From Polaromonas sp. (GTDB lineage: Bacteria; Pseudomonadota; Gammaproteobacteria; Burkholderiales; Burkholderiaceae_C): 64,000 nucleotides of DNA. Shown here in pieces: positions 1-64,000 of the stretch. A program made the translations under genes and the position numbers. The stretch covers positions 20,755 through 84,754 of the forward strand of contig JAKFXR010000037.1 of the NCBI GenBank assembly GCA_021731285.1, read 5' to 3'. Each line of letters starts with the position of its first letter. The stretch's first letter is position 1. The notes below the pieces were generated by a model. That model was given only the letters and a program-made list of their open reading frames with translations. It did not search any database and was not told where the DNA came from.

Positions 1-117
1 CATCAGCGGCAGCAACACGCAAACAATCTTGATCAGGGTCCACAGCACCGGCCAGACGGTGCCCGGCCAGATGCCGCCCATCAAACCCTGGCCAAACATG
101 AAAATGGAGTCAATCAT
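1..117 (-). CDS. nuoH: NADH-quinone oxidoreductase subunit H, N-terminal fragment
   Basis: Only the first 39 codons lie in the window; the gene continues off the left edge. The visible N-terminus starts MIDSIFMFGQGLMGG and runs into a hydrophobic helix (WPVLWTLIKIVCVLLPLM), as expected for the first membrane segment of the quinone-site subunit NuoH of complex I. Its ATG (115-117) overlaps the nuoG stop codon as ATGA, so it is translationally coupled to nuoG. Position in the operon directly after nuoG supports the call. Confidence 0.85.
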   Translation of the reverse strand, partial: MIDSIFMFGQGLMGGIWPGTVWPVLWTLIKIVCVLLPLM

Positions 118-2255
118 GCGGACACTCCCTCGGCTGCCGCGGCCTGCCGCGCGTCAGCGGTCAACTGCAGCGATGTTGCGCGCCGCACCAGACCGTCGAG
201 CTGGTAAATGCTCGCAACACATGGGGTTGCGCCGGCTGTCGACAACTCGATAGCCGCATCGGTCGCATTGCCCAGCCGGTCAGCGGGCACATGCGATGCG
301 TCTGCGCCGCGGACTTGCTTGAGCACATCCTGCGAAGACTCAAAGTCAAAGCCCGGCAAGTCCAGCAGATTGGCCAGCACCCGGAGCACTTTCCAGGCGG
401 GGCGGGTTTCGCCCAGCGGCTTGACCACCGCATGAAAGCTCTGCACACGGCCCTCGGCACTGACAAAGGTACCGGACGTTTCAGTGAAAGGTGCAATGGG
501 CAACAACACGTCGCTGAAAGCCATGTTGGATTTGAAGGGGCTCAGGGTCACGACCATTTGCGCGGCATTGAGACCAGCAGCAGCTGCAGCACCCGCAGCA
601 GAGTCAAACTCAGGCTCGTTGTTGAGCAGAATCACCGCCTTGAGCTTGCCTGCCAGCATCTGGCCGGCGTTCAGCCCCTTGTCGGCCGGCATCGCGCCTG
701 CCAGCTGGGCGCCGACCGTGTTGGCCGCTTCGCCCAGGTAGCCGACGCTGGCACCCGTCTGCTCACCAATCCAGTTGGCCAGGCCCAGGAGACTGCTGGC
801 ATGGACATGATGTGCAGCCGCGTTGCCGAGCAGGATGGCTTTGCGTTCGCCACCCATCAAGGACTTGGCGATGGCTTTGGCCACGTCGCCGGCCTGCCCT
901 GCAGCGGGTGCAGCAATACCTTTGTCTGCTGCAACAGCCGCAGCCACATCGGCCAGGGCCTGCGCCCAGGCGCCCGGCTCAGCCAGCACGCTGTTGGTGA
1001 CCGGCATGGCCCAGGCGTCAGGCGCGGACATTTCCGCTACTGAACTGATAGCATTCACCGCACATCCCTTGCGGGCAGACTGTCGAATCCGTTGTGCAAA
1101 CAGAGGGTGGTCCTTGCGCAGACTGGAGCCGACCACCAGCACGCGCTGGAGTTGCGACAGGGATGCGATGGAGGTGCCGAGCCAGCGAATCGAAGTTGAA
1201 GGTGAAAACTGCGCGTTGCGCAGGCGGTAGTCAATGTTGTCGCTGCCCAGACCGCGCATCAGTGAGGCAGCCAGGCTCAACTCTTCCAGTGTGCTGTGCG
1301 GGCTGGCGAGGGTGCCAATACTGGCCGCCCCGTGGTCAGCCTTGATTTGTTTCAGGCCATTGGCGACGTATTCAAGCGCGGTTTGCCAGTCAACGGCTTT
1401 CCACTCGCCGCCCTGCTTGAGCATGGGCGTCTGCAGGCGTTCGTCGGAGCCAAGGGCTTCGTAGGAGAAACGGTCGCGGTCTGCAATCCAGCATTCGTTG
1501 ACGTCTTCGTTTTCCAGCGGCACCACACGCATCACCTTGTTGGCCTTGACCTGGACAATCAGGTTGGTACCGGTCGAGTCGTGCGGGCTGACAGATTTGC
1601 GGCGTGACAGCTCCCAGGTACGGGCGCTGTAGCGGAAAGGCTTGCTGGTCAGCGCGCCCACCGGGCAGATGTCGATCATGTTGCCGGACAGCTCGGAGTC
1701 CACCGACATGCCGACAAAGGTTTCAATCTCGGCGTGCTCGCCGCGGTGCGACATGCCCAGCTCCATCACGCCGGCAACTTCCTGGCCAAAACGCACGCAG
1801 CGGGTGCAGTGGATGCAGCGGCTCATCTCTTCCATGGAGATCAGGGGGCCGACATCCTTGTGAAAAACAACGCGCTTTTCTTCTTCGTAGCGCGAACCGC
1901 TGCCGCCGTAGCCGACGGCCAGATCCTGCAACTGGCATTCACCGCCCTGGTCGCAGATGGGGCAATCCAAAGGGTGGTTGATCAGCAAAAACTCCATCAC
2001 GCCCTTCTGGGCCTTGATGGCTTTGTCGTTCTTGGTGTGAACAATCATGCCCTGCGTCACCGGCGTGGCGCAGGCCGGCATGGGCTTGGGCGCCTTTTCA
2101 ATGTCAACCAGACACATGCGGCAGTTGGCCGCGATACTGAGTTTCTTGTGATAACAAAAATGCGGAATGTAGGTGCCGGCTTTCTCCGCCGCATGCATCA
2201 CCGTGCTGCCTTCGAGCACTTCCACTTTTTGACCGTCGAGCTGGATTTCAACCAT
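114..2255 (-). CDS. nuoG: NADH-quinone oxidoreductase subunit G
   Basis: Peripheral-arm iron-sulfur subunit of complex I that carries electrons from NuoE/F toward NuoI and NuoB. About 713 aa. The N-terminal ferredoxin-like domain has Cys34, Cys45, Cys48 and Cys62 for a [2Fe-2S] cluster. The motif HPLDCPICDQGGECQLQD and the later CIHCTRCVRFG and DICPVGAL motifs supply further clusters, and a molybdopterin-oxidoreductase-like domain without cofactor function follows. I chose MVEIQLDG at 2255 because the upstream in-frame extension is not family-like and would run into nuoF. It is 25 bp after nuoF and overlaps nuoH by ATGA. The Ala-rich C-terminal half is typical of betaproteobacterial NuoG. Confidence 0.95.
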   Translation of the reverse strand: MVEIQLDGQKVEVLEGSTVMHAAEKAGTYIPHFCYHKKLSIAANCRMCLVDIEKAPKPMPACATPVTQGMIVHTKNDKAIKAQKGVMEFLLINHPLDCPICDQGGECQLQDLAVGYGGSGSRYEEEKRVVFHKDVGPLISMEEMSRCIHCTRCVRFGQEVAGVMELGMSHRGEHAEIETFVGMSVDSELSGNMIDICPVGALTSKPFRYSARTWELSRRKSVSPHDSTGTNLIVQVKANKVMRVVPLENEDVNECWIADRDRFSYEALGSDERLQTPMLKQGGEWKAVDWQTALEYVANGLKQIKADHGAASIGTLASPHSTLEELSLAASLMRGLGSDNIDYRLRNAQFSPSTSIRWLGTSIASLSQLQRVLVVGSSLRKDHPLFAQRIRQSARKGCAVNAISSVAEMSAPDAWAMPVTNSVLAEPGAWAQALADVAAAVAADKGIAAPAAGQAGDVAKAIAKSLMGGERKAILLGNAAAHHVHASSLLGLANWIGEQTGASVGYLGEAANTVGAQLAGAMPADKGLNAGQMLAGKLKAVILLNNEPEFDSAAGAAAAAGLNAAQMVVTLSPFKSNMAFSDVLLPIAPFTETSGTFVSAEGRVQSFHAVVKPLGETRPAWKVLRVLANLLDLPGFDFESSQDVLKQVRGADASHVPADRLGNATDAAIELSTAGATPCVASIYQLDGLVRRATSLQLTADARQAAAAEGVSA

Positions 2256-2280
2256 GGTGAATTTGCTTTGATGGAGCGCG

Positions 2281-3633
2281 TTAAGCGTAAACCGGGACCT
2301 GGCAGGTCTTGTGGGTGATGTGGTGCTCGAACTCGGCACGGAAGTGCTTGATCATCGCGCGCACCGGCATTGCTGCAGCGTCGCCCAGGGCGCAAATGGT
2401 GCGGCCCTGGATGTTGTCGGAGACCGAGTTGAGCAGATCCAGATCGCTCTCGCGCCCCTGGCCATGCTCGATGCGGTCCACCATGCGCCAGAGCCAGCCT
2501 GTGCCCTCGCGGCACGGTGTGCACTGGCCGCAGCTTTCGTGCATGTAGAAGTAGGACAGGCGCAGCAGGCTTTTGACCATGCACCGCGTTTCATCCATGA
2601 CAATCACAGCGCCCGAGCCCAGCATGGAGCCAGCCTTGGCGATGGAGTCGTAGTCCATGTCGGTCGCCATCATGATGTCGGCCGGCAGGACCGGCATGGA
2701 TGACCCACCGGGAATCACCGCCTTGAGTTTGCGGCCGCCACGCATGCCGCCGGCCAACTCGAGCAGCTTGGCAAACGGGGTGCCCATGGGGATCTCGTAG
2801 TTGCCGGGGCGCTCCACGTCACCGCTGATCGTAAAAATCTTGGTGCCCCCATTGTTGGGCTTGCCGCATTCCAGGTAAGCCTGACCCCCATTGCGGATGA
2901 TCCAGGGCACGGCGGCGAAGGTTTCGGTGTTGTTGATGGTCGTGGGCTTGCCGTAGAGACCGAAACTTGCGGGGAAAGGCGGCTTGAAGCGGGGCTGGCC
3001 CTTTTTGCCTTCCAGCGATTCGAGCAAGGCGGTTTCTTCGCCGCAGATGTAGGCGCCAAAACCGTGAGCCGCATGCAACTGGAAGCTGTAGTTGCTGCCG
3101 AGGATCCTGTCGCCCAGCAGGCCGGCAGCGCGCGCTTCTTCGAGGGCTTCTTCAAAGCGACGGTAAGTCGTGAAAATCTCGCCGTGGATGTAGTTGTAGC
3201 CCACGCTGATGCCCATCGCATAGGCCGCAATCGCCATGCCTTCGATGACGATGTGCGGGTTGTACTGCATGATGTCGCGGTCTTTGGCCGTGCCCGGCTC
3301 ACCCTCATCGGAGTTGCAGACCAGGTACTTCTGGCCCGGGAACTGGCGCGGCATGAAGCTCCACTTCAGTCCTGTCGGAAAACCCGCGCCACCACGGCCA
3401 CGCAGGCTACCGGCCTTGACCTCGGCAATCACCTGGTCCTGGGTCATGGGCTCACCGCCGCCCGCGCCCAGAATCTTGCGCAGGGCCTGGTAGCCGCCGC
3501 GCGCTTCGTAATCCTTCAGGCGCCAGTTGCTGCCGTCAAGCCCGGCCATGATCTGCGGATTGATGTGACGGCCATGAAAGGACGTCTGGACACCGGTGGC
3601 CTCAAACTGGGAAAGAATGCTGGAAGCGGACAT
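2281..3633 (-). CDS. nuoF: NADH-quinone oxidoreductase subunit F
   Basis: NADH- and FMN-binding subunit of complex I (450 aa), where NADH is oxidised. The Gly-rich nucleotide/flavin loop is visible as [13 protein letters not shown] near residues 80-92, and the [4Fe-4S] cluster N3 motif [14 protein letters not shown] lies near residue 370. Length and motifs are standard for the 51-kDa family. The start [21 protein letters not shown] sits 2 bp downstream of the nuoE stop, consistent with translational coupling. It is transcribed leftward in the nuoABCDEFGH order. Nothing unusual was seen. Confidence 0.97.
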
Positions 3634-3635
3634 GG

Positions 3636-4124
3636 TTACTTTGCCTCGGCAGATTTAAGGCCATCGATCAGCTGGTCGAGCTTGTCATTGCTCATGAAGC
3701 TGCACATGTGCAGGTCATTGACAAGCAGCACCGGCGAGTCGGCGCAGGCGCCCAGGCATTCGGACTGCTGCAGCGTGAACATGCCGTCGGCGGTGGTGCC
3801 ACCCATGGCCACACCGAGCTTTTGTTCCAGGTGGGCCAGCGCCTTGGTGCCGTCACGCAACTGGCACGGCAGGTTGGTGCAGACATTGATCTTGTACTTG
3901 CCCAGGGGTTTCTGGTTGTACATGTTGTAGAAGGTCGTGACCTCATGCACGGCGATGGGCGCCATGCCCAGGTAGTCGGCCACCAGCTTCTCGCTCTCGG
4001 CGCTGACAAAACCCTGCTCTTCCTGAACGATGGCCAGACAGGCCATCACGGCCGACTGCTTCTGGTCTGCGGGGTATTTGGCGACTTCGCGGTCGAACCG
4101 CTGTTTGGCTTGTTCAGAAATCAT
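3636..4124 (-). CDS. nuoE: NADH-quinone oxidoreductase subunit E
   Basis: The 24-kDa thioredoxin-like subunit of complex I, binding the off-pathway [2Fe-2S] cluster N1a next to NuoF FMN. It is 162 aa, a normal length. The four cluster cysteines appear as CTNLPC near residues 92-97 and CLGAC near 133-137. The helical N-terminal part ([15 protein letters not shown]) and the motif [17 protein letters not shown] are typical. It lies 8 bp after nuoD and 2 bp before nuoF in the same operon. Confidence 0.96.
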
Positions 4125-4132
4125 GGAGGTTT

Positions 4133-5386
4133 TTAGCGGTCAATTTCGCCGAACACGATGTCCATCGTGCCGATGACGGCGACGGCATCAGCAATCATGT
4201 GGCCACGCGACATTTCGTCCATGGCGGCCAGATGCGAGAAGCCCGGTGGACGGATCTTCAGGCGGTAGGGTTTGTTGGCGCCATCGCTGACGATGTAGAT
4301 ACCGAACTCGCCCTTGGGGTGTTCGACAGCTGCATAGGCCTCGCCCTCGGGCACATGGAAGCCCTCGGTGAACAGCTTGAAGTGGTGAATCAGCTCTTCC
4401 ATGTTGGACTTCATGGATTCGCGGTCGGGCGCAGCCACCTTGTGGTTGCTGGTGATCACCGGGCCGGGGTTGACGCGCAGCCACTTGATGCACTGCTGGA
4501 TGATGCGGTTGGACTGGCGCATCTCTTCAATGCGGACCAGGTAGCGGTCGTAACAGTCGCCGGTTTTGCCAACGGGAATGTCGAAGTCCATTTTTGCGTA
4601 GACGTCATAGGGCTGCTGCTTGCGCAGGTCCCACGCAAAACCCGAGCCCCTGAGCATGGGGCCGGTGAAACCGAGGTTCAAGGCGCGCTCAGGCGAGACC
4701 ACGCCGACACCAACCGTGCGTTGCTTCCAGATGCGGTTGTCGGTGAGCAGGGTTTCGTATTCGTCGACCAGCCGCGGGAACTGGGTGCAGAAGTCGTCAA
4801 TGAAGTCGAGCAGGGATCCCTGGCGGTTTTCGTTGAGTGCAGCAATGGCTTTGGCGTTTTTGACTTTGCTGACCTTGTACTGCGGCATGGTCTCGGGCAG
4901 ATCGCGGTAAACACCACCCGGGCGGAAGTAGGCGGCGTGCATGCGGGCACCGGAGACCGCCTCGTACATGTCAAACAGGGCCTCACGCTCGCGGAAGCAA
5001 TAAATCAGGATGTTCATCGCGCCGCAATCAAACCCGTGCGCGCCCAGCCACAGCAGGTGGTTGAGCAGGCGGGTGATCTCGGAGAACATCACGCGGATGT
5101 ATTGCGCGCGCTCCGGCACATCAACGCCAATCAGCTTTTCGATGGCCAGGCAGTAGGCGTGCTCGTTGGACATCATCGACACATAGTCGAGGCGGTCCAT
5201 GTAAGGCAGCGACTGGATGTAGGTCTTGCTCTCGGCCAGTTTTTCCGTGGCGCGGTGCAGCAGGCCGATGTGCGGGTCGGCGCGCTGGATCACTTCGCCG
5301 TCAAGCTCAAGCACCAGGCGCAGCACACCATGGGCTGCGGGGTGCTGCGGTCCGAAGTTCAGCGTGTAATTCTTGATCTCGGCCAT
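4133..5386 (-). CDS. nuoD: NADH-quinone oxidoreductase subunit D
   Basis: The 49-kDa subunit of complex I (417 aa), homologous to the large subunit of [NiFe] hydrogenases, which forms the quinone pocket together with NuoB. The N-terminal signature [22 protein letters not shown] is present, with the family motifs [10 protein letters not shown] and LPYMDRLDY following. The C-terminus ends in [10 protein letters not shown], as in typical NuoD. The start codon overlaps the nuoC stop as TAATG, so translation is likely coupled. Confidence 0.97.
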
Positions 5387-5997
5387 TATTGGATTCCGCC
5401 GTAGTTGTCTTCACGGATCACGCGCGGTGTGATTTCGCGCGGTTCGATCGTCACCGGCTGGTAGATCACGCGCCGTTGCTCAGGGTCATAGCGCATTTCG
5501 ACATAACCCGTGGTCGGGAAGTCCTTGCGGAAGGGGTGGCCGATGAAACCATAGTCGGTCAGGATGCGGCGCAGGTCGTTGTGGCCGTCGAAGATGATGC
5601 CGAAGAGGTCAAACGCTTCACGCTCGAACCAGTTGGCCGAATTCCAGACCTCGTTGACCGAAGCCACCACCGGAAAATCATCGTCTTCACAAAAGACCTT
5701 GAGGCGTACACGCTGGTTCAGGCTGACCGACAACAAATGGGAAGCCACGCAATAACGGCGGCCGTCGTAGCGGCCGTCGGCATACTCCGAGTAATCGATG
5801 CCGCACAGGTCGATCAGTTGTTCGAACTGGCAGCCCGGCGAGTCACGCAGGATCAGCGCAGCAGCGAGGTAATTCTGGGCGGATACCACAACCGTCAGCT
5901 CACCCAACGCAACGGAGACCCGTTGGGCCTTGTCGCCCAGGGCAGCGGTAAGGGTAACTGCGAGCTGTTCTGCAGAAGCGGGATGCAAGGGACCCAT
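5386..5997 (-). CDS. nuoC: NADH-quinone oxidoreductase subunit C
   Basis: The 30-kDa subunit of complex I (about 203 aa), a structural partner of NuoD. The family motif [37 protein letters not shown] is readable in pieces as [18 protein letters not shown] and [12 protein letters not shown] near residues 120-160. I chose ATG at 5997, which overlaps the nuoB stop as TGATG. An extra in-frame TTG one codon upstream is less likely. It is separate from nuoD, unlike the fused nuoCD of enterobacteria, and this agrees with a betaproteobacterial origin. Confidence 0.95.
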
Positions 5998-6476
5998 CAA
6001 GCCCTCGCTATGGTGTTGGTGCGGCGGATTTTCTGCTGCAACTGGATGATGCCGTACATCAGCGCTTCAGCAGTGGGCGGGCAACCGGGGACATAGACGT
6101 CGACCGGCACGATGCGGTCGCAGCCACGCACCACGGAATAGCTGTAGTGGTAGTAACCGCCGCCGTTGGCGCAGGATCCCATGGAGAGCACCCAGCGCGG
6201 CTCGGACATCTGGTCGTAGACCTTGCGCAGCGCAGGGCCCATCTTGTTGCACAGGGTGCCGGCCACAATCATCAGGTCGGACTGACGCGGGCTGGGGCGG
6301 AACAACATGCCGAAACGGTCCAGGTCGTAGCGCGCGGCCCCTGCATGCATCATTTCGACCGCGCAGCAGGCCAGACCAAAGGTCATGGGCCAGAGCGAAC
6401 CGGTCTTGGCCCAGTTGACCACCGAGTCGTAACTCGTGGTCATGAAGCCTTCGTTAAAAACACCTTCTAGTGACAT
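5997..6476 (-). CDS. nuoB: NADH-quinone oxidoreductase subunit B
   Basis: The 20-kDa subunit of complex I (159 aa), which carries the terminal [4Fe-4S] cluster N2 that reduces quinone. Cluster ligands are visible in [10 protein letters not shown] near residues 35-44, [15 protein letters not shown] near 100-115 and [14 protein letters not shown] near 130-143. The length is normal. The gene is preceded by a 49-bp gap after nuoA and coupled to nuoC by a TGATG overlap. Confidence 0.97.
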
Positions 6477-6525
6477 ACCTGCACCTTTGTGGCGGCCGTT
6501 TGCTCAACCGCTGAATCACTTCAAG

Positions 6526-6885
6526 CTATTCCCAGTCCAGGGCGCCCTTTTTCCACTCGTAGGCAAAACCCACGACAAGAATGCCCAGAAAAATCATCAT
6601 GGACCAGAAGCCGACCGGTCCGATTTCCTTCAGGGCCACGGCCCAGGGAAACAGGAAGGCGATCTCGAGGTCAAACAAAATGAAGAGGATCGCGACGAGG
6701 TAGTAACGCACGTCGAATTTCATGCGGGCATCTTCGAAGGCTTCGAAGCCGCACTCGTAAGGGGAATTTTTTTCGCTGTCCGGCTTGTGCGGGCCCAGCA
6801 GGCGACCCAGGACCTGGGGCACGACGCCAACAGCCACACCCACCAGAATAAACAACAGAACAGGAAGGTATTGGTCGAGGTTCAT
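6526..6885 (-). CDS. nuoA: NADH-quinone oxidoreductase subunit A
   Basis: Small membrane subunit of complex I (119 aa) with three transmembrane helices: residues about 6-26, 62-82 and 90-110. The characteristic loop [20 protein letters not shown] lies between helices 1 and 2. It is the first gene of the nuo operon. Transcription may start upstream at the tRNA-Leu/secG region, since everything from tpiA to nuoH points the same way. Confidence 0.96.
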
Positions 6886-6981
6886 CGTCGATTCAACTTC
6901 TGAAAGCTGCTTGGGCTTTGTACCGGTTGCTGTTCAAGGCCCCAGCCACTGCCTGCGCAACGCCGGGTGGACGCCTGTTGA

Positions 6982-7066
6982 TGGTGCGGACGGCGAGACT
7001 CGAACTCGCACAGCTTTCGCCACTACCCCCTCAAGATAGCGTGTCTACCAATTTCACCACGTCCGC
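6982..7066 (-). tRNA. tRNA-Leu (anticodon GAG)
   Basis: Reading the minus strand, the acceptor stem GCGGACG pairs with CGTCCGC, followed by discriminator A and an encoded CCA (6982-6984). The anticodon stem CTATC/GGTAG encloses a 7-base loop whose middle bases are GAG (complement at 7030-7032). A long variable arm of the class II type fits leucine, and the T arm GCGAG-TTCGAGT-CTCGC is standard. The tRNA lies between secG and nuoA, a familiar betaproteobacterial arrangement, and is probably processed from a longer transcript. Confidence 0.97.
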
Positions 7067-7077
7067 GGTTTTTTAAA

Positions 7078-7123
7078 TGTCCGGATGGCATGAGGAAGCT
7101 TGCAGCTTTTGGCTTTCCGGACA
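7078..7123 (-). other. hairpin between secG and tRNA-Leu
   Basis: Perfect 8-bp arms TGTCCGGA (7078-7085) and TCCGGACA (7116-7123) enclose a second small stem. On the minus strand it is followed by only three T residues, so it is a weak terminator at best. A role in processing the tRNA 5' side or in partial termination between secG and the tRNA is possible; this is inference. Confidence 0.4.
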
Positions 7124-7182
7124 GTCTCAGAGTTTACCCTGAAACTTTGCCGCTCCCTGTGGAAAGCGGGCTGCGCTACACG

Positions 7183-7599
7183 CTATTTCGTCGGAATTTG
7201 ACCTGCGTCACGATTTGACGACTGAGGCACAACAGGAGCCACAGGAACGCCGGATACCGGAGCTGTCGTGCCAGGGATTTGGGCCGCGCCCGATGCGGCG
7301 GTCGCCGGCACCGGTGCAGTGGCTGCACTGCCCTCAAGCACGCTGGTGCCCGTCTGCGGGCGCGCGTTGCCAAAATAGGCCAGCGCCAGGGTGCAGACAA
7401 AAAACACGGCGGCCAGCACAGCCGTCGTACGCGACAGGAAATTGGCACTGCCACTGGCGCCGAACAGGCTGCCCGAGCCACCACTGCCGAAAGCCGCGCC
7501 CATGTCGGCGCCCTTTCCGTGCTGCACCAGGATCAGCCCGATCATGCCAAGCGCGGACAGCATCTGGATCGCCAGGACGGTGGTCAACAAAACATTCAT
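7183..7599 (-). CDS. secG: preprotein translocase subunit SecG
   Basis: Auxiliary subunit of the SecYEG channel in the inner membrane. It is 138 aa with two transmembrane helices (residues about 5-22 and 58-76) separated by the signature segment LVQHGKGADMGAAFGSGGSGSLFG. The C-terminal tail (from about residue 80) is Ala/Pro/Thr-rich and low-complexity, as is usual in Burkholderiales. It lies 34 bp downstream of tpiA, as in many proteobacteria, and is probably co-transcribed with it. Confidence 0.95.
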   Translation of the reverse strand: MNVLLTTVLAIQMLSALGMIGLILVQHGKGADMGAAFGSGGSGSLFGASGSANFLSRTTAVLAAVFFVCTLALAYFGNARPQTGTSVLEGSAATAPVPATAASGAAQIPGTTAPVSGVPVAPVVPQSSNRDAGQIPTK

Positions 7600-7633
7600 G
7601 ATTTACTCCTAATTCAATAGCAGGCCCCGCCCG

Positions 7634-8392
7634 TCAGGCGTCGGCTGCTGCAACAATGGTTAAAAAATCCGGGGCCTTGAGCGAGGCGCCGCCAATCAGC
7701 CCCCCGTCGATGTCAGGCTGCGCAAGCAAGGATGCTGCGTTGGCGGCATTCATGCTGCCGCCGTACAAAATCTTCACGCGGTCCGCGTGATCGGTCGCGG
7801 CCTTGAGCTGGGCCCGCAGTACGGCATGCACGGCCTGCGCCTCTTCGGGCGTGGCCGTCTTGCCGGTACCTATGGCCCAGACAGGCTCATAAGCCACAAC
7901 GATCTCACTGATGCAATGCCCGTTGGTGTGGATGACAGCCGCCAGTTGCCGCTTGACCACTTCTTCGGTACGCCCGGCCTCACGCTCGGCCAGGGTCTCG
8001 CCAATACAGACAATCGGCGTGATGCCCGCAGCAAGGGCAATTTTTGCCTTGTCAGCCACCAGCGCATCGGTTTCACCGTGGTACTGGCGTCGCTCGGAAT
8101 GGCCAACAATCACATAGCGGCAACCAAACTCCTTGAGCATGGCCGCGCCGACCTCACCGGTGTAGGCACCGGACGCATGGGGCGACACATCCTGTGCTCC
8201 CAGGTCAATGGCCGACAACTCCGGGAGGGTCTGGGCCAAAGCCCGGAACTGCGCCAGGTAAGGCGCAGGGACACACACCACCACATCGGTGCGCCGCTGC
8301 GGCGGCAAACCGCCGGCCAGTTCCTGCAACAGGGCCTGGTTGGCAGCCAGGCTGCCGTTCATCTTCCAGTTGCCAGCGATCAGTTTTTTCAT
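7634..8392 (-). CDS. tpiA: triose-phosphate isomerase
   Basis: Interconverts dihydroxyacetone phosphate and glyceraldehyde 3-phosphate in the cytoplasm. It is 252 aa, the normal length. Active-site residues are visible: Asn/Lys in AGNWKMNG (residues 6-13), the electrophile His in VIVGHSERR (near 95-103), the catalytic Glu in [15 protein letters not shown] (near 167-181) with the mobile loop, and the phosphate-binding LYGGSMN and GLIGGASL segments. It is followed by secG on the same strand. Confidence 0.97.
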
Positions 8393-8411
8393 GGGTGTCG
8401 GGGCCTCGTCT

Positions 8412-9398
8412 TCACCAGGTCAAAACGATTTTGCCAATGTGCTGATTCGATTCCATCAGGGTATGGGCTCCGGCAGCGTCGGCGGCAGCGAAGGTGCTGT
8501 GAATGACCGGCTTGATCACCCCGCTGCCAATCAGGGGCCAGACTTTTTCACGCAGCGCACTGGCAATGGCCGTTTTGAACTCCAGCGGCCGGGGCCGCAA
8601 GGTCGAACCCGTGATCGTCAGGCGTTTGCGCAACACCAGACCGGCATTGAACTCGGCCTTGGTGCCGCCCTGCACTGCAATGAACACCAGGCGGCCATCT
8701 TCGGCCAGGCAGCCAATCTCGCGCGCCACATAGCTGCCGGCCACCATGTCCAGAATCACATTGACGCCTTTGCCATCGGTCAGTTTTTTGACTTCCTCGG
8801 CAAAGTCGCTGCTCTTGTAGTTGATGGCGTGGTCCGCGCCCAAAGCCAGGCAGGCCGCGCATTTTTCATCGCTGCCGGCCGTGACCAGCACGGTCGCGCC
8901 CATGGCCTTTGCAAGCTGGATGGCGGTCACGCCAATGCCGCTGGAGCCGCCCTGGATCAACAGCGTCTCGCCCTTTTGCAGGCGCACGCGGTCGAAGACA
9001 TTGCTCCAGACGGTAAAAAAGGTTTCCGGCAAAGAGGCCGCTTCCACATCGCTGAGGCCCCCAGGCACAGGCAGGCATTGCCCGACCGGGGCAACACACA
9101 GCTCGGCATAACCGCCACCCGCCACCAGCGCGCACACCCGGTCACCCACCTTGAGGCCAGCCTGCCCCATCGCTGCTGCATCGCCGCTGACAATGACGCC
9201 CGCCACTTCGAGGCCAGGAATATCCGAGGCGCCGGGCGGCACCGGGTAGTTGCCGGTGCGCTGCAGGACATCCGGGCGGTTCACGCCCGAAGCCGCCACG
9301 CGGATCAGCAACTCGCCCGCGCCAGCGACCGGGTCGGGCCGCTCGGCCAGACGCAGGACGTCGGGAGCACCAAAGCTGGTGATTTCAACTGCTTTCAT
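8412..9398 (-). CDS. NAD(P)H quinone oxidoreductase, PIG3/zeta-crystallin-like (MDR family)
   Basis: Medium-chain dehydrogenase/reductase of 328 aa with no structural-zinc cysteines, so a zinc-independent quinone oxidoreductase type. The start [21 protein letters not shown] is a standard MDR beginning. The Rossmann segment [26 protein letters not shown] (read in parts) lies near residues 140-165, and the motif GADHAINYK follows. Likely NADPH-dependent one- or two-electron reduction of small quinones or alkenals; the substrate cannot be read. It is 19 bp upstream of tpiA on the same strand and may be co-transcribed. Confidence 0.85.
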
Positions 9399-9449
9399 GA
9401 GATCTCTTGGTGTTTTGAGGCTGCAGCCACCGAACGACGGGAGCAGGCA

Positions 9450-9466
9450 GCTACAAAATCAATAGC
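9450..9466. repeat. AT-rich mini-palindrome (GCTA-N9-TAGC)
   Basis: Short inverted repeat in the 71-bp gap between pnp and the quinone oxidoreductase gene. It belongs to a dispersed family in this window with copies at 18685, 20303, 39591, 40915 and 51268. All have 4-7 bp arms around GCTAT/ATAGC and an A/T-rich loop. Confidence 0.5.
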
Positions 9467-9469
9467 AAA

Positions 9470-11587
9470 TCAGCCCTGGTCCTGACCCTGGGAAGGACGA
9501 TCCAGCAGCACTTTCATGGAGAGCTTGACGCGGCCTTTTTCGTCGGTCTCCAGAACCTTGACCTTGACGATCTGGCCTTCGGTCAGGTAGTCGGTCACGC
9601 GTTCGACACGCTCATGGGCGATCTGGCTGATGTGCAGCAGGCCATCCTTGCCGGGCATCAGGTTGACCAGTGCGCCGAAGTCCAGGATCTTGGTGATCGC
9701 GCCTTCGTAGACCTTGCCGATTTCGACTTCGGCGGTGATCTCGGCGATACGGCGCTTGGCTTCGTCGGCCTTGGCGCTGTCGTTGGACGCGATGGTGATG
9801 GTGCCGTCTTCCTCGATGTTGATCTGGGTGCCGGTCTCTTCGGTCAGCGCACGAATGACGGCGCCGCCCTTGCCGATCACATCACGGATTTTCTCGGGGT
9901 TGATCTTCATCACGTAGAGACGCGGCGCGAAGTCAGAGACTTCAGCCTTGGCTTCGCCCATGGCTTCCTGCATCTTGCCGAGGATGTGCATGCGGGCTTC
10001 CTTGGCCTGTGCCAGTGCGACCTGCATGATTTCCCTGGTGATGCCCTGGATCTTGATGTCCATCTGCAGCGCGGTGATACCGGCAGTGGTACCTGCCACC
10101 TTGAAGTCCATGTCGCCCAGATGATCTTCGTCACCGAGGATGTCGGTCAGCACGGCAAAGCGGTTGTCTTCCTTGATCAGGCCCATGGCGATACCGGCCA
10201 CGTGGGCTTTCATCGGCACGCCAGCGTCCATCAGCGACAGGCAGCCGCCGCAGACCGACGCCATCGACGAGGAACCGTTGGACTCGGTGATCTCGCTGAC
10301 CACACGCATGGTGTACGGGAATTCTTCCTTGGTCGGCAGCACGGCGATCAGCGCGCGCTTCGCAAGCCGCCCATGACCAATTTCGCGGCGTTTCGGGCTG
10401 CCGACACGGCCGGTTTCGCCGGTGGCGAACGGAGGCATGTTGTAGTGCAGCATGAAGCGGTCTTCATAGTCGCCCGACAGTGCGTCGATGCGCTGCGCGT
10501 CACGCTCGGTGCCCAGCGTGGTCACCACCAGCGCCTGGGTTTCGCCGCGTGTGAACAGGGCCGAACCGTGGGTACGGGGCAACACGCTGTTGCGGATTTC
10601 GATCGCGCGCACGGTGCGGGTATCGCGGCCGTCGATACGCGGCTCGCCGGACAGGATCTGGCTGCGAACGATTTTGGCTTCAATGTCAAACAACATGCCT
10701 TCGACAGCCACGCTGTCAAACGCGGCGCCGTCGGCCTTGAGCGCGGCCATGACTTCGGAGGTCACCACGCGGCAAGCCTGGGTACGGGCCTGCTTGGCGC
10801 GGATCTGGTAAGCGGCTTGCAGCTTGGCTGCAGCCAGCTCATTGACCTTGGCGATCAGCGGCTCGTCCTTGGCTGGCGCTTGCCAGGCCCAGACCGGTTT
10901 GCCAGCGTCACGAACCAGTTCGTGAATGGCGTTGATGGCGATGTTGCCCTGCTCATGGCCAAACACCACGGCGCCCAGCATGATTTCTTCGGACAGCTGT
11001 TTGGCTTCGGACTCGACCATCAGCACGGCAGCTTCGGTACCGGCCACCACCAGATCCATCTGCGAATCCTTGAGCTGGGTCTTGCCGGGGTTGAGCACGT
11101 ACTGGCCGTCGATGTAAGCCACACGTGCGGCGCCGATGGGGCCGTTGAACGGGATGCCGGAGATCGACAGGGCGGCACTGGAAGCGATCAGCGCCGGGAT
11201 GTCGCCTTCGACTTCGGGGTTGAGCGACAGCACGTGGATCACGACCTGCACTTCGTTGAAGAAGCCTTCAGGAAACAGCGGGCGGATGGGGCGGTCGATC
11301 AGGCGCGAGGTCAGGGTTTCGAATTCGCTGGGGCGGCCTTCACGCTTGAAAAAGCTGCCGGGAATGCGGCCGGCTGCATAGGTTTTCTCGAGGTAGTCGA
11401 CGGTCAGCGGGAAAAAGTCCTGGCCGGGCTTGGCATCGGCCTTGGCAACCACGGTGGCCAGCACCACGGTACCGTCCATGTCAACCAAAACAGCGCCGCC
11501 GGACTGGCGCGCAACTTCGCCGGTTTCCATGGTGACCTTGTGCTGGCCCCACTGGAAGGACTTGGTAACTTTATTGAAAATGCTCAT
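9470..11587 (-). CDS. pnp: polyribonucleotide nucleotidyltransferase (PNPase)
   Basis: Phosphorolytic 3'-5' exoribonuclease and degradosome component. It is 705 aa with two RNase PH-like domains (residues about 10-225 and 310-540), an alpha-helical linker, a KH domain ([19 protein letters not shown] near 560) and a C-terminal S1 domain ([19 protein letters not shown] near 635-660). The start [14 protein letters not shown] is family-typical. It follows rpsO on the same strand, the classic rpsO-pnp pair, and a conspicuous leader hairpin lies upstream. Confidence 0.97.
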
Positions 11588-11661
11588 GTTTTATCTCCAC
11601 TAATTTCAAGCACTTGAGGCAGTGCAGGAGGCCCGGAGTGGTGGCTGGCAGAACACGATGC

Positions 11662-11706
11662 CATTCCACAAAATGCCTGTGATTGCAGGACTCTTTTTGT
11701 GGAATG
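11662..11706 (-). promoter_or_regulatory. pnp leader hairpin (candidate RNase III / autoregulation site)
   Basis: The minus-strand RNA has 12-bp perfect arms CATTCCACAAAA (complement at 11695-11706) and TTTTGTGGAATG (11662-11673), with an internal CCTG/CAGG stem. Its base is 75 nt before the pnp start. In E. coli a leader duplex at a similar place is cut by RNase III and mediates PNPase autocontrol. The structure is seen; the function is inferred by analogy. Confidence 0.6.
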
Positions 11707-11741
11707 ACACAGCGCGTGATCGTTTTGCCTTGCTCCGAAGT

Positions 11742-11780
11742 AAAAAACGCCTGAGCTAGTTAACTAACTCAGGCGTTTTG
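11742..11780 (-). terminator. intrinsic terminator after rpsO
   Basis: Near-perfect hairpin with arms AAAACGCCTGAG and CTCAGGCGTTTT and a loop of about 14 bases. On the minus strand it ends in a run of six T, 16 bp past the rpsO stop. It should attenuate read-through from rpsO into pnp, and it is symmetrical enough to work in both directions. Confidence 0.85.
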
Positions 11781-11795
11781 CAGTCGTATCAGCGA

Positions 11796-12062
11796 TTATT
11801 TACGCAGGCCAAGCTTGGCAATCAGCGCAACATAACGGGCCGCATCTTTGGACTTCAGGTAGTCCAGCAGCTTGCGGCGGCGGCTCACCATGCGCAGCAG
11901 GCCACGGCGACCGTGGTGATCCTTGGCATGGGTTTTGAAATGGGGCATCAGTTCATTGATGCGACCGGTCAGCAGGCCAACCTGGACTTCCGGGCTGCCG
12001 GTGTCGTTGGCAGCACGTTGATTGGCCAGAACGATGTCGGCCTTGATGGATTTCGCGATCAT
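11796..12062 (-). CDS. rpsO: 30S ribosomal protein S15
   Basis: Primary 16S rRNA-binding protein of the small-subunit platform, 88 aa and full length. The family motif [37 protein letters not shown] is readable in segments at residues about 22-58, and [10 protein letters not shown] follows. The start [10 protein letters not shown] at 12062 is chosen over a five-codon upstream extension because S15 proteins begin this way. It is followed by a strong terminator and then pnp. Confidence 0.97.
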
Positions 12063-12187
12063 GTTTTTCCTTCGCACCTCGGTGCACTTGCGAGCGGCTC
12101 AGTGTTCCCGAAGTGGGAGTTGACCGGGGCCGTCGTGTTCTGCAGCAGCCTGTCATTGCCAGGCATGCTTTTGCGCAGAGCCTTGGA

Positions 12188-13384
12188 TTATAGCCCAGGC
12201 GCGCGGGCCCGTCCAAGCCAGTCGGTCAGACGATCCACCCCCTGGCGCAACCGCCCCAGGTCCTGACTGGCAAAACACCAGCGCAGCCAACCCTGCAGCT
12301 CGGGTGAAGGGTCCGAAGTGAAGGCATTGCCTGGGGCCAGCCCCAGCCCCGCCTCCACCACCAGCCGTTTGGCGGTCTCGAAAGAGTCGCCCTGCCCGGC
12401 CAAACGGAAAAAGGCGTACATGCCGCCCGGGGCAGGGGCGACCTGAACGCCGGGCACGCCCTGCAGCAGCGGCACCAGGGTGTCCCGGCAATTTTTCAGG
12501 TGCGCCACCACCTGCGGAGTCACCTCATCGGTGCGCGCCAGAGCAACCACGCCGGCGCGCTGGATAAATACCGGTGCGCACGAGGTGTTGAACTCCACCA
12601 GCTTCCCGAAGTGGATGGTGGCGGACGCCGGCAGCACCAGCCAGCCCAGGCGCCAGCCCGTCATCAGAAAGCTTTTGGAAAAGCTGTGGGCCACCATCAG
12701 CCGGTCCTCTGGCAAGGCGATGTCCAGGAAACTGGGCGCGCAGCCATTGGGGCTGCTTCCGTAATACAGGCGCTCGTAGACTTCGTCGGCCAGAATCCAG
12801 GTTCCGGTGCGACGGCAATGCACCAGCAGAGCCTCCTGCTCGGCACGGGTCAGCGTCCAGCCGGTCGGGTTGTTGGGCGAATTGACAATCAGCAGCCGGG
12901 TTGCGGGCGTGATGGCAGCAAGCAGTTCATCCATGTCAAGTCGCCACTGACCGCCCGCCGGCCTGAGGCTCACACATTGCACCCGCCCGCCCATGATGGC
13001 CGGCTGTGCGGTCAGGTTGGGCCAGACCGGCGTGACAGCCACCACATGGTCACCGGCGCTGACCAGCGCCTGCACCGCCAGCATCAGCGCGTTGACACCG
13101 CCCGAGGTGACAGCAATGCGGTCCGCGCCAACAGGCGGAGCGCCTTCGCAGCGCAGTGCAGTGCAATAACTGGCAATCGCCTCACGCAGCTCGGGCAGAC
13201 CGAGGTTGTGCGCATAAAAAGTTTCACCACGGGTCAGTGATTCTGCGGCCGCCTCGCGGATAAAGGCCGGCGTGACCTCGTCGCTTTCGCCAAACCAGAA
13301 CTTGAGCACATCACTGCGGCCCATGCCTGCATTGGCCACCTGACGGATCAGGGACTCTTCAAGGTCAAGAACAAGCTGGCGCAT
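12188..13384 (-). CDS. pyridoxal-phosphate-dependent aminotransferase (class I/II)
   Basis: Fold-type I aminotransferase of about 398 aa. The N-terminus LEESLIRQVANAGMGRSDVLKFWFGESDE resembles the AspC-like branch in which members often carry the FWFGESD motif. The PLP lysine is in SFSKSFLMTGWRLG near residue 230, and the substrate-carboxylate region NSPNNPTGW is near 165-173. An alternative start at 13426 would overlap the upstream binding-protein gene by 22 bp, so I prefer ATG 13384. The substrate cannot be assigned; alanine or aspartate family transamination is a guess. Confidence 0.85.
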   Translation of the reverse strand: MRQLVLDLEESLIRQVANAGMGRSDVLKFWFGESDEVTPAFIREAAAESLTRGETFYAHNLGLPELREAIASYCTALRCEGAPPVGADRIAVTSGGVNALMLAVQALVSAGDHVVAVTPVWPNLTAQPAIMGGRVQCVSLRPAGGQWRLDMDELLAAITPATRLLIVNSPNNPTGWTLTRAEQEALLVHCRRTGTWILADEVYERLYYGSSPNGCAPSFLDIALPEDRLMVAHSFSKSFLMTGWRLGWLVLPASATIHFGKLVEFNTSCAPVFIQRAGVVALARTDEVTPQVVAHLKNCRDTLVPLLQGVPGVQVAPAPGGMYAFFRLAGQGDSFETAKRLVVEAGLGLAPGNAFTSDPSPELQGWLRWCFASQDLGRLRQGVDRLTDWLGRARAPGL

Positions 13385-13404
13385 GGCGACAGTGTGACAG
13401 GCCC

Positions 13405-14697
13405 TCAGGGCCGGATCATTTTGCAACTGTGCGGCTGCTCCGAGCGTGCTGCGTCGATGGTCTTGATCACCCGAAAACCGTAGCCTGAACCCTCGACATC
13501 GAACTTGACGCCGGGCGCTCCCTGTTTGTCCATCACTGCAACCAGCAAGGGCTGCTGAAACTGGTGGTCAGTGCTGCGCATCGCGCCCTTGTGCGAAGCA
13601 AACAGCACACTGGTTTTCTCCAGTTGCGCCGCCACGGCGCCTGACTCGGTCGCGCCGGCTTTCTCGATGCTTTGAGCCAGGGCTTCCACCATCAGTTGCA
13701 TGCGCATGTGCACATAGTCATCCTGCGGTTTGGGAAAGCGCTGACGGAAGGATTTGTAAAAAGCCTCGGACGGAGCACCGGCCGAATTGGGAAACCAGTC
13801 TGCCACCGCGATCACCTTGCCGACACCGGCGTCACCAATCGCCGCCGGAACCCCGAGCGCATTGCCGTAGAAGGTGTAAAAACTGCCTTCGTAACCCACT
13901 TCCCTGGCGGCCTTGACCAGCAAGGTCAGATCGTTGCCCCAGTTGCCAGTGAGCACCGCCTGCGCGCCACTGGCCTTGATCTTGGCGGCGTAGGGAATGA
14001 AGTCTTTCACACGGCCCAGCGGATGCAGTTCGTCACCCACAATCTGCACATCGGGGCGCTGCACGCCAAGCTGCCTGCGCGATTCGCGCAGCACGGCCTG
14101 GCCGAAGCTGTAGTCCTGCCCGATCAGGTAAATGCTTTTGAGTGCCTTGTCGTCCTTGAGCGCTTCCATCAACGCCGCCACGCGCATGTCGGCGTGGGCA
14201 TCAAAGCGGAAGTGCCAGTAGCTGCACTTCTCGTTGGTCAGCACCGGATCCACCGCCGAATAGTTCAGGAACAGCACGCGTTTGGACGGCTCGCGCTCAT
14301 TGTGTTTGTTGATGGCGTCGATCAGCACTGCGGCGGTCGATGAAGAGTTGCCCTGGGCCACCAGCGTGATGCCGTCGTCGATGGCCGAGCGCAGCGCCGA
14401 CAGGGCCTCTTCGTTCTGGCCCTTGCTGTCATAACGCTCAAAAACCAGGGGACGATTGCCGCCCGGCAGCTTGATGCCGCCACGTGCATTGACACGCTCT
14501 GCGGCCCACACAAGATTGCGGAACACGGCCTCTCCGGTGTTGGCAAAAGGCCCGGAGAGACTTTCAATCAAGGCCACGCGCACGGGCGCCTGGGCTGCGG
14601 CGGACTGCTGCGCAACCACGCCTGATACCAGAAGAAAAACTCCGGCAACTAGGGCCGGCACATCACGTTTCAAGAGTCGGAGACTAAAAAAATACAT
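13405..14697 (-). CDS. ABC transporter substrate-binding protein, branched-chain amino acid (Peripl_BP_6) type
   Basis: Exported solute-binding protein of 430 aa. A signal peptide is visible (LVAGVFLLVSGVVAQQSAAAQA, cleavage near residue 36). The mature chain begins VRVALIESLSGPFANTGEAV, the usual opening of LivJ/LivK-like Peripl_BP_6 proteins, with the segment IYLIGQDYSFGQAVLRE in the second lobe. No permease or ATPase genes are adjacent, so it is an orphan. Its end is 20 bp before the aminotransferase start, so the two may be co-transcribed. The ligand is unknown: amino acid, amide or aromatic acid are all possible. Confidence 0.85.
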   Translation of the reverse strand: MYFFSLRLLKRDVPALVAGVFLLVSGVVAQQSAAAQAPVRVALIESLSGPFANTGEAVFRNLVWAAERVNARGGIKLPGGNRPLVFERYDSKGQNEEALSALRSAIDDGITLVAQGNSSSTAAVLIDAINKHNEREPSKRVLFLNYSAVDPVLTNEKCSYWHFRFDAHADMRVAALMEALKDDKALKSIYLIGQDYSFGQAVLRESRRQLGVQRPDVQIVGDELHPLGRVKDFIPYAAKIKASGAQAVLTGNWGNDLTLLVKAAREVGYEGSFYTFYGNALGVPAAIGDAGVGKVIAVADWFPNSAGAPSEAFYKSFRQRFPKPQDDYVHMRMQLMVEALAQSIEKAGATESGAVAAQLEKTSVLFASHKGAMRSTDHQFQQPLLVAVMDKQGAPGVKFDVEGSGYGFRVIKTIDAARSEQPHSCKMIRP

Positions 14698-14823
14698 TCA
14701 AAAATTTCCTTGAAATTGACCGTGACAGGCCTACCTGCTCTTCAGCGGCGATCACGGTTGAGAGCCGCGAAGTGTAAGGGAAAAGTTTCTTCACTAACCT
14801 GTTAACAACCTACTGGAGTCACC

Positions 14824-15225
14824 ATGTTTTATTCTCTTGCAACACGCCCTTCCCGCAGCATTCAGCGCCCCTCCTCTCCTCTGGTGAGCAATGGCGCGCT
14901 GGACAGCTTTCTCAATGACACCTTCAGCTCCCTGTCCGGCGTCCGGTCTGCCCATTCGGCAACCGTTGAAGACGGCGAGCAGGCTTACAGCCTGCAGCTG
15001 GACGTGCCCGGTCTGGCCAAAGAGCAACTGGACATCGGCATCGAAGGTGATGTGGTGCGCGTCGCGAGCAAGGCAGACGCTGCACGTTCGGTCAAGGCCG
15101 CCTGGCGTTTTCCACTTGAAATCGATGCGTCCGCAAGCGCAGCCAAACTGGAAAACGGCGTCCTGACATTGACGCTGGCCAAGAAGATTCCGGTCAGCAA
15201 CGTGACCCAGCTCGCGATCAGCTGA
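14824..15225 (+). CDS. Hsp20/alpha-crystallin family small heat-shock protein
   Basis: Small protein of 133 aa. An alpha-crystallin-like beta-sandwich covers residues about 45-130, with the motif [23 protein letters not shown] and the C-terminal strand [13 protein letters not shown], which contains the conserved GxLTLTLxK element. The N-terminal arm contains FLNDTF. It lacks a clear C-terminal IxI/V motif. Probably an ATP-independent holdase chaperone. The start follows a good ribosome site (CTGGAG, 8 bp upstream). Its 3' end overlaps the convergent tsaD gene by 8 bp. Confidence 0.85.
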
Positions 15226-16252
15226 TCTCGGCCAGGCTCCAGCGCGGCTTCACGTCAAAGGTGTAGCCGCGCTGCGGCGCTTCCAGCCCGGCCTGCAGGC
15301 GCATGCCAGCGGCAAGTGCAATCATGGCGCCGTTGTCGGTGCACAGGCTGAGCTCAGGGTAGTGCACCCGCATTCCTTTTTTGCCGCAGGCCGTGTTGAG
15401 CTCGCTGCGCAACAGCGCATTGGCGCCCACGCCACCGGCCACCACCAGCCGCTTCATGCCTGTTTGCTCAAGCGCCTTCACCGACTTTTTGACCAGCACT
15501 TCCACAATGGCCGCCTGGGTTGAAGCGGCCAGATCTGCGCGCGCCTGCGCGTCCATGGGCTCACCCAGCTTTTTGGCCTGGGTCAGCACCGCGGTCTTCA
15601 GCCCGGAAAATGAAAAATCCAGATCGCCGCTGTGCAGCAGCGGCCGCGGCAACTTGAATGCCTGGCCGTCACCCTGTTGTGCCAGACGGGCCAGGGCAGG
15701 CCCACCGGGATAAGGCAGACCCAGCAGCTTGGCGGACTTGTCAAACGCCTCGCCAGCCGCATCGTCAATCGTTTCGCCCAGCACTTCGTAGCTGCCGACC
15801 CCGTCGACGCGCATCAACTGGGTGTGACCGCCCGAGACCAGCAGCGCCACAAAGGGAAAAGCCGGTGCATCTGCACTTAAAAAGGGCGACAGCAAATGGC
15901 CTTCAAGATGGTGCACACCCATGGCCGGCTTGCCCAGCGCCGCAGCCAGCGAGCAGGCCACACCCGCGCCCACCAGCAAAGCGCCGGCCAGACCCGGGCC
16001 ACGTGTGTAGGCGATAACATCGACCTCGGCCAGTGAACGCTGGCCCTGCGCCATGACCTGGCTGATCAGCGGCAGCACCCGGCGGATGTGGTCACGGCTG
16101 GCCAGTTCAGGCACCACGCCGCCATAGGCCTGATGCATGTCAATCTGGCTGTGCAGCGCGTCCCCAAGCAGCACAGGCACGCCGCCCCCCGACGCGTCCA
16201 CCAGGGCCACGCCGGTTTCATCGCAACTCGATTCAATTCCCAGTACCAACAT
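15218..16252 (-). CDS. tsaD: tRNA N6-adenosine threonylcarbamoyltransferase
   Basis: Kae1/YgjD/TsaD protein of 344 aa that transfers the threonylcarbamoyl group to A37 of ANN-decoding tRNAs with TsaB and TsaE. The start [19 protein letters not shown] is diagnostic. Metal-binding histidines are in GVHHLEGHL near residue 110-118, and the motifs LVSGGHTQL and [19 protein letters not shown] follow. Full length. It is monocistronic in this window, facing the heat-shock gene with an 8-bp tail overlap. Confidence 0.97.
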
Positions 16253-16299
16253 CGTTAGAGTTTAAAGCCCGCCGTTGCTCCAGCCCCTCTCCAATCAAG

Positions 16300-16387
16300 C
16301 CGGGGCTGCGGAACCGGCTTCGCCGGGCCGCAGGCGCAGCGGCCCCCTCGGGGGCAGGGAGCTACACGCAGTGAGCGACCGTGGGGG
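16300..16387 (+). repeat. GC-rich dispersed repeat, copy A
   Basis: The core reads ..GCAGGCGCAGCGGCCCCCTC.. and ends ..AGCTACACGCAGTGAGCGACCGTGGGGG. Two further copies in the same orientation are at 42231-42320 and 43197-43279. It contains self-complementary parts (CCGGCTTCGCCGG-like; GGCCCCCTCGGGGGC-like). It lies between tsaD and nasT, ending 35 bp before the nasT start. Confidence 0.75.
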
Positions 16388-16422
16388 CCAGTCACTTGGC
16401 TCGAATCTTGCGTAAAACGGGT

Positions 16423-17055
16423 ATGACCCCGTCCCAGTCGCTGCGCCTCGTGATCATTGCTCCAGATCTGCTGGAAGATGTAGCAACGGACGAGCACGCC
16501 CGCAGTCAGGCGGAGCGTTCGCGCCAGTTGCGTATTGGCTTGCTGGAAGCCGGTTACAACATCGTCGCGGTTCTGCCGGCTGACACTTTCCTCGATGAGC
16601 GGCTGGCGCAGTTGCAGCCCGACATGATCATCGTGGACGCAGAAAGCGAGGCGCGTGATTCCCTCGAGCATGTGGTGATGGCCACACGCGACGCGCGGCG
16701 GCCGATTGTGCTGTTCACCAACGACAACGACACCACCCATGTGAAGGATGCGGTAGCCGCGGGTGTGTCCGCTTACATCGTGGCAGGCCTTTCGGCCGAC
16801 CGCATACGCCCCATCCTGGACGTGGCCATTGCGCGCTTCGAGCACGAACAAGGGCTCAGGCGTGAGCTGGCCGATGTCAGGACCGAGTTGCAGGACCGCA
16901 AGATCATCGACCGGGCCAAGGGCCTGCTGATGCAACGCCAGAAACTCGACGAAGCGGCTGCTTACGAAAAGCTGCGCAAGGCAGCCATGGACAAAGGCCT
17001 GCGCCTTGGCGAGGTGGCGCAGCGCATTCTGGACGCAGCCGATCTTTTGGGGTGA
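16423..17055 (+). CDS. nasT: ANTAR-domain response regulator, NasT-type antiterminator
   Basis: A 210-aa protein with a CheY-like N-terminal receiver (LRLVIIAPDLLED opens strand 1; PDMIIVDAESE carries the likely phosphoacceptor-position Asp) and a C-terminal ANTAR RNA-binding domain from about residue 147 (DRKIIDRAKGLLMQRQKLDEAAAYEKLRKAA read in parts). ANTAR proteins bind paired hexaloop hairpins and prevent transcription termination. NasT controls nitrate-assimilation operons in Azotobacter and Pseudomonas. I start at ATG 16423; an in-frame GTG upstream at 16381 begins within the repeat. No nasS gene is adjacent, so its sensor partner is not obvious. The target is probably the nrtA leader. 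Confidence 0.85.
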   Translation: MTPSQSLRLVIIAPDLLEDVATDEHARSQAERSRQLRIGLLEAGYNIVAVLPADTFLDERLAQLQPDMIIVDAESEARDSLEHVVMATRDARRPIVLFTNDNDTTHVKDAVAAGVSAYIVAGLSADRIRPILDVAIARFEHEQGLRRELADVRTELQDRKIIDRAKGLLMQRQKLDEAAAYEKLRKAAMDKGLRLGEVAQRILDAADLLG

Positions 17056-17205
17056 TGCCGCCGGCATCGCCAGCAGATTTCGCCATCAATGATTTGCCCT
17101 TTCGAGGGGAGCACCGACGTTGCTTGCGGATGCCCTCCTACGTTCGCTTACCTTTTCCCGACTTACAACGGGAGGTACATCGAACCACAACACCAAGAGG
17201 GCCCC

Positions 17206-18534
17206 ATGAGAACAGTTCAACGCTTCCTGTCCTGCCTTGTCCCGTTGCTTGCCACCTGCTTCATCGCAGCGGCACCGCAACTGGCCAATGCACAGTCCAA
17301 AAAATATGCGCCTGCAGTCACCAGCTTCGAAGTCACTGCTTCTGATCAATTGACACCCGGCAGCGATCTCGACTTCAAGCTGGAAGGCACGCCGCGTGGC
17401 CAGGCCAGCGTCCGCCTGAGCGGCATCAACAAAAACATCGTGCTGCGTGAAACCGAAAGAGGCGTCTACGAAGGCTCCTATACCCTGAGCCGACGCGACA
17501 GGCTGGGGACCCGGCCAACGGCACGTGCAACGCTGCGCGTCAAAAATGTTTCGACCATCGTCACCCAGAATCTGGCCGGTGCAACGCCCCCTGTCGCCGG
17601 CACCCCGCCAGCGGCGCCCTCTTCCGGCGCTCTGGCCATTGAGCGATTTGTCGTTACACCCGTGGCCCGCATTGAGCCAGGCGCTGAACTGCGCTTCGCA
17701 ACCGTGGGCACCCCGGGTGGTCGCGCCAGTTTTTCCATCGACGGCGTGGTGCGTGATGTGCCCATGGCCGAGGTCAGGCCCGGCCGTTATGAAGGCGCTT
17801 ACACCATCCGCCGCAATGACAATTTCCCGCCCTCACTGAACATTGTCAGTTCGCTGGCAGCCAACGGTCAGACAGCCACTTCCAAACTGAACCAGGCCTT
17901 GCTGGTGGATGCACGTCCCCCTACGATCCGCAACCTTGCGCCGCAAAACAACGAAACAGTGCCGCTGGGTCCGGTGTCTGTCTCTGCCACCTTTGACGAC
18001 CGTGGCGGCGTGGGTGTGGACCCCAAGACGGTGAAGATTCTGATCAGCGGCCAGGACGTGACTCGCGCAGCCAGCATCACGCCCCAGTTCTTGACATGGC
18101 GCGGCGACCTGCGTCCCGGCACTCATCAAGTGGAAGTCACCGCGTCAGACATTGCCGGCAATGCCGTTCGCCAGAACTGGATTTTCAACATCGCCAGCGC
18201 GCAAACCCCGATCCCGGTCACTGTATTGCCGCTGGAAGTGACCAGCCATGCCAACAACGCACAAATCAGCAGCGGCGCCATCACGGTGCGCGGTCGTACC
18301 GCCCCGGACGCCAAAGTCGACATCCAGACCCAGGTCATCGCTTCGCTGGCCGGCTTCTTCGGCATCAACCAGCCCGTGGGCAATCAGTCTGTGCGTTCGG
18401 ATGCTGCGGGCAATTTCGCCTTCACCTTCAACGCGCAGGTTCCGGTTCCCGGCGCCCGGTATGAGTCCACCATCACCGCAACCAAGGGCGACCAGACCCG
18501 GGAATCCAAATTGGTGCTGTTCCTGCAGCGCTGA
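17206..18534 (+). CDS. secreted protein of unknown function with Ig-like segments
   Basis: A 442-aa protein with a clear signal peptide (MRTVQRFLSCLVPLLATCFI.., cleavage after LANAQ near residue 30). The mature part is beta-rich. Two similar modules of about 90 aa (residues about 40-120 and 145-235) share the pattern LTPGSDLDFKLEGTPRGQASVRL / IEPGAELRFATVGTPGGRASFSI and then GVYEGSYT / GRYEGAYT, so it contains an internal duplication. Later parts look like Ig-like domains (SHANNAQISSGAITVRGRT). The start at 17206 is chosen for the signal peptide. It is monocistronic with a downstream terminator. I do not recognise a function; a periplasmic or surface role is likely. Confidence 0.75.
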   Translation: MRTVQRFLSCLVPLLATCFIAAAPQLANAQSKKYAPAVTSFEVTASDQLTPGSDLDFKLEGTPRGQASVRLSGINKNIVLRETERGVYEGSYTLSRRDRLGTRPTARATLRVKNVSTIVTQNLAGATPPVAGTPPAAPSSGALAIERFVVTPVARIEPGAELRFATVGTPGGRASFSIDGVVRDVPMAEVRPGRYEGAYTIRRNDNFPPSLNIVSSLAANGQTATSKLNQALLVDARPPTIRNLAPQNNETVPLGPVSVSATFDDRGGVGVDPKTVKILISGQDVTRAASITPQFLTWRGDLRPGTHQVEVTASDIAGNAVRQNWIFNIASAQTPIPVTVLPLEVTSHANNAQISSGAITVRGRTAPDAKVDIQTQVIASLAGFFGINQPVGNQSVRSDAAGNFAFTFNAQVPVPGARYESTITATKGDQTRESKLVLFLQR

Positions 18535-18579
18535 TCCACCAGTGACATTCCCTGCCTCAGGGAGGGGCAGAACACACGA

Positions 18580-18602
18580 GGGCAGCATGGCTGCCCTTTT
18601 TT
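18580..18602 (+). terminator. intrinsic terminator of the secreted-protein gene
   Basis: Arms GGGCAGC and GCTGCCC (18580-18586 and 18590-18596) with an ATG loop, followed by six T. It separates this gene from the nrt regulatory region. Confidence 0.85.
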
Positions 18603-18634
18603 CATGGCGGCACGCCAACGCCGAAATGGTGCGC

Positions 18635-18651
18635 CGCACAAATCCGGTGCA
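18635..18651. promoter_or_regulatory. NtrC-like enhancer site upstream of nrtA
   Basis: The dyad GCAC-N7-GTGC (GCAC at 18636-18639, GTGC at 18647-18650) matches the half-site spacing of NtrC sites. It is about 155 bp upstream of the predicted nrtA transcription start, a usual enhancer distance. An AT-rich stretch (18675-18715) lies between it and the promoter. This is a prediction from pattern only. Confidence 0.45.
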
Positions 18652-18684
18652 AAAATCATCCCAAGCCAGATCCGGTTTTCATTT

Positions 18685-18701
18685 GCTATATTTTTAATAG
18701 C
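18685..18701. repeat. AT-rich mini-palindrome (GCTAT-ATTTTTA-ATAGC)
   Basis: A member of the dispersed AT-rich palindrome family. It lies between the NtrC-like site and the sigma-54 promoter of nrtA, where a bendable AT-rich segment could help enhancer looping. Confidence 0.55.
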
Positions 18702-18777
18702 ATACTTTGCTTGCCCTTCAAGGGAAAACTGCCTGATTTACTTCCAACCCTGGTTGCTTCCCCTTCAAGACATACGC

Positions 18778-18793
18778 TGGCACGGCTATTGCT
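18778..18793 (+). promoter_or_regulatory. sigma-54 promoter of the nrt operon
   Basis: The sequence TGGCACGGCTATTGCT matches the consensus TGGCACGNNNNTTGCW at every defined position (GG at -24, GC at -12). The predicted start of transcription is near 18803, nine bases before the ANTAR-type hairpin, giving a leader of about 140 nt. Confidence 0.85.
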
Positions 18794-18811
18794 CTAACTC
18801 CCTCGCAAGAA

Positions 18812-18838
18812 CTTGTACTTCAACGGCGAAGTGGCAAG
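18812..18838 (+). promoter_or_regulatory. ANTAR-target hexaloop hairpin in the nrtA leader
   Basis: The stem CTTG-T-ACTTC / GAAGT-GG-CAAG closes the six-base loop AACGGC (18822-18827), which has A at loop position 1 and G at position 4, the signature of RNA bound by ANTAR antiterminators. It is 13 nt before the terminator hairpin. No second hexaloop hairpin fits between it and the predicted transcription start. Confidence 0.75.
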
Positions 18839-18851
18839 CTCCCTGAACAAA

Positions 18852-18906
18852 GGCGTTCGAACCCTCGCATTCACATTGTGTTTGCACGGGTCGAGCGCCT
18901 TTTTTG
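18852..18906 (+). terminator. leader attenuator before nrtA
   Basis: Arms GGCGTTCGAACCC (18852-18864) and GGGTCGAGCGCC (18888-18899) pair over 12 bp with one bulged A, followed by seven T. It lies 36 bp before the nrtA start codon, so without antitermination most transcripts should stop here. The arrangement matches nas-type leaders regulated by NasR or NasT. Confidence 0.85.
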
Positions 18907-18942
18907 TTTTCTGCTTTTGTTTTTTTAATTCTGGAGACCACC

Positions 18943-20187
18943 ATGACTGATCTGCTGCAATCTTCATTGAAACGCCGCACTGTGTTGCAAGCCGCCGCGG
19001 TAGGTGCCGCCGGTATCAGCCCCGCGTTGCGCGCTGTTGTGTATGCCCAGGGCTCCGACGCCCCCGAGAAAAAGGAGGTCAAGATTGGCTTCATTCCCCT
19101 GACCGACTGCGCATCCGTGGTCATGGCCTCGGTGCTGGGCATCGACAAGAAGTACGGCGTCACCATCATCCCGACCAAGGAAGCCAGCTGGGCAGGCGTG
19201 CGCGACAAACTGGTCAGTGGTGAGCTGGACATGGCGCATTCGCTGTACGGCCTGATCTATGGCGTGCACCTCGGCACATCCGGCCCGAAGAAGGACATGG
19301 CGGTATTGATGACGCTGAACCAGAACGGTCAAGCCATCACGCTGAGCAAGAAACTGGCTGACAAGGGTGCGGTGGACGCCGCGTCTCTGGCCAAAGTGAT
19401 GGCTGCTGAAAAACGCGAATACACCTACGCCCAGACTTTCCCGACCGGCACCCACGCCATGTGGCTGTACTACTGGCTGGCCAGTGTCGGTGTCAATCCA
19501 ATGAAGGACGTCAAAGTCATCACCGTGCCACCGCCGCAGATGGTGGCCAATATGCGGGTCGGCAACATGGACGGTTATTGCGTCGGCGAACCCTGGGGCC
19601 ACCGCGCCATCGCCGACGGTATCGGCATCACGGCCGTCACCACCCAGGACATCTGGAAAGACCACCCCGAAAAAGTGCTGGGCACCACCGCCGATTTCGT
19701 CAAAAAAAACCCGAATACCGCACGCGCAGTCACTGCCGCCATCATTGAAGCCGGCAAATGGATTGACGCCAGCCTGGGCAACAAGAACAAGATGGCCGAG
19801 ACTGTGGCCGACAAGTCCTACGTCAACACCAGCGTGGACGTGATCAACCAGCGCATCCTTGGCCGCTACCAGAACGGCATGGGGAAAACCTGGGACGACC
19901 CGAACCACATGAAGTTTTACAACGACGGTGCGGTGAGCTTCCCTTACCTGTCCGATGGCATGTGGTTCCTGACCCAGCACAAGCGCTGGGGTCTGCTCAA
20001 GGAGCATCCGGACTACCTGGCTGTGGCCAAACAGATCAACCAGATCGACATCTACAAGCAGGCTGCGACCGCCGCCAAAGCCAGCGTTCCCAAAGAACTC
20101 ATGCGCAGCAGCAAGATGATCGACGGGGTGGTCTGGGACGGCAAGGATCCCAAAAAGTACGCCGACAGCTTCAAAGTCCGCGCTTGA
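18943..20187 (+). CDS. nrtA: nitrate ABC transporter substrate-binding protein (CmpA/NrtA family)
   Basis: A 414-aa protein with a twin-arginine type leader (LKRRTVLQAAAVGAAG, residues about 8-23) and cleavage near VYAQ. The mature domain opens KEVKIGFIPLTDCASVVMA, characteristic of the NrtA/CmpA family of nitrate- or bicarbonate-binding proteins, with GYCVGEPWGHRA near residue 210. It should capture nitrate or nitrite in the periplasm for NrtB-NrtC. Start ATG 18943 has the ribosome site CTGGAG 8 bp upstream. It heads an operon with nrtB (30 bp) and nrtC (9 bp). NasS regulators belong to the same superfamily, but the export signal argues for a transporter. Confidence 0.88.
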   Translation: MTDLLQSSLKRRTVLQAAAVGAAGISPALRAVVYAQGSDAPEKKEVKIGFIPLTDCASVVMASVLGIDKKYGVTIIPTKEASWAGVRDKLVSGELDMAHSLYGLIYGVHLGTSGPKKDMAVLMTLNQNGQAITLSKKLADKGAVDAASLAKVMAAEKREYTYAQTFPTGTHAMWLYYWLASVGVNPMKDVKVITVPPPQMVANMRVGNMDGYCVGEPWGHRAIADGIGITAVTTQDIWKDHPEKVLGTTADFVKKNPNTARAVTAAIIEAGKWIDASLGNKNKMAETVADKSYVNTSVDVINQRILGRYQNGMGKTWDDPNHMKFYNDGAVSFPYLSDGMWFLTQHKRWGLLKEHPDYLAVAKQINQIDIYKQAATAAKASVPKELMRSSKMIDGVVWDGKDPKKYADSFKVRA

Positions 20188-20217
20188 ACGCAAGCTTCAA
20201 CATCAAGAGGTGATGCC

Positions 20218-21189
20218 ATGGTCAGTGCCGTTTTTCATTCCCCGCTGGAGACCGCTCCAGCCCACGTTCCTATCCCGGCGCCTGCACGGAGTCAGGAGAA
20301 AACTGCTACCTATTCAGTAGCAGAAACTCCGCGTCCCGCAATGGCTGCGACGCCAATCGATGCCCGAGCCACTGCGCCGGATCCGGGGCCTTCCCGTGCA
20401 TCGCGTTTGATGTCCGGTTTCTGGCTGGCAGTGTTGCCACCTGTGCTGGGCATTGGCCTGCTGACCCTGATCTGGGAACTGGTGTCGGTAGGCACCGGCA
20501 GCAGCATCCCCTCGCCGCTGGAGACCTTCAAGCAGGCCGTGGTGCTGTTCAGCGATCCCTTCTACAGCAAGGGCCCCAACGACCAGGGCGTGGGCTGGAA
20601 CGTACTCAGTTCACTCCAGCGTGTGGCCATGGGTTTCGGCATGGCTGCCGTGGTCGGCATACCGGTGGGTTTCATGATAGGCCGCTTCAACTTTCTGAGC
20701 CGCATGTTCAACCCCCTGATCAGCCTGCTGCGGCCGGTGTCTCCCCTGGCCTGGTTGCCGATTGGCTTGCTGGTCTTCAAGGGCGCCAACCCGGCTGCGA
20801 TCTGGACCATCTTCATCTGCTCGATCTGGCCCATGATCATCAACACCGCTGTGGGTGTGCAGCGCGTGCCACAGGACTACATGAACGTGGCGCGGGTGCT
20901 CAACCTGAGCGAGTGGAAGATCGTCACCAAAATCCTGTTCCCCGCCGTGCTGCCTTACATGCTGACCGGCGTGCGCCTGGCAGTCGGCACCGCCTGGCTG
21001 GTGATTGTTGCCGCAGAAATGCTCACTGGCGGCGTCGGCATCGGCTTCTGGGTCTGGGACGAGTGGAACAACCTCAACGTCAAGAACATCATCATCGCGA
21101 TTTTTGTGATCGGCATCGTCGGCCTGGTGCTGGAGTTTGCACTGATCAAGCTGGCCACTGCATTCACGTTTGAAGACGTCAAAAACTAA
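20218..21189 (+). CDS. nrtB: nitrate ABC transporter permease
   Basis: Inner-membrane permease of 323 aa with six or so helices from about residue 68. The BPD_transp_1 coupling loop is visible (VPQDYMNVARVLNLSEWKIVTKILFPAVLP, read in parts, near residues 222-250), along with AVGTAWLVIVAAEML and GIGFWVWDEWN, typical of NrtB/SsuC-type nitrate permeases. The first 60 residues are Ala/Pro-rich and look non-conserved. They include a stretch encoded by a perfect CTGCTAC/GTAGCAG palindrome at 20303-20323. A start nearer residue 65 (MSGFWLAVL) is possible. Confidence 0.9.
   Translation: MVSAVFHSPLETAPAHVPIPAPARSQEKTATYSVAETPRPAMAATPIDARATAPDPGPSRASRLMSGFWLAVLPPVLGIGLLTLIWELVSVGTGSSIPSPLETFKQAVVLFSDPFYSKGPNDQGVGWNVLSSLQRVAMGFGMAAVVGIPVGFMIGRFNFLSRMFNPLISLLRPVSPLAWLPIGLLVFKGANPAAIWTIFICSIWPMIINTAVGVQRVPQDYMNVARVLNLSEWKIVTKILFPAVLPYMLTGVRLAVGTAWLVIVAAEMLTGGVGIGFWVWDEWNNLNVKNIIIAIFVIGIVGLVLEFALIKLATAFTFEDVKN
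20303..20323. repeat. AT-rich mini-palindrome inside nrtB
   Basis: Arms CTGCTAC and GTAGCAG around CTATTCA, in frame within the poorly conserved N-terminal extension of NrtB. It resembles the intergenic palindromes at 18685 and 51268. Confidence 0.5.
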
Positions 21190-21198
21190 GGATTCATC

Positions 21199-22011
21199 AT
21201 GAGTGCATCTTTCACCACCAAGTACATCGAAATCCAGGGCGTCGAGCAAACCTTCAAGACCAAAAAAGGCCCGTTCTGCGCGCTGAAAAACATCAACCTG
21301 ACCGTCGCAAAGGGTGAGTTTGTCGCACTGATTGGCCACTCGGGCTGCGGCAAGTCCACGCTGCTCAACCTGCTGGCCGGCCTGACCATGCCGACCCAGG
21401 GCAGCCTGATCTGCGCCAACCGTGAAATCTCGGGGCCGGGTCCGGAGCGCGCGGTGGTTTTCCAGAATCACTCGCTGCTGCCCTGGCTCACCTGTCATGA
21501 AAACGTCTACCTCGCCGTCGAAAGGGTGTTCAGCGCTACCGAGACCCGCGCCCAGCTGAAAGAACGCACAGAGGCAGCGCTGGCCATGGTCGGCTTGACG
21601 CCAGCTGCGCAAAAGCGTCCCGGTGAAATTTCTGGCGGCATGAAGCAGCGCGTCGGCATTGCCCGCGCGCTGTGCATGGAGCCCAAGGTTCTGCTGCTCG
21701 ACGAGCCGTTTGGCGCACTGGACGCATTGACCCGGGCCAAGCTGCAGGACGAGTTGCTCCAGATTGTTGCCACCACGCAGAGCACGGTGGTGATGGTGAC
21801 GCACGACGTGGACGAGGCTGTGCTGCTGTCCGACCGCATCGTGATGATGACCAACGGTCCCGCCGCCACGATTGGGGAAGTCCTCGCCATTGACCTGCCG
21901 CGGCCGCGCAACCGGGTGGATCTTGCCGAGAGTACGCAGTACCTGCACTACCGCAAGGCAGTCATCGACTTTTTGTACACGCGCCAGGGCCACGTCGAAA
22001 AAGCTGCCTGA
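21199..22011 (+). CDS. nrtC: nitrate ABC transporter ATP-binding protein
   Basis: A 270-aa ABC ATPase with Walker A GHSGCGKST (near residue 49-57), signature ISGGMKQRVGIARAL (near 140), Walker B VLLLDEPFGALDALTR (near 160), and an H-loop in VMVTHDVDEAVLLSDRIVMM. The NrtC/NrtD/SsuB branch is indicated by the context and by the PRNRVDLAES segment near the end. It is a single-domain ATPase without the NrtA-like C-terminal domain of cyanobacterial NrtC. Energises nitrate uptake with NrtAB. Confidence 0.9.
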   Translation: MSASFTTKYIEIQGVEQTFKTKKGPFCALKNINLTVAKGEFVALIGHSGCGKSTLLNLLAGLTMPTQGSLICANREISGPGPERAVVFQNHSLLPWLTCHENVYLAVERVFSATETRAQLKERTEAALAMVGLTPAAQKRPGEISGGMKQRVGIARALCMEPKVLLLDEPFGALDALTRAKLQDELLQIVATTQSTVVMVTHDVDEAVLLSDRIVMMTNGPAATIGEVLAIDLPRPRNRVDLAESTQYLHYRKAVIDFLYTRQGHVEKAA

Positions 22012-22067
22012 GGAACACATAGCAGCGACAAGGTCGCACCTGTATGCAAGCAAGGGAGGAGTTTTCA

Positions 22068-24209
22068 ATGTCCGCAGTCTTACCCGCCAACGGAGCCCTC
22101 CGGGCCGCACCAACCCAGGATACGCCCGCCCGACGTGAACGGCCCGCGCGCTCCCGTGGTTTTGCTTCACTGGGAAAATACCGCGAGCTGATCATTGCCG
22201 TCGGCTTTTTCCTGCTGTTCGACCTCGGGGTGCTGGTTCTCAATTTCTATACCTCGTTCCAGATCGCCGAAGACGCCGTGGGTATCAACCTGGCAGGACG
22301 CCAGCGCATGCTGTCGCAGCGCACAGCCAAAGCCCTGCTGTCGGTAGAAGCAGCCAGGATCAAAGGTGTGCCTGCCACCGATGAACTTGAGGAGCTGAAA
22401 AATGCTGTGAAGCTGTTTGACGCTTCGCTCAAAGGCTTCCAGAGCGGTGCCACGGTGCCAGGCGGGAATGGCAAGCCGGTCTTTCTGCCTGCCGCCCAGG
22501 GCGACAAAGCCGCAGACATCCTGAAAAAAGCACAGGATCTCTGGACGCCCTACCAGGTCAACCTCGCCCCAGTGCTGAGCGGAGCGGCAAGCGAAACCGA
22601 ACTGAAAGAGGCGGCCGACTACGCAAAAGCCAACAACCTGAAGCTGCTGGCCTTGATGAACGAACTGACCACGACGCTGGAGGCAGTGGCCTCAGACCGG
22701 GCCAGCGTCCTGCGCATGGTGCAGACCGGCGGCATTGTCCTGGCTTTGCTGAATTTCGCATTTATTCTCTTCAAGTTTCTGCGCCGGCTGAATACTTCCG
22801 ACGCTGCCATTGAGGCGGCTACCGAAGAAAACCGCGAGATCCTGACCAGCGTGCGCGAGGGACTGTTTCTGCTGACGCCCGAGCACCGGCTGGGCTCGCA
22901 GCTGTCGCGCTCGTCGCATGGGCTTTTCGGCAAGACCCTGGTGCCCGGCCAGAATTTCTTTGAGTTGCTTTCCCCCCTGGTGTCGGAAAAGGCCCTGACA
23001 GACGCGCGCAACTATGTGGGCCTGCTGTTTTCCCCTCACGTAAAAGAGCAATTGATCCAGGGCATCAACCCCCTCGCCGAGGTCGAGCTCACCGTGAAAA
23101 ACCGGCTGGGCCAGGACACCCCACGCTTCCTGTCGTTTCACTTCAACCGGGTGCAGGACGGAACGGCTGTGCGCCACCTGCTGGTGACCGTGCAGGACAT
23201 TTCGCAGAAGGTCGAACTCGAGGCCAAGCTGACCACCGAACGCCATCGCTCGCAAAAAGAGCTGTCCATGATGCTCAAGGCCTTCGAGACCGACCCGGCC
23301 ATGATGCGTGCCTTTGTCGAGCGGGCCGAGGCGTCCTTGCTGGAGGTGAACGACCTGCTTCGCAGCACTTCGTCGGCCGCATCTGAAACCCAGGTCCTCA
23401 AAGCGGTTGACGGGGCCTATCGCCGCATCCACGCCATCAAGGGAGATGCAGCCTCACTGGGTCTGGAAATTCTCGCCTCGCTGGCCCATCAGTTTGAAAA
23501 CGAGTTGCAGAAACTCAAGGACAGCGGCGTGGCCACCGGCGACGCCCTGCTGGCCCTGCCCTTGCCGCTGGAAGACCTGCTGAACAAGGTCGCAGCCTTC
23601 AAGGCGATGAGTCAGAAAAGAGGTAGCGGCTCGCAAGCCGAGCCGGCACCGACGCCCCAGCAGCTCAACGCAAGCTTGCAGCAACTGGCGGCCGATGTGG
23701 CCCATGATGTCGGCAAGCGCGTCAACGCCGACGTGCGCATGTCCAGTGTGCTGGACCTGCAGGCCGAGAAAATCGACCTGGTCCGTGAGATAGCCATCCA
23801 GCTGGTTCGCAACGCTGTGGTGCACGGAGTGGAAGTTCCGCCCGTCAGGCTGGCCGCCGGCAAGGCGGTTCAGGGCGAGGTCACCGTCAACCTCAGCCGG
23901 GACGCAAATGGTCAATACCTGCTCAGTGTGCGGGACGATGGCGCGGGCCTCAATGCTGCCAACGTGCGACTGCGCCTGATGGCCCTGGGTTGGTACACGG
24001 CAGAGCAGTTGCTCAGCTTCAGCGACAAACAGATCGTCGCGCACATTTTCAAGCCGGGCTTTTCCACCGCCCATGCGGCTTCCGCACACGCCGGCCGCGG
24101 TGTGGGTCTGGACCTGGTGCAGGCCAATGTGCAACGTCTGGGTGCGCGCTTGCTGCTATCCAGCATCCCTGGACAACACACCGAGTTCAAGGTGTCGTTC
24201 GCTGCTTGA
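22068..24209 (+). CDS. membrane PilJ-HPt-CheA-like histidine kinase (putative nitrate sensor)
   Basis: A 713-aa protein. TM1 (about 40-62) and TM2 (221-238) bracket a PilJ-type helical periplasmic domain containing INLAGRQRMLSQRTAK (residues 73-88), which resembles the nitrate-binding P-box of NarX/NarQ. A PAS-like region (about 255-385) follows. An HPt domain has His455 in RRIHAIKGDAASLG, and a CheA-type ATPase has an N-box (IQLVRNAVVHGVE), DDGAGLN and GRGVGLDLVQ. There is no CheW-binding domain. Start ATG 22068 is chosen for the ribosome site GGGAGGAG. It is followed by a CheY-like receiver and a CheX-like phosphatase and sits directly after nrtABC. The nitrate-sensing role is inferred. Confidence 0.8.
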   Translation: MSAVLPANGALRAAPTQDTPARRERPARSRGFASLGKYRELIIAVGFFLLFDLGVLVLNFYTSFQIAEDAVGINLAGRQRMLSQRTAKALLSVEAARIKGVPATDELEELKNAVKLFDASLKGFQSGATVPGGNGKPVFLPAAQGDKAADILKKAQDLWTPYQVNLAPVLSGAASETELKEAADYAKANNLKLLALMNELTTTLEAVASDRASVLRMVQTGGIVLALLNFAFILFKFLRRLNTSDAAIEAATEENREILTSVREGLFLLTPEHRLGSQLSRSSHGLFGKTLVPGQNFFELLSPLVSEKALTDARNYVGLLFSPHVKEQLIQGINPLAEVELTVKNRLGQDTPRFLSFHFNRVQDGTAVRHLLVTVQDISQKVELEAKLTTERHRSQKELSMMLKAFETDPAMMRAFVERAEASLLEVNDLLRSTSSAASETQVLKAVDGAYRRIHAIKGDAASLGLEILASLAHQFENELQKLKDSGVATGDALLALPLPLEDLLNKVAAFKAMSQKRGSGSQAEPAPTPQQLNASLQQLAADVAHDVGKRVNADVRMSSVLDLQAEKIDLVREIAIQLVRNAVVHGVEVPPVRLAAGKAVQGEVTVNLSRDANGQYLLSVRDDGAGLNAANVRLRLMALGWYTAEQLLSFSDKQIVAHIFKPGFSTAHAASAHAGRGVGLDLVQANVQRLGARLLLSSIPGQHTEFKVSFAA

Positions 24210-24266
24210 TATGGCCCCCACCTTCGTCAGACCATCAAAAGAAACACTGCCACCGGGGAGAACACC

Positions 24267-24638
24267 ATGCGGCTGCTGATTGTTGACGACTCGAACATGA
24301 TCCGTACGCGCATCTCCCGCGTGGTGCAGAACGGCGGTCTCAAGGGTGTGGTGCTGGCGGGCCTGGCCAAAAACGGGCGCGAGGCGCTGCGTCTGGCGCG
24401 GGCCACCCGGCCGGAGGTCGTCACCATGGACCTGACCATGCCCGAGATGGACGGGATTGAATGCATTCAGGAAATGCTCAAATTCGACCCCAGCATCAAC
24501 ATCCTGGTGGTCAGCGCGCTCAGCGACAAATCGACCGCCATCGAGGCTCTCAAACTGGGAGCGCGCGGCTTCGTCGCCAAGCCGTTTTCGGATGAAGAAT
24601 TGCAGATCGCGCTGCTTGATGTTTCAGAAATGCGTTAG
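24267..24638 (+). CDS. CheY-like single-domain response regulator
   Basis: A 123-aa receiver with no output domain. The acidic pocket is Asp7-Asp8, the phosphoacceptor is Asp55 in VVTMDLTMPEMDG, the switch Ser is in ILVVSALS, and the conserved Lys is in FVAKPFSDEEL. It is most similar in style to CheY or the CheB receiver (LLIVDDSNMIRTRI). It lies 57 bp after the PilJ-CheA-like kinase, its likely phosphodonor, and 89 bp before a CheX-like phosphatase. Its target is unknown. Confidence 0.88.
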   Translation: MRLLIVDDSNMIRTRISRVVQNGGLKGVVLAGLAKNGREALRLARATRPEVVTMDLTMPEMDGIECIQEMLKFDPSINILVVSALSDKSTAIEALKLGARGFVAKPFSDEELQIALLDVSEMR

Positions 24639-24727
24639 GGCCACTGCCATCGCCGCGCGCCGCAATCGCCCTGTTTTAATCATGTCCGCACTTACATATA
24701 GCCTGAACAGGCCCCAAGGAAAACACA

Positions 24728-25186
24728 GTGGCTACCCTGCAGGAAAATGATCTCAAGCTGTTTGTCGACTCGATCAGGAACTACCTGACCGTTACGACCC
24801 GCCAGGAGCCCAAGATCACCTCCGCCTTTTTGGGCATGGGCGATGTGACGGGATATGAATTCAACGGCATCGTCACCTTCTCGGGCAGCCACAACGGCCA
24901 CGTGGTCGTCTCCATGCCGGACAAGCTGGTGCGCGAAGTGCTGCTGCTGCAGCATGAAACCGACCTGAGTGACGGCAACCTGCTCGACGCCGTGGGAGAA
25001 ATTGCCAACACGCTGGCTGGCAACGCCCGCAAGGTGCTGGGCTCGGAGCTGCAGATTTCGGTACCCATCAAACTGCAGGGTGCCAACGGCATCAAGGCGC
25101 GTGTCCGCAAGCGCCCCTATGTCATCACCCTGCGCTGGAATCACTACGACGCCATGGTCTGCGTGGACATGGAGCGGCGCCACTAA
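24728..25186 (+). CDS. CheX-like receiver phosphatase
   Basis: A 152-aa protein starting at GTG with AAGGAAA 10 bp upstream. The CheC/CheX catalytic signature is visible as LLDAVGEIANTLAG, giving Glu91 and Asn94 in the ExxN pattern that dephosphorylates CheY-type receivers. The surrounding segment (ITSAFLGMGDVTGYEFNGIVTFSG) fits the CheX fold. With the two preceding genes it completes a kinase-receiver-phosphatase set without receptor-methylation genes. No flagellar or chemotaxis genes are nearby, so a role in nitrate signalling is more likely than motility. Confidence 0.8.
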   Translation: MATLQENDLKLFVDSIRNYLTVTTRQEPKITSAFLGMGDVTGYEFNGIVTFSGSHNGHVVVSMPDKLVREVLLLQHETDLSDGNLLDAVGEIANTLAGNARKVLGSELQISVPIKLQGANGIKARVRKRPYVITLRWNHYDAMVCVDMERRH

Positions 25187-25197
25187 GGCGGCGGTTG

Positions 25198-25214
25198 CGC
25201 ACGAAGTGCGTGCG
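25198..25214. promoter_or_regulatory. NtrC-like dyad upstream of narK
   Basis: GCAC-N7-GTGC (25199-25213), about 100 bp before the predicted sigma-54 start. It also belongs to a short palindrome (GCGCACGAAGTGCGT) found again near 26627, so the match may be accidental. Confidence 0.3.
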
Positions 25215-25234
25215 CCGCACCATAAAAGCCCATC

Positions 25235-25262
25235 CCATTCCCTGCTTTGAAGCAGGGAGTGG
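25235..25262 (+). other. 13-bp hairpin upstream of narK promoter
   Basis: CCATTCCCTGCTT (25235-25247) pairs with AAGCAGGGAGTGG (25250-25262) with one G-T pair and a 2-base loop. No T-run follows on the plus strand, so it is not a classic terminator. It could end the cheX transcript or act as a DNA site. Confidence 0.4.
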
Positions 25263-25282
25263 TGATCGCGCATGCCCCAAGT

Positions 25283-25298
25283 TGGCACGCAATTTGCA
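25283..25298 (+). promoter_or_regulatory. sigma-54 promoter of narK
   Basis: TGGCACGCAATTTGCA matches the -24/-12 consensus TGGCACGNNNNTTGCW at every defined position. The predicted transcription start is near 25308, giving a short leader of about 33 nt before the narK ATG. Confidence 0.85.
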
Positions 25299-25303
25299 CA
25301 AGG

Positions 25304-25329
25304 TTTGTGAATTTCCTTCAATTCACAAA
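25304..25329 (+). promoter_or_regulatory. perfect inverted repeat overlapping the narK leader
   Basis: TTTGTGAATT (25304-25313) and AATTCACAAA (25320-25329) with spacer TCCTTC. It spans the predicted transcription start, and its 3' arm adjoins the likely ribosome site AAAGGG (25327-25332). It could be a repressor operator or an RNA hairpin that limits initiation. Confidence 0.5.
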
Positions 25330-25340
25330 GGGTCTGCACC

Positions 25341-26552
25341 ATGGCGGGATTCCGCACCTTTCTCAAGTCTGGCCACGCACCGACACTGTTCGCCGCTTTT
25401 CTGTACTTCGACTTCTGTTTCGCCGTCTGGGTTCTGAACGGGGCCATGGCGCCCTTCATCAGTGAGGCTTACCAACTGACAGCAGCCCAAAAGGGCTTCA
25501 TGATTTCGGTGCCCATCCTGGCGGGGGCGCTCATGCGTTTCCCGCTGGGCGTTCTGGCGCAATACATCGGCCGCAAGAACGCAGCGCTGGTTGAAATGGG
25601 CCTGATCGTGGTGGCTCTGGCTTTTGGCTATTTCTTCATCAGCTCCTACGATCATGTGCTGGCCATGGGGGTGTTGCTGGGCATCGCTGGTGCCAGTTTT
25701 GGCGTGGCGCTGTCGCTGGGTTCGGGCTGGTACCCGCCCAAATACAAAGGCCTGGCCATGGGCATCGCGGGCGCAGGCAACTCCGGCACCGTCCTGGCGG
25801 TTTTATTTGCGCCACCGCTGGCCATGGTGTACGGCTGGCAAGCCGTCTACGGCATCGCAGCCTTCTTCATGCTGATTCCCATGGTGGTGATGGTGGTGTT
25901 CGCCAAGGAGCCGCCCGACATTGAGCACCAGACCTTCCGCCAGCATATATCCTGCTTGTTTGAGAAAGACGGCTGGGCCTTCAGCCTGATTTACGTCATC
26001 ACCTTCGGCGGCTTTATCGGCCTGGCGAGTTTTCTGCCCACCTATTTCCACGACCAGTTCGGCGTGACCAAGGTCCAGGCGGGTCAACTGACCATGCTGG
26101 CGGCGCTGATGGGTTCGGCCATCCGGGTGGTGGGCGGCTACATCTCCGACCGCATAGGCGGCATCAACACCCTGAGTGGCGTCCTCGGGGTGGTGGCCGT
26201 CACCCTGGTTCTGTGCGGTCTGGCGGGCGCTTCGCTGACTGTCACCACACTGCTGTTCATGTTGTGCTTCGCCGCGCTGGGCGCGGGCAACGGCGCGCTG
26301 TTCCAGCTGGTGCCCCTGCGCTGGCCACTGGCAACCGCCGTCGCCGGCTCGATGATCGGCGAGATAGGCGCGCTGGGCGGCGGCTTCCTGCCCAACGCCA
26401 TGGGCATGTCCAAGCAATTCACCGGCACCTACCTGTGGGGCTTCGTGGCTTTCGCGGTGCTCGCGCTCGCGATGCTGGTCATGCTGCGGGTAATGCAACT
26501 GCGCTGGACCCGCACCTGGGCTGAAAAGGGTGGGCGGGCGCGCAGCGCCTAG
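25341..26552 (+). CDS. narK: NarK/NasA-type nitrate-nitrite MFS transporter
   Basis: A 403-aa 12-helix transporter of the nitrate/nitrite porter family. Family nitrate signatures are seen in GIAGAGNSGTVLAVLFAPPL (near residues 135-155) and GAGNGALFQLVPLRWP (near 312-327), with the conserved Arg in LMRFPLGVLAQYIGRKNA. It moves nitrate in (or nitrite out) across the inner membrane and so duplicates the NrtABC route with lower energy cost. It has its own sigma-54 promoter and a downstream terminator, so it is a separate transcription unit. Confidence 0.92.
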   Translation: MAGFRTFLKSGHAPTLFAAFLYFDFCFAVWVLNGAMAPFISEAYQLTAAQKGFMISVPILAGALMRFPLGVLAQYIGRKNAALVEMGLIVVALAFGYFFISSYDHVLAMGVLLGIAGASFGVALSLGSGWYPPKYKGLAMGIAGAGNSGTVLAVLFAPPLAMVYGWQAVYGIAAFFMLIPMVVMVVFAKEPPDIEHQTFRQHISCLFEKDGWAFSLIYVITFGGFIGLASFLPTYFHDQFGVTKVQAGQLTMLAALMGSAIRVVGGYISDRIGGINTLSGVLGVVAVTLVLCGLAGASLTVTTLLFMLCFAALGAGNGALFQLVPLRWPLATAVAGSMIGEIGALGGGFLPNAMGMSKQFTGTYLWGFVAFAVLALAMLVMLRVMQLRWTRTWAEKGGRARSA

Positions 26553-26563
26553 AGCGAAGCGAG

Positions 26564-26584
26564 AAAAGCGCCTTGCGCTTTTTT
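26564..26584 (+). terminator. intrinsic terminator after narK
   Basis: AAAAGCGC, CTT loop, GCGCTTTTTT (26564-26584), 12 bp past the narK stop codon. Confidence 0.8.
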
Positions 26585-26601
26585 GCCCAGACTTTCTGCG
26601 A

Positions 26602-26712
26602 AGCTAAAAGGGGGACGCGCACGAAGTGCGTGATCGGCGCAGCCGATGGGACGCGTAGCGTCAGTCCGACTTTTCTGCAAAGCAAAAAGGGAGGGAGGGC
26701 GCGTAGCGCCCA
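26602..26712. repeat. mosaic of short GC palindromes in a 441-bp gene-free gap
   Basis: The gap 26553-26993 has no convincing gene. Its first half carries a run of small self-complementary words, for example GCGCACGAAGTGCGT, ATCGGCGCAGCCGAT, GACGCGTAGCGTC and GGCGCGTAGCGCC. The first also occurs at 25197-25211. The second half (26720-26993) is plain sequence that should hold the promoter of the next gene; I see no clear sigma-54 or -10/-35 match there. Confidence 0.5.
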
Positions 26713-26993
26713 GGAGCGAAGCAACAAAAGCGTTTGCGCCTTGACCCTCTCTTTGACCTTCACAGATGCATCGAGCATTTTTTGCCTGGAGCCCTCAAAG
26801 CACGGACGCCTGCAGCTCCTGAATATGTAGCAAATTCGAGGATGTAAATATTTCACAACTGCACCGCAACCGCGCTGGTGGTCCCTAGCGAGCAATCCAA
26901 AGCGCCTCGACCAGTGCTGCGATATTCAAGCACTGGCGGTTCTGGCGCTGATAAGCTGCGACACTTGTTGCAGGCTCACGAAAACCAAACACA

Positions 26994-28109
26994 ATGGCTT
27001 TGATTCTGGCGATGGATGATGACGAGGCGATACGCATGTTGATCGTCGCCGCGCTGCGCGCTGACGGTCACACGGTACTGGAGGCCGCAAATGGACTGGC
27101 GGGTCTGGCGCTGGTGCGCGAGCACGCCCCTGACCTGGTGATCAGCGACATCAACATGCCGGAGATGGACGGCCTGTCCATGCTCAAAGCCTTGCGGGCC
27201 GACCCCGCGATTCAGGCCACGCCGGTTATTTTGCTCACTTCGCTGCAGGAGCGCGAGCATGTTCGTCAGGGCATGACACGCGGCGCCGATGACTACCTCA
27301 CCAAGCCCCTTGTCTTTGACGAGTTGCGCGAGGCTACCGCAGCCCAGCTGGACAAACACCTGATGCGCCAGTCTGCGCAGGACACTGCAGTGGACGAGGC
27401 GCTCGACGTCGCCCTGAAGGAACAGAAGCAGCGCCTGATACGGCTGTATGAAAAAAAGCTGCTCAGCGAGCTGGACCAAAAATGGCCAACCGCCGAGTCC
27501 CTCCAGGAAGACCGGCAATTCGCCAATGCCACGGTGCTGTTTGTCGATGTGGTCAGCTTCCCCGCGCTGGCGGAAAAACTCTCCCCCGCCGAGCTGAGCC
27601 AGGTGGTGCACGAGTTCTACAACAACGCCGGCAACACCGTTTACCTGTTCGGCGCATACCACATGCAGTTTGTCGGTGAGGGCCTGTTGGCGGTCTTTGT
27701 GGACAGCACCGACACGGACACCGTCAACAGCGGCCTGCGCGCGACCAAAAGCGCCCTGGGTCTGATCGACGCAGCGCACCGGGTGCAGGGGTTTCTCTCA
27801 AGCCGTTTCCCCGGACGCGCGCTGCCGCGGTTCGAAGTGTGTGTCAGCCTGAACAGCGGCGCGGTCACTCTGGCCAGGCTTCAGGAGCCGCTGTGGGGGT
27901 CCTCCCAGATCCTGCCTGTGGGTGACACGGTCAGCGCCTGCCTGCAACTGCAAAAGCAGGCAGCCGCGGCGGGCTGGAAAGTTGCCGCCAGTGCTTCGCT
28001 GTTACAGGGTGTGAGGGAGACCCTGAAAACAGGTAAGCGCAAGCGCTTTTCGATACCCGGACGCAGCTCCGCGCTGGAAGCCGTCGAGCTATTGGGTCTG
28101 GGGGCATAG
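26994..28109 (+). CDS. response regulator with adenylate/guanylate cyclase-like output domain
   Basis: A 371-aa protein. The receiver domain (1-125) has the acidic pocket MDDDEAIRM, phosphoacceptor Asp in LVISDINMPEMDG, and Lys in DDYLTKPL. A coiled linker is at about 130-170. The C-terminal class III cyclase-like domain (about 175-370) begins ATVLFVDVVSFPALAEKLSPAEL, with the first metal-binding Asp present. The second metal position, normally in GDG, reads GEGLLAVF, so activity may be altered or lost. It sits convergently with the Ser/Thr kinase gene within the nitrate island. A nucleotide-signalling or scaffold role is inferred. Confidence 0.78.
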   Translation: MALILAMDDDEAIRMLIVAALRADGHTVLEAANGLAGLALVREHAPDLVISDINMPEMDGLSMLKALRADPAIQATPVILLTSLQEREHVRQGMTRGADDYLTKPLVFDELREATAAQLDKHLMRQSAQDTAVDEALDVALKEQKQRLIRLYEKKLLSELDQKWPTAESLQEDRQFANATVLFVDVVSFPALAEKLSPAELSQVVHEFYNNAGNTVYLFGAYHMQFVGEGLLAVFVDSTDTDTVNSGLRATKSALGLIDAAHRVQGFLSSRFPGRALPRFEVCVSLNSGAVTLARLQEPLWGSSQILPVGDTVSACLQLQKQAAAAGWKVAASASLLQGVRETLKTGKRKRFSIPGRSSALEAVELLGLGA

Positions 28110-28134
28110 GCTCGGAAGTGCCGGCGCTTCCTGC

Positions 28135-29904
28135 CTACTTGGGCAGGAAAAGCAGCCAGTACATCAGCAGCAGGTTGAACAACACCGACACGGCCAGGCC
28201 AATTTTCCACAAGGCCGTCGGGTCGCGTTGTATCAATGGCGTGGCCGGCTGAGCCGTCAACGGCCGTGAGGCCCCGCGCTCCAGGGCAAGCAGCATTTCT
28301 TCGGCCGTTTCAAAGCGCTTGCGCTTGTCGCGTGCCACCGCCTTGAGCACCACGTGGTCCAGCCAGATCGGCACCTCCGGGTTATGGCGGCTGGGCGCAG
28401 TCGGGTCGCGGTAATAGCGTCCCGACTGGTAAGGCAACACCTCACCATAAGGCAGGCGTCCGGTCAGCAACTGGTAGAGCGTTACGCCCAATGCAAACAA
28501 GTCACTCTGACTGTCGGGCAACTCCTCGGGCTCGTCTTTGCCCGAGTTGCCAGCCTTGGTGTTAAAGCCCCATTGCTCGGGATTGATGTAGCTGGGCGTG
28601 CCGGCATGCAGCTTGCGCATGGACTCGGGCTCACGGCCAGTGAGCGCCACACCAAGATCGAGCAGGCGCAGCACACCGTCTTCGCCCTGGTGCAGATTGG
28701 CGGGTTTGACATCGCGGTGAACCACGCTCTGGCGATGCAGCAAACCCAGCGCCCGGGCCGCCTGCGTGGCCACCGACAGCACCTGGGCCAGGCTGAAGCG
28801 GTGCTGGCGATCAAGCAGTTGCTGCAGTGTCTCGCCGGCATGCCAGTCATACAGCAAATAAAAGGCGGTGGGCGGTGGGAGACCCGCAAGCTGATCGTGA
28901 ATGGCAACCAGATTGCCTGCAGAGCGTGAGGACTGCATGCGTTTGGCCAGCCACGCCTCATGGGCCAGCATGGCCCGCTCCTGCGGATCGTGGGCCCGGG
29001 AAGGATGAAGCGTTTTGAGCGCGTAGAGGCGCTGGGTCGACGGGTCCCGCACCTGATAAAGCACATTGATGCCGTTGTCGGCGACTGGCGCCGTCAGGAT
29101 CAAGCCATCGAGGCTGTCCCCCACCTTCAGACGCAAGGGGATGGGCAGGGACAGAGCGCGGCGGTTTTCGTCCTGCAGGTTGGCCTCCAGCAGGCCCAGC
29201 ACACGCACCACCAGCGCTGTCACATTGTCCTGCGCCCCCGCCGCCAATGCGGCGTCCACCATTTGCCGGCTGATGTGCTGCGCATGACTTTCGCCGGGGG
29301 TGCCCGGCGCGCCCGCGAGCTGGCCGAGCTTTTTGTCCGGGAGCACGTTGTGCACCCCGTCGGACAGCAACACAAAGACATCACCAACCTGCAGATCGCC
29401 CTGGAAATAATCCACCACGAGCCGGTCTTCAGCGCCGACGCAGCGCAGCAACTGGTGCCGGAAATCGGGGTGATCCATCACGTGGTCGGTGCTGAGCTGG
29501 GTCAGGCGGCCCTCGCGCAGCAGGTAGGCCCGGGTATCGCCGATGTGCGCCACCGCATAGGACTGCCCGCGCAGCACCACCGCCGTGAGCGTGGTTAGCC
29601 CCAAGGCCGGGTGCCGGCGCCGGTTCAGACCCGCCAGCCAGGCGTTTTGGGCGCCAATGATGCGGTCCAGCGCAACCGTGGTGTCCCAGGTTTCGGGCGT
29701 GCCGTAATAGTCGCGAACCAGGCTGGTCACCGTGGTCTGTGCCGCCTCCTTGCCCATGCCGCCGGTGCTGACACCGTCAGCGATCGCCACGATGGAGCCC
29801 ATGGCCTCCTGACCGGGCTCGGGCAGCATGGCCGCGCAGAAGTCTTCGTTGATGTCCTTGCGGCCGGCCAGCGAGGCAAAGCCGATGTCTATTTCAAATG
29901 CCAT
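28135..29904 (-). CDS. bifunctional PP2C phosphatase / Ser-Thr protein kinase
   Basis: A 589-aa fusion. The N-terminal PP2C domain (1-245) has metal-binding motifs GRKDINEDF, AIADGVSTGG, GDTRAYLL and LLSDGVHNVL. An eukaryotic-like kinase domain follows (about 270-560) with the catalytic loop VVHRDVKPANLH, a DLGVAL metal motif and GTPSYINPEQWG. A C-terminal transmembrane helix (IGLAVSVLFNLLLMYWLLFL) anchors it. Pseudomonas aeruginosa has a similar kinase gene next to nirBD and nasA, so the link to nitrate assimilation is conserved. Start ATG 29904 is preferred to one five codons upstream. Substrate unknown. Confidence 0.88.
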   Translation of the reverse strand: MAFEIDIGFASLAGRKDINEDFCAAMLPEPGQEAMGSIVAIADGVSTGGMGKEAAQTTVTSLVRDYYGTPETWDTTVALDRIIGAQNAWLAGLNRRRHPALGLTTLTAVVLRGQSYAVAHIGDTRAYLLREGRLTQLSTDHVMDHPDFRHQLLRCVGAEDRLVVDYFQGDLQVGDVFVLLSDGVHNVLPDKKLGQLAGAPGTPGESHAQHISRQMVDAALAAGAQDNVTALVVRVLGLLEANLQDENRRALSLPIPLRLKVGDSLDGLILTAPVADNGINVLYQVRDPSTQRLYALKTLHPSRAHDPQERAMLAHEAWLAKRMQSSRSAGNLVAIHDQLAGLPPPTAFYLLYDWHAGETLQQLLDRQHRFSLAQVLSVATQAARALGLLHRQSVVHRDVKPANLHQGEDGVLRLLDLGVALTGREPESMRKLHAGTPSYINPEQWGFNTKAGNSGKDEPEELPDSQSDLFALGVTLYQLLTGRLPYGEVLPYQSGRYYRDPTAPSRHNPEVPIWLDHVVLKAVARDKRKRFETAEEMLLALERGASRPLTAQPATPLIQRDPTALWKIGLAVSVLFNLLLMYWLLFLPK

Positions 29905-29958
29905 GCACCATCCATGCAATTGTCATGCCCGGATTTGGTGCATTGCAACAATTCAAAT

Positions 29959-31236
29959 CTAACCTACAAGCATCTGCATGCTGCGCTCATAGTGCAATGA
30001 AAGCCGCTCAAATGCATCAAGCAGGTCTTCGCTGGCCACAGCCAGACGCTCCAGACCTTCTTTCCTGTTGGTGGAGCCAATCCCTGCCAGCAGGCGCTCC
30101 CAGCAGGACCCGGCCGTCGCGAGCTCCTGCCGGATGTCCTTGCTGGTCAATGGAATCTCGCCCAGCTGACGCAGCGCTTCCTCGAAGGCCTGCCTGGCAG
30201 CAGCCATGCCGGCTTCGCTGCCCGGGATGGAAGACGGGCCGGCAACCACCTCGAGGAGGGCATATTTGGCAAACCGCTGGCTGAGCATGCGCTGACGCCC
30301 GGCCAGGTTGAGGACATGCAGGGGCGGCGTGGCACCGGCGCTTTCGAGGCTGCTGGTCAGGCGCTCTGCCGCCAGCAGCAGTTGCTCGGCCAGCGCATTG
30401 ATACGGTCAAGATCGCCAGCCACAGCCTGGCCCTGCAAAGCCTGCTTGAGTTCCCCCCAACTGCTGGCAATCTGGCGCAACAAGTCGCCAAAAGTGGGCT
30501 GGGAAAGGCTTTTGCCCAGCGCTGCGATATTGGCATCAATGCGCAAGCTCGACTCTTCAAAGCGTTCCTGCACCCGGGCTGCCGTGACTCCTGCCATTCG
30601 CAGCAAGGCCAGCTTGACCAGCCGCTGCGACAGCATCCGCAACTGCCCCGAGCGGTTGACATCTTCGGCAAACCGGGCCGAGTGGATGATGTGCCGCGAC
30701 ACCTGCCCCAACCGCTGGTTGCTCTGCATGGAAGCAGTACGCAGCATCTGGAAGGCGTCGTCGTCCGTCACCCCGCGGGCACGCATCAAAATGCCCTTGG
30801 CCCTGTCGACCATTTTTCGCTCTTCAAGGCGGCTGGTGACATCCAGCACCTGCGCCCGCAGCGCCTGCTCCCGGCCAAAGCGGGCCTGCGCCAGTTGAAC
30901 CAGGGACCGCAGGCGTTGCTGGCCATAAGCGTTGACAACATAAGCATGCACCCCCACCCCGGTGGCGCGCGTGATCCTGCCGGCGTCACCGTCCGTGGTG
31001 AAGACGATCACCGGACATGGCGCTGTTTCGTCAATGATCTGCAGGGCCTTGAAAAGCTCTTCGCCAGGCAATGGATCCCAGCAAATCAATACATCCGGTG
31101 CATGGGCCAGCACATCACGCACCAACCTGGAGCGGTCAGGGGTGCATGCCAGAACCTGCAGCCCCACGGCTTGCAGGTCTGCAGCCAGCGGAGGCGCGCC
31201 GGTTGCGTCACTCAAACTTACCAATGCGGAGGTCAT
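29959..31236 (-). CDS. ANTAR antiterminator fused to two PilJ-type (P-box-like) sensor modules
   Basis: A 425-aa soluble protein with no membrane helix. Residues 1-125 form a degenerate receiver (an Asp in VLICWDPLP at about 54). Residues about 132-188 are an ANTAR domain (ERKMVDRAKGILMRARGV.. LGQVSRHII). Two PilJ-like helical modules follow, with RSGQLRMLSQRLVK (195-208) and LAGRQRMLSQRFAK (311-324). The second is nearly identical to the motif in the PilJ-CheA-like kinase at 22068. Both resemble the P-box that binds nitrate in NarX/NarQ. It is divergent from nirB, whose leader carries ANTAR-type hairpins. Functionally it may replace NasR, with domains in reversed order. Confidence 0.82.
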   Translation of the reverse strand: MTSALVSLSDATGAPPLAADLQAVGLQVLACTPDRSRLVRDVLAHAPDVLICWDPLPGEELFKALQIIDETAPCPVIVFTTDGDAGRITRATGVGVHAYVVNAYGQQRLRSLVQLAQARFGREQALRAQVLDVTSRLEERKMVDRAKGILMRARGVTDDDAFQMLRTASMQSNQRLGQVSRHIIHSARFAEDVNRSGQLRMLSQRLVKLALLRMAGVTAARVQERFEESSLRIDANIAALGKSLSQPTFGDLLRQIASSWGELKQALQGQAVAGDLDRINALAEQLLLAAERLTSSLESAGATPPLHVLNLAGRQRMLSQRFAKYALLEVVAGPSSIPGSEAGMAAARQAFEEALRQLGEIPLTSKDIRQELATAGSCWERLLAGIGSTNRKEGLERLAVASEDLLDAFERLSLHYERSMQMLVG

Positions 31237-31333
31237 AAAAATCAGAAGTTGAGGGGGAATCCGGAGCGATCGCGCGCAAATCGCACACCGCCCCAGTCAG
31301 CGATGTTAGCGCCAACGCAGCCACACAAGAGCT

Positions 31334-31349
31334 TGGCACAGCTTTTGCA
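31334..31349 (+). promoter_or_regulatory. sigma-54 promoter of the nirB operon
   Basis: TGGCACAGCTTTTGCA differs from TGGCACGNNNNTTGCW at one position. The predicted start of transcription is near 31359, about 26 nt before the first leader hairpin and 229 nt before nirB. I saw no exact NtrC dyad upstream. Confidence 0.8.
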
Positions 31350-31384
31350 TTGTCCTTTGCGGGCGTAACGACGCGTCCAGCCTT

Positions 31385-31422
31385 GCAAAAGCACTGCAGG
31401 TTTTGCGCACAACGACGTGCGT
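31385..31422 (+). promoter_or_regulatory. tandem ANTAR-target hexaloop hairpins in the nirB leader
   Basis: Hairpin P1 is GCAAAAGC / GGTTTTGC (31385-31392 and 31399-31406, one G-G mismatch) with loop ACTGCA. P2 is GCAC / GTGC (31407-31410 and 31417-31420) with loop AACGAC. Both six-base loops have A at position 1 and G at position 4. The P2 loop differs from the nrtA leader loop AACGGC by one base. This is the paired arrangement recognised by ANTAR dimers, though the two stems directly adjoin each other. Confidence 0.75.
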
Positions 31423-31438
31423 AGTGATGTGCCTCCTT

Positions 31439-31465
31439 CCGGCGTCAAGCCGGGCCCCTGTTTTT
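31439..31465 (+). terminator. possible leader terminator before nirB
   Basis: Stem CCGGC/GCCGG (31439-31453, loop GTCAA), then CCCCTG before a run of five T (31461-31465). The gap between stem and T-run makes it weaker than the nrtA attenuator; an alternative pairing CTCCT/AGGAG exists. Confidence 0.4.
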
Positions 31466-31480
31466 GCAGGAGAGGGCTTC

Positions 31481-31591
31481 ATGATTTCCCCGCTTCTTGA
31501 TCGACACCAGTTTTTGCCTGCCACGGTTTGCAGCGGGCATGCCATTTGCACTTGGTTCCACGCACCCCATCACTCTGGATTGAGCTCATGA
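31481..31591 (+). CDS. 36-aa leader ORF translationally coupled to nirB
   Basis: ATG at 31481 follows a strong ribosome site (GGAGAGGG, 31470-31476 region). The 36-codon frame reads MISPLLDRHQFLPATVCSGH.. and ends with TGA overlapping the nirB ATG as ATGA. nirB itself has no good ribosome site, so this frame may feed ribosomes to nirB. The peptide has no recognisable domain. It contains two Cys and several His, but I do not assign a function. The frame could also be an accident of the leader. Confidence 0.45.
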   Translation: MISPLLDRHQFLPATVCSGHAICTWFHAPHHSGLSS

Positions 31592-34020
31592 AAAAATCAA
31601 AACTCGTCATGGTCGGCAATGGCATGGCCGGCGTGCGTACCATCGAGGAACTGCTCAAGGTAGCCCCTGAGCTGTACGATATTTCCGTGTTTGGCGCAGA
31701 GCCGCACCCCAACTACAACCGCATCCTGCTGTCGCCAGTGCTCGCTGGCGAGCAGACGCTTGACGAGATCGTGCTCAACAGCTGGGACTGGTACAAGGAC
31801 AACCACATCACGCTGCACGCCGGCAAAAAGGTGGTCGAGGTGGACCGCATCAAGCGGGTTGTGCGCGCCGACGACGGCACAGAGGAAAGTTATGACCGGC
31901 TGCTGATGTGCACCGGCTCCAACCCCTTCATCCTGCCCATTCCCGGCAAGGACCTTCAGGGCGTGATTGCCTACCGCGACATCGCCGACACCAACGCCAT
32001 GATTGAGGCATCCGCAAAATACAAGCGGGCGGTGGTCATAGGTGGCGGCCTTCTGGGACTGGAAGCGGCCAACGGCCTGATGCTGCGCGGTATGCAGGTG
32101 ACGGTGGTCCACGTGATGCCCTGGCTGATGGAGCGCCAGCTCGACGACGTCGCAGGACGGTTGCTGCAGAAATCACTGGAAGACCGCGGCCTGAAGTTCC
32201 TGATCGGCGCGCAGACGCAAGAACTCATTCCCGACAAGGATGGCCGTGTCATGGCCATCAAGTTCAAGGACGGCCTGGAGCTGCCGACCGACCTGGTCGT
32301 CATGGCTGTCGGCATCCGCCCCAACACCGAGCTGGCTGAGTCCATGCGCCTGCACTGCAACCGCGGGATTGTTGTCAACGACACCATGCAGACGGTCACC
32401 GATGCGCGCATTTATTCCGTTGGTGAGTGCGCTGCGCACCGCGGCATCGCCTACGGTCTGGTGGCGCCGCTGTTCGAGCAGGCCAAGGTCGCTGCCAACC
32501 ACCTGGCGCAATTTGGCATTGGACGCTACACCGGTTCGCTGACATCAACCAAGCTCAAGGTCACTGGCATCGACCTGTTTTCCGCCGGCGAGTTCATGGG
32601 GGGTGAAGGAACCGAACAAATCGTGATGTCCGACCCCTCCGGCGGCGTCTACAAAAAGCTGGTGATCAAGAACGACAAGCTGGTAGGTGCCTGCCTGTAC
32701 GGCGACACCGTCGATGGCAGCTGGTATTTCAAGCTGCTGCGTGATGGCCGCAGCGTCAAGGACATCCGCGACAAATTGCTCGTGGGCGAATCCAACATCG
32801 GCGACACCGGCCATGAAGGTCACAGCAGGGCCGCAACCATGCCGGATGATGCCGAGGTCTGCGGCTGCAACGGCGTCACCAAAGGCACGATCTGCAAGGC
32901 CATCAAGGAAAAGGGCCTGTTCACCTTGGACGAGGTGAAAAAACACACCAAAGCCAGCGCCTCCTGTGGTTCCTGTACCGGGCTGGTCGAGCAGATCCTC
33001 ATGTTCACGGCTGGCGGCGACTACTCGGCCACGCCCAAACTCAAGGCCATGTGCGCCTGCACCGACCACGGCCACCAGGCCGTGCGCGAGGCCATCACGG
33101 CCAACAAACTGCTCAAGATCGCAGACGTTTTCAAGTTCATGGACTGGAAGACACCCAACGGCTGCTCAAGCTGCCGCCCCGCTGTCAACTACTACCTGAT
33201 CTCCAGCTGGCCCAAAGAGGCCAAGGACGACCCGCAAAGCCGTTTCATCAACGAACGCAGCCACGCCAACATCCAGAAAGACGGTACCTACTCCGTCATT
33301 CCCCGCATGTGGGGCGGCGAAACGACAGCCAGCGAACTGCGCCGCATCGCCGACGCGGTGGACAAATACAAGATTCCCACAGTCAAGGTCACCGGCGGCC
33401 AGCGTATCGACTTGCTGGGCGTCAAAAAGGAAGATTTGCAAAACGTGTGGAAAGACATTGGCATGCCCAGTGGCCATGCTTACGCCAAGGCACTGCGCAC
33501 GGTGAAAACCTGTGTCGGCAGCGAGTGGTGCCGCATGGGCACGCAGGACAGCACGCAAATGGGCAAGGACCTGGAGCGCGCCATGTGGCGCATGTATGCG
33601 CCGCACAAAGTCAAGTTTGCGGTCTCCGGCTGCCCGCGCAATTGCGCCGAGGCCGGCATCAAGGACGTCGGCGTCATCGGCGTGGACTCGGGCTGGGAGA
33701 TGTACATCGCCGGCAACGGCGGCATCAAGACCGAAGTGGCCCACTTCTTCACCAAGGTGAAGACCTCCGAGGAAGTGCTGGAGTACACCGGCGCCTTCAT
33801 GCAGCTGTACCGCGAGGAAGGCTGGTACCTGGAGCGCACGGTGCACTACGTGGGCCGCGTGGGTCTGGACTACGTCAAGAAAAAAATTCTGGAAGACCAC
33901 GACTTGCGCCGCGCCCTGTGGGCCCGCCTGCAGGCCGCGCTGGAAGGCGAGCCGGATCCCTGGTTTGAATTCGACAAGGCCTCGGTGGACACACGCCAGT
34001 TCGAAGCCCTGACAGCCTGA
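31588..34020 (+). CDS. nirB: assimilatory nitrite reductase (NAD(P)H), large subunit
   Basis: Cytoplasmic enzyme that reduces nitrite to ammonium with NAD(P)H and siroheme. It is 810 aa. The N-terminal FAD/NAD domain has VMVGNGMAGVRTIEE and the NAD motif VVIGGGLLGLEAANG. A [2Fe-2S] BFD-like region follows (CGCNGVTKGTIC.. and CGSCTGLV near 425-475, with a second set near 500-540). The C-terminal siroheme/[4Fe-4S] domain has TCVGSEWCRMG and SGCPRNCAEAGIKD. Start MKKSKLVMVGNGMAG at 31588. First gene of a long operon with nirD, nasA, dmsBC-like, two further genes and cobA. Confidence 0.96.
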   Translation: MKKSKLVMVGNGMAGVRTIEELLKVAPELYDISVFGAEPHPNYNRILLSPVLAGEQTLDEIVLNSWDWYKDNHITLHAGKKVVEVDRIKRVVRADDGTEESYDRLLMCTGSNPFILPIPGKDLQGVIAYRDIADTNAMIEASAKYKRAVVIGGGLLGLEAANGLMLRGMQVTVVHVMPWLMERQLDDVAGRLLQKSLEDRGLKFLIGAQTQELIPDKDGRVMAIKFKDGLELPTDLVVMAVGIRPNTELAESMRLHCNRGIVVNDTMQTVTDARIYSVGECAAHRGIAYGLVAPLFEQAKVAANHLAQFGIGRYTGSLTSTKLKVTGIDLFSAGEFMGGEGTEQIVMSDPSGGVYKKLVIKNDKLVGACLYGDTVDGSWYFKLLRDGRSVKDIRDKLLVGESNIGDTGHEGHSRAATMPDDAEVCGCNGVTKGTICKAIKEKGLFTLDEVKKHTKASASCGSCTGLVEQILMFTAGGDYSATPKLKAMCACTDHGHQAVREAITANKLLKIADVFKFMDWKTPNGCSSCRPAVNYYLISSWPKEAKDDPQSRFINERSHANIQKDGTYSVIPRMWGGETTASELRRIADAVDKYKIPTVKVTGGQRIDLLGVKKEDLQNVWKDIGMPSGHAYAKALRTVKTCVGSEWCRMGTQDSTQMGKDLERAMWRMYAPHKVKFAVSGCPRNCAEAGIKDVGVIGVDSGWEMYIAGNGGIKTEVAHFFTKVKTSEEVLEYTGAFMQLYREEGWYLERTVHYVGRVGLDYVKKKILEDHDLRRALWARLQAALEGEPDPWFEFDKASVDTRQFEALTA

Positions 34021-34030
34021 GGAGAAAACA

Positions 34031-34417
34031 ATGAGCGAATGGAAAAAAATCTGCCTGGTCACCGACATCCCCGTGCTGGGCTCGCGCTGCGTCAGCCGCG
34101 CCAAAGGCGTGGATGTGGCGGTGTTTCGTAATGATGAAGACCAGGTCTTCGCCCTGCTGGACCGCTGCCCGCACAAGGGCGGCCCGCTGTCGCAGGGCAT
34201 TGTCTTTGGCACCAGCGTGGCCTGCCCCCTGCACAACTGGACCATAGGCCTGACGGACGGTTGCGCCCGCGCGCCCGACGAAGGATGTGCTCCGAAGTTC
34301 GCGGTGAAGGTCGAAGCCGGCGTGGTGCACCTGGACGCCGACGAACTGGCCAGCCACGCCATCGACCTGCCCCGACCGCTGGCAGGCCCGCTGCACAAAG
34401 AAACCGCCAGCGCCTGA
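34031..34417 (+). CDS. nirD: nitrite reductase small subunit (Rieske-type)
   Basis: A 128-aa Rieske-fold protein that pairs with NirB. The cluster motifs are CPHKGGPLSQG (C-x-H) and CPLHNWTIGL (C-x2-H), so unlike many NirD proteins the Rieske ligands are retained. It lies 10 bp after nirB with ribosome site GGAG. The length is a little longer than the usual 105-115 aa because of a C-terminal tail (residues about 110-128). Confidence 0.93.
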   Translation: MSEWKKICLVTDIPVLGSRCVSRAKGVDVAVFRNDEDQVFALLDRCPHKGGPLSQGIVFGTSVACPLHNWTIGLTDGCARAPDEGCAPKFAVKVEAGVVHLDADELASHAIDLPRPLAGPLHKETASA

Positions 34418-34451
34418 GAAGAGCAAGAGCAACACAGGCAAGAGGCAACAC

Positions 34452-36698
34452 ATGATATTTGGCCGCACCCACCGCAAGCCCATCTCCATTCCTGCCAAGG
34501 AAGTCAAGGAGTGGAAGTACACGACCTGCAACTATTGCTCGACAGGCTGCGCCATCGAGATCGGTCTGAATGACAAGGGAAAAATTGTCACCAGCCGCGG
34601 CCATGCCGGTGCGGACGTCAATCGCGGCAAGTTATGCATCAAAGGCCTGCTGGAGCACGAGCTGTTTGACTCGCCCGGCCGCGGCACCATGCCACTGATG
34701 CGCGAGAAGGCCCACCTGCCCTTTCAGCCGGCCAGTTGGGATGCAGCGCTGGACAAGACAGCAGCAAAAATCAAGGAAATACAGGCCAAATACGGCCGCG
34801 ACTCATTTGCGGTGGTCTCCACTGGCCAGTTGCTGACCGAAGAGTTCTATACCCTCGGCAAGCTGGTGCGCGGTCAGATCGGTACCAACAACTACGATGG
34901 CAACACCACACTGTGCATGGCCTCCGCCGTGTCGGGCTACAAGCGCTCCTTCGGCTCCGACGGCCCGCCCGGCTGTTATGGTGATTTCGAGCATACCCAC
35001 TGCCTGATGGCCTTTGGCTCCAACCTCCCGGAGCAACATCCCATCATTTACTGGCGCCTCAAGGAAGCGCTGGAAAAGCGCAAGTTTCCGCTGATCGTGG
35101 TGGATCCGCGTGTCACCATGCTGGCGCAATTTGCCGACATTCACCTGGCCATCACGCCCGGCACCGACACCGTGCTGATCAACGCCATGATGCATGTCAT
35201 CTTCAAGGAGAACCTTCAGGACGACGATTACATCGCAAAACACACACAGGGCATTGACGAGTTGCGCGCCCTGCTGGCCGACTACGACCCCAAGACCGCC
35301 CAGCATGTATGCGGCATTGACGAAGACCGCATCCGTACGGTGGCCCGCATCTACGCCAAGGCGCCAACCGCCATGAGCATCTGGACCATGGGCATCAACC
35401 AGTCGACCCATGGTTCGGACGGCGTGGTCGATATCAACAACCTGAACCTCATCACCGGCAACATCGGGATCCCCGGCGGCACCAGCCTGTCGATCACCGG
35501 CCAGTGCAATGCCATGGGCACGCGGGAATGGTCGTCCTGCTCGGGCCTGCCGGGCTACCGGGCGCTGGAGAAGGAAAAAGACCGCAAGCTGGTCGCCGAT
35601 TTCTGGGGCATCGACGAAAGCTTTTTCCCGGAAAAACGCGGTCTGGCGCAGACTGACATTTTCCCGGCCATCGAGACCGGCGAGATCAAGGGCTTGTGGC
35701 TGATCGCCACCAACCCGATGACCTCGATGGCCAACCAGCCACGCATCATCAAAGCCATGGAAAACCTCGAGTTCCTGGTGGTGCAGGATGTCTACGAGGA
35801 TGTGGAAACCAACAAGTATTCGCATGTCTACTTCCCCGCTGCCGTCTGGGCCGAGAAGGAAGGCTGCCACACCAACACCGAGCGGCGGGTCAATCTCACG
35901 CGCAATGTGATGGCGCCGTATGCCGACTCCAGGCCGGACTTCTGGGTCTTCAACGAGATGTCCAAACGCTTTGAGGAGCGCAACAAGATCCACTTCCCTT
36001 CCACACCCGAAGGCGCGTTTGAGGAAATGAAAATACTGTCCAAGGGCGTAGGACGCACGCTGGACATCTCCGGCATGAGTTACGACCGCATTGAGGCGGC
36101 ACGCGGCATCCAGTGGCCCTACAGCGAAGCGCAGGCCCAGATGGATTCGCAAAAATTGGGGCGCTCCAGTGACTTTGACATGAAGCTGCGCCTGCCCTTC
36201 GATGGCAATGCCCGTCTGTACACAGATGGTGTGTTCCAGACGCCAAGTGGCAAGGCCAACCTGATCCCTGTGCGTTTTGTCAACAACAACGAGTGTCCTG
36301 ATGCCGAATATCCTTTCTGGCTCAACTCGGGCCGCGTGGTGGAGCATTTCCACACCCGCACCCGTACCGGGAAGATCGGCAACTGCAACAAGTTCAGCCC
36401 CACACCCTACATGGAGATGAACCCCGACACGGCCGAAGAACTGGGCATTGCCCACCAGAGTTATGTGCGGGTGGTCAGCCGGCGCGGCGACGCGGTGGTG
36501 ATGGTGCAACTGACGCAGCGCGTCGGACGCAACATGCTATTCATCCCCTTTCACTTCCATGACTGCGTCAACCGCCTGACGCTCGGTTTGCTCGATCCGC
36601 ACTCGCGCCAGCCCGCCTTCAAGCAAAACGCTGCCCGGGTCGAAAAAACCGACCAGCAGGAAGCTGCCCGTCTGAATCTTGAACGCCGTGCGTTCTGA
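34452..36698 (+). CDS. nasA: molybdopterin assimilatory nitrate reductase catalytic subunit
   Basis: A 748-aa bis-MGD oxidoreductase. The N-terminal [4Fe-4S] motif is CNYCSTGC..GKLCIKG (residues about 26-68). Molybdopterin domains follow, with NNYDGNTTLCMASAVSGYK, ITGNIGIPGGTSLSITGQCNAMG and the C-terminal dinucleotide-binding fold (LNSGRVVEHFHTRTRTGKI). No twin-arginine signal, so cytoplasmic. It lacks the C-terminal [2Fe-2S] domain of longer (about 900 aa) Nas proteins. Position between nirBD and a DmsBC-like electron module suggests nitrate is reduced at the expense of quinol or another donor. Nitrate as substrate is inferred from context and family. Confidence 0.88.
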   Translation: MIFGRTHRKPISIPAKEVKEWKYTTCNYCSTGCAIEIGLNDKGKIVTSRGHAGADVNRGKLCIKGLLEHELFDSPGRGTMPLMREKAHLPFQPASWDAALDKTAAKIKEIQAKYGRDSFAVVSTGQLLTEEFYTLGKLVRGQIGTNNYDGNTTLCMASAVSGYKRSFGSDGPPGCYGDFEHTHCLMAFGSNLPEQHPIIYWRLKEALEKRKFPLIVVDPRVTMLAQFADIHLAITPGTDTVLINAMMHVIFKENLQDDDYIAKHTQGIDELRALLADYDPKTAQHVCGIDEDRIRTVARIYAKAPTAMSIWTMGINQSTHGSDGVVDINNLNLITGNIGIPGGTSLSITGQCNAMGTREWSSCSGLPGYRALEKEKDRKLVADFWGIDESFFPEKRGLAQTDIFPAIETGEIKGLWLIATNPMTSMANQPRIIKAMENLEFLVVQDVYEDVETNKYSHVYFPAAVWAEKEGCHTNTERRVNLTRNVMAPYADSRPDFWVFNEMSKRFEERNKIHFPSTPEGAFEEMKILSKGVGRTLDISGMSYDRIEAARGIQWPYSEAQAQMDSQKLGRSSDFDMKLRLPFDGNARLYTDGVFQTPSGKANLIPVRFVNNNECPDAEYPFWLNSGRVVEHFHTRTRTGKIGNCNKFSPTPYMEMNPDTAEELGIAHQSYVRVVSRRGDAVVMVQLTQRVGRNMLFIPFHFHDCVNRLTLGLLDPHSRQPAFKQNAARVEKTDQQEAARLNLERRAF

Positions 36699-36717
36699 AT
36701 TCCCAAGGATGAACGCC

Positions 36718-38751
36718 ATGACCCAAATTGCCCTGCAACCCATCCCCCTGGCTGACAGCCTTCCACTGCAAGGCAAGCCTGAAGCAACCGGCGGCTGCGG
36801 CAAGCCAGAGTGCGGCACGACGGGCTGTGGTTCCAAAAACACCGCAGAGCGCAAGATCTGGGAGATCCGTACCGAAGAGCAGGTCTATGCCTTCCTGAAC
36901 GACAAAACGGTGTCCAAAACCAACCGCTATGGCCAGCAGATCGATCTGATAGCGCACACCGAGGGCAAGCTGCCGGTAGGCCGCTCCATGTTCATCAACG
37001 AAAATCCCGCGGTGGGCAGCAACCCCAATCGCAACAAGCAGCACGGTTTTTTCTTCACCGCCGACAACTGCATCGGCTGCCACGCCTGCGAAGCAGCCTG
37101 CAGCGAGAAAAACGACAACCCGGCGCACCTGGCCTTCCGCTCGGTCGGTTATGTCGAGGGTGGCAGCTTTCCCGACTACAAGCGCATGAACATCTCCATG
37201 GCCTGCAACCATTGCGATGACCCCGTGTGCCTGAAAGGCTGCCCCACCCGCGCCTACACCAAGCACGTGGAGTACGGCGCTGTACTGCAAGACCCGGAGA
37301 CCTGCTTTGGCTGCGGCTACTGCACCTGGGTCTGTCCGTACAACGCACCCCAGCTTGATCCGGTCAAGGGCCAGGTGTCCAAATGCAATATGTGCGTGGA
37401 CCGCCTGGAAGTGGGCCTCAAACCGGCCTGCGTATCGGCCTGCGTGGGCAACGCGCTGGACTTTGGTGTGATCGAAAACATCCCTGCAGGCCGTGAGCAG
37501 GCGCGTGTGGAAATTCCGGGTTTTCCGTCTCCCGAAATCACGCAGCCCAACATCCGCTTTCAGCAGATCAAGCAACTGCCCGATGAGATGAAGCGCACCG
37601 ACTCCATGCCGGTGAAATACCACAAGGACGACAAGGGCCGCTACCGCCCCGCAATTGACCAGAAGCAGGGCAAAACGCAGCACTGGAACCTGGCACGCCT
37701 GTCCTCGCGCGAGAACCCGCTGGTGCTGTTCACCCTGGCGGCGCAAACTGCAACCGGCGCTTTTGCGTTGAGCTTCCTCGGCGCCCAGGCAGGACTCGCC
37801 GGTTTCGCAGGTTTTGCCCAGTCCGCCATGTACGCGCCACTGGCCATTCTGTGTTTTCTGCTGATCGGGTTTGGCCTGTTCATGTCCACCATGCATTTGG
37901 GCAAACCCAAGCGCTTTTACCGCGGCTTCAACAACCTGCGCCACTCGCCGGTTTCGCGTGAGGGTCTGGGCATCGCCATCTTCATGGGTGCGCTGGGCAT
38001 GCATGTGCTGTTCAGCCTGCCCGGCAACAGCGTGTTCCAGTCGATTTTCTCGTCGGTCTTTTCGACAGAGATCACGGCGTTGATCGGTGCTGAACGTGCC
38101 GCAGGCATGGCGCGTGTCTTTGGTTTCCTGGCCCTGTTTGGAAGCGCAGGCGGGCTGTACTACATGTACCGCTGCTACCGCATCAAGGCCCGGCCTTTCT
38201 GGAACCACTGGCAAGTGGGCACCGCCTTTGTTGGCAACATGCTGTCGCTGGGCTCACTGGTCGCGGGGGTGGTCATCGTTTCGACGCTGCTCTTCTCCGG
38301 TGAAAACATTCTCAATGTGACCCTGGTTTGCGCGGCGCTGATCTGCGTGGGCATGCTGGCAGAAGGCATTGGCCACACGGCACATGCCAGAGACATGGGC
38401 CGCGCCGAGCACGAAGGGGGCGCGTCGTACTACATCCAGACCACGACCTTTGGCAAGACCTTCCAGTTGCGCAACACCTTGCTGGGCCTGAACCTGCTGC
38501 TGGCTGCTGCGCTGCTGGCCGGCATGCTGGTGTTCAACACCGTTGGCACCTTCACACTGCTGGGCATGGCCATCGTTGGCACCACCCTCGTCGCCACCAG
38601 CCTGATCGGTCGGGCACTGTTCTACGTGCTGGTGATTCCGACCACCATGCCCGGCGCCTTCTTCTGGAAAAACAAGGGTTTCGAAGACCATGCGCGCGAC
38701 ATTGGCCTTGCCAACATGCCGCAGGTTGGCGTGGCACCGCTCAGGCACTAA
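36718..38751 (+). CDS. fused DmsB-DmsC-like iron-sulfur / membrane-anchor electron-transfer protein
   Basis: About 687 aa. The N-terminal part has an unusual Cys cluster (GGCGKPECGTTGCG). A DmsB-like ferredoxin domain follows with four [4Fe-4S] motifs: CIGCHACEAAC, CNHCDDPVCLKGCP, CFGCGYCTWVCP and CNMCVDRLEVGLKPACVSAC (near residues 118-250). The C-terminal half is a DmsC-type anchor with eight or nine helices (from about residue 340). In DMSO reductases these are separate quinol-oxidising subunits; here they are one chain next to a nitrate reductase. I prefer ATG 36718, nine bases after AAGG; ATG 36709 is the alternative. Confidence 0.85.
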   Translation: MTQIALQPIPLADSLPLQGKPEATGGCGKPECGTTGCGSKNTAERKIWEIRTEEQVYAFLNDKTVSKTNRYGQQIDLIAHTEGKLPVGRSMFINENPAVGSNPNRNKQHGFFFTADNCIGCHACEAACSEKNDNPAHLAFRSVGYVEGGSFPDYKRMNISMACNHCDDPVCLKGCPTRAYTKHVEYGAVLQDPETCFGCGYCTWVCPYNAPQLDPVKGQVSKCNMCVDRLEVGLKPACVSACVGNALDFGVIENIPAGREQARVEIPGFPSPEITQPNIRFQQIKQLPDEMKRTDSMPVKYHKDDKGRYRPAIDQKQGKTQHWNLARLSSRENPLVLFTLAAQTATGAFALSFLGAQAGLAGFAGFAQSAMYAPLAILCFLLIGFGLFMSTMHLGKPKRFYRGFNNLRHSPVSREGLGIAIFMGALGMHVLFSLPGNSVFQSIFSSVFSTEITALIGAERAAGMARVFGFLALFGSAGGLYYMYRCYRIKARPFWNHWQVGTAFVGNMLSLGSLVAGVVIVSTLLFSGENILNVTLVCAALICVGMLAEGIGHTAHARDMGRAEHEGGASYYIQTTTFGKTFQLRNTLLGLNLLLAAALLAGMLVFNTVGTFTLLGMAIVGTTLVATSLIGRALFYVLVIPTTMPGAFFWKNKGFEDHARDIGLANMPQVGVAPLRH

Positions 38752-38760
38752 GCTCTGCGG

Positions 38761-39144
38761 ATGAATCTCGAAGAACTCATAGCCAAAACCTGCGTCATCG
38801 GCGTCTCGTATTTCGACACCAACGGCGAGTTGATGAAGCAGACCCAGTTTGCGGGTCAGGTGCTCACGGTCGATGCGGAACTGGGCATCACAGTGCAACT
38901 CAGGCACACCGACGCCAGCGTGCAGCAAGCCGACTTCATCGTGCCGCCCAACCTCGACGCCTGGTTCAAGGCGCCTCCTGGCCACTACAAACATGCCCCC
39001 TCCGGCGTGGATATCGAGAACCCGGACTACCTGGTCACCTGGAACGTTCACCGCACCCAGGAAAACAAGCCCGAAGGCCAGCATGAATGGTGGGAGTGGG
39101 TGCCCAACACCGAGCGCCCGCAGGTCGGCCAGAGCGGCACTTGA
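38761..39144 (+). CDS. conserved-looking hypothetical protein of the nas operon
   Basis: A 127-aa soluble protein, start MNLEELIAKTCVIGVSYFD. It is acidic and rich in aromatic residues toward the end (HEWWEWVPNTERP). I do not recognise a domain. The pattern FDTNGELMKQTQFAGQVLTVD..ITVQL suggests a small beta-barrel. It lies 9 bp after the DmsBC-like gene and 34 bp before ybiB on the same strand, so it is likely in the nirB operon. Confidence 0.65.
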   Translation: MNLEELIAKTCVIGVSYFDTNGELMKQTQFAGQVLTVDAELGITVQLRHTDASVQQADFIVPPNLDAWFKAPPGHYKHAPSGVDIENPDYLVTWNVHRTQENKPEGQHEWWEWVPNTERPQVGQSGT

Positions 39145-39178
39145 AAAGCTGTCCGGCGTCTTCGCCGACAATCCATCC

Positions 39179-40084
39179 ATGAGCATTGCGCAGTACATCA
39201 AGGTCATCGGCCGTGGCAAACAGGGCGCGCGCGGGCTGGACCGTGCGCAGGCATCCGATCTGTTTGGCCAGGTGCTGGATGGCACGGTCAGCGATCTGGA
39301 AGTGGGCGCCTTTTGCCTGTCCATGCGCATCAAGGGTGAAGAACCCCAGGAGATGGCCGGCTTTCTTGACGCCACCCATGCGCGGCTGAACCTCATTCCA
39401 GCCGGTAACAAACCCGTCGTGGTGCTGCCCAGCTACAACGGCGCACGCAGGCTGCCTGTGCTCACGCCGCTGCTGGCAGCACTGGTGGCACGCCGCGGCT
39501 GGCCCGTCCTGATTCACGGCACCTCCACCGAGACCAGCCGGGTTTTTGTTGAAAATGTGCTTCTGGCCCTTGATACGCGGGCACAGTCCACTATCAAAAG
39601 CATAGCGGATGGGGAAGTGGCCTACGTTCCTACCGAGCTGCTTTGCCCCGGATTGAAGCGCCTGCTCGATGTGCGCCGCGTGGTCGGCCTGCGCAACTCT
39701 GCCCACAGCCTGGTCAAACTCATGAACCCCTGCGATGGAGCAGCGGTGATCGTGAGCAGCTACACCCACCCGGAGTACGCCATCTCCATGGCAGCTGTCT
39801 TTGAGTTGATGGGCTCCACCGCCCTTTTGCTGCGCGGAACCGAGGGCGAGGCGGTTGCCGATGCGCGCCGCATGCCGCAAATGGACGGCTTCCTCGCGGG
39901 CAAACGCATGACACTGCAGGAGGGTCAAAAGGGAACCCTGACCGATCTGCCCGATCTACCCAAAGAGGTCGACGCTGAAACAACCGCAGGCTATATTCGC
40001 GACGTGCTGGCCGGTGTCAGGCCAGTACCCGCCTCGATGGAACTGCAGGTGGAACACATCTTGCATCTCGCACAAGCATCATGA
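39179..40084 (+). CDS. ybiB: TrpD2/YbiB-type glycosyl transferase-fold protein
   Basis: A 301-aa homologue of anthranilate phosphoribosyltransferase. The family is thought to bind nucleic acids rather than make tryptophan. Visible are the small helical N-domain (MSIAQYIKVIGRGKQGARGLDRAQASDLFGQVLDG, in parts) and the central fold with LPVLTPLLAALVARRGWPVLIHG, GLRNSAHSLVKLMNP and LLRGTEGEAVADARR. Start ATG 39179 is chosen because the long upstream frame overlaps the previous gene. The stop overlaps cobA as ATGA, so the two are coupled. The E. coli YbiB is LexA-controlled; no such box was seen here. Confidence 0.85.
   Translation: MSIAQYIKVIGRGKQGARGLDRAQASDLFGQVLDGTVSDLEVGAFCLSMRIKGEEPQEMAGFLDATHARLNLIPAGNKPVVVLPSYNGARRLPVLTPLLAALVARRGWPVLIHGTSTETSRVFVENVLLALDTRAQSTIKSIADGEVAYVPTELLCPGLKRLLDVRRVVGLRNSAHSLVKLMNPCDGAAVIVSSYTHPEYAISMAAVFELMGSTALLLRGTEGEAVADARRMPQMDGFLAGKRMTLQEGQKGTLTDLPDLPKEVDAETTAGYIRDVLAGVRPVPASMELQVEHILHLAQAS
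39591..39605. repeat. AT-rich mini-palindrome inside ybiB
   Basis: CTAT-CAAAAGC-ATAG within the coding sequence, related to the dispersed GCTAT/ATAGC family. It is read through in frame (STIKSIAD). Confidence 0.35.
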
Positions 40085-40851
40085 ACATTCAAGGAAAAGT
40101 CGCTCTCGTAGGCGCAGGTCCCGGTGATCCGGAACTGCTTACCGTCAAAGCCGTCAAGGCCATCCAGGCCGCCACGGTCTTGCTGGTGGACGACCTCGTC
40201 AGCGACGACATCGTGGCCCTGGCTGCCCCTGCCGCCCGCATTGTGTACGTCGGCAAGCGCGGCGGCTGCAAAAGCACGCCCCAGGCCTTCATCGAAAAGC
40301 TGATGGTGATGGCCGCCCGGGAAGGTGAAAACGTGGTGCGCCTCAAAGGTGGTGACCCCTTCATCTTCGGGCGCGGCGGCGAAGAGCTCGAGCACTTGCG
40401 TGAGTCCGGCATCGAGGTGCAGGTCATCAACGGCATCACCGCAGGGCTGGCAGCGGTCACCTCGCTCGGTGTGCCGTTGACGCATCGACAGCACGCCCAC
40501 GGGGTGGTGTTTGTGACAGGCCATGTCAGACCCGGGGCTGAAGGCACCGACTGGCGCGCACTGGCCGAAACCGCGCACAAGGCCAGGCTCACGCTGGTCA
40601 TCTACATGGGCGTCAGCGGCGCCGAGCGCATAGAAGGCGAACTGCTCACCGGTCTTCCAGCCAGCACGCCAGCCTGCGTGATCCAGAACGCCTCGCTGCC
40701 AACGCAGCGGCACCTGTCCACCACGCTGGGCAGCCTGGCGGCGTCCATCCGCGAGGCAGGCATGGGAAGCCCGTCCATCATCGTCGTGGGTGACGTGATG
40801 GCTGGCGTCGCGCTGGCAACAGCACACCCCGCCAGCGCGCGTGCTGCCTGA
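40081..40851 (+). CDS. cobA: uroporphyrinogen-III C-methyltransferase (SUMT)
   Basis: A 256-aa SAM-dependent enzyme that methylates uroporphyrinogen III at C2 and C7 to precorrin-2, the precursor of siroheme, the cofactor of NirB. The signature VALVGAGPGDPELLTVKAVKAI is at residues 7-28, and VVRLKGGDPFIFGRGGEE near 85-102 is diagnostic. It is the single SUMT domain without the CysG dehydrogenase/ferrochelatase part. Overlaps ybiB by ATGA and ends the nirB operon. Confidence 0.95.
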   Translation: MNIQGKVALVGAGPGDPELLTVKAVKAIQAATVLLVDDLVSDDIVALAAPAARIVYVGKRGGCKSTPQAFIEKLMVMAAREGENVVRLKGGDPFIFGRGGEELEHLRESGIEVQVINGITAGLAAVTSLGVPLTHRQHAHGVVFVTGHVRPGAEGTDWRALAETAHKARLTLVIYMGVSGAERIEGELLTGLPASTPACVIQNASLPTQRHLSTTLGSLAASIREAGMGSPSIIVVGDVMAGVALATAHPASARAA

Positions 40852-40871
40852 GCCTGCCCAGCCAGCGCATC

Positions 40872-40892
40872 TGTACCTGCGGGTACACTTTT
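40872..40892 (+). terminator. short candidate terminator after cobA
   Basis: TGTACC, TGCG loop, GGTACA, then CTTTT. Only a 6-bp stem and four T, so weak, but it lies 20 bp past the last gene of the operon. Confidence 0.45.
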
Positions 40893-40914
40893 GCCTTGCC
40901 GTCGGCACCGAGAC

Positions 40915-40931
40915 GCTATTATTTCAATAGC
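40915..40931. repeat. AT-rich mini-palindrome (GCTATT-ATTTC-AATAGC)
   Basis: Perfect 6-bp arms in the cobA-flavoprotein gap. Member of the dispersed AT-rich palindrome family. Confidence 0.55.
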
Positions 40932-40966
40932 AAGGTAGCCCGGCCAATACAGGGCCAGAGGCTCAT

Positions 40967-42214
40967 TTGACTCATCAATTTGACGTTGTGGTGATAGGTG
41001 CGGGCGCTGCCGGCCTGTTTTGCGCCGGCATGGCAGGCCAGCGCGGCCTGAAGGTGCTGCTGGTGGACCACAGCGAGAAAGTGGCCGAGAAAATCCGCAT
41101 CTCGGGCGGCGGCCGCTGCAATTTCACCAACCGCGATGCGACACCTGCCAACTTCCTGAGCGAGAACCCGCACTTCTGCCGCTCAGCCCTGTCGCGTTAC
41201 ACCCCGCAGAATTTCATCGCGCTGCTGCAGAGTCACAACATCCCGTTTCACGAAAAACACAAAGGCCAGCTGTTCTGCGATCGCTCCGCCGAAGATGTGA
41301 TCAACATGCTGCTGGCTGAATGCGCCAGGGGGCAGGTCACCCGCTGGCAACCTTGCAGCATCAAAAGCATCACCAGCCCGGCAACAACGGGCGCCGGCAG
41401 CTATCAACTAGTGAGCGACCGCGGCCTGATTGAAGCGCAGCAAGTGGTCATTGCCACCGGCGGTCTGTCCATCCCGAAGATTGGTGCGACCGACTTCGGC
41501 TACCGCATCGCCGAACAGTTTGGTCTGCGCCTTGTCCAGCCGCGGCCAGGCCTGGTACCCATGACATTCGACGGCGAGGCCTGGGCGCCCTACGCAGAAC
41601 TGGCCGGGTTGGCGCTGCCGGTGTTGATCGAGGCCGGACCTCCCGATGCAACGCCGAAACAACGCAAAAAAGCCACGGTTTTCGCTGAAGACCTGCTGTT
41701 TACCCACCGCGGCCTCAGCGGACCCGCGGTATTGCAAATTTCCAGCTTCTGGCGGGAGGGCGAGGCCATTCGCATCAACCTGGCACCCGGCGTGGACCTG
41801 TCCACCCTGCTGCTGCGCGCCAAAACCAACTCAAAAAAACTGATCGCCAACGAACTGGCCACCCTGGTGCCAGCCCGCCTGGCCAATGCCTGGGCGAGCC
41901 GCGACGCCGCTTGGCAAAAAGCTGTCTGCGACGCCAGTGACAAAGCCCTGGAAGCCCTGGCCACGCAGTTGGCCGACTGGCAACTGCTGCCCACCGGCAC
42001 CGAAGGCTATAAAAAGGCCGAAGTCACCTTGGGCGGGGTGGACACCCGGGACCTGTCCTCCCAGACCATGGAATCAAAGCAAGCCGGCCTGTATTTCATT
42101 GGCGAGGTGGTAGACGTCACAGGCTGGCTCGGCGGTTACAACTTCCAGTGGGCCTGGGCCTCTGCCCACGCCTGTGCAGAGGCGTTGGCGGCAAAGTCCG
42201 CCAGCGGTGCCTGA
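40967..42214 (+). CDS. HI0933/BaiN-family flavoprotein (putative NAD(P)/FAD oxidoreductase)
   Basis: A 415-aa FAD protein. The N-terminal dinucleotide motif is VVVIGAGAAGLFCAGMAGQRG (read in parts, residues 7-27), followed by ISGGGRCNFTNRD. The GD-type motif VVIATGGLSIPKIGATDFGY is near 160-180, and the C-terminal GLYFIGEVVDVTGWLGGYNFQWAWASA is diagnostic of the family. The start is TTG at 40967; no ATG fits before the FAD motif. The physiological reaction of this family is poorly defined, and members have been linked to flavin-dependent reduction of small molecules. Not obviously part of the nitrate system. Confidence 0.85.
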   Translation: MTHQFDVVVIGAGAAGLFCAGMAGQRGLKVLLVDHSEKVAEKIRISGGGRCNFTNRDATPANFLSENPHFCRSALSRYTPQNFIALLQSHNIPFHEKHKGQLFCDRSAEDVINMLLAECARGQVTRWQPCSIKSITSPATTGAGSYQLVSDRGLIEAQQVVIATGGLSIPKIGATDFGYRIAEQFGLRLVQPRPGLVPMTFDGEAWAPYAELAGLALPVLIEAGPPDATPKQRKKATVFAEDLLFTHRGLSGPAVLQISSFWREGEAIRINLAPGVDLSTLLLRAKTNSKKLIANELATLVPARLANAWASRDAAWQKAVCDASDKALEALATQLADWQLLPTGTEGYKKAEVTLGGVDTRDLSSQTMESKQAGLYFIGEVVDVTGWLGGYNFQWAWASAHACAEALAAKSASGA

Positions 42215-42230
42215 CCCCGATCCCAGACCA

Positions 42231-42320
42231 GCCGGGGCCGCGGGTCCGGCTCTGCCGGCCCGCAGGCGCAGCGGCCCCCTCTGGGGGCAGGAAGTTACAC
42301 GCAGTGAACGACCGTGGGGG
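42231..42320 (+). repeat. GC-rich dispersed repeat, copy B
   Basis: Near-identical to copies at 16300 and 43197, same orientation, with CCGGCTCTGCCGG and GCCCCCTCTGGGGGC-type dyads. It ends four bases before the rpsU -10 element, so it forms the upstream part of that promoter. Confidence 0.75.
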
Positions 42321-42323
42321 TGC

Positions 42324-42329
42324 TATAAT
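42324..42329 (+). promoter_or_regulatory. -10 element of the rpsU promoter
   Basis: Perfect TATAAT 85 bp upstream of rpsU. No good -35 hexamer lies 16-18 bp upstream, because that position falls inside the GC-rich repeat. Confidence 0.5.
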
Positions 42330-42413
42330 CTCAGGCTTTGCTAGCAAACCCGCGTTCCGGCCTGATCCTGATCAGATCACTAAGGACGCCCAATTTTTTG
42401 GATCACTTCATCA

Positions 42414-42626
42414 ATGACGACCATTCGTGTAAAAGACAACGAGCCCTTTGACGTGGCTCTGCGCCGTTTCAAGCGCACCATTGAAAAACTCGGTCTGCTG
42501 ACCGACCTGCGCGCCCGCGAGTTTTACGAAAAGCCAACGGCCGAGCGCAAGCGCAAGAAGGCCGCGGCCGTCAAGCGCAATTACAAGCGCATCCGCTCGA
42601 TGCAGTTGCCCAAAAAGCTGTACTAA
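42414..42626 (+). CDS. rpsU: 30S ribosomal protein S21
   Basis: A 70-aa basic protein with [21 protein letters not shown] at the start and the typical [20 protein letters not shown] helix. S21 is involved in initiation and base-pairing of mRNA to the 30S subunit. It has a single-gene unit ending in a strong terminator. The rpsU-yqeY order is the usual one. Confidence 0.96.
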
Positions 42627-42649
42627 ACCTACAGGCCTCACGGCACGCC

Positions 42650-42682
42650 AAAAGCCCGCACGAGGACGCTCTGCGGGCTTTT
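42650..42682 (+). terminator. intrinsic terminator after rpsU
   Basis: AAAAGCCCGCA (42650-42660) and TGCGGGCTTTT (42672-42682), perfect 11-bp stem ending in T4. Confidence 0.88.
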
Positions 42683-42729
42683 GTGCTTTTGAACCCCCTG
42701 TTTGACCGCCACCACTTCTGGAGACCCCC

Positions 42730-43176
42730 ATGTCCCTCAAAGACCAGATCACCGAAGACATGAAAACCGCCATGCGCGCCAAGGACAGCGAGCGCCTGGG
42801 CACCATCCGCCTGCTCTTGGCCGCCTGCAAGCAAAAAGAGGTGGACGAGCGCATCGTGCTCGACGATGCCGCAGTGATTGCCATCGTCGACAAGCTGATC
42901 AAGCAGCGCAAGGACTCGCTGGAGGCCTTCCAGAAGGCCGAGCGCAAGGATCTGGCCGACAAGGAAGCTGCCGAGCTGGTGGTGCTGCAGGCCTACCTGC
43001 CCGCCCGCCTGAGCGCGGAAGAGGTCGCTGCCGCCGTCAAGGCCATCGTGACCGAACTGGGCGCCAGCGGCCCAGGCGACATGGGCAAGGTTATGGGTGC
43101 AGTCAAGGCCAAACTCGCGGGCAAGGCCGACATGGGTCAGGTGTCGGCCGCGGTGAAAACTGCCCTTGCAGGATAG
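42730..43176 (+). CDS. yqeY: GatB/YqeY domain protein
   Basis: A 148-aa protein of the YqeY family related to the tRNA-binding tail domain of GatB. Typical segments are LKDQITEDMKTAMRAKDSERLGTIRLLLAACK (in parts), YLPARLSAEEV and DMGKVMGAVKAKLAGKADMGQVSAAVK. Ribosome site TCTGGAG lies upstream of the ATG. Role uncertain; it may bind tRNA. Its usual neighbours rpsU and dnaG are only partly kept (no dnaG here). Confidence 0.92.
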   Translation: MSLKDQITEDMKTAMRAKDSERLGTIRLLLAACKQKEVDERIVLDDAAVIAIVDKLIKQRKDSLEAFQKAERKDLADKEAAELVVLQAYLPARLSAEEVAAAVKAIVTELGASGPGDMGKVMGAVKAKLAGKADMGQVSAAVKTALAG

Positions 43177-43196
43177 AACCCGCTTCAATTCAAGCA

Positions 43197-43279
43197 GGGG
43201 CCGCGGGTCCGGCTTTGCCGGCCCGCAGGTGCAGCGGCCCCCTCGGGGGGCAGGGAGCTACACGAAGCGACCGTGGGGG
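43197..43279 (+). repeat. GC-rich dispersed repeat, copy C
   Basis: Third copy, with GGTCCGGCTTTGCCGGCC and GCGGCCCCCTCGGGGGG-type dyads, ending AGCGACCGTGGGGGC. It lies between the convergent yqeY and pmbA ends, so it could also serve as a bidirectional terminator-like structure. Confidence 0.75.
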
Positions 43280-43282
43280 CTC

Positions 43283-44683
43283 TTATGATCCGGCGACCTT
43301 CATGCGATTGATGAGTATCGAGCCGACACTTTTGGCGCCGTAGTTGTAGACATCAGCGCCTACCGCCTGAATGCCCATCAGCATGTCCTTGAGGTTGCCG
43401 GCAATCGTGATTTCTTCCACCGGAAAGGCAATCTGCCCTTTCTCCACCCAGAAGCCGGACGCACCGCGTGAGTAGTCGCCGGTGACGTAGTTCACGCCCT
43501 GCCCCATCAGCTCGGTCACAAACAGGCCGGTGCCGAGCTTGCGCAACATGGCGTCCAGGTCATCGCCCGCTTTGGTCTGGCGGCTGCTCATCACCAGGTT
43601 GTGCGAACCGCCAGCGTTGCCGGTGGTACGCATGCCCAGCTTGCGTGCCGAGTAGGTGCTTAAAAAGTAACCCCGCACAATGCCCGCCTCGACTACATTG
43701 CGGGCCCGGGTTTTCACACCTTCTTCATCAAAAGGAGCGCTCCCCTTGCCTTTGCGCAGGTGCGGATCCTCGGTGATGTCAATATGGCCAGGAAACGCTG
43801 CCTTGCCCAGGCTGTTCAGCAAAAACGTGCTCTTGCGATACAGCGCCCCGCCACTGACCGCTTGTACAAATCCGCCCAACAATCCTGCGGCAAGCGGGGA
43901 CTCAAACAGCACCGGGCACTCCGTGGTCTTGATCTTGCGGCTCTTGAGCCGCGACAGCGCGCGTTCTGCCGCGTACCGGCCCACGGCCTCGGGACTGGCA
44001 AGCTCGGCGGCGTCGCGCATGGAGCTGTACCAGGCATCGCGCTGCATGTTGCTGCCTTTGCCTGCGATGGGAGCGACCGAAATGCTGTGGCGGGAGCTGG
44101 CGTAACCGCCGCGAAATCCACGGGTATGGGCACTGAAAAAGTGGCTCTGCTGGGCCGACACACCCGCACCCTCGCTGTTGGTGATCAGGCGGCTGGTTTC
44201 CAGCGCGGCGGTTTCACATTGCAATGCAAGTTGGGCCGCCTGCTGTGAGTTGATGTCCCAGGGATGAAACAGGTCCAGGTCAGGGTACACGCGGGCAATG
44301 TCGCGGTCCGCCGGCAAACCCGAGGTTTTGTCCTCCGCCGTGAAGCGGGCAATGTCATAGGCTGCCTGGACGGTCTGCTCGATGGCCGCGCGGGAAAAGT
44401 CGCTGGTGGCGGCGTTGCCGCGCTTTTGCCCGATGTAGACAGTGATGCCAAGAGACTTGTCCCGGTTGCGCTCGACGTTTTCAAGCTCGCCCTTGCGCAC
44501 ACTGACGCTCAGACCACAGCCCTCGGAGGCTTCGGCGGCGGCATCGGTGGCACCGATCCTCTTCGCATGAGCCAGTGCGGTATCCACCAGATCTTCGAAA
44601 AAGTCCCGGTGATAGCTGAAGCCGGAGGCAGGTTGGGATGTTGTTTGCGGTCGGGACGCGGTCACGGCAGTCTTTAAGGTCAT
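43283..44683 (-). CDS. pmbA: TldE/PmbA metalloprotease subunit
   Basis: A 466-aa TldD/TldE family protein; with TldD it forms a protease that matures peptides such as microcin B17 and degrades labile proteins. Typical segments are GITVYIGQKRGNAATSDFS, FHPWDINSQQAAQLA, VLFESPLAAGLLGGFVQAVSG, and the C-terminal GNAGGSHNLVM and VTGDYSRGASGFWVEKG. PmbA lacks the catalytic zinc motif of TldD, in line with this sequence. Start ATG 44683 is chosen over a 12-codon upstream extension. It is divergent from yjgA with a 25-bp gap. Confidence 0.93.
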   Translation of the reverse strand: MTLKTAVTASRPQTTSQPASGFSYHRDFFEDLVDTALAHAKRIGATDAAAEASEGCGLSVSVRKGELENVERNRDKSLGITVYIGQKRGNAATSDFSRAAIEQTVQAAYDIARFTAEDKTSGLPADRDIARVYPDLDLFHPWDINSQQAAQLALQCETAALETSRLITNSEGAGVSAQQSHFFSAHTRGFRGGYASSRHSISVAPIAGKGSNMQRDAWYSSMRDAAELASPEAVGRYAAERALSRLKSRKIKTTECPVLFESPLAAGLLGGFVQAVSGGALYRKSTFLLNSLGKAAFPGHIDITEDPHLRKGKGSAPFDEEGVKTRARNVVEAGIVRGYFLSTYSARKLGMRTTGNAGGSHNLVMSSRQTKAGDDLDAMLRKLGTGLFVTELMGQGVNYVTGDYSRGASGFWVEKGQIAFPVEEITIAGNLKDMLMGIQAVGADVYNYGAKSVGSILINRMKVAGS

Positions 44684-44708
44684 ATGGGTAGCTATGATAC
44701 TGACTGCT

Positions 44709-45284
44709 ATGAACAACAAGACGATTAAAGGCTATTGGTCCAACGGCCGCTTCGTAAAACCCGAAGAAATTGCCGCGGAAGAGCCCGGCCCTCCGAGCAA
44801 AACCCAGCTCAAGGCCGAAGCCGACGAAAAACAGGCTCTCGGCGAAGCGCTGCTGACCCTGCGCGCCGACCTGATGGGCCGCCTGGACCTGCCGGAAAAA
44901 CTGCTCGATGCCATCGCCCAGGCCAAAAAAATAAGCAATTTCGAAGGCAAACGCCGGCAGATGCAATTCATCGGCAAGCTGATGCGCCCGCTGGACCCCG
45001 AACCGATACGCGCCGCGATTGACGAGCAGAAAAACGGCTCGGCCCAGCTCACACTGCAATTGCACCTGGCCGAGCAATGGCGCGACAAACTGATTGCCTC
45101 CGACGATGCGCTGGGGGCCTGGCTCACAGACCACCCGGACACCGACTCCCAGCAACTGCGCGCGCTGATTCGCCAGGCCCGAAAAGACGCCAAGCCCGAA
45201 AAACCGGGCGAAGCGCCGCGCCACGCCAAGTCTTACCGGGAAATCTTCCAGCTGGTTCGTCAGGCCCTGAGTCCGGAGGAGTGA
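44709..45284 (+). CDS. yjgA: ribosome-associated protein YjgA/DarP (DUF615)
   Basis: A 191-aa protein with KTQLKAEADEKQALGEALLTL, LLDAIAQAKKISNFEGKRRQMQFIGKLMR and the C-terminal HAKSYREIFQLVR, all family features. DarP helps late 50S subunit assembly. The pmbA-yjgA divergent pair with mog downstream is common in Burkholderiales. I start at ATG 44709 (MNNKTIKGYW); an ATG 15 bp upstream is possible. The stop overlaps the mog ATG as TGATG. Confidence 0.9.
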   Translation: MNNKTIKGYWSNGRFVKPEEIAAEEPGPPSKTQLKAEADEKQALGEALLTLRADLMGRLDLPEKLLDAIAQAKKISNFEGKRRQMQFIGKLMRPLDPEPIRAAIDEQKNGSAQLTLQLHLAEQWRDKLIASDDALGAWLTDHPDTDSQQLRALIRQARKDAKPEKPGEAPRHAKSYREIFQLVRQALSPEE

Positions 45285-45883
45285 TGGCCACCTCTCGCGA
45301 CGCGGTCAAAATCGGCATTGTCTCGGTCAGCGACCGGGCATCCACCGGGGTGTACCAGGACAAGGGGCTGCCCGCGCTGCGGGACTGGCTGAGCCGCGCG
45401 GTGCTCAACCCCATCGCCTTTGAAGAACGCCTGATTCCCGATGAGAAGGATCTCATCAGTGCGACGCTGATCGAGCTCGTCGATGCCGGCTGCTCGCTGG
45501 TGCTGACCACGGGTGGAACCGGCCCTGCGCTGCGCGACGTGACGCCGGAAGCCACGCTGGCCGTGGCCGACAGGGAGATGCCCGGCTTTGGCGAGCAGAT
45601 GCGCCAGATCAGCCTGAAATTTGTGCCCACGGCGATTCTTTCGCGTCAGTGCGCGGTGATTCGGGGCCAAAGCCTCATCCTGAACCTGCCCGGTCAGCCC
45701 AAATCGATCCAGGAAACACTGGAAGGCCTGAAAAACGCAGCCGGCGAATCCACGGTGTCAGGGATTTTTTCGGCCATTCCCTACTGCCTGGACCTGATAG
45801 GCGGGCCTTATCTCGAAGGCAATGACGAGGTGTGCAAGGTGTTCCGGCCCAAATCAGCGATTCGCCCTCCTCAAGCGGCCTGA
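45284..45883 (+). CDS. mog: molybdopterin adenylyltransferase
   Basis: A 199-aa MogA/MoaB-fold protein that adenylates molybdopterin before metal insertion, and so feeds the molybdenum cofactor used by NasA. The signature VLTTGGTGPALRDVTPEAT is near residues 72-90, and GQSLILNLPGQPKSIQETL near 130 is typical of MogA. Coupled to yjgA by the TGATG overlap, with the ribosome site GGAGGAG inside the yjgA end. The upstream in-frame extension over yjgA is rejected. Confidence 0.92.
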   Translation: MATSRDAVKIGIVSVSDRASTGVYQDKGLPALRDWLSRAVLNPIAFEERLIPDEKDLISATLIELVDAGCSLVLTTGGTGPALRDVTPEATLAVADREMPGFGEQMRQISLKFVPTAILSRQCAVIRGQSLILNLPGQPKSIQETLEGLKNAAGESTVSGIFSAIPYCLDLIGGPYLEGNDEVCKVFRPKSAIRPPQAA

Positions 45884-45940
45884 ACCCGCATTTGCAAAGT
45901 AGTGTGGACTGGCCCTAGTATCGGTTCACAGCTGCCCTTC

Positions 45941-48514
45941 ATGCAAAAAAAAGACTTCCCGGATTCCGCCTCGCTGTTCCATGCAGAGCGGTTAGAAAAG
46001 CCCCAGGTTCACGGGCTGCAAACCTTGCTGCTCCTCTTCCTGTTCGGCTTGCCCCTGGTTTTCGGGCTCTCGCTCTGGCAGGGCAGCGGCGGTGTCCAGC
46101 TTGGCATTGTGGCGATGGCCCTTGCGCTCGCGGCTACGGCCTACTGGTTGCTGATTCGGGGCCAACATCTCTGGTCCTGCTACCTGGTGGTTTTTCTGCT
46201 TCTGGCGTGTTCATCCGCCGGCATCGTCGCCTATGGGTCGGTGCGTAGCGCTCTGGTGCTCGGCTTTGCAGGGGCCATCGTCACCGCAGGCATGCGCGTA
46301 GGCAAACAAGCCCTGATCGTGACCGTGGCGGCCAGCGCACTCATGCTGGGCGGTCTGACATGGGCCGAGATGGCCAGCCACCTCACCGCACCGAATTTTG
46401 AAGTGGATCTGCGGTTCTGGCTGATCCAGGTGCTGCTCCTGACCGGCATTGCCGTCAGTGTGTACACCAGCCGTCAGGTGGTGATGCGGGCCCTGCACGA
46501 ACAGCGCTCAGAACTGGAGCGGCGCGAGAGGGCTGAGAAGGAACTGCGCAGGAGTGAAGACCGCTTCGGCCGCATCTTCCGCAGCAGTCCGGCAGCCATC
46601 GTGGTGTTGACACTGGACGACATGAAAGTGCTGGACGTGAACCCCGCCTTTGAGCGCATGTACGGCTACACCCGTGAGGAAATCACCGGTCAGACCGATG
46701 CCGTGCTGTGGAACGACCTGAGAGTGCGAAAAGCCTTCCGGCTCCAGATGGACGCTCTGGGCCGCATGATCAACTTTCCGCTGGAGGGCCGCACCAGCGA
46801 CGGCCGGGTCATCAATGTACTGCTGTCAACAGAAATGGAAGGTGTGGGTCCGGACCGCATTGTTGTCTCCACCATCACCGACGTGACTGCCGAAGCCCAG
46901 GCCAGGCAGGCCGCGCGACAGTCGGCAGAATTGTTTTCCAAGGCCTTTGACTTCAGCCCCATCAACATGACCATCACCCGGGTCTCGGACGGCAAATTTC
47001 TCGCTGTCAACGGCGCTGAGGACACGGTCCAGGGCTTCACGCCGTCAGAGTTGCTGGGCCGCAATTCAGTCGATGTTGGCGTCTGGCCTGACCATGAAAC
47101 CCGCCGGCAGTTTGTCGAGGAGTTGGGCAAACAGCGCCAGATCAGCCGCGAGACACAAATGCGGCACAAGAACGGCACCCTGGTGGACTGCCGCATGTGG
47201 GCCGTGATTGTCAATATTTCGGGCGAGCCCTGCGTGCTGAGCTCCACCATCAATATCACCGACCAAAAACGGCGTGAAGCCTTGCTGATTGACGTGGCCA
47301 AAGGCCTTTCAGCCGAAACCGGGGAAGCCTTTTTCCACTCGGTGATACAGCACATGGGTACCACCCTGGGCGCAGACCTGGTATTGATCGGAGAAATCGC
47401 CAGCGACCAGAAAAGCGTCACGTCACTGGCCATGATCGAGGATGGCCTTGTCCAGGCCAACATCAACTATGCGCTGGAGGGTACGCCTTGCGACGGTGTC
47501 ATCAGTGACAACGGCTTGTGCGTGTACACCGATGGAATACAGCAGCAGTTCCCCAAGGACACTTTTCTCGTTGCGGGCAACTACCGCGCCTACGCCGGCG
47601 TCGCGCTGCGTGACGCGGACGGTACACCCATCGGCATCGCCAACGCCTTCTGGCGACAGCCCCAGCCCGCATCGCCTGACCGTGATGCGTTGATGCAGAT
47701 CTTTGCAAGCCGCATCACGGCCGAACTGGTACGCGTGCGCCGGGACCGCGAGATCAGCCGCCTCAATGAAACGCTGGAGCAGCGGGTCGACGAGCGGACC
47801 GCACAGCTCAAGGCGAGCGATGCCGAACTCGAGTCACTCGGTTACTCGGTATCCCATGACCTGCAGTCACCGCTTCGCAGCATCGAAGGTTTCAGCGTAC
47901 TGCTCAGGCGACGGCTCAAGGGCCGTCTTGGCGAGGAAGAAGAGCGCCTGTTTGACCGCGTCACGGTCAACGTCCTGCGCATGCACGAGCTGATCAACGA
48001 CTTGCTGGCGCTGACCCGGGTCAGCAAGGGCAAGCTGGTGTTCGAGCAGGTCAACCTCAGCGCCATGGCGCACCAGGTGCTTGCCCAACTGCGGCAGCGC
48101 GAGCCTCACCGCCATGTGCAGGCCGTGATTCAGCCAGGCCTGAGTGCCCGGTGCGACAGCAAGTTCGCCCGCATCATTCTTGAAAACCTCATTGGCAATG
48201 CCTGGAAATACTCGCGCGAGCAGGCAGACGCCAAAATGGAATTTGGCAGCCTCCCCGCCCGGGAAGGCGGACGCAGAATGCTGTTCGTCCGCGACAACGG
48301 AGCGGGCTTCAACATGGCGTATTCAGCCAGTCTCTTCAAGCCGTTTCACCGGCTGCACCATGACAATGAATTTGAAGGAAGCGGCATAGGCCTGGCCACG
48401 GTGCACCGCATCCTTGAGCGGCACGGTGGTGTCATACGCGCCGAGTCTGCCGAAGGCAAAGGTGCGTGTTTTACCTTTTCGTTCGACCCGCAGTTCGGTC
48501 CGGTCAGCGGCTGA
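45941..48514 (+). CDS. membrane multi-sensor histidine kinase (PAS-PAS-GAF)
   Basis: About 857 aa. Six or so N-terminal helices (residues about 25-185) form a membrane sensor of MASE-like type. A coiled linker leads to PAS domain 1 (205-325, FRSSPAAIVVLTLDDMKVLDVNPAFERMYG), PAS domain 2 (330-445) and a GAF domain (450-605). The kinase core has His639 in SVSHDLQSPLRSIEGFS, an N-box (IILENLIGNAWKYS), RDNGAGF and GSGIGLATVHRI. It resembles kinases of the phytochrome-like HDLxxPL group. No receiver gene is adjacent, so the partner is unknown. A GTG start at 45902 is an alternative. Confidence 0.85.
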   Translation: MQKKDFPDSASLFHAERLEKPQVHGLQTLLLLFLFGLPLVFGLSLWQGSGGVQLGIVAMALALAATAYWLLIRGQHLWSCYLVVFLLLACSSAGIVAYGSVRSALVLGFAGAIVTAGMRVGKQALIVTVAASALMLGGLTWAEMASHLTAPNFEVDLRFWLIQVLLLTGIAVSVYTSRQVVMRALHEQRSELERRERAEKELRRSEDRFGRIFRSSPAAIVVLTLDDMKVLDVNPAFERMYGYTREEITGQTDAVLWNDLRVRKAFRLQMDALGRMINFPLEGRTSDGRVINVLLSTEMEGVGPDRIVVSTITDVTAEAQARQAARQSAELFSKAFDFSPINMTITRVSDGKFLAVNGAEDTVQGFTPSELLGRNSVDVGVWPDHETRRQFVEELGKQRQISRETQMRHKNGTLVDCRMWAVIVNISGEPCVLSSTINITDQKRREALLIDVAKGLSAETGEAFFHSVIQHMGTTLGADLVLIGEIASDQKSVTSLAMIEDGLVQANINYALEGTPCDGVISDNGLCVYTDGIQQQFPKDTFLVAGNYRAYAGVALRDADGTPIGIANAFWRQPQPASPDRDALMQIFASRITAELVRVRRDREISRLNETLEQRVDERTAQLKASDAELESLGYSVSHDLQSPLRSIEGFSVLLRRRLKGRLGEEEERLFDRVTVNVLRMHELINDLLALTRVSKGKLVFEQVNLSAMAHQVLAQLRQREPHRHVQAVIQPGLSARCDSKFARIILENLIGNAWKYSREQADAKMEFGSLPAREGGRRMLFVRDNGAGFNMAYSASLFKPFHRLHHDNEFEGSGIGLATVHRILERHGGVIRAESAEGKGACFTFSFDPQFGPVSG

Positions 48515-48601
48515 GGGGTCCGTGCGCGGCCCGCGCGGTCGTGCCACCCATCTGTCGGGCAAATCCTGCTCGCGCGTCTCCTGCAGCCAAGCCGGCAGCG
48601 G

Positions 48602-49141
48602 CTACGTACGGGGAGCAACCACGTCCTCGGCGGTCACGATCTGCTCCAACACCGCATGCGGGTCGGTGTTGTGAGCAAACTTCCTGACCTCCCGCTGATC
48701 GTCATCACTGATCTCCAGTCTGTCTGCAATTTTCCCGAGCAGGCGCAGCATGACCGTCATTTCCCGTTCATTTAGCAAATTGATTTGTAAATCCAGATGA
48801 TGGCGCCTTTCGTTCATCTGGCTGGAATTGTTTTGTACCACCATGATGAAAAAAGAAAGGAAGATGGCCTCCAGCGAGACAAGCAGCGTGAGAAACGTGA
48901 ACGGATAGGGATCAAATGCGAGCGCAGTGCTGTTCAACAAAATCCACGCAGCAAAAAATCCCGCATGTAACAAAAGTGTGGTGCCGCGGGAGCAAACACC
49001 GGCGATGGCGGACGCGATGCGGGCGGCCAGAGGCTGCTTGCCCTGGCGCTCCCGCTCCATGCGCAAGATGCTTTCTATATTTCTCCGGGTGAACTCTTCA
49101 ATCGCCCCAGGGCGTCTGTTGGTCAATTCGTCTTGCGGCAT
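48602..49141 (-). CDS. DUF1003 membrane protein
   Basis: A 179-aa protein with two transmembrane helices (GTTLLLHAGFFAAWILLN and FTFLTLLVSLEAIFLSFFIMVV) bridged by the FDPYPF turn, then the polar QNNSSQMNERRHHLDLQINL, which is the family signature. Function unknown, often near stress genes. It lies 65 bp after the hemerythrin gene on the same strand and may share its transcript. Confidence 0.85.
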   Translation of the reverse strand: MPQDELTNRRPGAIEEFTRRNIESILRMERERQGKQPLAARIASAIAGVCSRGTTLLLHAGFFAAWILLNSTALAFDPYPFTFLTLLVSLEAIFLSFFIMVVQNNSSQMNERRHHLDLQINLLNEREMTVMLRLLGKIADRLEISDDDQREVRKFAHNTDPHAVLEQIVTAEDVVAPRT

Positions 49142-49206
49142 AGGACTGTCTGGTTGGGTGTGCCCCAGCGCCGCCCGAGCAGCGCCGGGGATCGCTTACC
49201 GCTGGA

Positions 49207-49689
49207 TCAGGCAGAAGCCTCGTAGTTGGCCATCAATTCTTCCTTCAATGCCTTCAATTCCTCGACCATTGTCTTGAGGTCCATGTCGCTTTTGCGGGCT
49301 TTGGGAAACATTTCGTTGCGCTCTTCCTCGACGTGGTGGTCGATGTACTCACCCAGCACGATCACCTTGGCGTCAAACAGCTCTTCCTCGGGGCCCATTT
49401 CGGTGATCTGGGCAATCAGGTCTTTTGCGCTGGCGTGCTCAACCTCGGCCTCGTCCAGCAGGTCATCGTCATGGATGGCCTCGCGCGCGGCCGGATAAAA
49501 AATCTGTTCTTCTATTTCGGCATGAACCGTCAGCTCCATGCAGATCCTGTCAGCCAGCGCTTTTTTTTCTTCGCCGGGGGCATCCGATTCGCATAGCTTC
49601 TTGAACTCGGTAAACAGTTTTTTGACGGCCACGTGATCCGCGTCCAGCAGGTCAACAGCGTCATTTTTCTTGGGTGGGGCTTTGCTCAT
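49207..49689 (-). CDS. hemerythrin HHE-domain protein
   Basis: A 160-aa four-helix protein. Likely di-iron ligands are His in LLDADHVAVKKLF, His in LTVHAEIEEQIFYPA, His in EVEHASAKDLI and the HH-EE cluster in EYIDHHVEEERNEMFP. Such proteins bind oxygen, nitric oxide or iron and protect against stress. The start MSKAPPKKNDAVDLL at 49689 is chosen because the 63-residue upstream extension looks non-coding. Next to DUF1003 and three small ORFs, it forms a probable stress cluster. Confidence 0.9.
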   Translation of the reverse strand: MSKAPPKKNDAVDLLDADHVAVKKLFTEFKKLCESDAPGEEKKALADRICMELTVHAEIEEQIFYPAAREAIHDDDLLDEAEVEHASAKDLIAQITEMGPEEELFDAKVIVLGEYIDHHVEEERNEMFPKARKSDMDLKTMVEELKALKEELMANYEASA

Positions 49690-49887
49690 GATTTTTCCTT
49701 GGTTCGTGATGGGCGTGATCAGCGACACCGGCAACCGGCGCCGCGTGACTGGCGGGATGCCAGACAAAATCGACTCTAGGGAACCCGAATTCGGGGGCTT
49801 GTCGGACGCCGTTGAACTTCCTGTAGGACAGAAACCGTCAGGAAAAATATTGAAACTGTGGGTTCTACGCACTCCCACGCAAGGTGT

Positions 49888-49989
49888 CTACATCGGCTGA
49901 GGCGTTGGCTGGACTTGCCCGGGGTTGGGAGGTGGAGTCAGTGGCGCAAGGGGTTCGGGCGGCGGCACGTTAGGGTCGGTGGCCATCAT
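49888..49989 (-). CDS. 33-aa proline-rich small ORF
   Basis: Reads MMATDPNVPPPEPLAPLTPP.. and is followed by a stop. About one third Pro. Its ATG overlaps the stop of the preceding 64-aa ORF as ATGA, which suggests coupled translation. No domain is recognisable and it is too short to judge by composition alone. The stretch 49690-49887 has no other feature I can support. Confidence 0.35.
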   Translation of the reverse strand: MMATDPNVPPPEPLAPLTPPPNPGQVQPTPQPM

Positions 49990-50180
49990 GTCGGGGGCCT
50001 GGGTTTTTCCAGCGGTGAATCTGTTTTGCCCATGTCCCTGATCGCCTTCTCGCCTACCGGGTCACCTCCATCCAAGGCAATATCGTCTTCGTAGCCGATC
50101 ACCGGCTCTTCAAGCGCCAGTTTTGTCTCAGAACATGAATTGCCCTGGCCCGGGGCTGCGGCAGTGGACTTGCCAGCCAT
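49986..50180 (-). CDS. 64-aa acidic hypothetical protein
   Basis: Reads MAGKSTAAAPGQGNS.. then a conserved-looking acidic core EEPVIGYEDDIALDGGDPVGEKAIRDMG and a Pro-rich end. The start is 2 bp after the stop of the 52-aa ORF. Codon use is like that of the neighbours. Function unknown. Confidence 0.45.
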   Translation of the reverse strand: MAGKSTAAAPGQGNSCSETKLALEEPVIGYEDDIALDGGDPVGEKAIRDMGKTDSPLEKPRPPT

Positions 50181-50182
50181 TT

Positions 50183-50341
50183 TCACAAGCCCGAACTGAT
50201 CCACGGCGCTGTCTCGCTGACCACGGCGGCGGCAGCAGCCACACTGGCTCCCACCGCGGTCAGGTAGGCCATGAACGCACCCATCAGACGACGGGCGCTG
50301 CGGGAGAGGGAAGGTCGATCAGATGGCGTGGGGTGTTTCAT
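50183..50341 (-). CDS. 52-aa small membrane protein
   Basis: MKHPTPSDRPSLSRSARRLM with one transmembrane helix (MGAFMAYLTAVGASVAAAAAVV) and a short tail. A ribosome site AGGA lies 8 bp before the ATG. The Ser/Arg-rich start is positively charged, so it would sit with the N-terminus inside. First of three tightly spaced small ORFs. No family recognised. Confidence 0.45.
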   Translation of the reverse strand: MKHPTPSDRPSLSRSARRLMGAFMAYLTAVGASVAAAAAVVSETAPWISSGL

Positions 50342-50468
50342 GGTGATGTCCTGAAGTGTTGAACACCATGGTCGCCTGAACACCAATACACGTTTATAGG
50401 CCGTCAAGCTTTTAGCGTGTCGGTGTCTTGCTGACACGCGCGACAGCCTGGACTACCTCTGAACCAGC

Positions 50469-51281
50469 TTACAGATGCGCAAGCGTGCTGACCGCAGTGA
50501 CCAGCCCGATGCCCACCGCCAGCCAGCCGATCTGGGCGGCGGTTTCACTGCCACTCAGTCGCTTTTGCAATTGCGGAATCAGGTCAGCCAGCGCCACGTA
50601 CATGAAGCTGCTCGAAGCGATGACCAGGAAATACGGCAGCCAGCCGTGCAACAGGTCGACCAGCGCATAGCCCACCAGGCCGCCCAGGGCAGTGACCGCG
50701 CCGGCGAGGGACACCTTGATCAGGGCTGCGCGCTGGTTGCTTGATGTCTGGCGCAACACAACCAGATCTCCCATGTGATGGGGAATTTCGTGCGCCAGCA
50801 CCGCCAGCGAAGTGATGACGCCCAGGCGCATGTCGGCGGTAAACGCCGAGGCGATCAGGATGCCATCGCCGAACGCATGCACACTGTCGCCCGTGAGAAC
50901 CGCCCAGCTGCCGGATCGAATGCCGTGCGCGTGGCCATCATGAGGGTGTCCGTGGTGGTGCCCGTGATGGTGTCCATGGGCAGGAGCGGCTTCATGCGCA
51001 TCGTGGTGCTCATGCCCATGGTGGTAGAGCTCGGCCTTGTCGAGCAGGAAGAAAAAGACCAGGCCGACCAGCAAGGTGGCAAACAGGGCGTGCGCGCCGG
51101 CCTGGCTTTCGAAGGCTTCGGGCAAGAGATGCATGAAGGCGGTAGCCAGCAGTGCCCCCGCCGCCAGGCTGAGCATGTGGGTGGTGTAGCGGGCCAGCAT
51201 GCCGAAGCTGAGCAATGCAGCCAGCCAGACGCTGCCAATGCCCGCAGCCAGGGTACCTGCCAAAATTGCTATCAAAGTCAT
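50469..51281 (-). CDS. ZIP-family divalent metal transporter
   Basis: A 270-aa eight-helix transporter for Zn2+, Fe2+ or related ions. The His-rich cytoplasmic loop (HHGHEHHDAHEAAPAHGHHH.., residues about 87-118) and the conserved helix 4-5 motifs GDSVHAFGDGILIASAF and AVLAHEIPHHMGDLVVL supply the metal site. The AT-rich palindrome 51268-51284 overlaps its start codon. The ribosome site is weak (AGGT). Confidence 0.9.
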   Translation of the reverse strand: MTLIAILAGTLAAGIGSVWLAALLSFGMLARYTTHMLSLAAGALLATAFMHLLPEAFESQAGAHALFATLLVGLVFFFLLDKAELYHHGHEHHDAHEAAPAHGHHHGHHHGHPHDGHAHGIRSGSWAVLTGDSVHAFGDGILIASAFTADMRLGVITSLAVLAHEIPHHMGDLVVLRQTSSNQRAALIKVSLAGAVTALGGLVGYALVDLLHGWLPYFLVIASSSFMYVALADLIPQLQKRLSGSETAAQIGWLAVGIGLVTAVSTLAHL

Positions 51282-51284
51282 AGC
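51268..51284. repeat. AT-rich mini-palindrome over the ZIP gene start
   Basis: GCTAT-CAAAGTC-ATAGC; the ZIP start codon lies inside it (51279-51281), so the hairpin could hide the start in the mRNA. Confidence 0.5.
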
Positions 51285-51410
51285 TACCTAAGCCCGATCT
51301 ATAAGGGCAGAACCCAGAAAATACATACAAGAACTGCCGGCGGCGCCAACACCCAACAAAAAACCGCCGCACATTGCTGTGGGGCGGCCCGTGCCGTGGC
51401 GCGCCCAACT

Positions 51411-52310
51411 TCAGGCGACGCCGTTGGCCTTGAACCACACCAGCGCACGCTTCCAGCCATCGTCTGCGGTCTCCTTGCGGTAACTGGGACGGTAGTCGGC
51501 ATGAAAAGCGTGCGGGGCATCAGGGTACACCACAAACTGCGAGGCCCTGGCAGCGGCACTGCCGTTGGCCAGGGCAGCTTTCATCTTATCAACCGTGTCA
51601 AGGGGGATACCGCTGTCCTGCCCACCGTACAGGCCCAGCACCGGTGCGTTCAGGATGGGCGCAATCTCAAGCGGATGCTTCGGCGTGACGGCCGTGCTGT
51701 CGCCCACCAGACGGCCGTACCAGGCCACGCCGGCCTTCACACTGGGGCTGTGCGCGGCATACAGCCAGGTGATGCGGCCACCCCAGCAAAAGCCGGTGAT
51801 GCCCACCCTGGCGGCATCCCCGCCATTGGCGCCCGCCCACTTCACGGCACCGTCGAGGTCGGCCATGACTTGCGCGTCAGACACCCTGGAGACCACCTCG
51901 GTCATCAGCTTGGCCATCTCACCGTATTCGGAGGGATCTCCCTGGCGCGCAAAAAGCTCTGGCGCGATGGCCAGGTAACCGGCCCTGGCAAAACGCCGGG
52001 CGGTGTCGGCAATGTATTCGTGCACGCCCAATATTTCCTGGATCACCAGAATCACCGGCATGCCGGTTTTTCCGGCGGGCGCGGCGTAATAGGCCGGCAC
52101 CTTGAAGCCATTGACTTCAAACGACGTTTCGCCTGCATTCAAGCCGTCAGACGAGGTTTTGATGGCGGTCTGCGCCATGATGGGCAAAGCCGCAGCGGCG
52201 TAACCCAGACCCAGGGCGGCCTTCAGGGCGGTACGGCGGGTGGCGCCAGCTTCTGTGCTTTGGCCAGGAAGCAGAGCGTCAAATTCGGATTTCTGGTCGC
52301 TGTTGAGCAT
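51411..52310 (-). CDS. dienelactone hydrolase family protein, exported by Tat
   Basis: A 299-aa alpha/beta hydrolase. The twin-arginine leader ATRRTALKAALGLGYAAA is at residues about 23-40. The nucleophile Cys is in VGITGFCWGGRITW, with a catalytic Asp in GGQDSGIPLD and His in PDAPHAFHADYRPSY. This is the DLH-like set. Carboxymethylenebutenolidase activity is not certain, because no other chlorocatechol genes are near; a general periplasmic esterase is possible. Confidence 0.85.
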   Translation of the reverse strand: MLNSDQKSEFDALLPGQSTEAGATRRTALKAALGLGYAAAALPIMAQTAIKTSSDGLNAGETSFEVNGFKVPAYYAAPAGKTGMPVILVIQEILGVHEYIADTARRFARAGYLAIAPELFARQGDPSEYGEMAKLMTEVVSRVSDAQVMADLDGAVKWAGANGGDAARVGITGFCWGGRITWLYAAHSPSVKAGVAWYGRLVGDSTAVTPKHPLEIAPILNAPVLGLYGGQDSGIPLDTVDKMKAALANGSAAARASQFVVYPDAPHAFHADYRPSYRKETADDGWKRALVWFKANGVA

Positions 52311-52398
52311 GGTGATTTCCCGAAAGATGTGGACCGACCTTTGAGTTTATGCGGTCAAGGAAATTTCTGGCGGTGCCGGGACTGCTGCCGGGCCGCAG

Positions 52399-55224
52399 TC
52401 AGTGCGCTTTTTCCCAGTTGGCGCCCATGCCGATCTCGGCCAGCAGCGGCACCTTGAGCTCGGCCACACCGGCCATCAGGCGCGGAATTTCGGAGCGCAC
52501 CCATTCGACCTCGGCTTCGGGGACCTCAAACACCAGCTCGTCATGCACCTGCATGATCATTTTGGTGGCGCGTTTTTCGGCATCGAGCACCTCCTGCACC
52601 TTGACCATGCTGAGCTTGATCAGGTCGGCCGCAGTGCCCTGCATGGGCGCGTTGATGGCCTGGCGTTCTGCGGCTTTTTTGCGCGGCCCATTGCCACCGT
52701 TGATTTCAGCCAGGTACAGGCGGCGGCCAAAGACGGTCTCGACAAAGTGGTTCTTCTGGGCAAACACCACGGTCTGCTCCATGTAATTCTTCACGCCCGG
52801 ATACCGCTGGAAATACTTGTCGATATAGGCGGCGGCGGCCTTGGTTTCAATGCCCAGGTTGCGCGCCAGACCAAAACTGCTCATGCCGTAGATCAGGCCG
52901 AAATTGATGACCTTGGCATAACGCCGCTGCTCGCTGCTGACCTGATCCAGCGCCACGCCAAACACCTCGGCGGCGGTGGCACGGTGCACATCCAGGCCGT
53001 CGGTGAACGCCCGCAGCAGCGCTTCATCGCCGCTCAGATGGGCCATGATGCGCAACTCGATCTGCGAGTAGTCGGCACTGGCGATCAGGCTGCCGGCGGG
53101 CGCCACAAAGGCCTCGCGCACCCGCCGGCCCTCGGGCGTGCGCACCGGAATGTTCTGCAGGTTCGGGTCGTTGCTGGACAGCCGCCCCGTCACGGCCACG
53201 GCCTGGGCGTAGTGTGTGTGCACCCGGCCGGTCCTCGGATGCGCCAGTTGCGCCAGCTTGTCGGTGTAAGTGCCCTTGAGCTTGCTGAGCGAGCGGTGCT
53301 CCAGCAGCTTGGCCGGCAGAGGATAGTCTTCAGCCAGCTTTTCCAGCACCTCCTCGTCGGTGCTGCGCGCGCCGCTGGGCGTTTTCTTGATCACCGGCAT
53401 GCCGAGCTTGTCAAAGAAAATTTCCCCGAGCTGCTTGGGGCTTCCGAGGTTGAAGGGCTGGCCGGCAATCTCATAGGCCTGGGCCTCCAGCTGCAGGATG
53501 CGCTGGCCCAATTCGTGGCTTTGTGTCGCCAGCATGGGTGCGTCGATCAGCACGCCGTTGCGTTCGATCCGGTACAGCGCCTCGCTGCTCTGGATTTCGA
53601 GCTCGTAGATGAAACGCAGCCTGTCATTGGCCTGCAGCTGCGGCCAGAGCACGCGGTGCACGTCCAGCGTCTGGTCCGAGTCCTCACACGAATATTCGGC
53701 CGCCTTGGCGATATCGACCTGGTTGAACTTGATCTGGTGCACACCCTTGCCGCACAGGTCTTCGTAGTTGATGCCGCTGCGGCCCACATGCCGCTCGGCC
53801 AGGCTGGCCAGGCCATGCGGCTTGTGCACTTCGAGCACATAACTTTGCAGCATGGTGTCGTGGGCATAACCCTGGACCTCGATGCCGTGGTTGGCAAACA
53901 CATGGCGGTCGTATTTGACGTGTTGTCCGAGTTTGGCTTTGCCGGGGTTTTCCAGCCAGGGCTTGAGCCGCGCCAGCACCTCGTCACGCGGCAGTTGCGC
54001 CGGGGCATCGGGATAGTCGTGCGTCAGGGGAATGTAGGCCGCCTCGCCCGGTGTGACACTGAAACTCAGTCCCACAATTTCAGCCCGCATTTCGTCGAGC
54101 GAGGTGGTTTCGGTGTCCAGCGCGACCATCGCAGCGCCCTCTATTTTGGCGAGCCAGCGTTCAAACATGTCCCAGCTGAAAACCGTGTCGTAACGCAGGT
54201 TGCTGGCCCGCTCGGCCAGCGGTGTGGCCAAAAAGGCCGGCTCGTCAAACAGGCCCGGCTCGCCGGGCGCAGGCGCAGGCCGGGCGCGGTCGGAGCGGTG
54301 GCTGTCCGGTCCGGCGGGCAGCTCGGCCGGGGCGTCCTGGGCCTCCAGGCTTCTGACCAGGCCCTTGAAGCCATATTTTTCATAAAAGTCCTTCAGGGCC
54401 TCGGTCTGCTGTGCGCCCATGGTGATGGACTGCATGGCCGGCAGGCCATCGACGTAGGCCGTCAGGTCGCAGTCTTTCTTGATGGTCAGCAGCTCGCGCC
54501 CCCTGGGCAGCCAGTCCAGGGAACTGCGCAGATTCTCGCCCACCACCCCCTTGATCTCGCCGGCCCGCGCCACCAGGGCGTCGAGCGAGCCGTATTCGAG
54601 CAGCCACTTCACGGCCGTCTTGGGCCCGACCTTGGGCACGCCGGGCACGTTGTCCACCGCATCACCGACCAGGGTCTGGTAATCGACCATCAGGCGCGGC
54701 GGCACACCAAACTCGGCCTCGACACCGGCCAGGTCGCGGCGGCGGTCGTTCATGGTGTCGATGACCGTGATGTGTTCATCCACCAGCTGGCTCAGGTCCT
54801 TGTCGCCGCTGGAAATGATCACCTCAATGGCCTGGCTTGAAGCCATGCAGGCCAGTGTGCCGATCACGTCGTCGGCCTCGACCCCCGGCACGTCCAGCAC
54901 CTTCCAGCCCAGCAGGCGCACCACCTCATGAATCGGTTCGACCTGGCTGCGCAGGTCGTCCGGCATGGGGGAGCGCTGGGCCTTGTAGGCCGGGTACAGC
55001 GCATCGCGAAAAGTCGGGCCCTTGGCGTCAAACACGCAAACCGCGTAGTCGGCCCGCACGTCCTTGCGCAGCTTCTGCATCATGTTGACCATGCCGCGTA
55101 TCGCGCCTGTGGCCGGACTTTGCGGGTCACCCGGGTTGGCACGCAGATCCGGCATGGCATGAAAAGCGCGGTACAGGTAGCTGGAGCCGTCCACCAGCAA
55201 GAGTGTTTTTTTGTCTGTGCTCAT
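52399..55224 (-). CDS. polA: DNA polymerase I
   Basis: A 941-aa family A polymerase with all three domains: 5'-3' exonuclease (1-about 295; DGSSYLYRAFHA, GVEADDVIGTLA), 3'-5' exonuclease (about 345-540; ALDTETTSLDEM) and polymerase (about 560-941; DPNLQNIPVRTPEGRRVREAF in parts, SADYSQIELRIMAHLSGDE, MQVHDELVFEV). It fills gaps and removes primers. Start ATG 55224 follows family length. Divergent from a small secreted protein; the shared upstream region contains a 17-bp perfect inverted repeat. Confidence 0.96.
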   Translation of the reverse strand: MSTDKKTLLLVDGSSYLYRAFHAMPDLRANPGDPQSPATGAIRGMVNMMQKLRKDVRADYAVCVFDAKGPTFRDALYPAYKAQRSPMPDDLRSQVEPIHEVVRLLGWKVLDVPGVEADDVIGTLACMASSQAIEVIISSGDKDLSQLVDEHITVIDTMNDRRRDLAGVEAEFGVPPRLMVDYQTLVGDAVDNVPGVPKVGPKTAVKWLLEYGSLDALVARAGEIKGVVGENLRSSLDWLPRGRELLTIKKDCDLTAYVDGLPAMQSITMGAQQTEALKDFYEKYGFKGLVRSLEAQDAPAELPAGPDSHRSDRARPAPAPGEPGLFDEPAFLATPLAERASNLRYDTVFSWDMFERWLAKIEGAAMVALDTETTSLDEMRAEIVGLSFSVTPGEAAYIPLTHDYPDAPAQLPRDEVLARLKPWLENPGKAKLGQHVKYDRHVFANHGIEVQGYAHDTMLQSYVLEVHKPHGLASLAERHVGRSGINYEDLCGKGVHQIKFNQVDIAKAAEYSCEDSDQTLDVHRVLWPQLQANDRLRFIYELEIQSSEALYRIERNGVLIDAPMLATQSHELGQRILQLEAQAYEIAGQPFNLGSPKQLGEIFFDKLGMPVIKKTPSGARSTDEEVLEKLAEDYPLPAKLLEHRSLSKLKGTYTDKLAQLAHPRTGRVHTHYAQAVAVTGRLSSNDPNLQNIPVRTPEGRRVREAFVAPAGSLIASADYSQIELRIMAHLSGDEALLRAFTDGLDVHRATAAEVFGVALDQVSSEQRRYAKVINFGLIYGMSSFGLARNLGIETKAAAAYIDKYFQRYPGVKNYMEQTVVFAQKNHFVETVFGRRLYLAEINGGNGPRKKAAERQAINAPMQGTAADLIKLSMVKVQEVLDAEKRATKMIMQVHDELVFEVPEAEVEWVRSEIPRLMAGVAELKVPLLAEIGMGANWEKAH

Positions 55225-55248
55225 CGACCAATTGTCAGCTATATCCTG

Positions 55249-55293
55249 GGGATGCCATGCCTGACTCGCGCCGGTTGTCAGGCATGGCATCCC
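55249..55293. repeat. perfect 17-bp inverted repeat between polA and a divergent gene
   Basis: Arms GGGATGCCATGCCTGAC (55249-55265) and its exact complement (55277-55293) around an 11-base spacer. It is 25 bp upstream of the polA ATG and 27 bp before the divergent start, so any promoter there overlaps it. Confidence 0.7.
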
Positions 55294-55319
55294 GGGCGCC
55301 AGCCCCCTACAATGCAGCC

Positions 55320-55679
55320 ATGCAACATCCTATTTGCTCCTTCCTGCTCGCCGGCGCCGCTTCGGTGCTGATGTGTGTTCCGGCCGTGGCACAGACCCCC
55401 GTGCCCCCTGCGAAAACGCCCCAGCTTGAGCCGGCCACCAACCCGACCCCTCGCCGCCCGGATCCGGCCATCCAACGCATCCAGGTCGAGGATGCCGGGT
55501 CCCGCATTGACGAAGCGCGGGTGGGTGGCGAGACGCAGAGCATCACGGTGCAGCCCAAGGTCAATGTACCTGCCTATGAAGTCCTGCCGTCAGATGCAGG
55601 CAAAGGCGGCGGCGGTGGACCCTCGCCGTCGGGTGCGGGTACCACCGGAAAACGCGTCTGGAACGTGCTGCGGTTCTAG
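55320..55679 (+). CDS. small secreted hypothetical protein
   Basis: A 119-aa protein with a signal peptide (MQHPICSFLLAGAASVLMCV.., cleavage after AVAQ near residue 25). The mature part is Pro-rich, then IQRIQVEDAGSRIDEARVGGETQSITVQPK, then a Gly/Ser tail. The motif RIQVEDAGSRIDE..VGG is of a kind common in small periplasmic proteins of Burkholderiales. Function unknown. 18 bp upstream of thrB and probably co-transcribed with it. Confidence 0.75.
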   Translation: MQHPICSFLLAGAASVLMCVPAVAQTPVPPAKTPQLEPATNPTPRRPDPAIQRIQVEDAGSRIDEARVGGETQSITVQPKVNVPAYEVLPSDAGKGGGGGPSPSGAGTTGKRVWNVLRF

Positions 55680-55697
55680 TTTTCCGTTTTTTCAGGC

Positions 55698-56684
55698 ATG
55701 GCCGTTTACACCGAAGTCTCGTTTGACGAGGCTGCCCCCCTGTTGCAGGCCCTCGGACTGGGTTCTCTGCAGACCATCACCGCCTGTTCAGGCGGGATAG
55801 AAAACACCAACTACTTTGTCGATACGGACCAGGGCCGCTATGTGCTGACCCTGTTCGAGCGGCTGACGTTCGACCAGTTGCCGTTTTATCTGCACCTGAT
55901 GAAGTACCTGGCGCAGCGAGGCATCCCCGTTCCCGAGCCGCAGGCCCTGGCCGAAGACGCTTACGGGCGCCCTGGCGACATCCTGCTGGAACTCAAGGGT
56001 AAACCGGCTGCTGTGGTTAACCGGCTGAGCGGGCGCAGCGAGTTGTCGCCCACCAGCGCTCACTGCGCTGCCGTCGGCGCCATGCTGGCCCGCATGCATC
56101 TTGCCGGCCAGGACTATCCCCGGCATCAAGCCAACCTGCGAGGTCTGGCCTGGTGGAACGAGACCGTGCCGGTTGTCCTTCCCTACCTGAGCCCCGACCA
56201 GAGCCAGCTGATCCTGTCCGAGCTGGCCTACCAGAACCATGTAGCCGCCGCAGCCGCCTACCGCGCCCTGCCGCGCGGGCCGGTGCACGCCGATCTCTTT
56301 CGTGACAACGTGATGTTCGACGCCGAGGGCGACTCCCTCGCGCTGACAGGTTTTTTTGATTTTTACTTTGCGGGTTGGGACACCTGGTTGTTTGATATCG
56401 GCGTCAGCCTGAACGACTGGTGCATCGACCTCGAGACCGGCGTGCAGGACGCCGAGCGGTCGCTGGCCTTCATGACGGCCTACCAGGCGGTTCGACCGCT
56501 ATGTGCGCAGGAACGCATGCTGTTGCCCGCCATGCAGCGCGCCGGCGCTCTGCGCTTCTGGATCTCCCGTTTGTGGGACTTTCATCTGCCGCGCGAAGCA
56601 GCGGTGTTGCAAGCCCACGACCCCGGCCATTTTGAGAGGGTCCTGCGTCAGCGGGCGCTGCGCCCTTATAGTTTGCAGTCCTGA
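55698..56684 (+). CDS. thrB: homoserine kinase (APH-fold type)
   Basis: A 328-aa aminoglycoside-phosphotransferase-like kinase that phosphorylates homoserine in threonine synthesis. This is the ThrB type found in beta- and gammaproteobacteria, unrelated to the GHMP-type ThrB of E. coli. N-terminal MAVYTEVSFDEAAPLLQALG and GIENTNYFVDT, the Brenner motif GPVHADLFRDNVMF near 195-208, the metal Asp in FFDFYFAGWD, and the family end segment RFWISRLWDFHLPRE are seen. Ribosome site is not obvious; the ATG follows GCATG. Confidence 0.93.
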   Translation: MAVYTEVSFDEAAPLLQALGLGSLQTITACSGGIENTNYFVDTDQGRYVLTLFERLTFDQLPFYLHLMKYLAQRGIPVPEPQALAEDAYGRPGDILLELKGKPAAVVNRLSGRSELSPTSAHCAAVGAMLARMHLAGQDYPRHQANLRGLAWWNETVPVVLPYLSPDQSQLILSELAYQNHVAAAAAYRALPRGPVHADLFRDNVMFDAEGDSLALTGFFDFYFAGWDTWLFDIGVSLNDWCIDLETGVQDAERSLAFMTAYQAVRPLCAQERMLLPAMQRAGALRFWISRLWDFHLPREAAVLQAHDPGHFERVLRQRALRPYSLQS

Positions 56685-56840
56685 CAACCCGGTGATCCAG
56701 GGCCCGCAAGAAAGTTGCCAGCCCGTCCCCTATTGAAGCAAACTGAACCCGACCGCGTTAAATTGTTCACTGTCTGTGCGTTTTTGCCTCGCATGGGTGA
56801 ACTTGGCGTCTCCTGAATCCCCCAACATGCAACTTTTTTA

Positions 56841-57611
56841 ATGAAATTAAACATCGTCCCCGCACGCACAGGCATCACATGGGTCAAGCTCGGTATCCAG
56901 GTCTTCTTCAAGCAACCACTGGCACTGACGGGCCTGTTCTTCCTTTACATGATGGCTGCGACGCTGGCCTCGCTGGTTCCCTACCTTGGCGTTGTCATCG
57001 CGCTGGCCCTGGTGCCGGCCGCCACCCTGGGACTGATGGTAGCCACCCAAATCGCCTCCGAAGGTCGCTTTCCCATGCCTGCCGTGCTGCTCAGCGCGTT
57101 CCGGACAGACAGGCAGCGGGGCCGTTCCATGCTGGTACTGGGTTTTCTCTACGCCGCGGCCTGCCTGCTGATCGTCTCGGTGGTGCCTCTGTTTTTCGAC
57201 GTGCCGGTCACCCGGGAAAGCGCGCTGACTCCCGAAATGCAGGGCGTCATGGTGGTGGTGCTGCTTCTGTATCTGCCAGTGTCGGTGCTGTTCTGGCATG
57301 CCCCTGCGCTGGTTCACTGGCATGGCATTCCCCCTGTCAAAAGCCTGTTCTTCAGCGCCGTTGTTTGCGTGCGCAACGCCGGTGCCTACACCTTGTTCGG
57401 CCTCACCTGGATGGTGGTGCTTGTGCTGATCGGCGTGGTTGTCACGGTCACAGTGGGCCTGCTGGCGAGCCCGGAGACTACCGCTGCCGTCATCATGCCG
57501 GTTGCGCTGCTCCTGGCAGCCATGTTTTCAAGCTCGATGTACTTCACCTTTCGCGACAGTTTTGAAGCGCCCCCTACCGACGACAGCCCCAGCCCAGGAG
57601 ATACGCCATGA
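56841..57611 (+). CDS. BPSS1780-family membrane protein
   Basis: A 256-aa integral membrane protein with about six helices. The N-terminal WVKLGIQVFFKQPLALTGLFFLYMMAATLAS and the segment IASEGRFPMPAVLLSAFR are family-like. Function unknown. It often lies upstream of or next to homoserine kinase in Burkholderiales, as here. The stop overlaps the FecR-domain gene as ATGA, so the two are coupled. Confidence 0.85.
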   Translation: MKLNIVPARTGITWVKLGIQVFFKQPLALTGLFFLYMMAATLASLVPYLGVVIALALVPAATLGLMVATQIASEGRFPMPAVLLSAFRTDRQRGRSMLVLGFLYAAACLLIVSVVPLFFDVPVTRESALTPEMQGVMVVVLLLYLPVSVLFWHAPALVHWHGIPPVKSLFFSAVVCVRNAGAYTLFGLTWMVVLVLIGVVVTVTVGLLASPETTAAVIMPVALLLAAMFSSSMYFTFRDSFEAPPTDDSPSPGDTP

Positions 57612-58327
57612 CCCAACACCAGCTGCAAGGACGGCAGGAAAAAGAAGTTCTTTGGTTTCAACGGCGTGACACGCTCAAGGCCGCAGCCGCATGGATGGCC
57701 CTGGGGGGCTTGCCCGCCGCGCTGGCGCAGCAGCGCAGCAATATTGTGCAACTGACGGGCGATGCCACACTCAACGGCACCCGGCTGAGTCCACAACAGG
57801 CCATCCAGACCGGTGACGAGATTCAAACCGGGCCGGGCTCCGACCTGGTGTTCGTCATTGGCAACTCGTCATTTCAGGTCAGGCAGAACTCGCGCCTGTC
57901 AGTCGAGCGCGGCAACACGCTCAATGCGGTCAGCGTGCTGCGCCTGTTGACAGGGGCGGTGGCCAGCGTCTGGGGCAAAGGCGTGAACCGCAGCATTGTC
58001 ATGCCGACCCTGACCGCCGGCATACGCGGCACAGGGGTGTACTCGGAAATTTTTGCCGACCGCGACAACCGCAATTACTTCTGCAATTGCTACGGCACGG
58101 TGGATGTGGGCGCAGGGACCGACAAAACGGTGTCGCAGGCGCAGTACCACCAGGCCTTCTGGGCAGATGCCAATCCGCAAAACGGGCGCTTCCTGTCGCC
58201 AGCCGGTGCCATCAATCACACTGACGAGGAACTGGAGTTTCTGGCCGGCTTGATTGACCAGCGAACAGCCTGGCAGATTGCCGGAAGAAAAGGAATCAAG
58301 GATGGCAGTGGCAGGATGACCTACTGA
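57608..58327 (+). CDS. exported FecR-domain protein
   Basis: A 239-aa protein with a twin-arginine-like leader (FQRRDTLKAAAAWMALGGLP, cleavage after ALAQ). The mature FecR fold (about 50-165) has ATLNGTRLSPQQAIQTGDEIQTGPGSDLVFVIGNSSFQVRQNS in parts, and TLTAGIRGTGVYSEI, the conserved GIRGT element. An unusual CNCYG pair of cysteines follows at about residue 158-162. It has no anti-sigma N-terminal domain and no TonB receptor or sigma factor nearby, so it is not a classic FecR regulator. Confidence 0.8.
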   Translation: MTQHQLQGRQEKEVLWFQRRDTLKAAAAWMALGGLPAALAQQRSNIVQLTGDATLNGTRLSPQQAIQTGDEIQTGPGSDLVFVIGNSSFQVRQNSRLSVERGNTLNAVSVLRLLTGAVASVWGKGVNRSIVMPTLTAGIRGTGVYSEIFADRDNRNYFCNCYGTVDVGAGTDKTVSQAQYHQAFWADANPQNGRFLSPAGAINHTDEELEFLAGLIDQRTAWQIAGRKGIKDGSGRMTY

Positions 58328-58349
58328 CAATTCCCCGCATGCCGTTCCT

Positions 58350-58712
58350 TTACTGGGAGCGGCGCACCTCGAGGATTTCGAAGTCAATGGCCTCGTTGTA
58401 GGTTTTGGCATCCTGAAGAGCCAGATGCAGCAGGATTTTTGCGGCATGGGCCTTCACCACGCGGTGCAGCAGGGCGCCCACAACCACCATCGGCAGCCCC
58501 GCCCAGAAGTAACCCCAGAAACTCAATGCCGTGCCTATGCCCAGAAGCGGCAAGGCGATGCCCACCACGAACAGGCGGTGTTTGACATATTTCTGGGCGC
58601 GCTCGGGATTGACAATCAGGCGAAAGCGACCGGCAGGCAACCCGGCGCAGAATTGCTCATGCGTTACGTACTGCGACGCATCGGTTTCAGCGGTGGGCTG
58701 GGGCTCGTTCAT
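58350..58712 (-). CDS. small membrane hypothetical protein
   Basis: A 120-aa protein with two close transmembrane helices (LFVVGIALPLLGIGTALSFWGYFWAGLPMVVVGALLHRVV, read as a pair near residues 45-90). A soluble C-terminus follows (QDAKTYNEAIDFEILEVRRSQ). ATG 58712 is preferred to a TTG four codons upstream. It lies between the convergent FecR gene and uvrD. No family recognised. Confidence 0.7.
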   Translation of the reverse strand: MNEPQPTAETDASQYVTHEQFCAGLPAGRFRLIVNPERAQKYVKHRLFVVGIALPLLGIGTALSFWGYFWAGLPMVVVGALLHRVVKAHAAKILLHLALQDAKTYNEAIDFEILEVRRSQ

Positions 58713-58769
58713 GGGTTCTCGCAAACAGGGGATGCAGGGCGTGGTCTGCCCTGATTGTGCCCGACACGG

Positions 58770-61202
58770 CTAGACGACAGTCAGTTTGGCCACACTCAAG
58801 GCCAGCCATTTGACCCCGTGCCGGGTGAAATTGATCTGGGCTCGTGCATCGTCGCCACTGCCCTCCAGCATCAATACCTTTCCCTCGCCGAACTTGGCGT
58901 GAAACACCTCCACGCCGCTTTTGAGACCGTGCGCCGGCGCATTGCGCTGCACCGGTACGGGCGGGTTGGCAAACCGCTCGGTAGCCGACCCTCTTGAAGA
59001 AAAAGCGCTCTTTGCCCAGTCACCACGGGCTCCACCTGCTCCTGAATTAGTAGCACCCGCCCAACCGCCCGAGTGCCCGCCGTAGGCAGACGCAAAGCCC
59101 TGGTTTTTCGGCGTGATCCATTTCAATGCTGCCTCGGGCAATTCGTCGAAGAAGCGGCTCTTCAGGTGGTAGCGCGTCTGGCCGTGCAGCATGCGGGTCT
59201 GGGAGTGGCTCAGGTACAGGCGCTGGCGCGCACGCGTGATGGCCACATACATCAGCCGGCGCTCTTCCTCCAGCCCGTCATGGTCGTTCATCGAGTTTTC
59301 GTGCGGGAACAGGCCTTCTTCCATGCCGGTGATGAACACGCAGTCAAACTCCAGGCCTTTGGAGGAGTGAACCGTCATCAACTGCACGGCGTCCTGCCCC
59401 GCCTGCGCCTGGTTGTCGCCCGACTCAAGCGCGGCATGCGTCAGGAATGCGACCAGCGGCGACAGTGTCTCTCCCGTTTCTGAATCGGGGGCAAGCAGTT
59501 CGGCCAGCGGCTCACCGACCAGGGGTGCGGAGGGGTCCAGCCCCTGGCTGGCCGGGGACTGGCTCAGGCGCGCGCCCAGTTCGTCCACCGGCAATGCGAC
59601 CGCGTCGCGCCCGAACCCCTCCATGCTGACAAAGGACTCGGCGGCGTTGACCAGCTCACCAAGGTTTTCCAGTCTGTCCTGCCCTTCCTTTTCGAGCTTG
59701 TAGTGTTCTTCCAGTCCACTGTGCTGCAACACCAGCTCGATGATCTCGCGCAGGCTCAAGCCCGGAGTCTGCTCGCGCAACACATCGAGCCTGGCAACAA
59801 AACCTCCCAGATTGGCGCCGGCCTTGCCGGTGACCGCGCTGACGGCATCGTGCAATGAGCACCCGGAGGCCCGTGCGATGTCCTGCAGCTGTTCAATGCT
59901 GCGCGAGCCTATGCCACGCGGCGGGAAGTTGACGACGCGCATGAAGCTGGTGTCGTCGTGCGGGTTGTCCAGCAGACGCAGATAAGCCAGCGCATGCTTG
60001 ATCTCGGCACGCTCAAAGAAACGCAGGCCACCGTACACGCGGTAGGGGATGCCATTGTTGAACAATGCGGTCTCCATCACGCGGCTCTGCGCATTGCTGC
60101 GATAGAGCAGCGCGATCTCCTTGCGCTCGATGCCGTCACGCACCAGTTGGCGCACCTCGTCAACAAACCACTGGGCTTCGGCAAAATCAGAAGTGGCTTC
60201 AAACACACGTACCGGCTCGCCAGGGCCGGCTTCCGTGCGCAGGTTCTTCCCCAGCCGCTTGCTGTTGTGGCTGATGAGCTCGTTGGCCGAGTCCAGGATG
60301 TTGCCGAAGCTGCGGTAGTTGCGCTCCAGCTTGATCTGATGCTGCACACTGAACTCACGCACAAAGTCGGCCATGTTGCCGACCCGGGCTCCCCGGAAAG
60401 CATAAATGCTCTGATCGTCGTCGCCCACAGCGATCACCGAACCGCCTGGCATGTCGCCGGCAGCGGCATCGTCGCCCTGCCCGGCCAGCATCTTGATCCA
60501 GGCGTATTGCAGCTTGTTGGTGTCCTGAAATTCGTCGATCAGGATGTGGCGAAAGCGCCTCTGGTAGTGCTCCCGCACCGGCGCGTTGTCTCGCAACAGT
60601 TCATAGCTGCGCAGCATCAACTCGCCAAAATCGACCACGCCCTGGCGCTGGCACTGCTCTTCATACAGCGCGTAGATCTCGGCCTTTTTCCGGGTTTCCT
60701 CATCGCGGATCGCCACGTCTTTGGCGCGCTGGCCGTCCTCCTTGCACGCGGCGATAAACCACATCAACTGCTTGGGTGGGAAACGCTCGTCGTCAATATT
60801 GAACTGCTTGCACAGCCGTTTGATGGCCGAGAGCTGGTCCTGGGTGTCGAGGATCTGGAAGGTGGACGGCAGGTTGGCGAGCTTGTAGTGAGCGCGCAGG
60901 AACCGGTTGCACAGACCATGAAAGGTGCCAATCCACATGCCGCGCACATTCACCGGCAGCATGGCCGACAGGCGCGTCAGCATCTCCTTGGCCGCCTTGT
61001 TGGTAAAGGTCACTGCCAAAATGCCGCCGGGAGAAACGTAACCGTTCTGGAGCAGCCAGGCAATGCGGGTGGTCAGAACCCGCGTCTTGCCGGAACCGGC
61101 GCCGGCCAGGATCAGCGCATGCGTGTTGGGCAGGGTGACCGCTGCGAGTTGCTCCGGATTGAGGTTTTGCAGGAGAGGGGAGCTGGGGACTTCTGGAAGC
61201 AT
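58770..61202 (-). CDS. uvrD: UvrD/Rep/PcrA-family DNA helicase
   Basis: A 810-aa superfamily 1A 3'-5' helicase. Motifs: Walker A LAGAGSGKTRVLTTRI (near residue 34), AVTFTNKAAKEM, ILIDEFQDTNKLQY (motif II, near 225), GDDDQSIYAFRGA, ERNYRS and VHSSKGLEFDCVF. The C-terminal Tudor-like tail (VEVFHAKFGEGKVLMLEG) supports UvrD/PcrA over Rep. Acts in repair and replication. Start MLPEVPSSPLLQNLNPEQ at 61202 fits the family. Confidence 0.93.
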   Translation of the reverse strand: MLPEVPSSPLLQNLNPEQLAAVTLPNTHALILAGAGSGKTRVLTTRIAWLLQNGYVSPGGILAVTFTNKAAKEMLTRLSAMLPVNVRGMWIGTFHGLCNRFLRAHYKLANLPSTFQILDTQDQLSAIKRLCKQFNIDDERFPPKQLMWFIAACKEDGQRAKDVAIRDEETRKKAEIYALYEEQCQRQGVVDFGELMLRSYELLRDNAPVREHYQRRFRHILIDEFQDTNKLQYAWIKMLAGQGDDAAAGDMPGGSVIAVGDDDQSIYAFRGARVGNMADFVREFSVQHQIKLERNYRSFGNILDSANELISHNSKRLGKNLRTEAGPGEPVRVFEATSDFAEAQWFVDEVRQLVRDGIERKEIALLYRSNAQSRVMETALFNNGIPYRVYGGLRFFERAEIKHALAYLRLLDNPHDDTSFMRVVNFPPRGIGSRSIEQLQDIARASGCSLHDAVSAVTGKAGANLGGFVARLDVLREQTPGLSLREIIELVLQHSGLEEHYKLEKEGQDRLENLGELVNAAESFVSMEGFGRDAVALPVDELGARLSQSPASQGLDPSAPLVGEPLAELLAPDSETGETLSPLVAFLTHAALESGDNQAQAGQDAVQLMTVHSSKGLEFDCVFITGMEEGLFPHENSMNDHDGLEEERRLMYVAITRARQRLYLSHSQTRMLHGQTRYHLKSRFFDELPEAALKWITPKNQGFASAYGGHSGGWAGATNSGAGGARGDWAKSAFSSRGSATERFANPPVPVQRNAPAHGLKSGVEVFHAKFGEGKVLMLEGSGDDARAQINFTRHGVKWLALSVAKLTVV

Positions 61203-61476
61203 TCCCCATTGTAGGAAGAACACAAGCCCCGTCCCCCCACTGGTGTAAGCCCCGCAGTGCCCGGGTTGTTTCGTCACTCTTCATGATGGTCTCGCCCTGA
61301 GCCTACCCGGCAATGATCGACGTCATCCGGCGTTTAACAAAAAGGTAGCAGCATTTTTGTGCACATGCACCAGGCCATGCACTGCAAGTGCACAGGCTGC
61401 GATCCTTTGGGCCAGCCATAGACTGGTTTTTCGCACCTTTATAGATAACGGGAGGCCGTAGAGAGCCGATTTCGAC

Positions 61477-61492
61477 TGGCATGGCTTTTGCT
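61477..61492 (+). promoter_or_regulatory. candidate sigma-54 promoter of the GntR operon
   Basis: TGGCATGGCTTTTGCT differs from the -24/-12 consensus at one position (C to T); both GG and GC are kept with right spacing. Predicted start near 61503, 23 bp before the gene. The rest of the gap 61203-61525 holds TGCACT-GCA-AGTGCA (61378-61392) and GTGCACATGCAC (61360-61371), possible activator sites. Confidence 0.6.
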
Positions 61493-61498
61493 CAGCAT

Positions 61499-61516
61499 AA
61501 CTTGTCATAACAAGTT
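61499..61516. promoter_or_regulatory. candidate GntR operator
   Basis: AACTTGT-CATA-ACAAGTT, a perfect 7-bp inverted repeat centred 18 bp before the gntR start codon and overlapping the predicted transcription start. The placement fits an autoregulatory operator. Confidence 0.6.
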
Positions 61517-61525
61517 GGTGCCCAC

Positions 61526-62338
61526 ATGAACCCCAGGCTTCGCAACACCCCCCTGCACGCGGTCCCGGAGAGCCCGCAGCCCGCGGCTGAGGCAGTCATG
61601 CAGCCCGAGTCGCCCACACCCTTGTATGCGCAGATCAAGGACATCCTGCGGGCGCGCATTCTCGACGGCAGTTACCAGCCGCATCAGCAGATGCCTTCGG
61701 AAAGCGAAATGATGACGCTGTTCAATGTGAGCCGCATCACGGTGCGCCAGGCGCTGAACGATCTGCAGAACGAAGGCCTGATCTTCCGGATGCACGGCAA
61801 GGGAACCTTCGTCTCCAAACCCAAAGCCTTCCAGGACCTGGGCCGGCTGCAGGGTTTTGGGGAGGCCATGCGCCAGATGGGCTACGAGACCTTCGCCCGC
61901 GTCGTTTCGATTCGAACGGTAACGCCCACGCCACAGGTACAGGAGCGACTCCAGCTGCCCAAAAGGGCGCGCGTCACAGAACTCCAGCGCCTGCGTTTCC
62001 TCAACCGCGAGCCGATTTCACTCGACGTCACCTACCTGCCGACCGCCCTGGGCAACCGGCTTGCCAGGGAAGACCTCGCTTCCCGCGACGTGTTTGTGAT
62101 TCTCGAAAACGACTATGGACTGTCGCTCGGCCACGCTGATCTGCAGATTGGCTCAACCCTGGCGGACGAGACCCTCGCCACACAGCTTCGCGTGGAAGAA
62201 GGTTCACCCGTCCTGGTCATTGAACGCACCACCCACACCAGCGACGGCACGCCTGTGGACTATGAGCACCTTTATTACCGCGGAGACGCCTTCCAGTACC
62301 GGGTTCGCGTCGATCGCGTTCCTGTCCAGCACATTTGA
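61526..62338 (+). CDS. GntR-family (HutC subfamily) transcriptional regulator
   Basis: A 270-aa regulator. The winged-helix GntR domain (about 33-100) is clear: LYAQIKDILRARILDGSYQPHQQMPSESEMMTLFNVSRITVRQALNDLQNEGLIFRMHGKGTFV, read in parts. A UTRA ligand domain follows (about 120-265; ITELQRLRF-like ARVTELQRLRFLNREPISLDVTYLP). The N-terminal 25 residues may be dispensable (second Met at 25). It lies 14 bp before a flavoprotein gene and probably controls that operon and itself. Inducer unknown. Confidence 0.9.
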   Translation: MNPRLRNTPLHAVPESPQPAAEAVMQPESPTPLYAQIKDILRARILDGSYQPHQQMPSESEMMTLFNVSRITVRQALNDLQNEGLIFRMHGKGTFVSKPKAFQDLGRLQGFGEAMRQMGYETFARVVSIRTVTPTPQVQERLQLPKRARVTELQRLRFLNREPISLDVTYLPTALGNRLAREDLASRDVFVILENDYGLSLGHADLQIGSTLADETLATQLRVEEGSPVLVIERTTHTSDGTPVDYEHLYYRGDAFQYRVRVDRVPVQHI

Positions 62339-62352
62339 ACCGAAAGGCACAC

Positions 62353-64000
62353 ATGAAGACGATTGAACTCGAGTACGACATCGTGGTAGTCGGTGGAGGC
62401 ACCGGCGGTCCGATGGCGGCGGTCAAGGCCAAGGAAAAGAACCCGAAGCTGCGCGTCCTGCTGGTGGACAAGGCCAACGTCAAGCGCAGCGGCGCCATCT
62501 CCATGGGCATGGACGGGCTGAACAACGCCGTCATTCCCGGCCATGCCACGCCCGAGCAATACACCAAGGAAATCACCGTCGCCAACGATGGGGTGGTGGA
62601 CCAGAAAGGTGTGTACGCCTACGCCGCCAACAGCTTCGCCATGATTGAAGAGCTCGACAAATGGGGCATCAAGTTCGAGAAAGACGAAACCGGCGACTAC
62701 GCAGTTCGCAAGGTGCACCACCTGGGCAGCTATGTGTTGCCCATGCCCGAAGGCCACCACATGAAACGCGTGTTGTACCGGCAGCTCAAGCGGGCACGCG
62801 TCGAGATCACCAACCGCGTGGTGGTCACCCGGCTGCTCACCGGCCCGTCCGGAGAAGTCGCCGGTGTCATGGGCTTCGATTGCCGCACAGCAGATTTTTA
62901 TGTGATCAAGGCCAAGTCGGTCGTGATCTGCACCGGCGCTGCTGGCCGCCTGGGCCTGCCCGCTTCAGGCTACCTGTTCGGCACCTATGAGAACCCCACC
63001 AACAGCGGCGAAGGCCATGTCATGGCTTATCACGCGGGCGCCGAGTTGACCAACCTGGAGTGTTTCCAGATCAACCCGCTGATCAAGGACTACAACGGCC
63101 CGGCCTGCGCCTACGTGACGGGGCCGTTTGGCGGTTACACCTCCAACAATGCCGGCGAGCGCTTTATCGAGTGCGACTACTGGAGCGGCCAGATGATGAT
63201 GGAGTTCTTCAATGAACTCGAAGGCGGCAAGGGCCCCGTGTTCCTCAAGCTTGATCACCTGGCCGAAGAAACCATCTCGGAGATCGAGCACATCCTGCAC
63301 ACCAACGAGCGGCCCAGCCGCGGGCGCTTTCATGAAGGGCGGGGCACGGACTACCGCAAGAGCATGATCGAGATGCATATCTCCGAGATAGGTTTTTGCA
63401 GCGGCCACAGCGCCTCGGGCATCTGGACCAACGAAAAGGGTGAGTGCTCGATCCCGGGGCTTTACGCAGCCGGCGACTGCGCCAGCATCCCTCACAACTA
63501 CATGCTGGGCGCTTTTGTGTACGGCAAGTTCTGTGGGGAAAACGCGGCGGATTATGTTTCGGGTGTTGAGCAACCCCGTTTCGAGCCGGACAGTGTTCAG
63601 GCCGAACGCGAGCGCGTGCTGGCGCCCCTGTCGCGCAGTGAAGGCCTCACGCCCTTCCAGGTGGAATACAAAACCCGCCGTATCGTCAACGACTACCTGC
63701 AGCCACCCAAGGTCACGCGCAAGATGGAAATCGGCCTGCAGCGCTTCGACGAGATCCGCGAAGACCTCGACTCCATGATCGCCGCCGACCCGCATGAACT
63801 GATGCGGGCCATGGAAGCCCACACCATCCGCGACTGCGCCGAGCTGGCGGCCCGCGCCTCCCTGTTCCGCACCGAAAGCCGCTGGGGGCTGTACCACCTG
63901 TGTGTGGACCATCCGGAAAAAGATGACGAGAACTGGTTTTGCCACACCAACGTCACCAGCGACGCGAAAGGCAATGCCATGTTCCGCAAGCGCGCCATCG
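62353..64000 (+). CDS. AprA/FrdA-like FAD oxidoreductase, 3' end beyond the window
   Basis: 549 codons are visible with no stop. The N-terminus has the FAD motif DIVVVGGGTGGPMAAVKAK (residues 9-27) and RSGAISMGMDGLNNAVIPGH, which resembles adenylylsulfate reductase alpha (AprA) more than fumarate reductase. Other features are GPFGGYTSNNAGERFIE and the C-terminal FAD segment GLYAAGDCASIPHN. AprA-type proteins use a [4Fe-4S] partner AprB, which may lie downstream out of view. Ribosome site GAAAGG. The upstream GntR regulator and possible sigma-54 promoter suggest an inducible catabolic or sulfur-related role; the substrate is unknown. Confidence 0.8.
   Translation, partial: MKTIELEYDIVVVGGGTGGPMAAVKAKEKNPKLRVLLVDKANVKRSGAISMGMDGLNNAVIPGHATPEQYTKEITVANDGVVDQKGVYAYAANSFAMIEELDKWGIKFEKDETGDYAVRKVHHLGSYVLPMPEGHHMKRVLYRQLKRARVEITNRVVVTRLLTGPSGEVAGVMGFDCRTADFYVIKAKSVVICTGAAGRLGLPASGYLFGTYENPTNSGEGHVMAYHAGAELTNLECFQINPLIKDYNGPACAYVTGPFGGYTSNNAGERFIECDYWSGQMMMEFFNELEGGKGPVFLKLDHLAEETISEIEHILHTNERPSRGRFHEGRGTDYRKSMIEMHISEIGFCSGHSASGIWTNEKGECSIPGLYAAGDCASIPHNYMLGAFVYGKFCGENAADYVSGVEQPRFEPDSVQAERERVLAPLSRSEGLTPFQVEYKTRRIVNDYLQPPKVTRKMEIGLQRFDEIREDLDSMIAADPHELMRAMEAHTIRDCAELAARASLFRTESRWGLYHLCVDHPEKDDENWFCHTNVTSDAKGNAMFRKRAI

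Follow-up and report, generated by a model that had tools for sequence, protein, structure and literature searches.

A soluble PilJ-ANTAR regulator divergent from nirB in Polaromonas, a candidate one-component nitrate-responsive antiterminator

Results

Domain organization of the regulator

The window, the whole 64-kb stretch of Polaromonas DNA that was analysed, encodes a 425-residue regulator on its reverse strand. The parts of the protein and their evidence are as follows.

29959–31236, (−): pseudo-receiver–ANTAR–PilJ–PilJ regulator, 425 amino acids (Pfam, 40 full-length homologues, alignment, AlphaFold pLDDT 88)
30685–30837, (−): ANTAR domain, residues 134–184 (Pfam, alignment to 4akk)
30334–30690, (−): PilJ module 1, residues about 183–301, N-box VNRSGQLRMLSQR at residues 193–205 (Pfam, alignment, model)
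29962–30333, (−): PilJ module 2, residues about 302–425, McpN-type N-box LNLAGRQRMLSQR at residues 309–321 (Pfam, alignment, model, PDB sequence match)

The ANTAR domain was identified by Pfam with an E value of 1.8e-18 (66.5 bits against a curated cut-off of 27.3). PilJ (PF13675) exceeded its cut-off in two stretches (E 2.6e-17, 63.4 bits against 26.6), and Response_reg stayed below its own (19.7 bits against 30.2). Residue inspection shows that the receiver is degenerate: Trp53 occupies the acceptor position, strand 1 has no acidic pair, and Asn102 replaces the usual Lys. The acceptor position is also variable among relatives, with Asp in 21 and Glu in 8 of 41 aligned sequences and Tyr, His, Gln or Trp in others. 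These data confirm the original prediction of a degenerate receiver, an ANTAR domain and two PilJ modules.

No transmembrane stretch was found in the regulator, and its highest 19-residue Kyte-Doolittle mean is 1.2. The regulator is a soluble, cytoplasmic protein, as had been predicted. A relaxed N-box pattern run in six frames over the 64-kb window gave one match outside the regulator, the PilJ protein at 22284. In contrast to the regulator, this Hpt/HATPase kinase (22044–24209) is membrane-bound. The segment from 22044 to 25186 encodes the kinase (PilJ with a perfect N-box, Hpt and HATPase), then a CheY-like receiver and a CheX-like phosphatase. The set sits inside the nitrate transport cluster, is conserved in several Polaromonas and Rhodoferax loci, and resembles a nitrate-sensing phosphorelay.

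The nirB leader RNA

The regulator gene was predicted to be divergent from nirB, and assignment of nirB by TIGR02374 bears this out. The two genes are separated by 351 nt. This region and the gene beyond it contain the following features.

31274–31289, (+): possible NtrC-type site, GCGCAAATCGCACACC; several relatives have TGCAAGTCGCGCACCA (leader alignment)
31334–31348, (+): sigma-54-type promoter TGGCAC-N5-TTGC; a pattern of this form matched in 38 of 38 leaders
31361–31378, (+): leader hairpin P1, hexaloop AACGAC (MFE fold, covariation)
31404–31423, (+): leader hairpin P2, hexaloop AACGAC (MFE fold, covariation)
31438–31454, (+): weak terminator-like hairpin with CCCCTGTTTTT after it, below significance in the window
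31588–34020, (+): nirB, nitrite reductase large subunit, predicted to be under the regulator's control (TIGR02374, 937 bits); nirD and the gene of a NasA-like nitrate reductase come next

Both P1 and P2 are present in the predicted MFE structure, just downstream of the sigma-54-type promoter. The leader set consisted of the window and 37 relatives, and covariation was measured over 37 distinct sequences. Across P1 and P2, 96.7% of cells were paired, 9 of 13 pairs had two-sided changes, and none of 500 shuffles scored as high. The P2 loop has A1 and G4 in all 38 leaders. The P1 loop also has G4 in 38/38, and its first position is A in 26 leaders and G in the other 12. An RNA with two hexaloop hairpins is a described target of ANTAR proteins (PMC3369931). 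The claim that the nirB leader carries ANTAR-type hairpins is therefore confirmed by the two AACGAC hexaloops, the MFE fold and the covariation.

Two other elements lie downstream of P2. A possible 36-residue leader ORF (31481–31591) has a Shine-Dalgarno sequence and a stop codon that overlaps the nirB start (ATGA); four Polaromonas-type relatives are the only others with this arrangement. A role for the ORF as an attenuator was weighed and dropped, its occurrence being confined to the Polaromonas-like group. In about nine relatives a second sigma-54-type promoter stands 33–36 nt upstream of the nirB start codon, and the window has a near match at 31535–31549. Being downstream of the ANTAR leader, it would bypass the leader.

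Beyond P2 come a short GC hairpin and a modest run of U. The window terminator is not clearly above chance. Over the set, terminator-like hairpins after P2 reach p<=0.1 in 14 of 38 leaders, the window not among them, a weak enrichment. These weak terminators would fit an output other than relief of intrinsic termination, in which the same protein, responding to the same signal, binds P1–P2 through its ANTAR domain and acts on translation, Rho-dependent termination or RNA stability of nirB and narK. Several narK leaders point the same way: after P2 they have a GC hairpin and, shortly afterwards, the start codon, and they lack a U-run. We consider such an output unlikely. About a third of the leaders do have terminator-like hairpins, and two other ANTAR proteins work by antitermination: NasR acts in this manner at nasF (PMC7496416), and at the Pseudomonas nirBD leaders, where leader transcription depends on sigma-54 and NtrC, NasT is required for antitermination (PMC12830290). 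By analogy with NasR and Pseudomonas NasT, the PilJ-ANTAR regulator is predicted to be a nitrate-activated antiterminator of nirB-nirD-nasA.

Distribution and genetic linkage

A genome-wide scan identified 40 full-length homologues with 48–69% identity, mostly from Polaromonas, Rhodoferax and Hydrogenophaga, and the PilJ-ANTAR family is found mainly in Comamonadaceae. The fusion is present in 32 of 201 sampled genomes of the window's family (about 16%). A search of 274 class-level genomes found no fusion outside that family, and one fusion was found in another family of the order (G217). The "possible new" antiterminator of the original prediction is thus not unique to this genome, and no published description of its architecture was found in the open-access literature searched.

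The regulator gene is divergent from nirB, with a gap of 244–491 nt, in 37 of the 39 loci having nirB in range. It faces a NarK-type transporter gene in several distant relatives, and there the nirB-leader covariance model finds the leader before narK. One Polaromonas locus (L043) has two regulator copies with a leader opposite each. At positions 4901–5896 of L043, the leader motif precedes an asparagine-rich protein with repeats of about 7 residues (NHxLLxxN), upstream of a narK-like gene. In the window, 26994–29919 encodes a receiver-cyclase-like protein and a fusion of a PP2C phosphatase with a Ser-Thr kinase; the kinase/phosphatase gene neighbours nirB or narK in most loci examined.

The leader model matched 20 of the 201 family genomes, 14 with the regulator and 6 without it, and 18 genomes have the regulator alone. 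Co-occurrence gives a Fisher value of 8e-9, uncorrected for phylogeny. Leader and regulator are adjacent in 13 of the 14 co-occurring genomes; in the remaining one the fusion is elsewhere and the leader is also at nirB. Five fusion-less genomes still have the leader upstream of nirB, and in one of these a NIT-ANTAR gene is close by. The leader RNA is therefore not specific to PilJ-ANTAR, and is a general ANTAR target of nirB in the window's family. The sixth leader-alone match, which lacks nitrate genes in its vicinity, is probably due to chance, and about half of the most divergent loci are without a convincing leader match. The weak covariance-model matches that were inspected elsewhere in the genome fall in coding sequence and were taken as chance: 5555–5634 lies in an NADH dehydrogenase subunit gene, and a match at another locus (L052) also looks coding.

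Other ANTAR proteins in the same genome

The genome also encodes a solitary NasT (16381–17055) beside nrtABC and a NasR-type NIT-ANTAR protein on contig 146, beside a second NrtA copy that is 82% identical to the one in the window. Together with PilJ-ANTAR this makes three ANTAR regulators, each located next to nitrate genes. NasS was not recognised in the assembly, which is 87.6% complete, and no NasS-like gene lies beside the PilJ-ANTAR gene.

The NasT or NIT-ANTAR protein could use the nirB leader. One of them could even be its main user, with PilJ-ANTAR controlling other RNAs or having an auxiliary role; the retention of the leader before nirB in fusion-less genomes, the presence of all three ANTAR proteins here and the control of nirB by NasT in Pseudomonas (PMC12830290) are consistent with this division of labour. 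We nevertheless judge it quite improbable. The adjacency of leader and PilJ-ANTAR gene in nearly all co-occurring genomes argues against it, as does the way the leader tracks the PilJ-ANTAR gene when the opposite gene switches from nirB to narK. The NasT of the window adjoins nrtABC, which has its own leader with a hexaloop and a strong terminator.

In the original prediction the nrtA leader (18797–18920) was named together with the nirB leader as an RNA that the regulator may bind. It has one clear hexaloop hairpin and a strong terminator and lacks the dual-hairpin motif of the nirB model, which corrects the prediction on this point. An Rfam scan of 14000–42000 returned just a sub-threshold P11 match, located in this leader. 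The interval 18766–18943 contains a sigma-54 promoter, a hexaloop AACGGC (18822–18827) and a very strong terminator (18852–18908), and is a likely NasT target. The true start of nrtA is probably the ATG at 18943, not the TTG at 18904.

The tandem PilJ region as a predicted nitrate sensor

Residue conservation was analysed in an alignment of the window protein with 40 full-length homologues (41 sequences), extended by 20 more divergent sequences from the window's family to 61. Nitrate-binding PilJ domains are marked by the N-box [IVL]-[ND]-x-A-G-x-Q-R-M-L-[ST]-Q, and nitrate binding by McpN requires its N-box arginine, R61 (PMC6381276). The N-box motifs of the regulator are VNRSGQLRMLSQ and LNLAGRQRMLSQ. 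Module 2 fits the published pattern exactly. Module 1 of the window protein departs from it twice (S for A, L for Q) and retains the binding Arg. The putative nitrate-binding residues R200 and R316 are kept in every one of the 61 sequences, the most distant of which have about 35% identity. Invariant in all 41 are N194, R195, G197, L199, R200, M201, S203 and R205 of module 1, and N310 and G313–R321 of module 2.

In a profile search, the best PDB sequence match to the tandem region was McpN (6gcv, E 7.6e-9), over module 2. Next came Pseudomonas aeruginosa PilJ and then, weakly and over N-box 1, NarX and NarQ. The tandem-PilJ profile gave far lower scores or no match on the other PilJ proteins of the genome. 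The scores above the PilJ cut-off, the N-box pattern and the McpN match support the predicted N-box/P-box-type sensor, and both N-boxes are McpN-type; the tandem PilJ region is predicted to bind nitrate. The proposed sensing of nitrite found no such support, as McpN, which is the nearest relative with a solved structure, binds nitrate alone (PMC6381276).

It is very unlikely that the tandem region has lost nitrate binding and become a structural or protein–protein module, as may be the case for the P. aeruginosa PilJ receptor: that receptor also has two PilJ domains, does not bind nitrate (PMC6381276) and is among the fold matches, but it lacks the N-box, whereas both N-boxes here are nearly invariant in 61 sequences and the best match of module 2 is a nitrate receptor.

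The RNA-binding residues of NasR are R340, W362, R366 and N373 (PMC7496416). Alignment to 4akk places R140, F162, R166 and N173 of the regulator at these positions. R140 and R166 are kept in 61/61 sequences, the W362 position is Phe or Tyr in the family, and the N373 position is mostly Asn.

Predicted structure and origin

AlphaFold modelled the whole protein with a pLDDT of 88. The tandem PilJ part was modelled confidently as two four-helix bundles (pTM 0.89), and in the full model a single helix, residues 176–215, spans the end of ANTAR and N-box 1. The receiver and ANTAR parts dominated the full-length fold search. Matches to the tandem part were weak and include PilJ (8wdf, 7zjr) and NarQ (6xyn, probability 0.97); NasR 4akk was absent among its 50 listed fold matches. 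Homology of the tandem PilJ region to NIT was considered and rejected, since hhalign found no similarity to the NIT-ANTAR protein of the same genome.

The first 189 residues of the regulator resemble NasT, and the family profile matches NasT-type genes with E about 1e-51. Stand-alone exported proteins from nitrate-assimilation loci of other Burkholderiales contain the same full-length tandem module with both N-boxes (E 1e-33 to 1e-44). Unlike the regulator, they have apparent signal peptides and no ANTAR domain. They are mostly 256–310 residues long, occur in other families, and several lie inside nirB/nirD/nrtABC/narK/NasT clusters. Those at L093–L111, with apparent Sec or Tat signals and two N-boxes, are possible periplasmic nitrate-binding proteins. 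Because the N-terminal half resembles NasT and the C-terminal half resembles these proteins, a fusion of the two would be the simplest account of the origin of the regulator.

A more specific arrangement is possible, though we lean against it. R200 and R316 of one chain would form a single intramolecular cytoplasmic nitrate site that replaces the homodimer site of NarX and McpN, and the continuous helix would signal directly into ANTAR. The regulator would then have arisen when NasT was joined to an exported tandem-PilJ protein, and would add an independently evolved third type of nitrate-responsive antiterminator to NasR and NasS-NasT.

Discussion

The observed domains, residue conservation, RNA structure and linkage make it likely that the PilJ-ANTAR protein is a one-component cytoplasmic nitrate-responsive antiterminator for nitrite and nitrate assimilation, acting like NasR with another sensor and the opposite domain order; its ligand, its RNA binding, the termination step and the role of the pseudo-receiver are predictions. 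Under nitrogen limitation, NtrC and sigma-54 would start transcription of the nirB leader, as the promoter suggests. The leader RNA would fold into P1 and P2, the covariation-supported hairpins with ANTAR-type hexaloops. Intracellular nitrate would bind the tandem PilJ region through N-box residues R200 and R316. Since the final ANTAR helix is predicted to run without a break into the N-box helix of module 1, binding may then shift the position or dimerisation of ANTAR. ANTAR would grip P1 and P2 and RNA polymerase would proceed into nirB-nirD-nasA, termination being the weakest step of the scheme. The pseudo-receiver probably serves dimerisation, not phosphorylation.

Like NasR of Klebsiella oxytoca (NIT-ANTAR, 4akk), the regulator is a soluble one-component protein that joins ANTAR to a nitrate sensor, a role predicted for its PilJ part, both are linked with a nitrate/nitrite assimilation operon whose leader RNA has two hexaloops, and the equivalents of R340 and R366 are conserved. 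The NasR sensor is an N-terminal NIT domain, whereas the PilJ-ANTAR sensor is a C-terminal tandem PilJ region accompanied by a pseudo-receiver, with no Pfam NIT (PF08376) match and no profile similarity. The Pfam order and the hhalign result support the original prediction of a reversed order and a different sensor family. With no similarity to NIT-ANTAR detected, the regulator is not a NasR in sequence terms. NasT controls a nirB leader, as is predicted for PilJ-ANTAR, but consists of pseudo-receiver and ANTAR alone and is signalled to by NasS, an NrtA-like protein encoded separately; PilJ-ANTAR adds the C-terminal tandem PilJ region as a putative fused sensor. McpN of P. aeruginosa and NarX and NarQ of Escherichia coli share the PilJ family sensor with an N-box or P-box. 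In those proteins the sensor is a single periplasmic domain of a membrane receptor, and nitrate is bound where the two subunits of a homodimer meet, whereas PilJ-ANTAR has two modules in one cytoplasmic chain.

The occurrence of N-box PilJ domains in transcriptional regulators was noted in general terms in the 2019 McpN paper (PMC6381276), and the sensor part alone is no surprise. The PilJ-ANTAR architecture is probably undescribed; no paper describing it was found in the open-access literature searched.

If the proposed function is correct, nitrate-responsive antitermination has taken three or more forms that act on one kind of RNA target. The regulator would offer a compact soluble protein for studying how PilJ domains bind nitrate and couple binding to an output without membranes. 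It would also explain the nitrate induction of nirB and narK in many Comamonadaceae, including Polaromonas, Rhodoferax and Hydrogenophaga.
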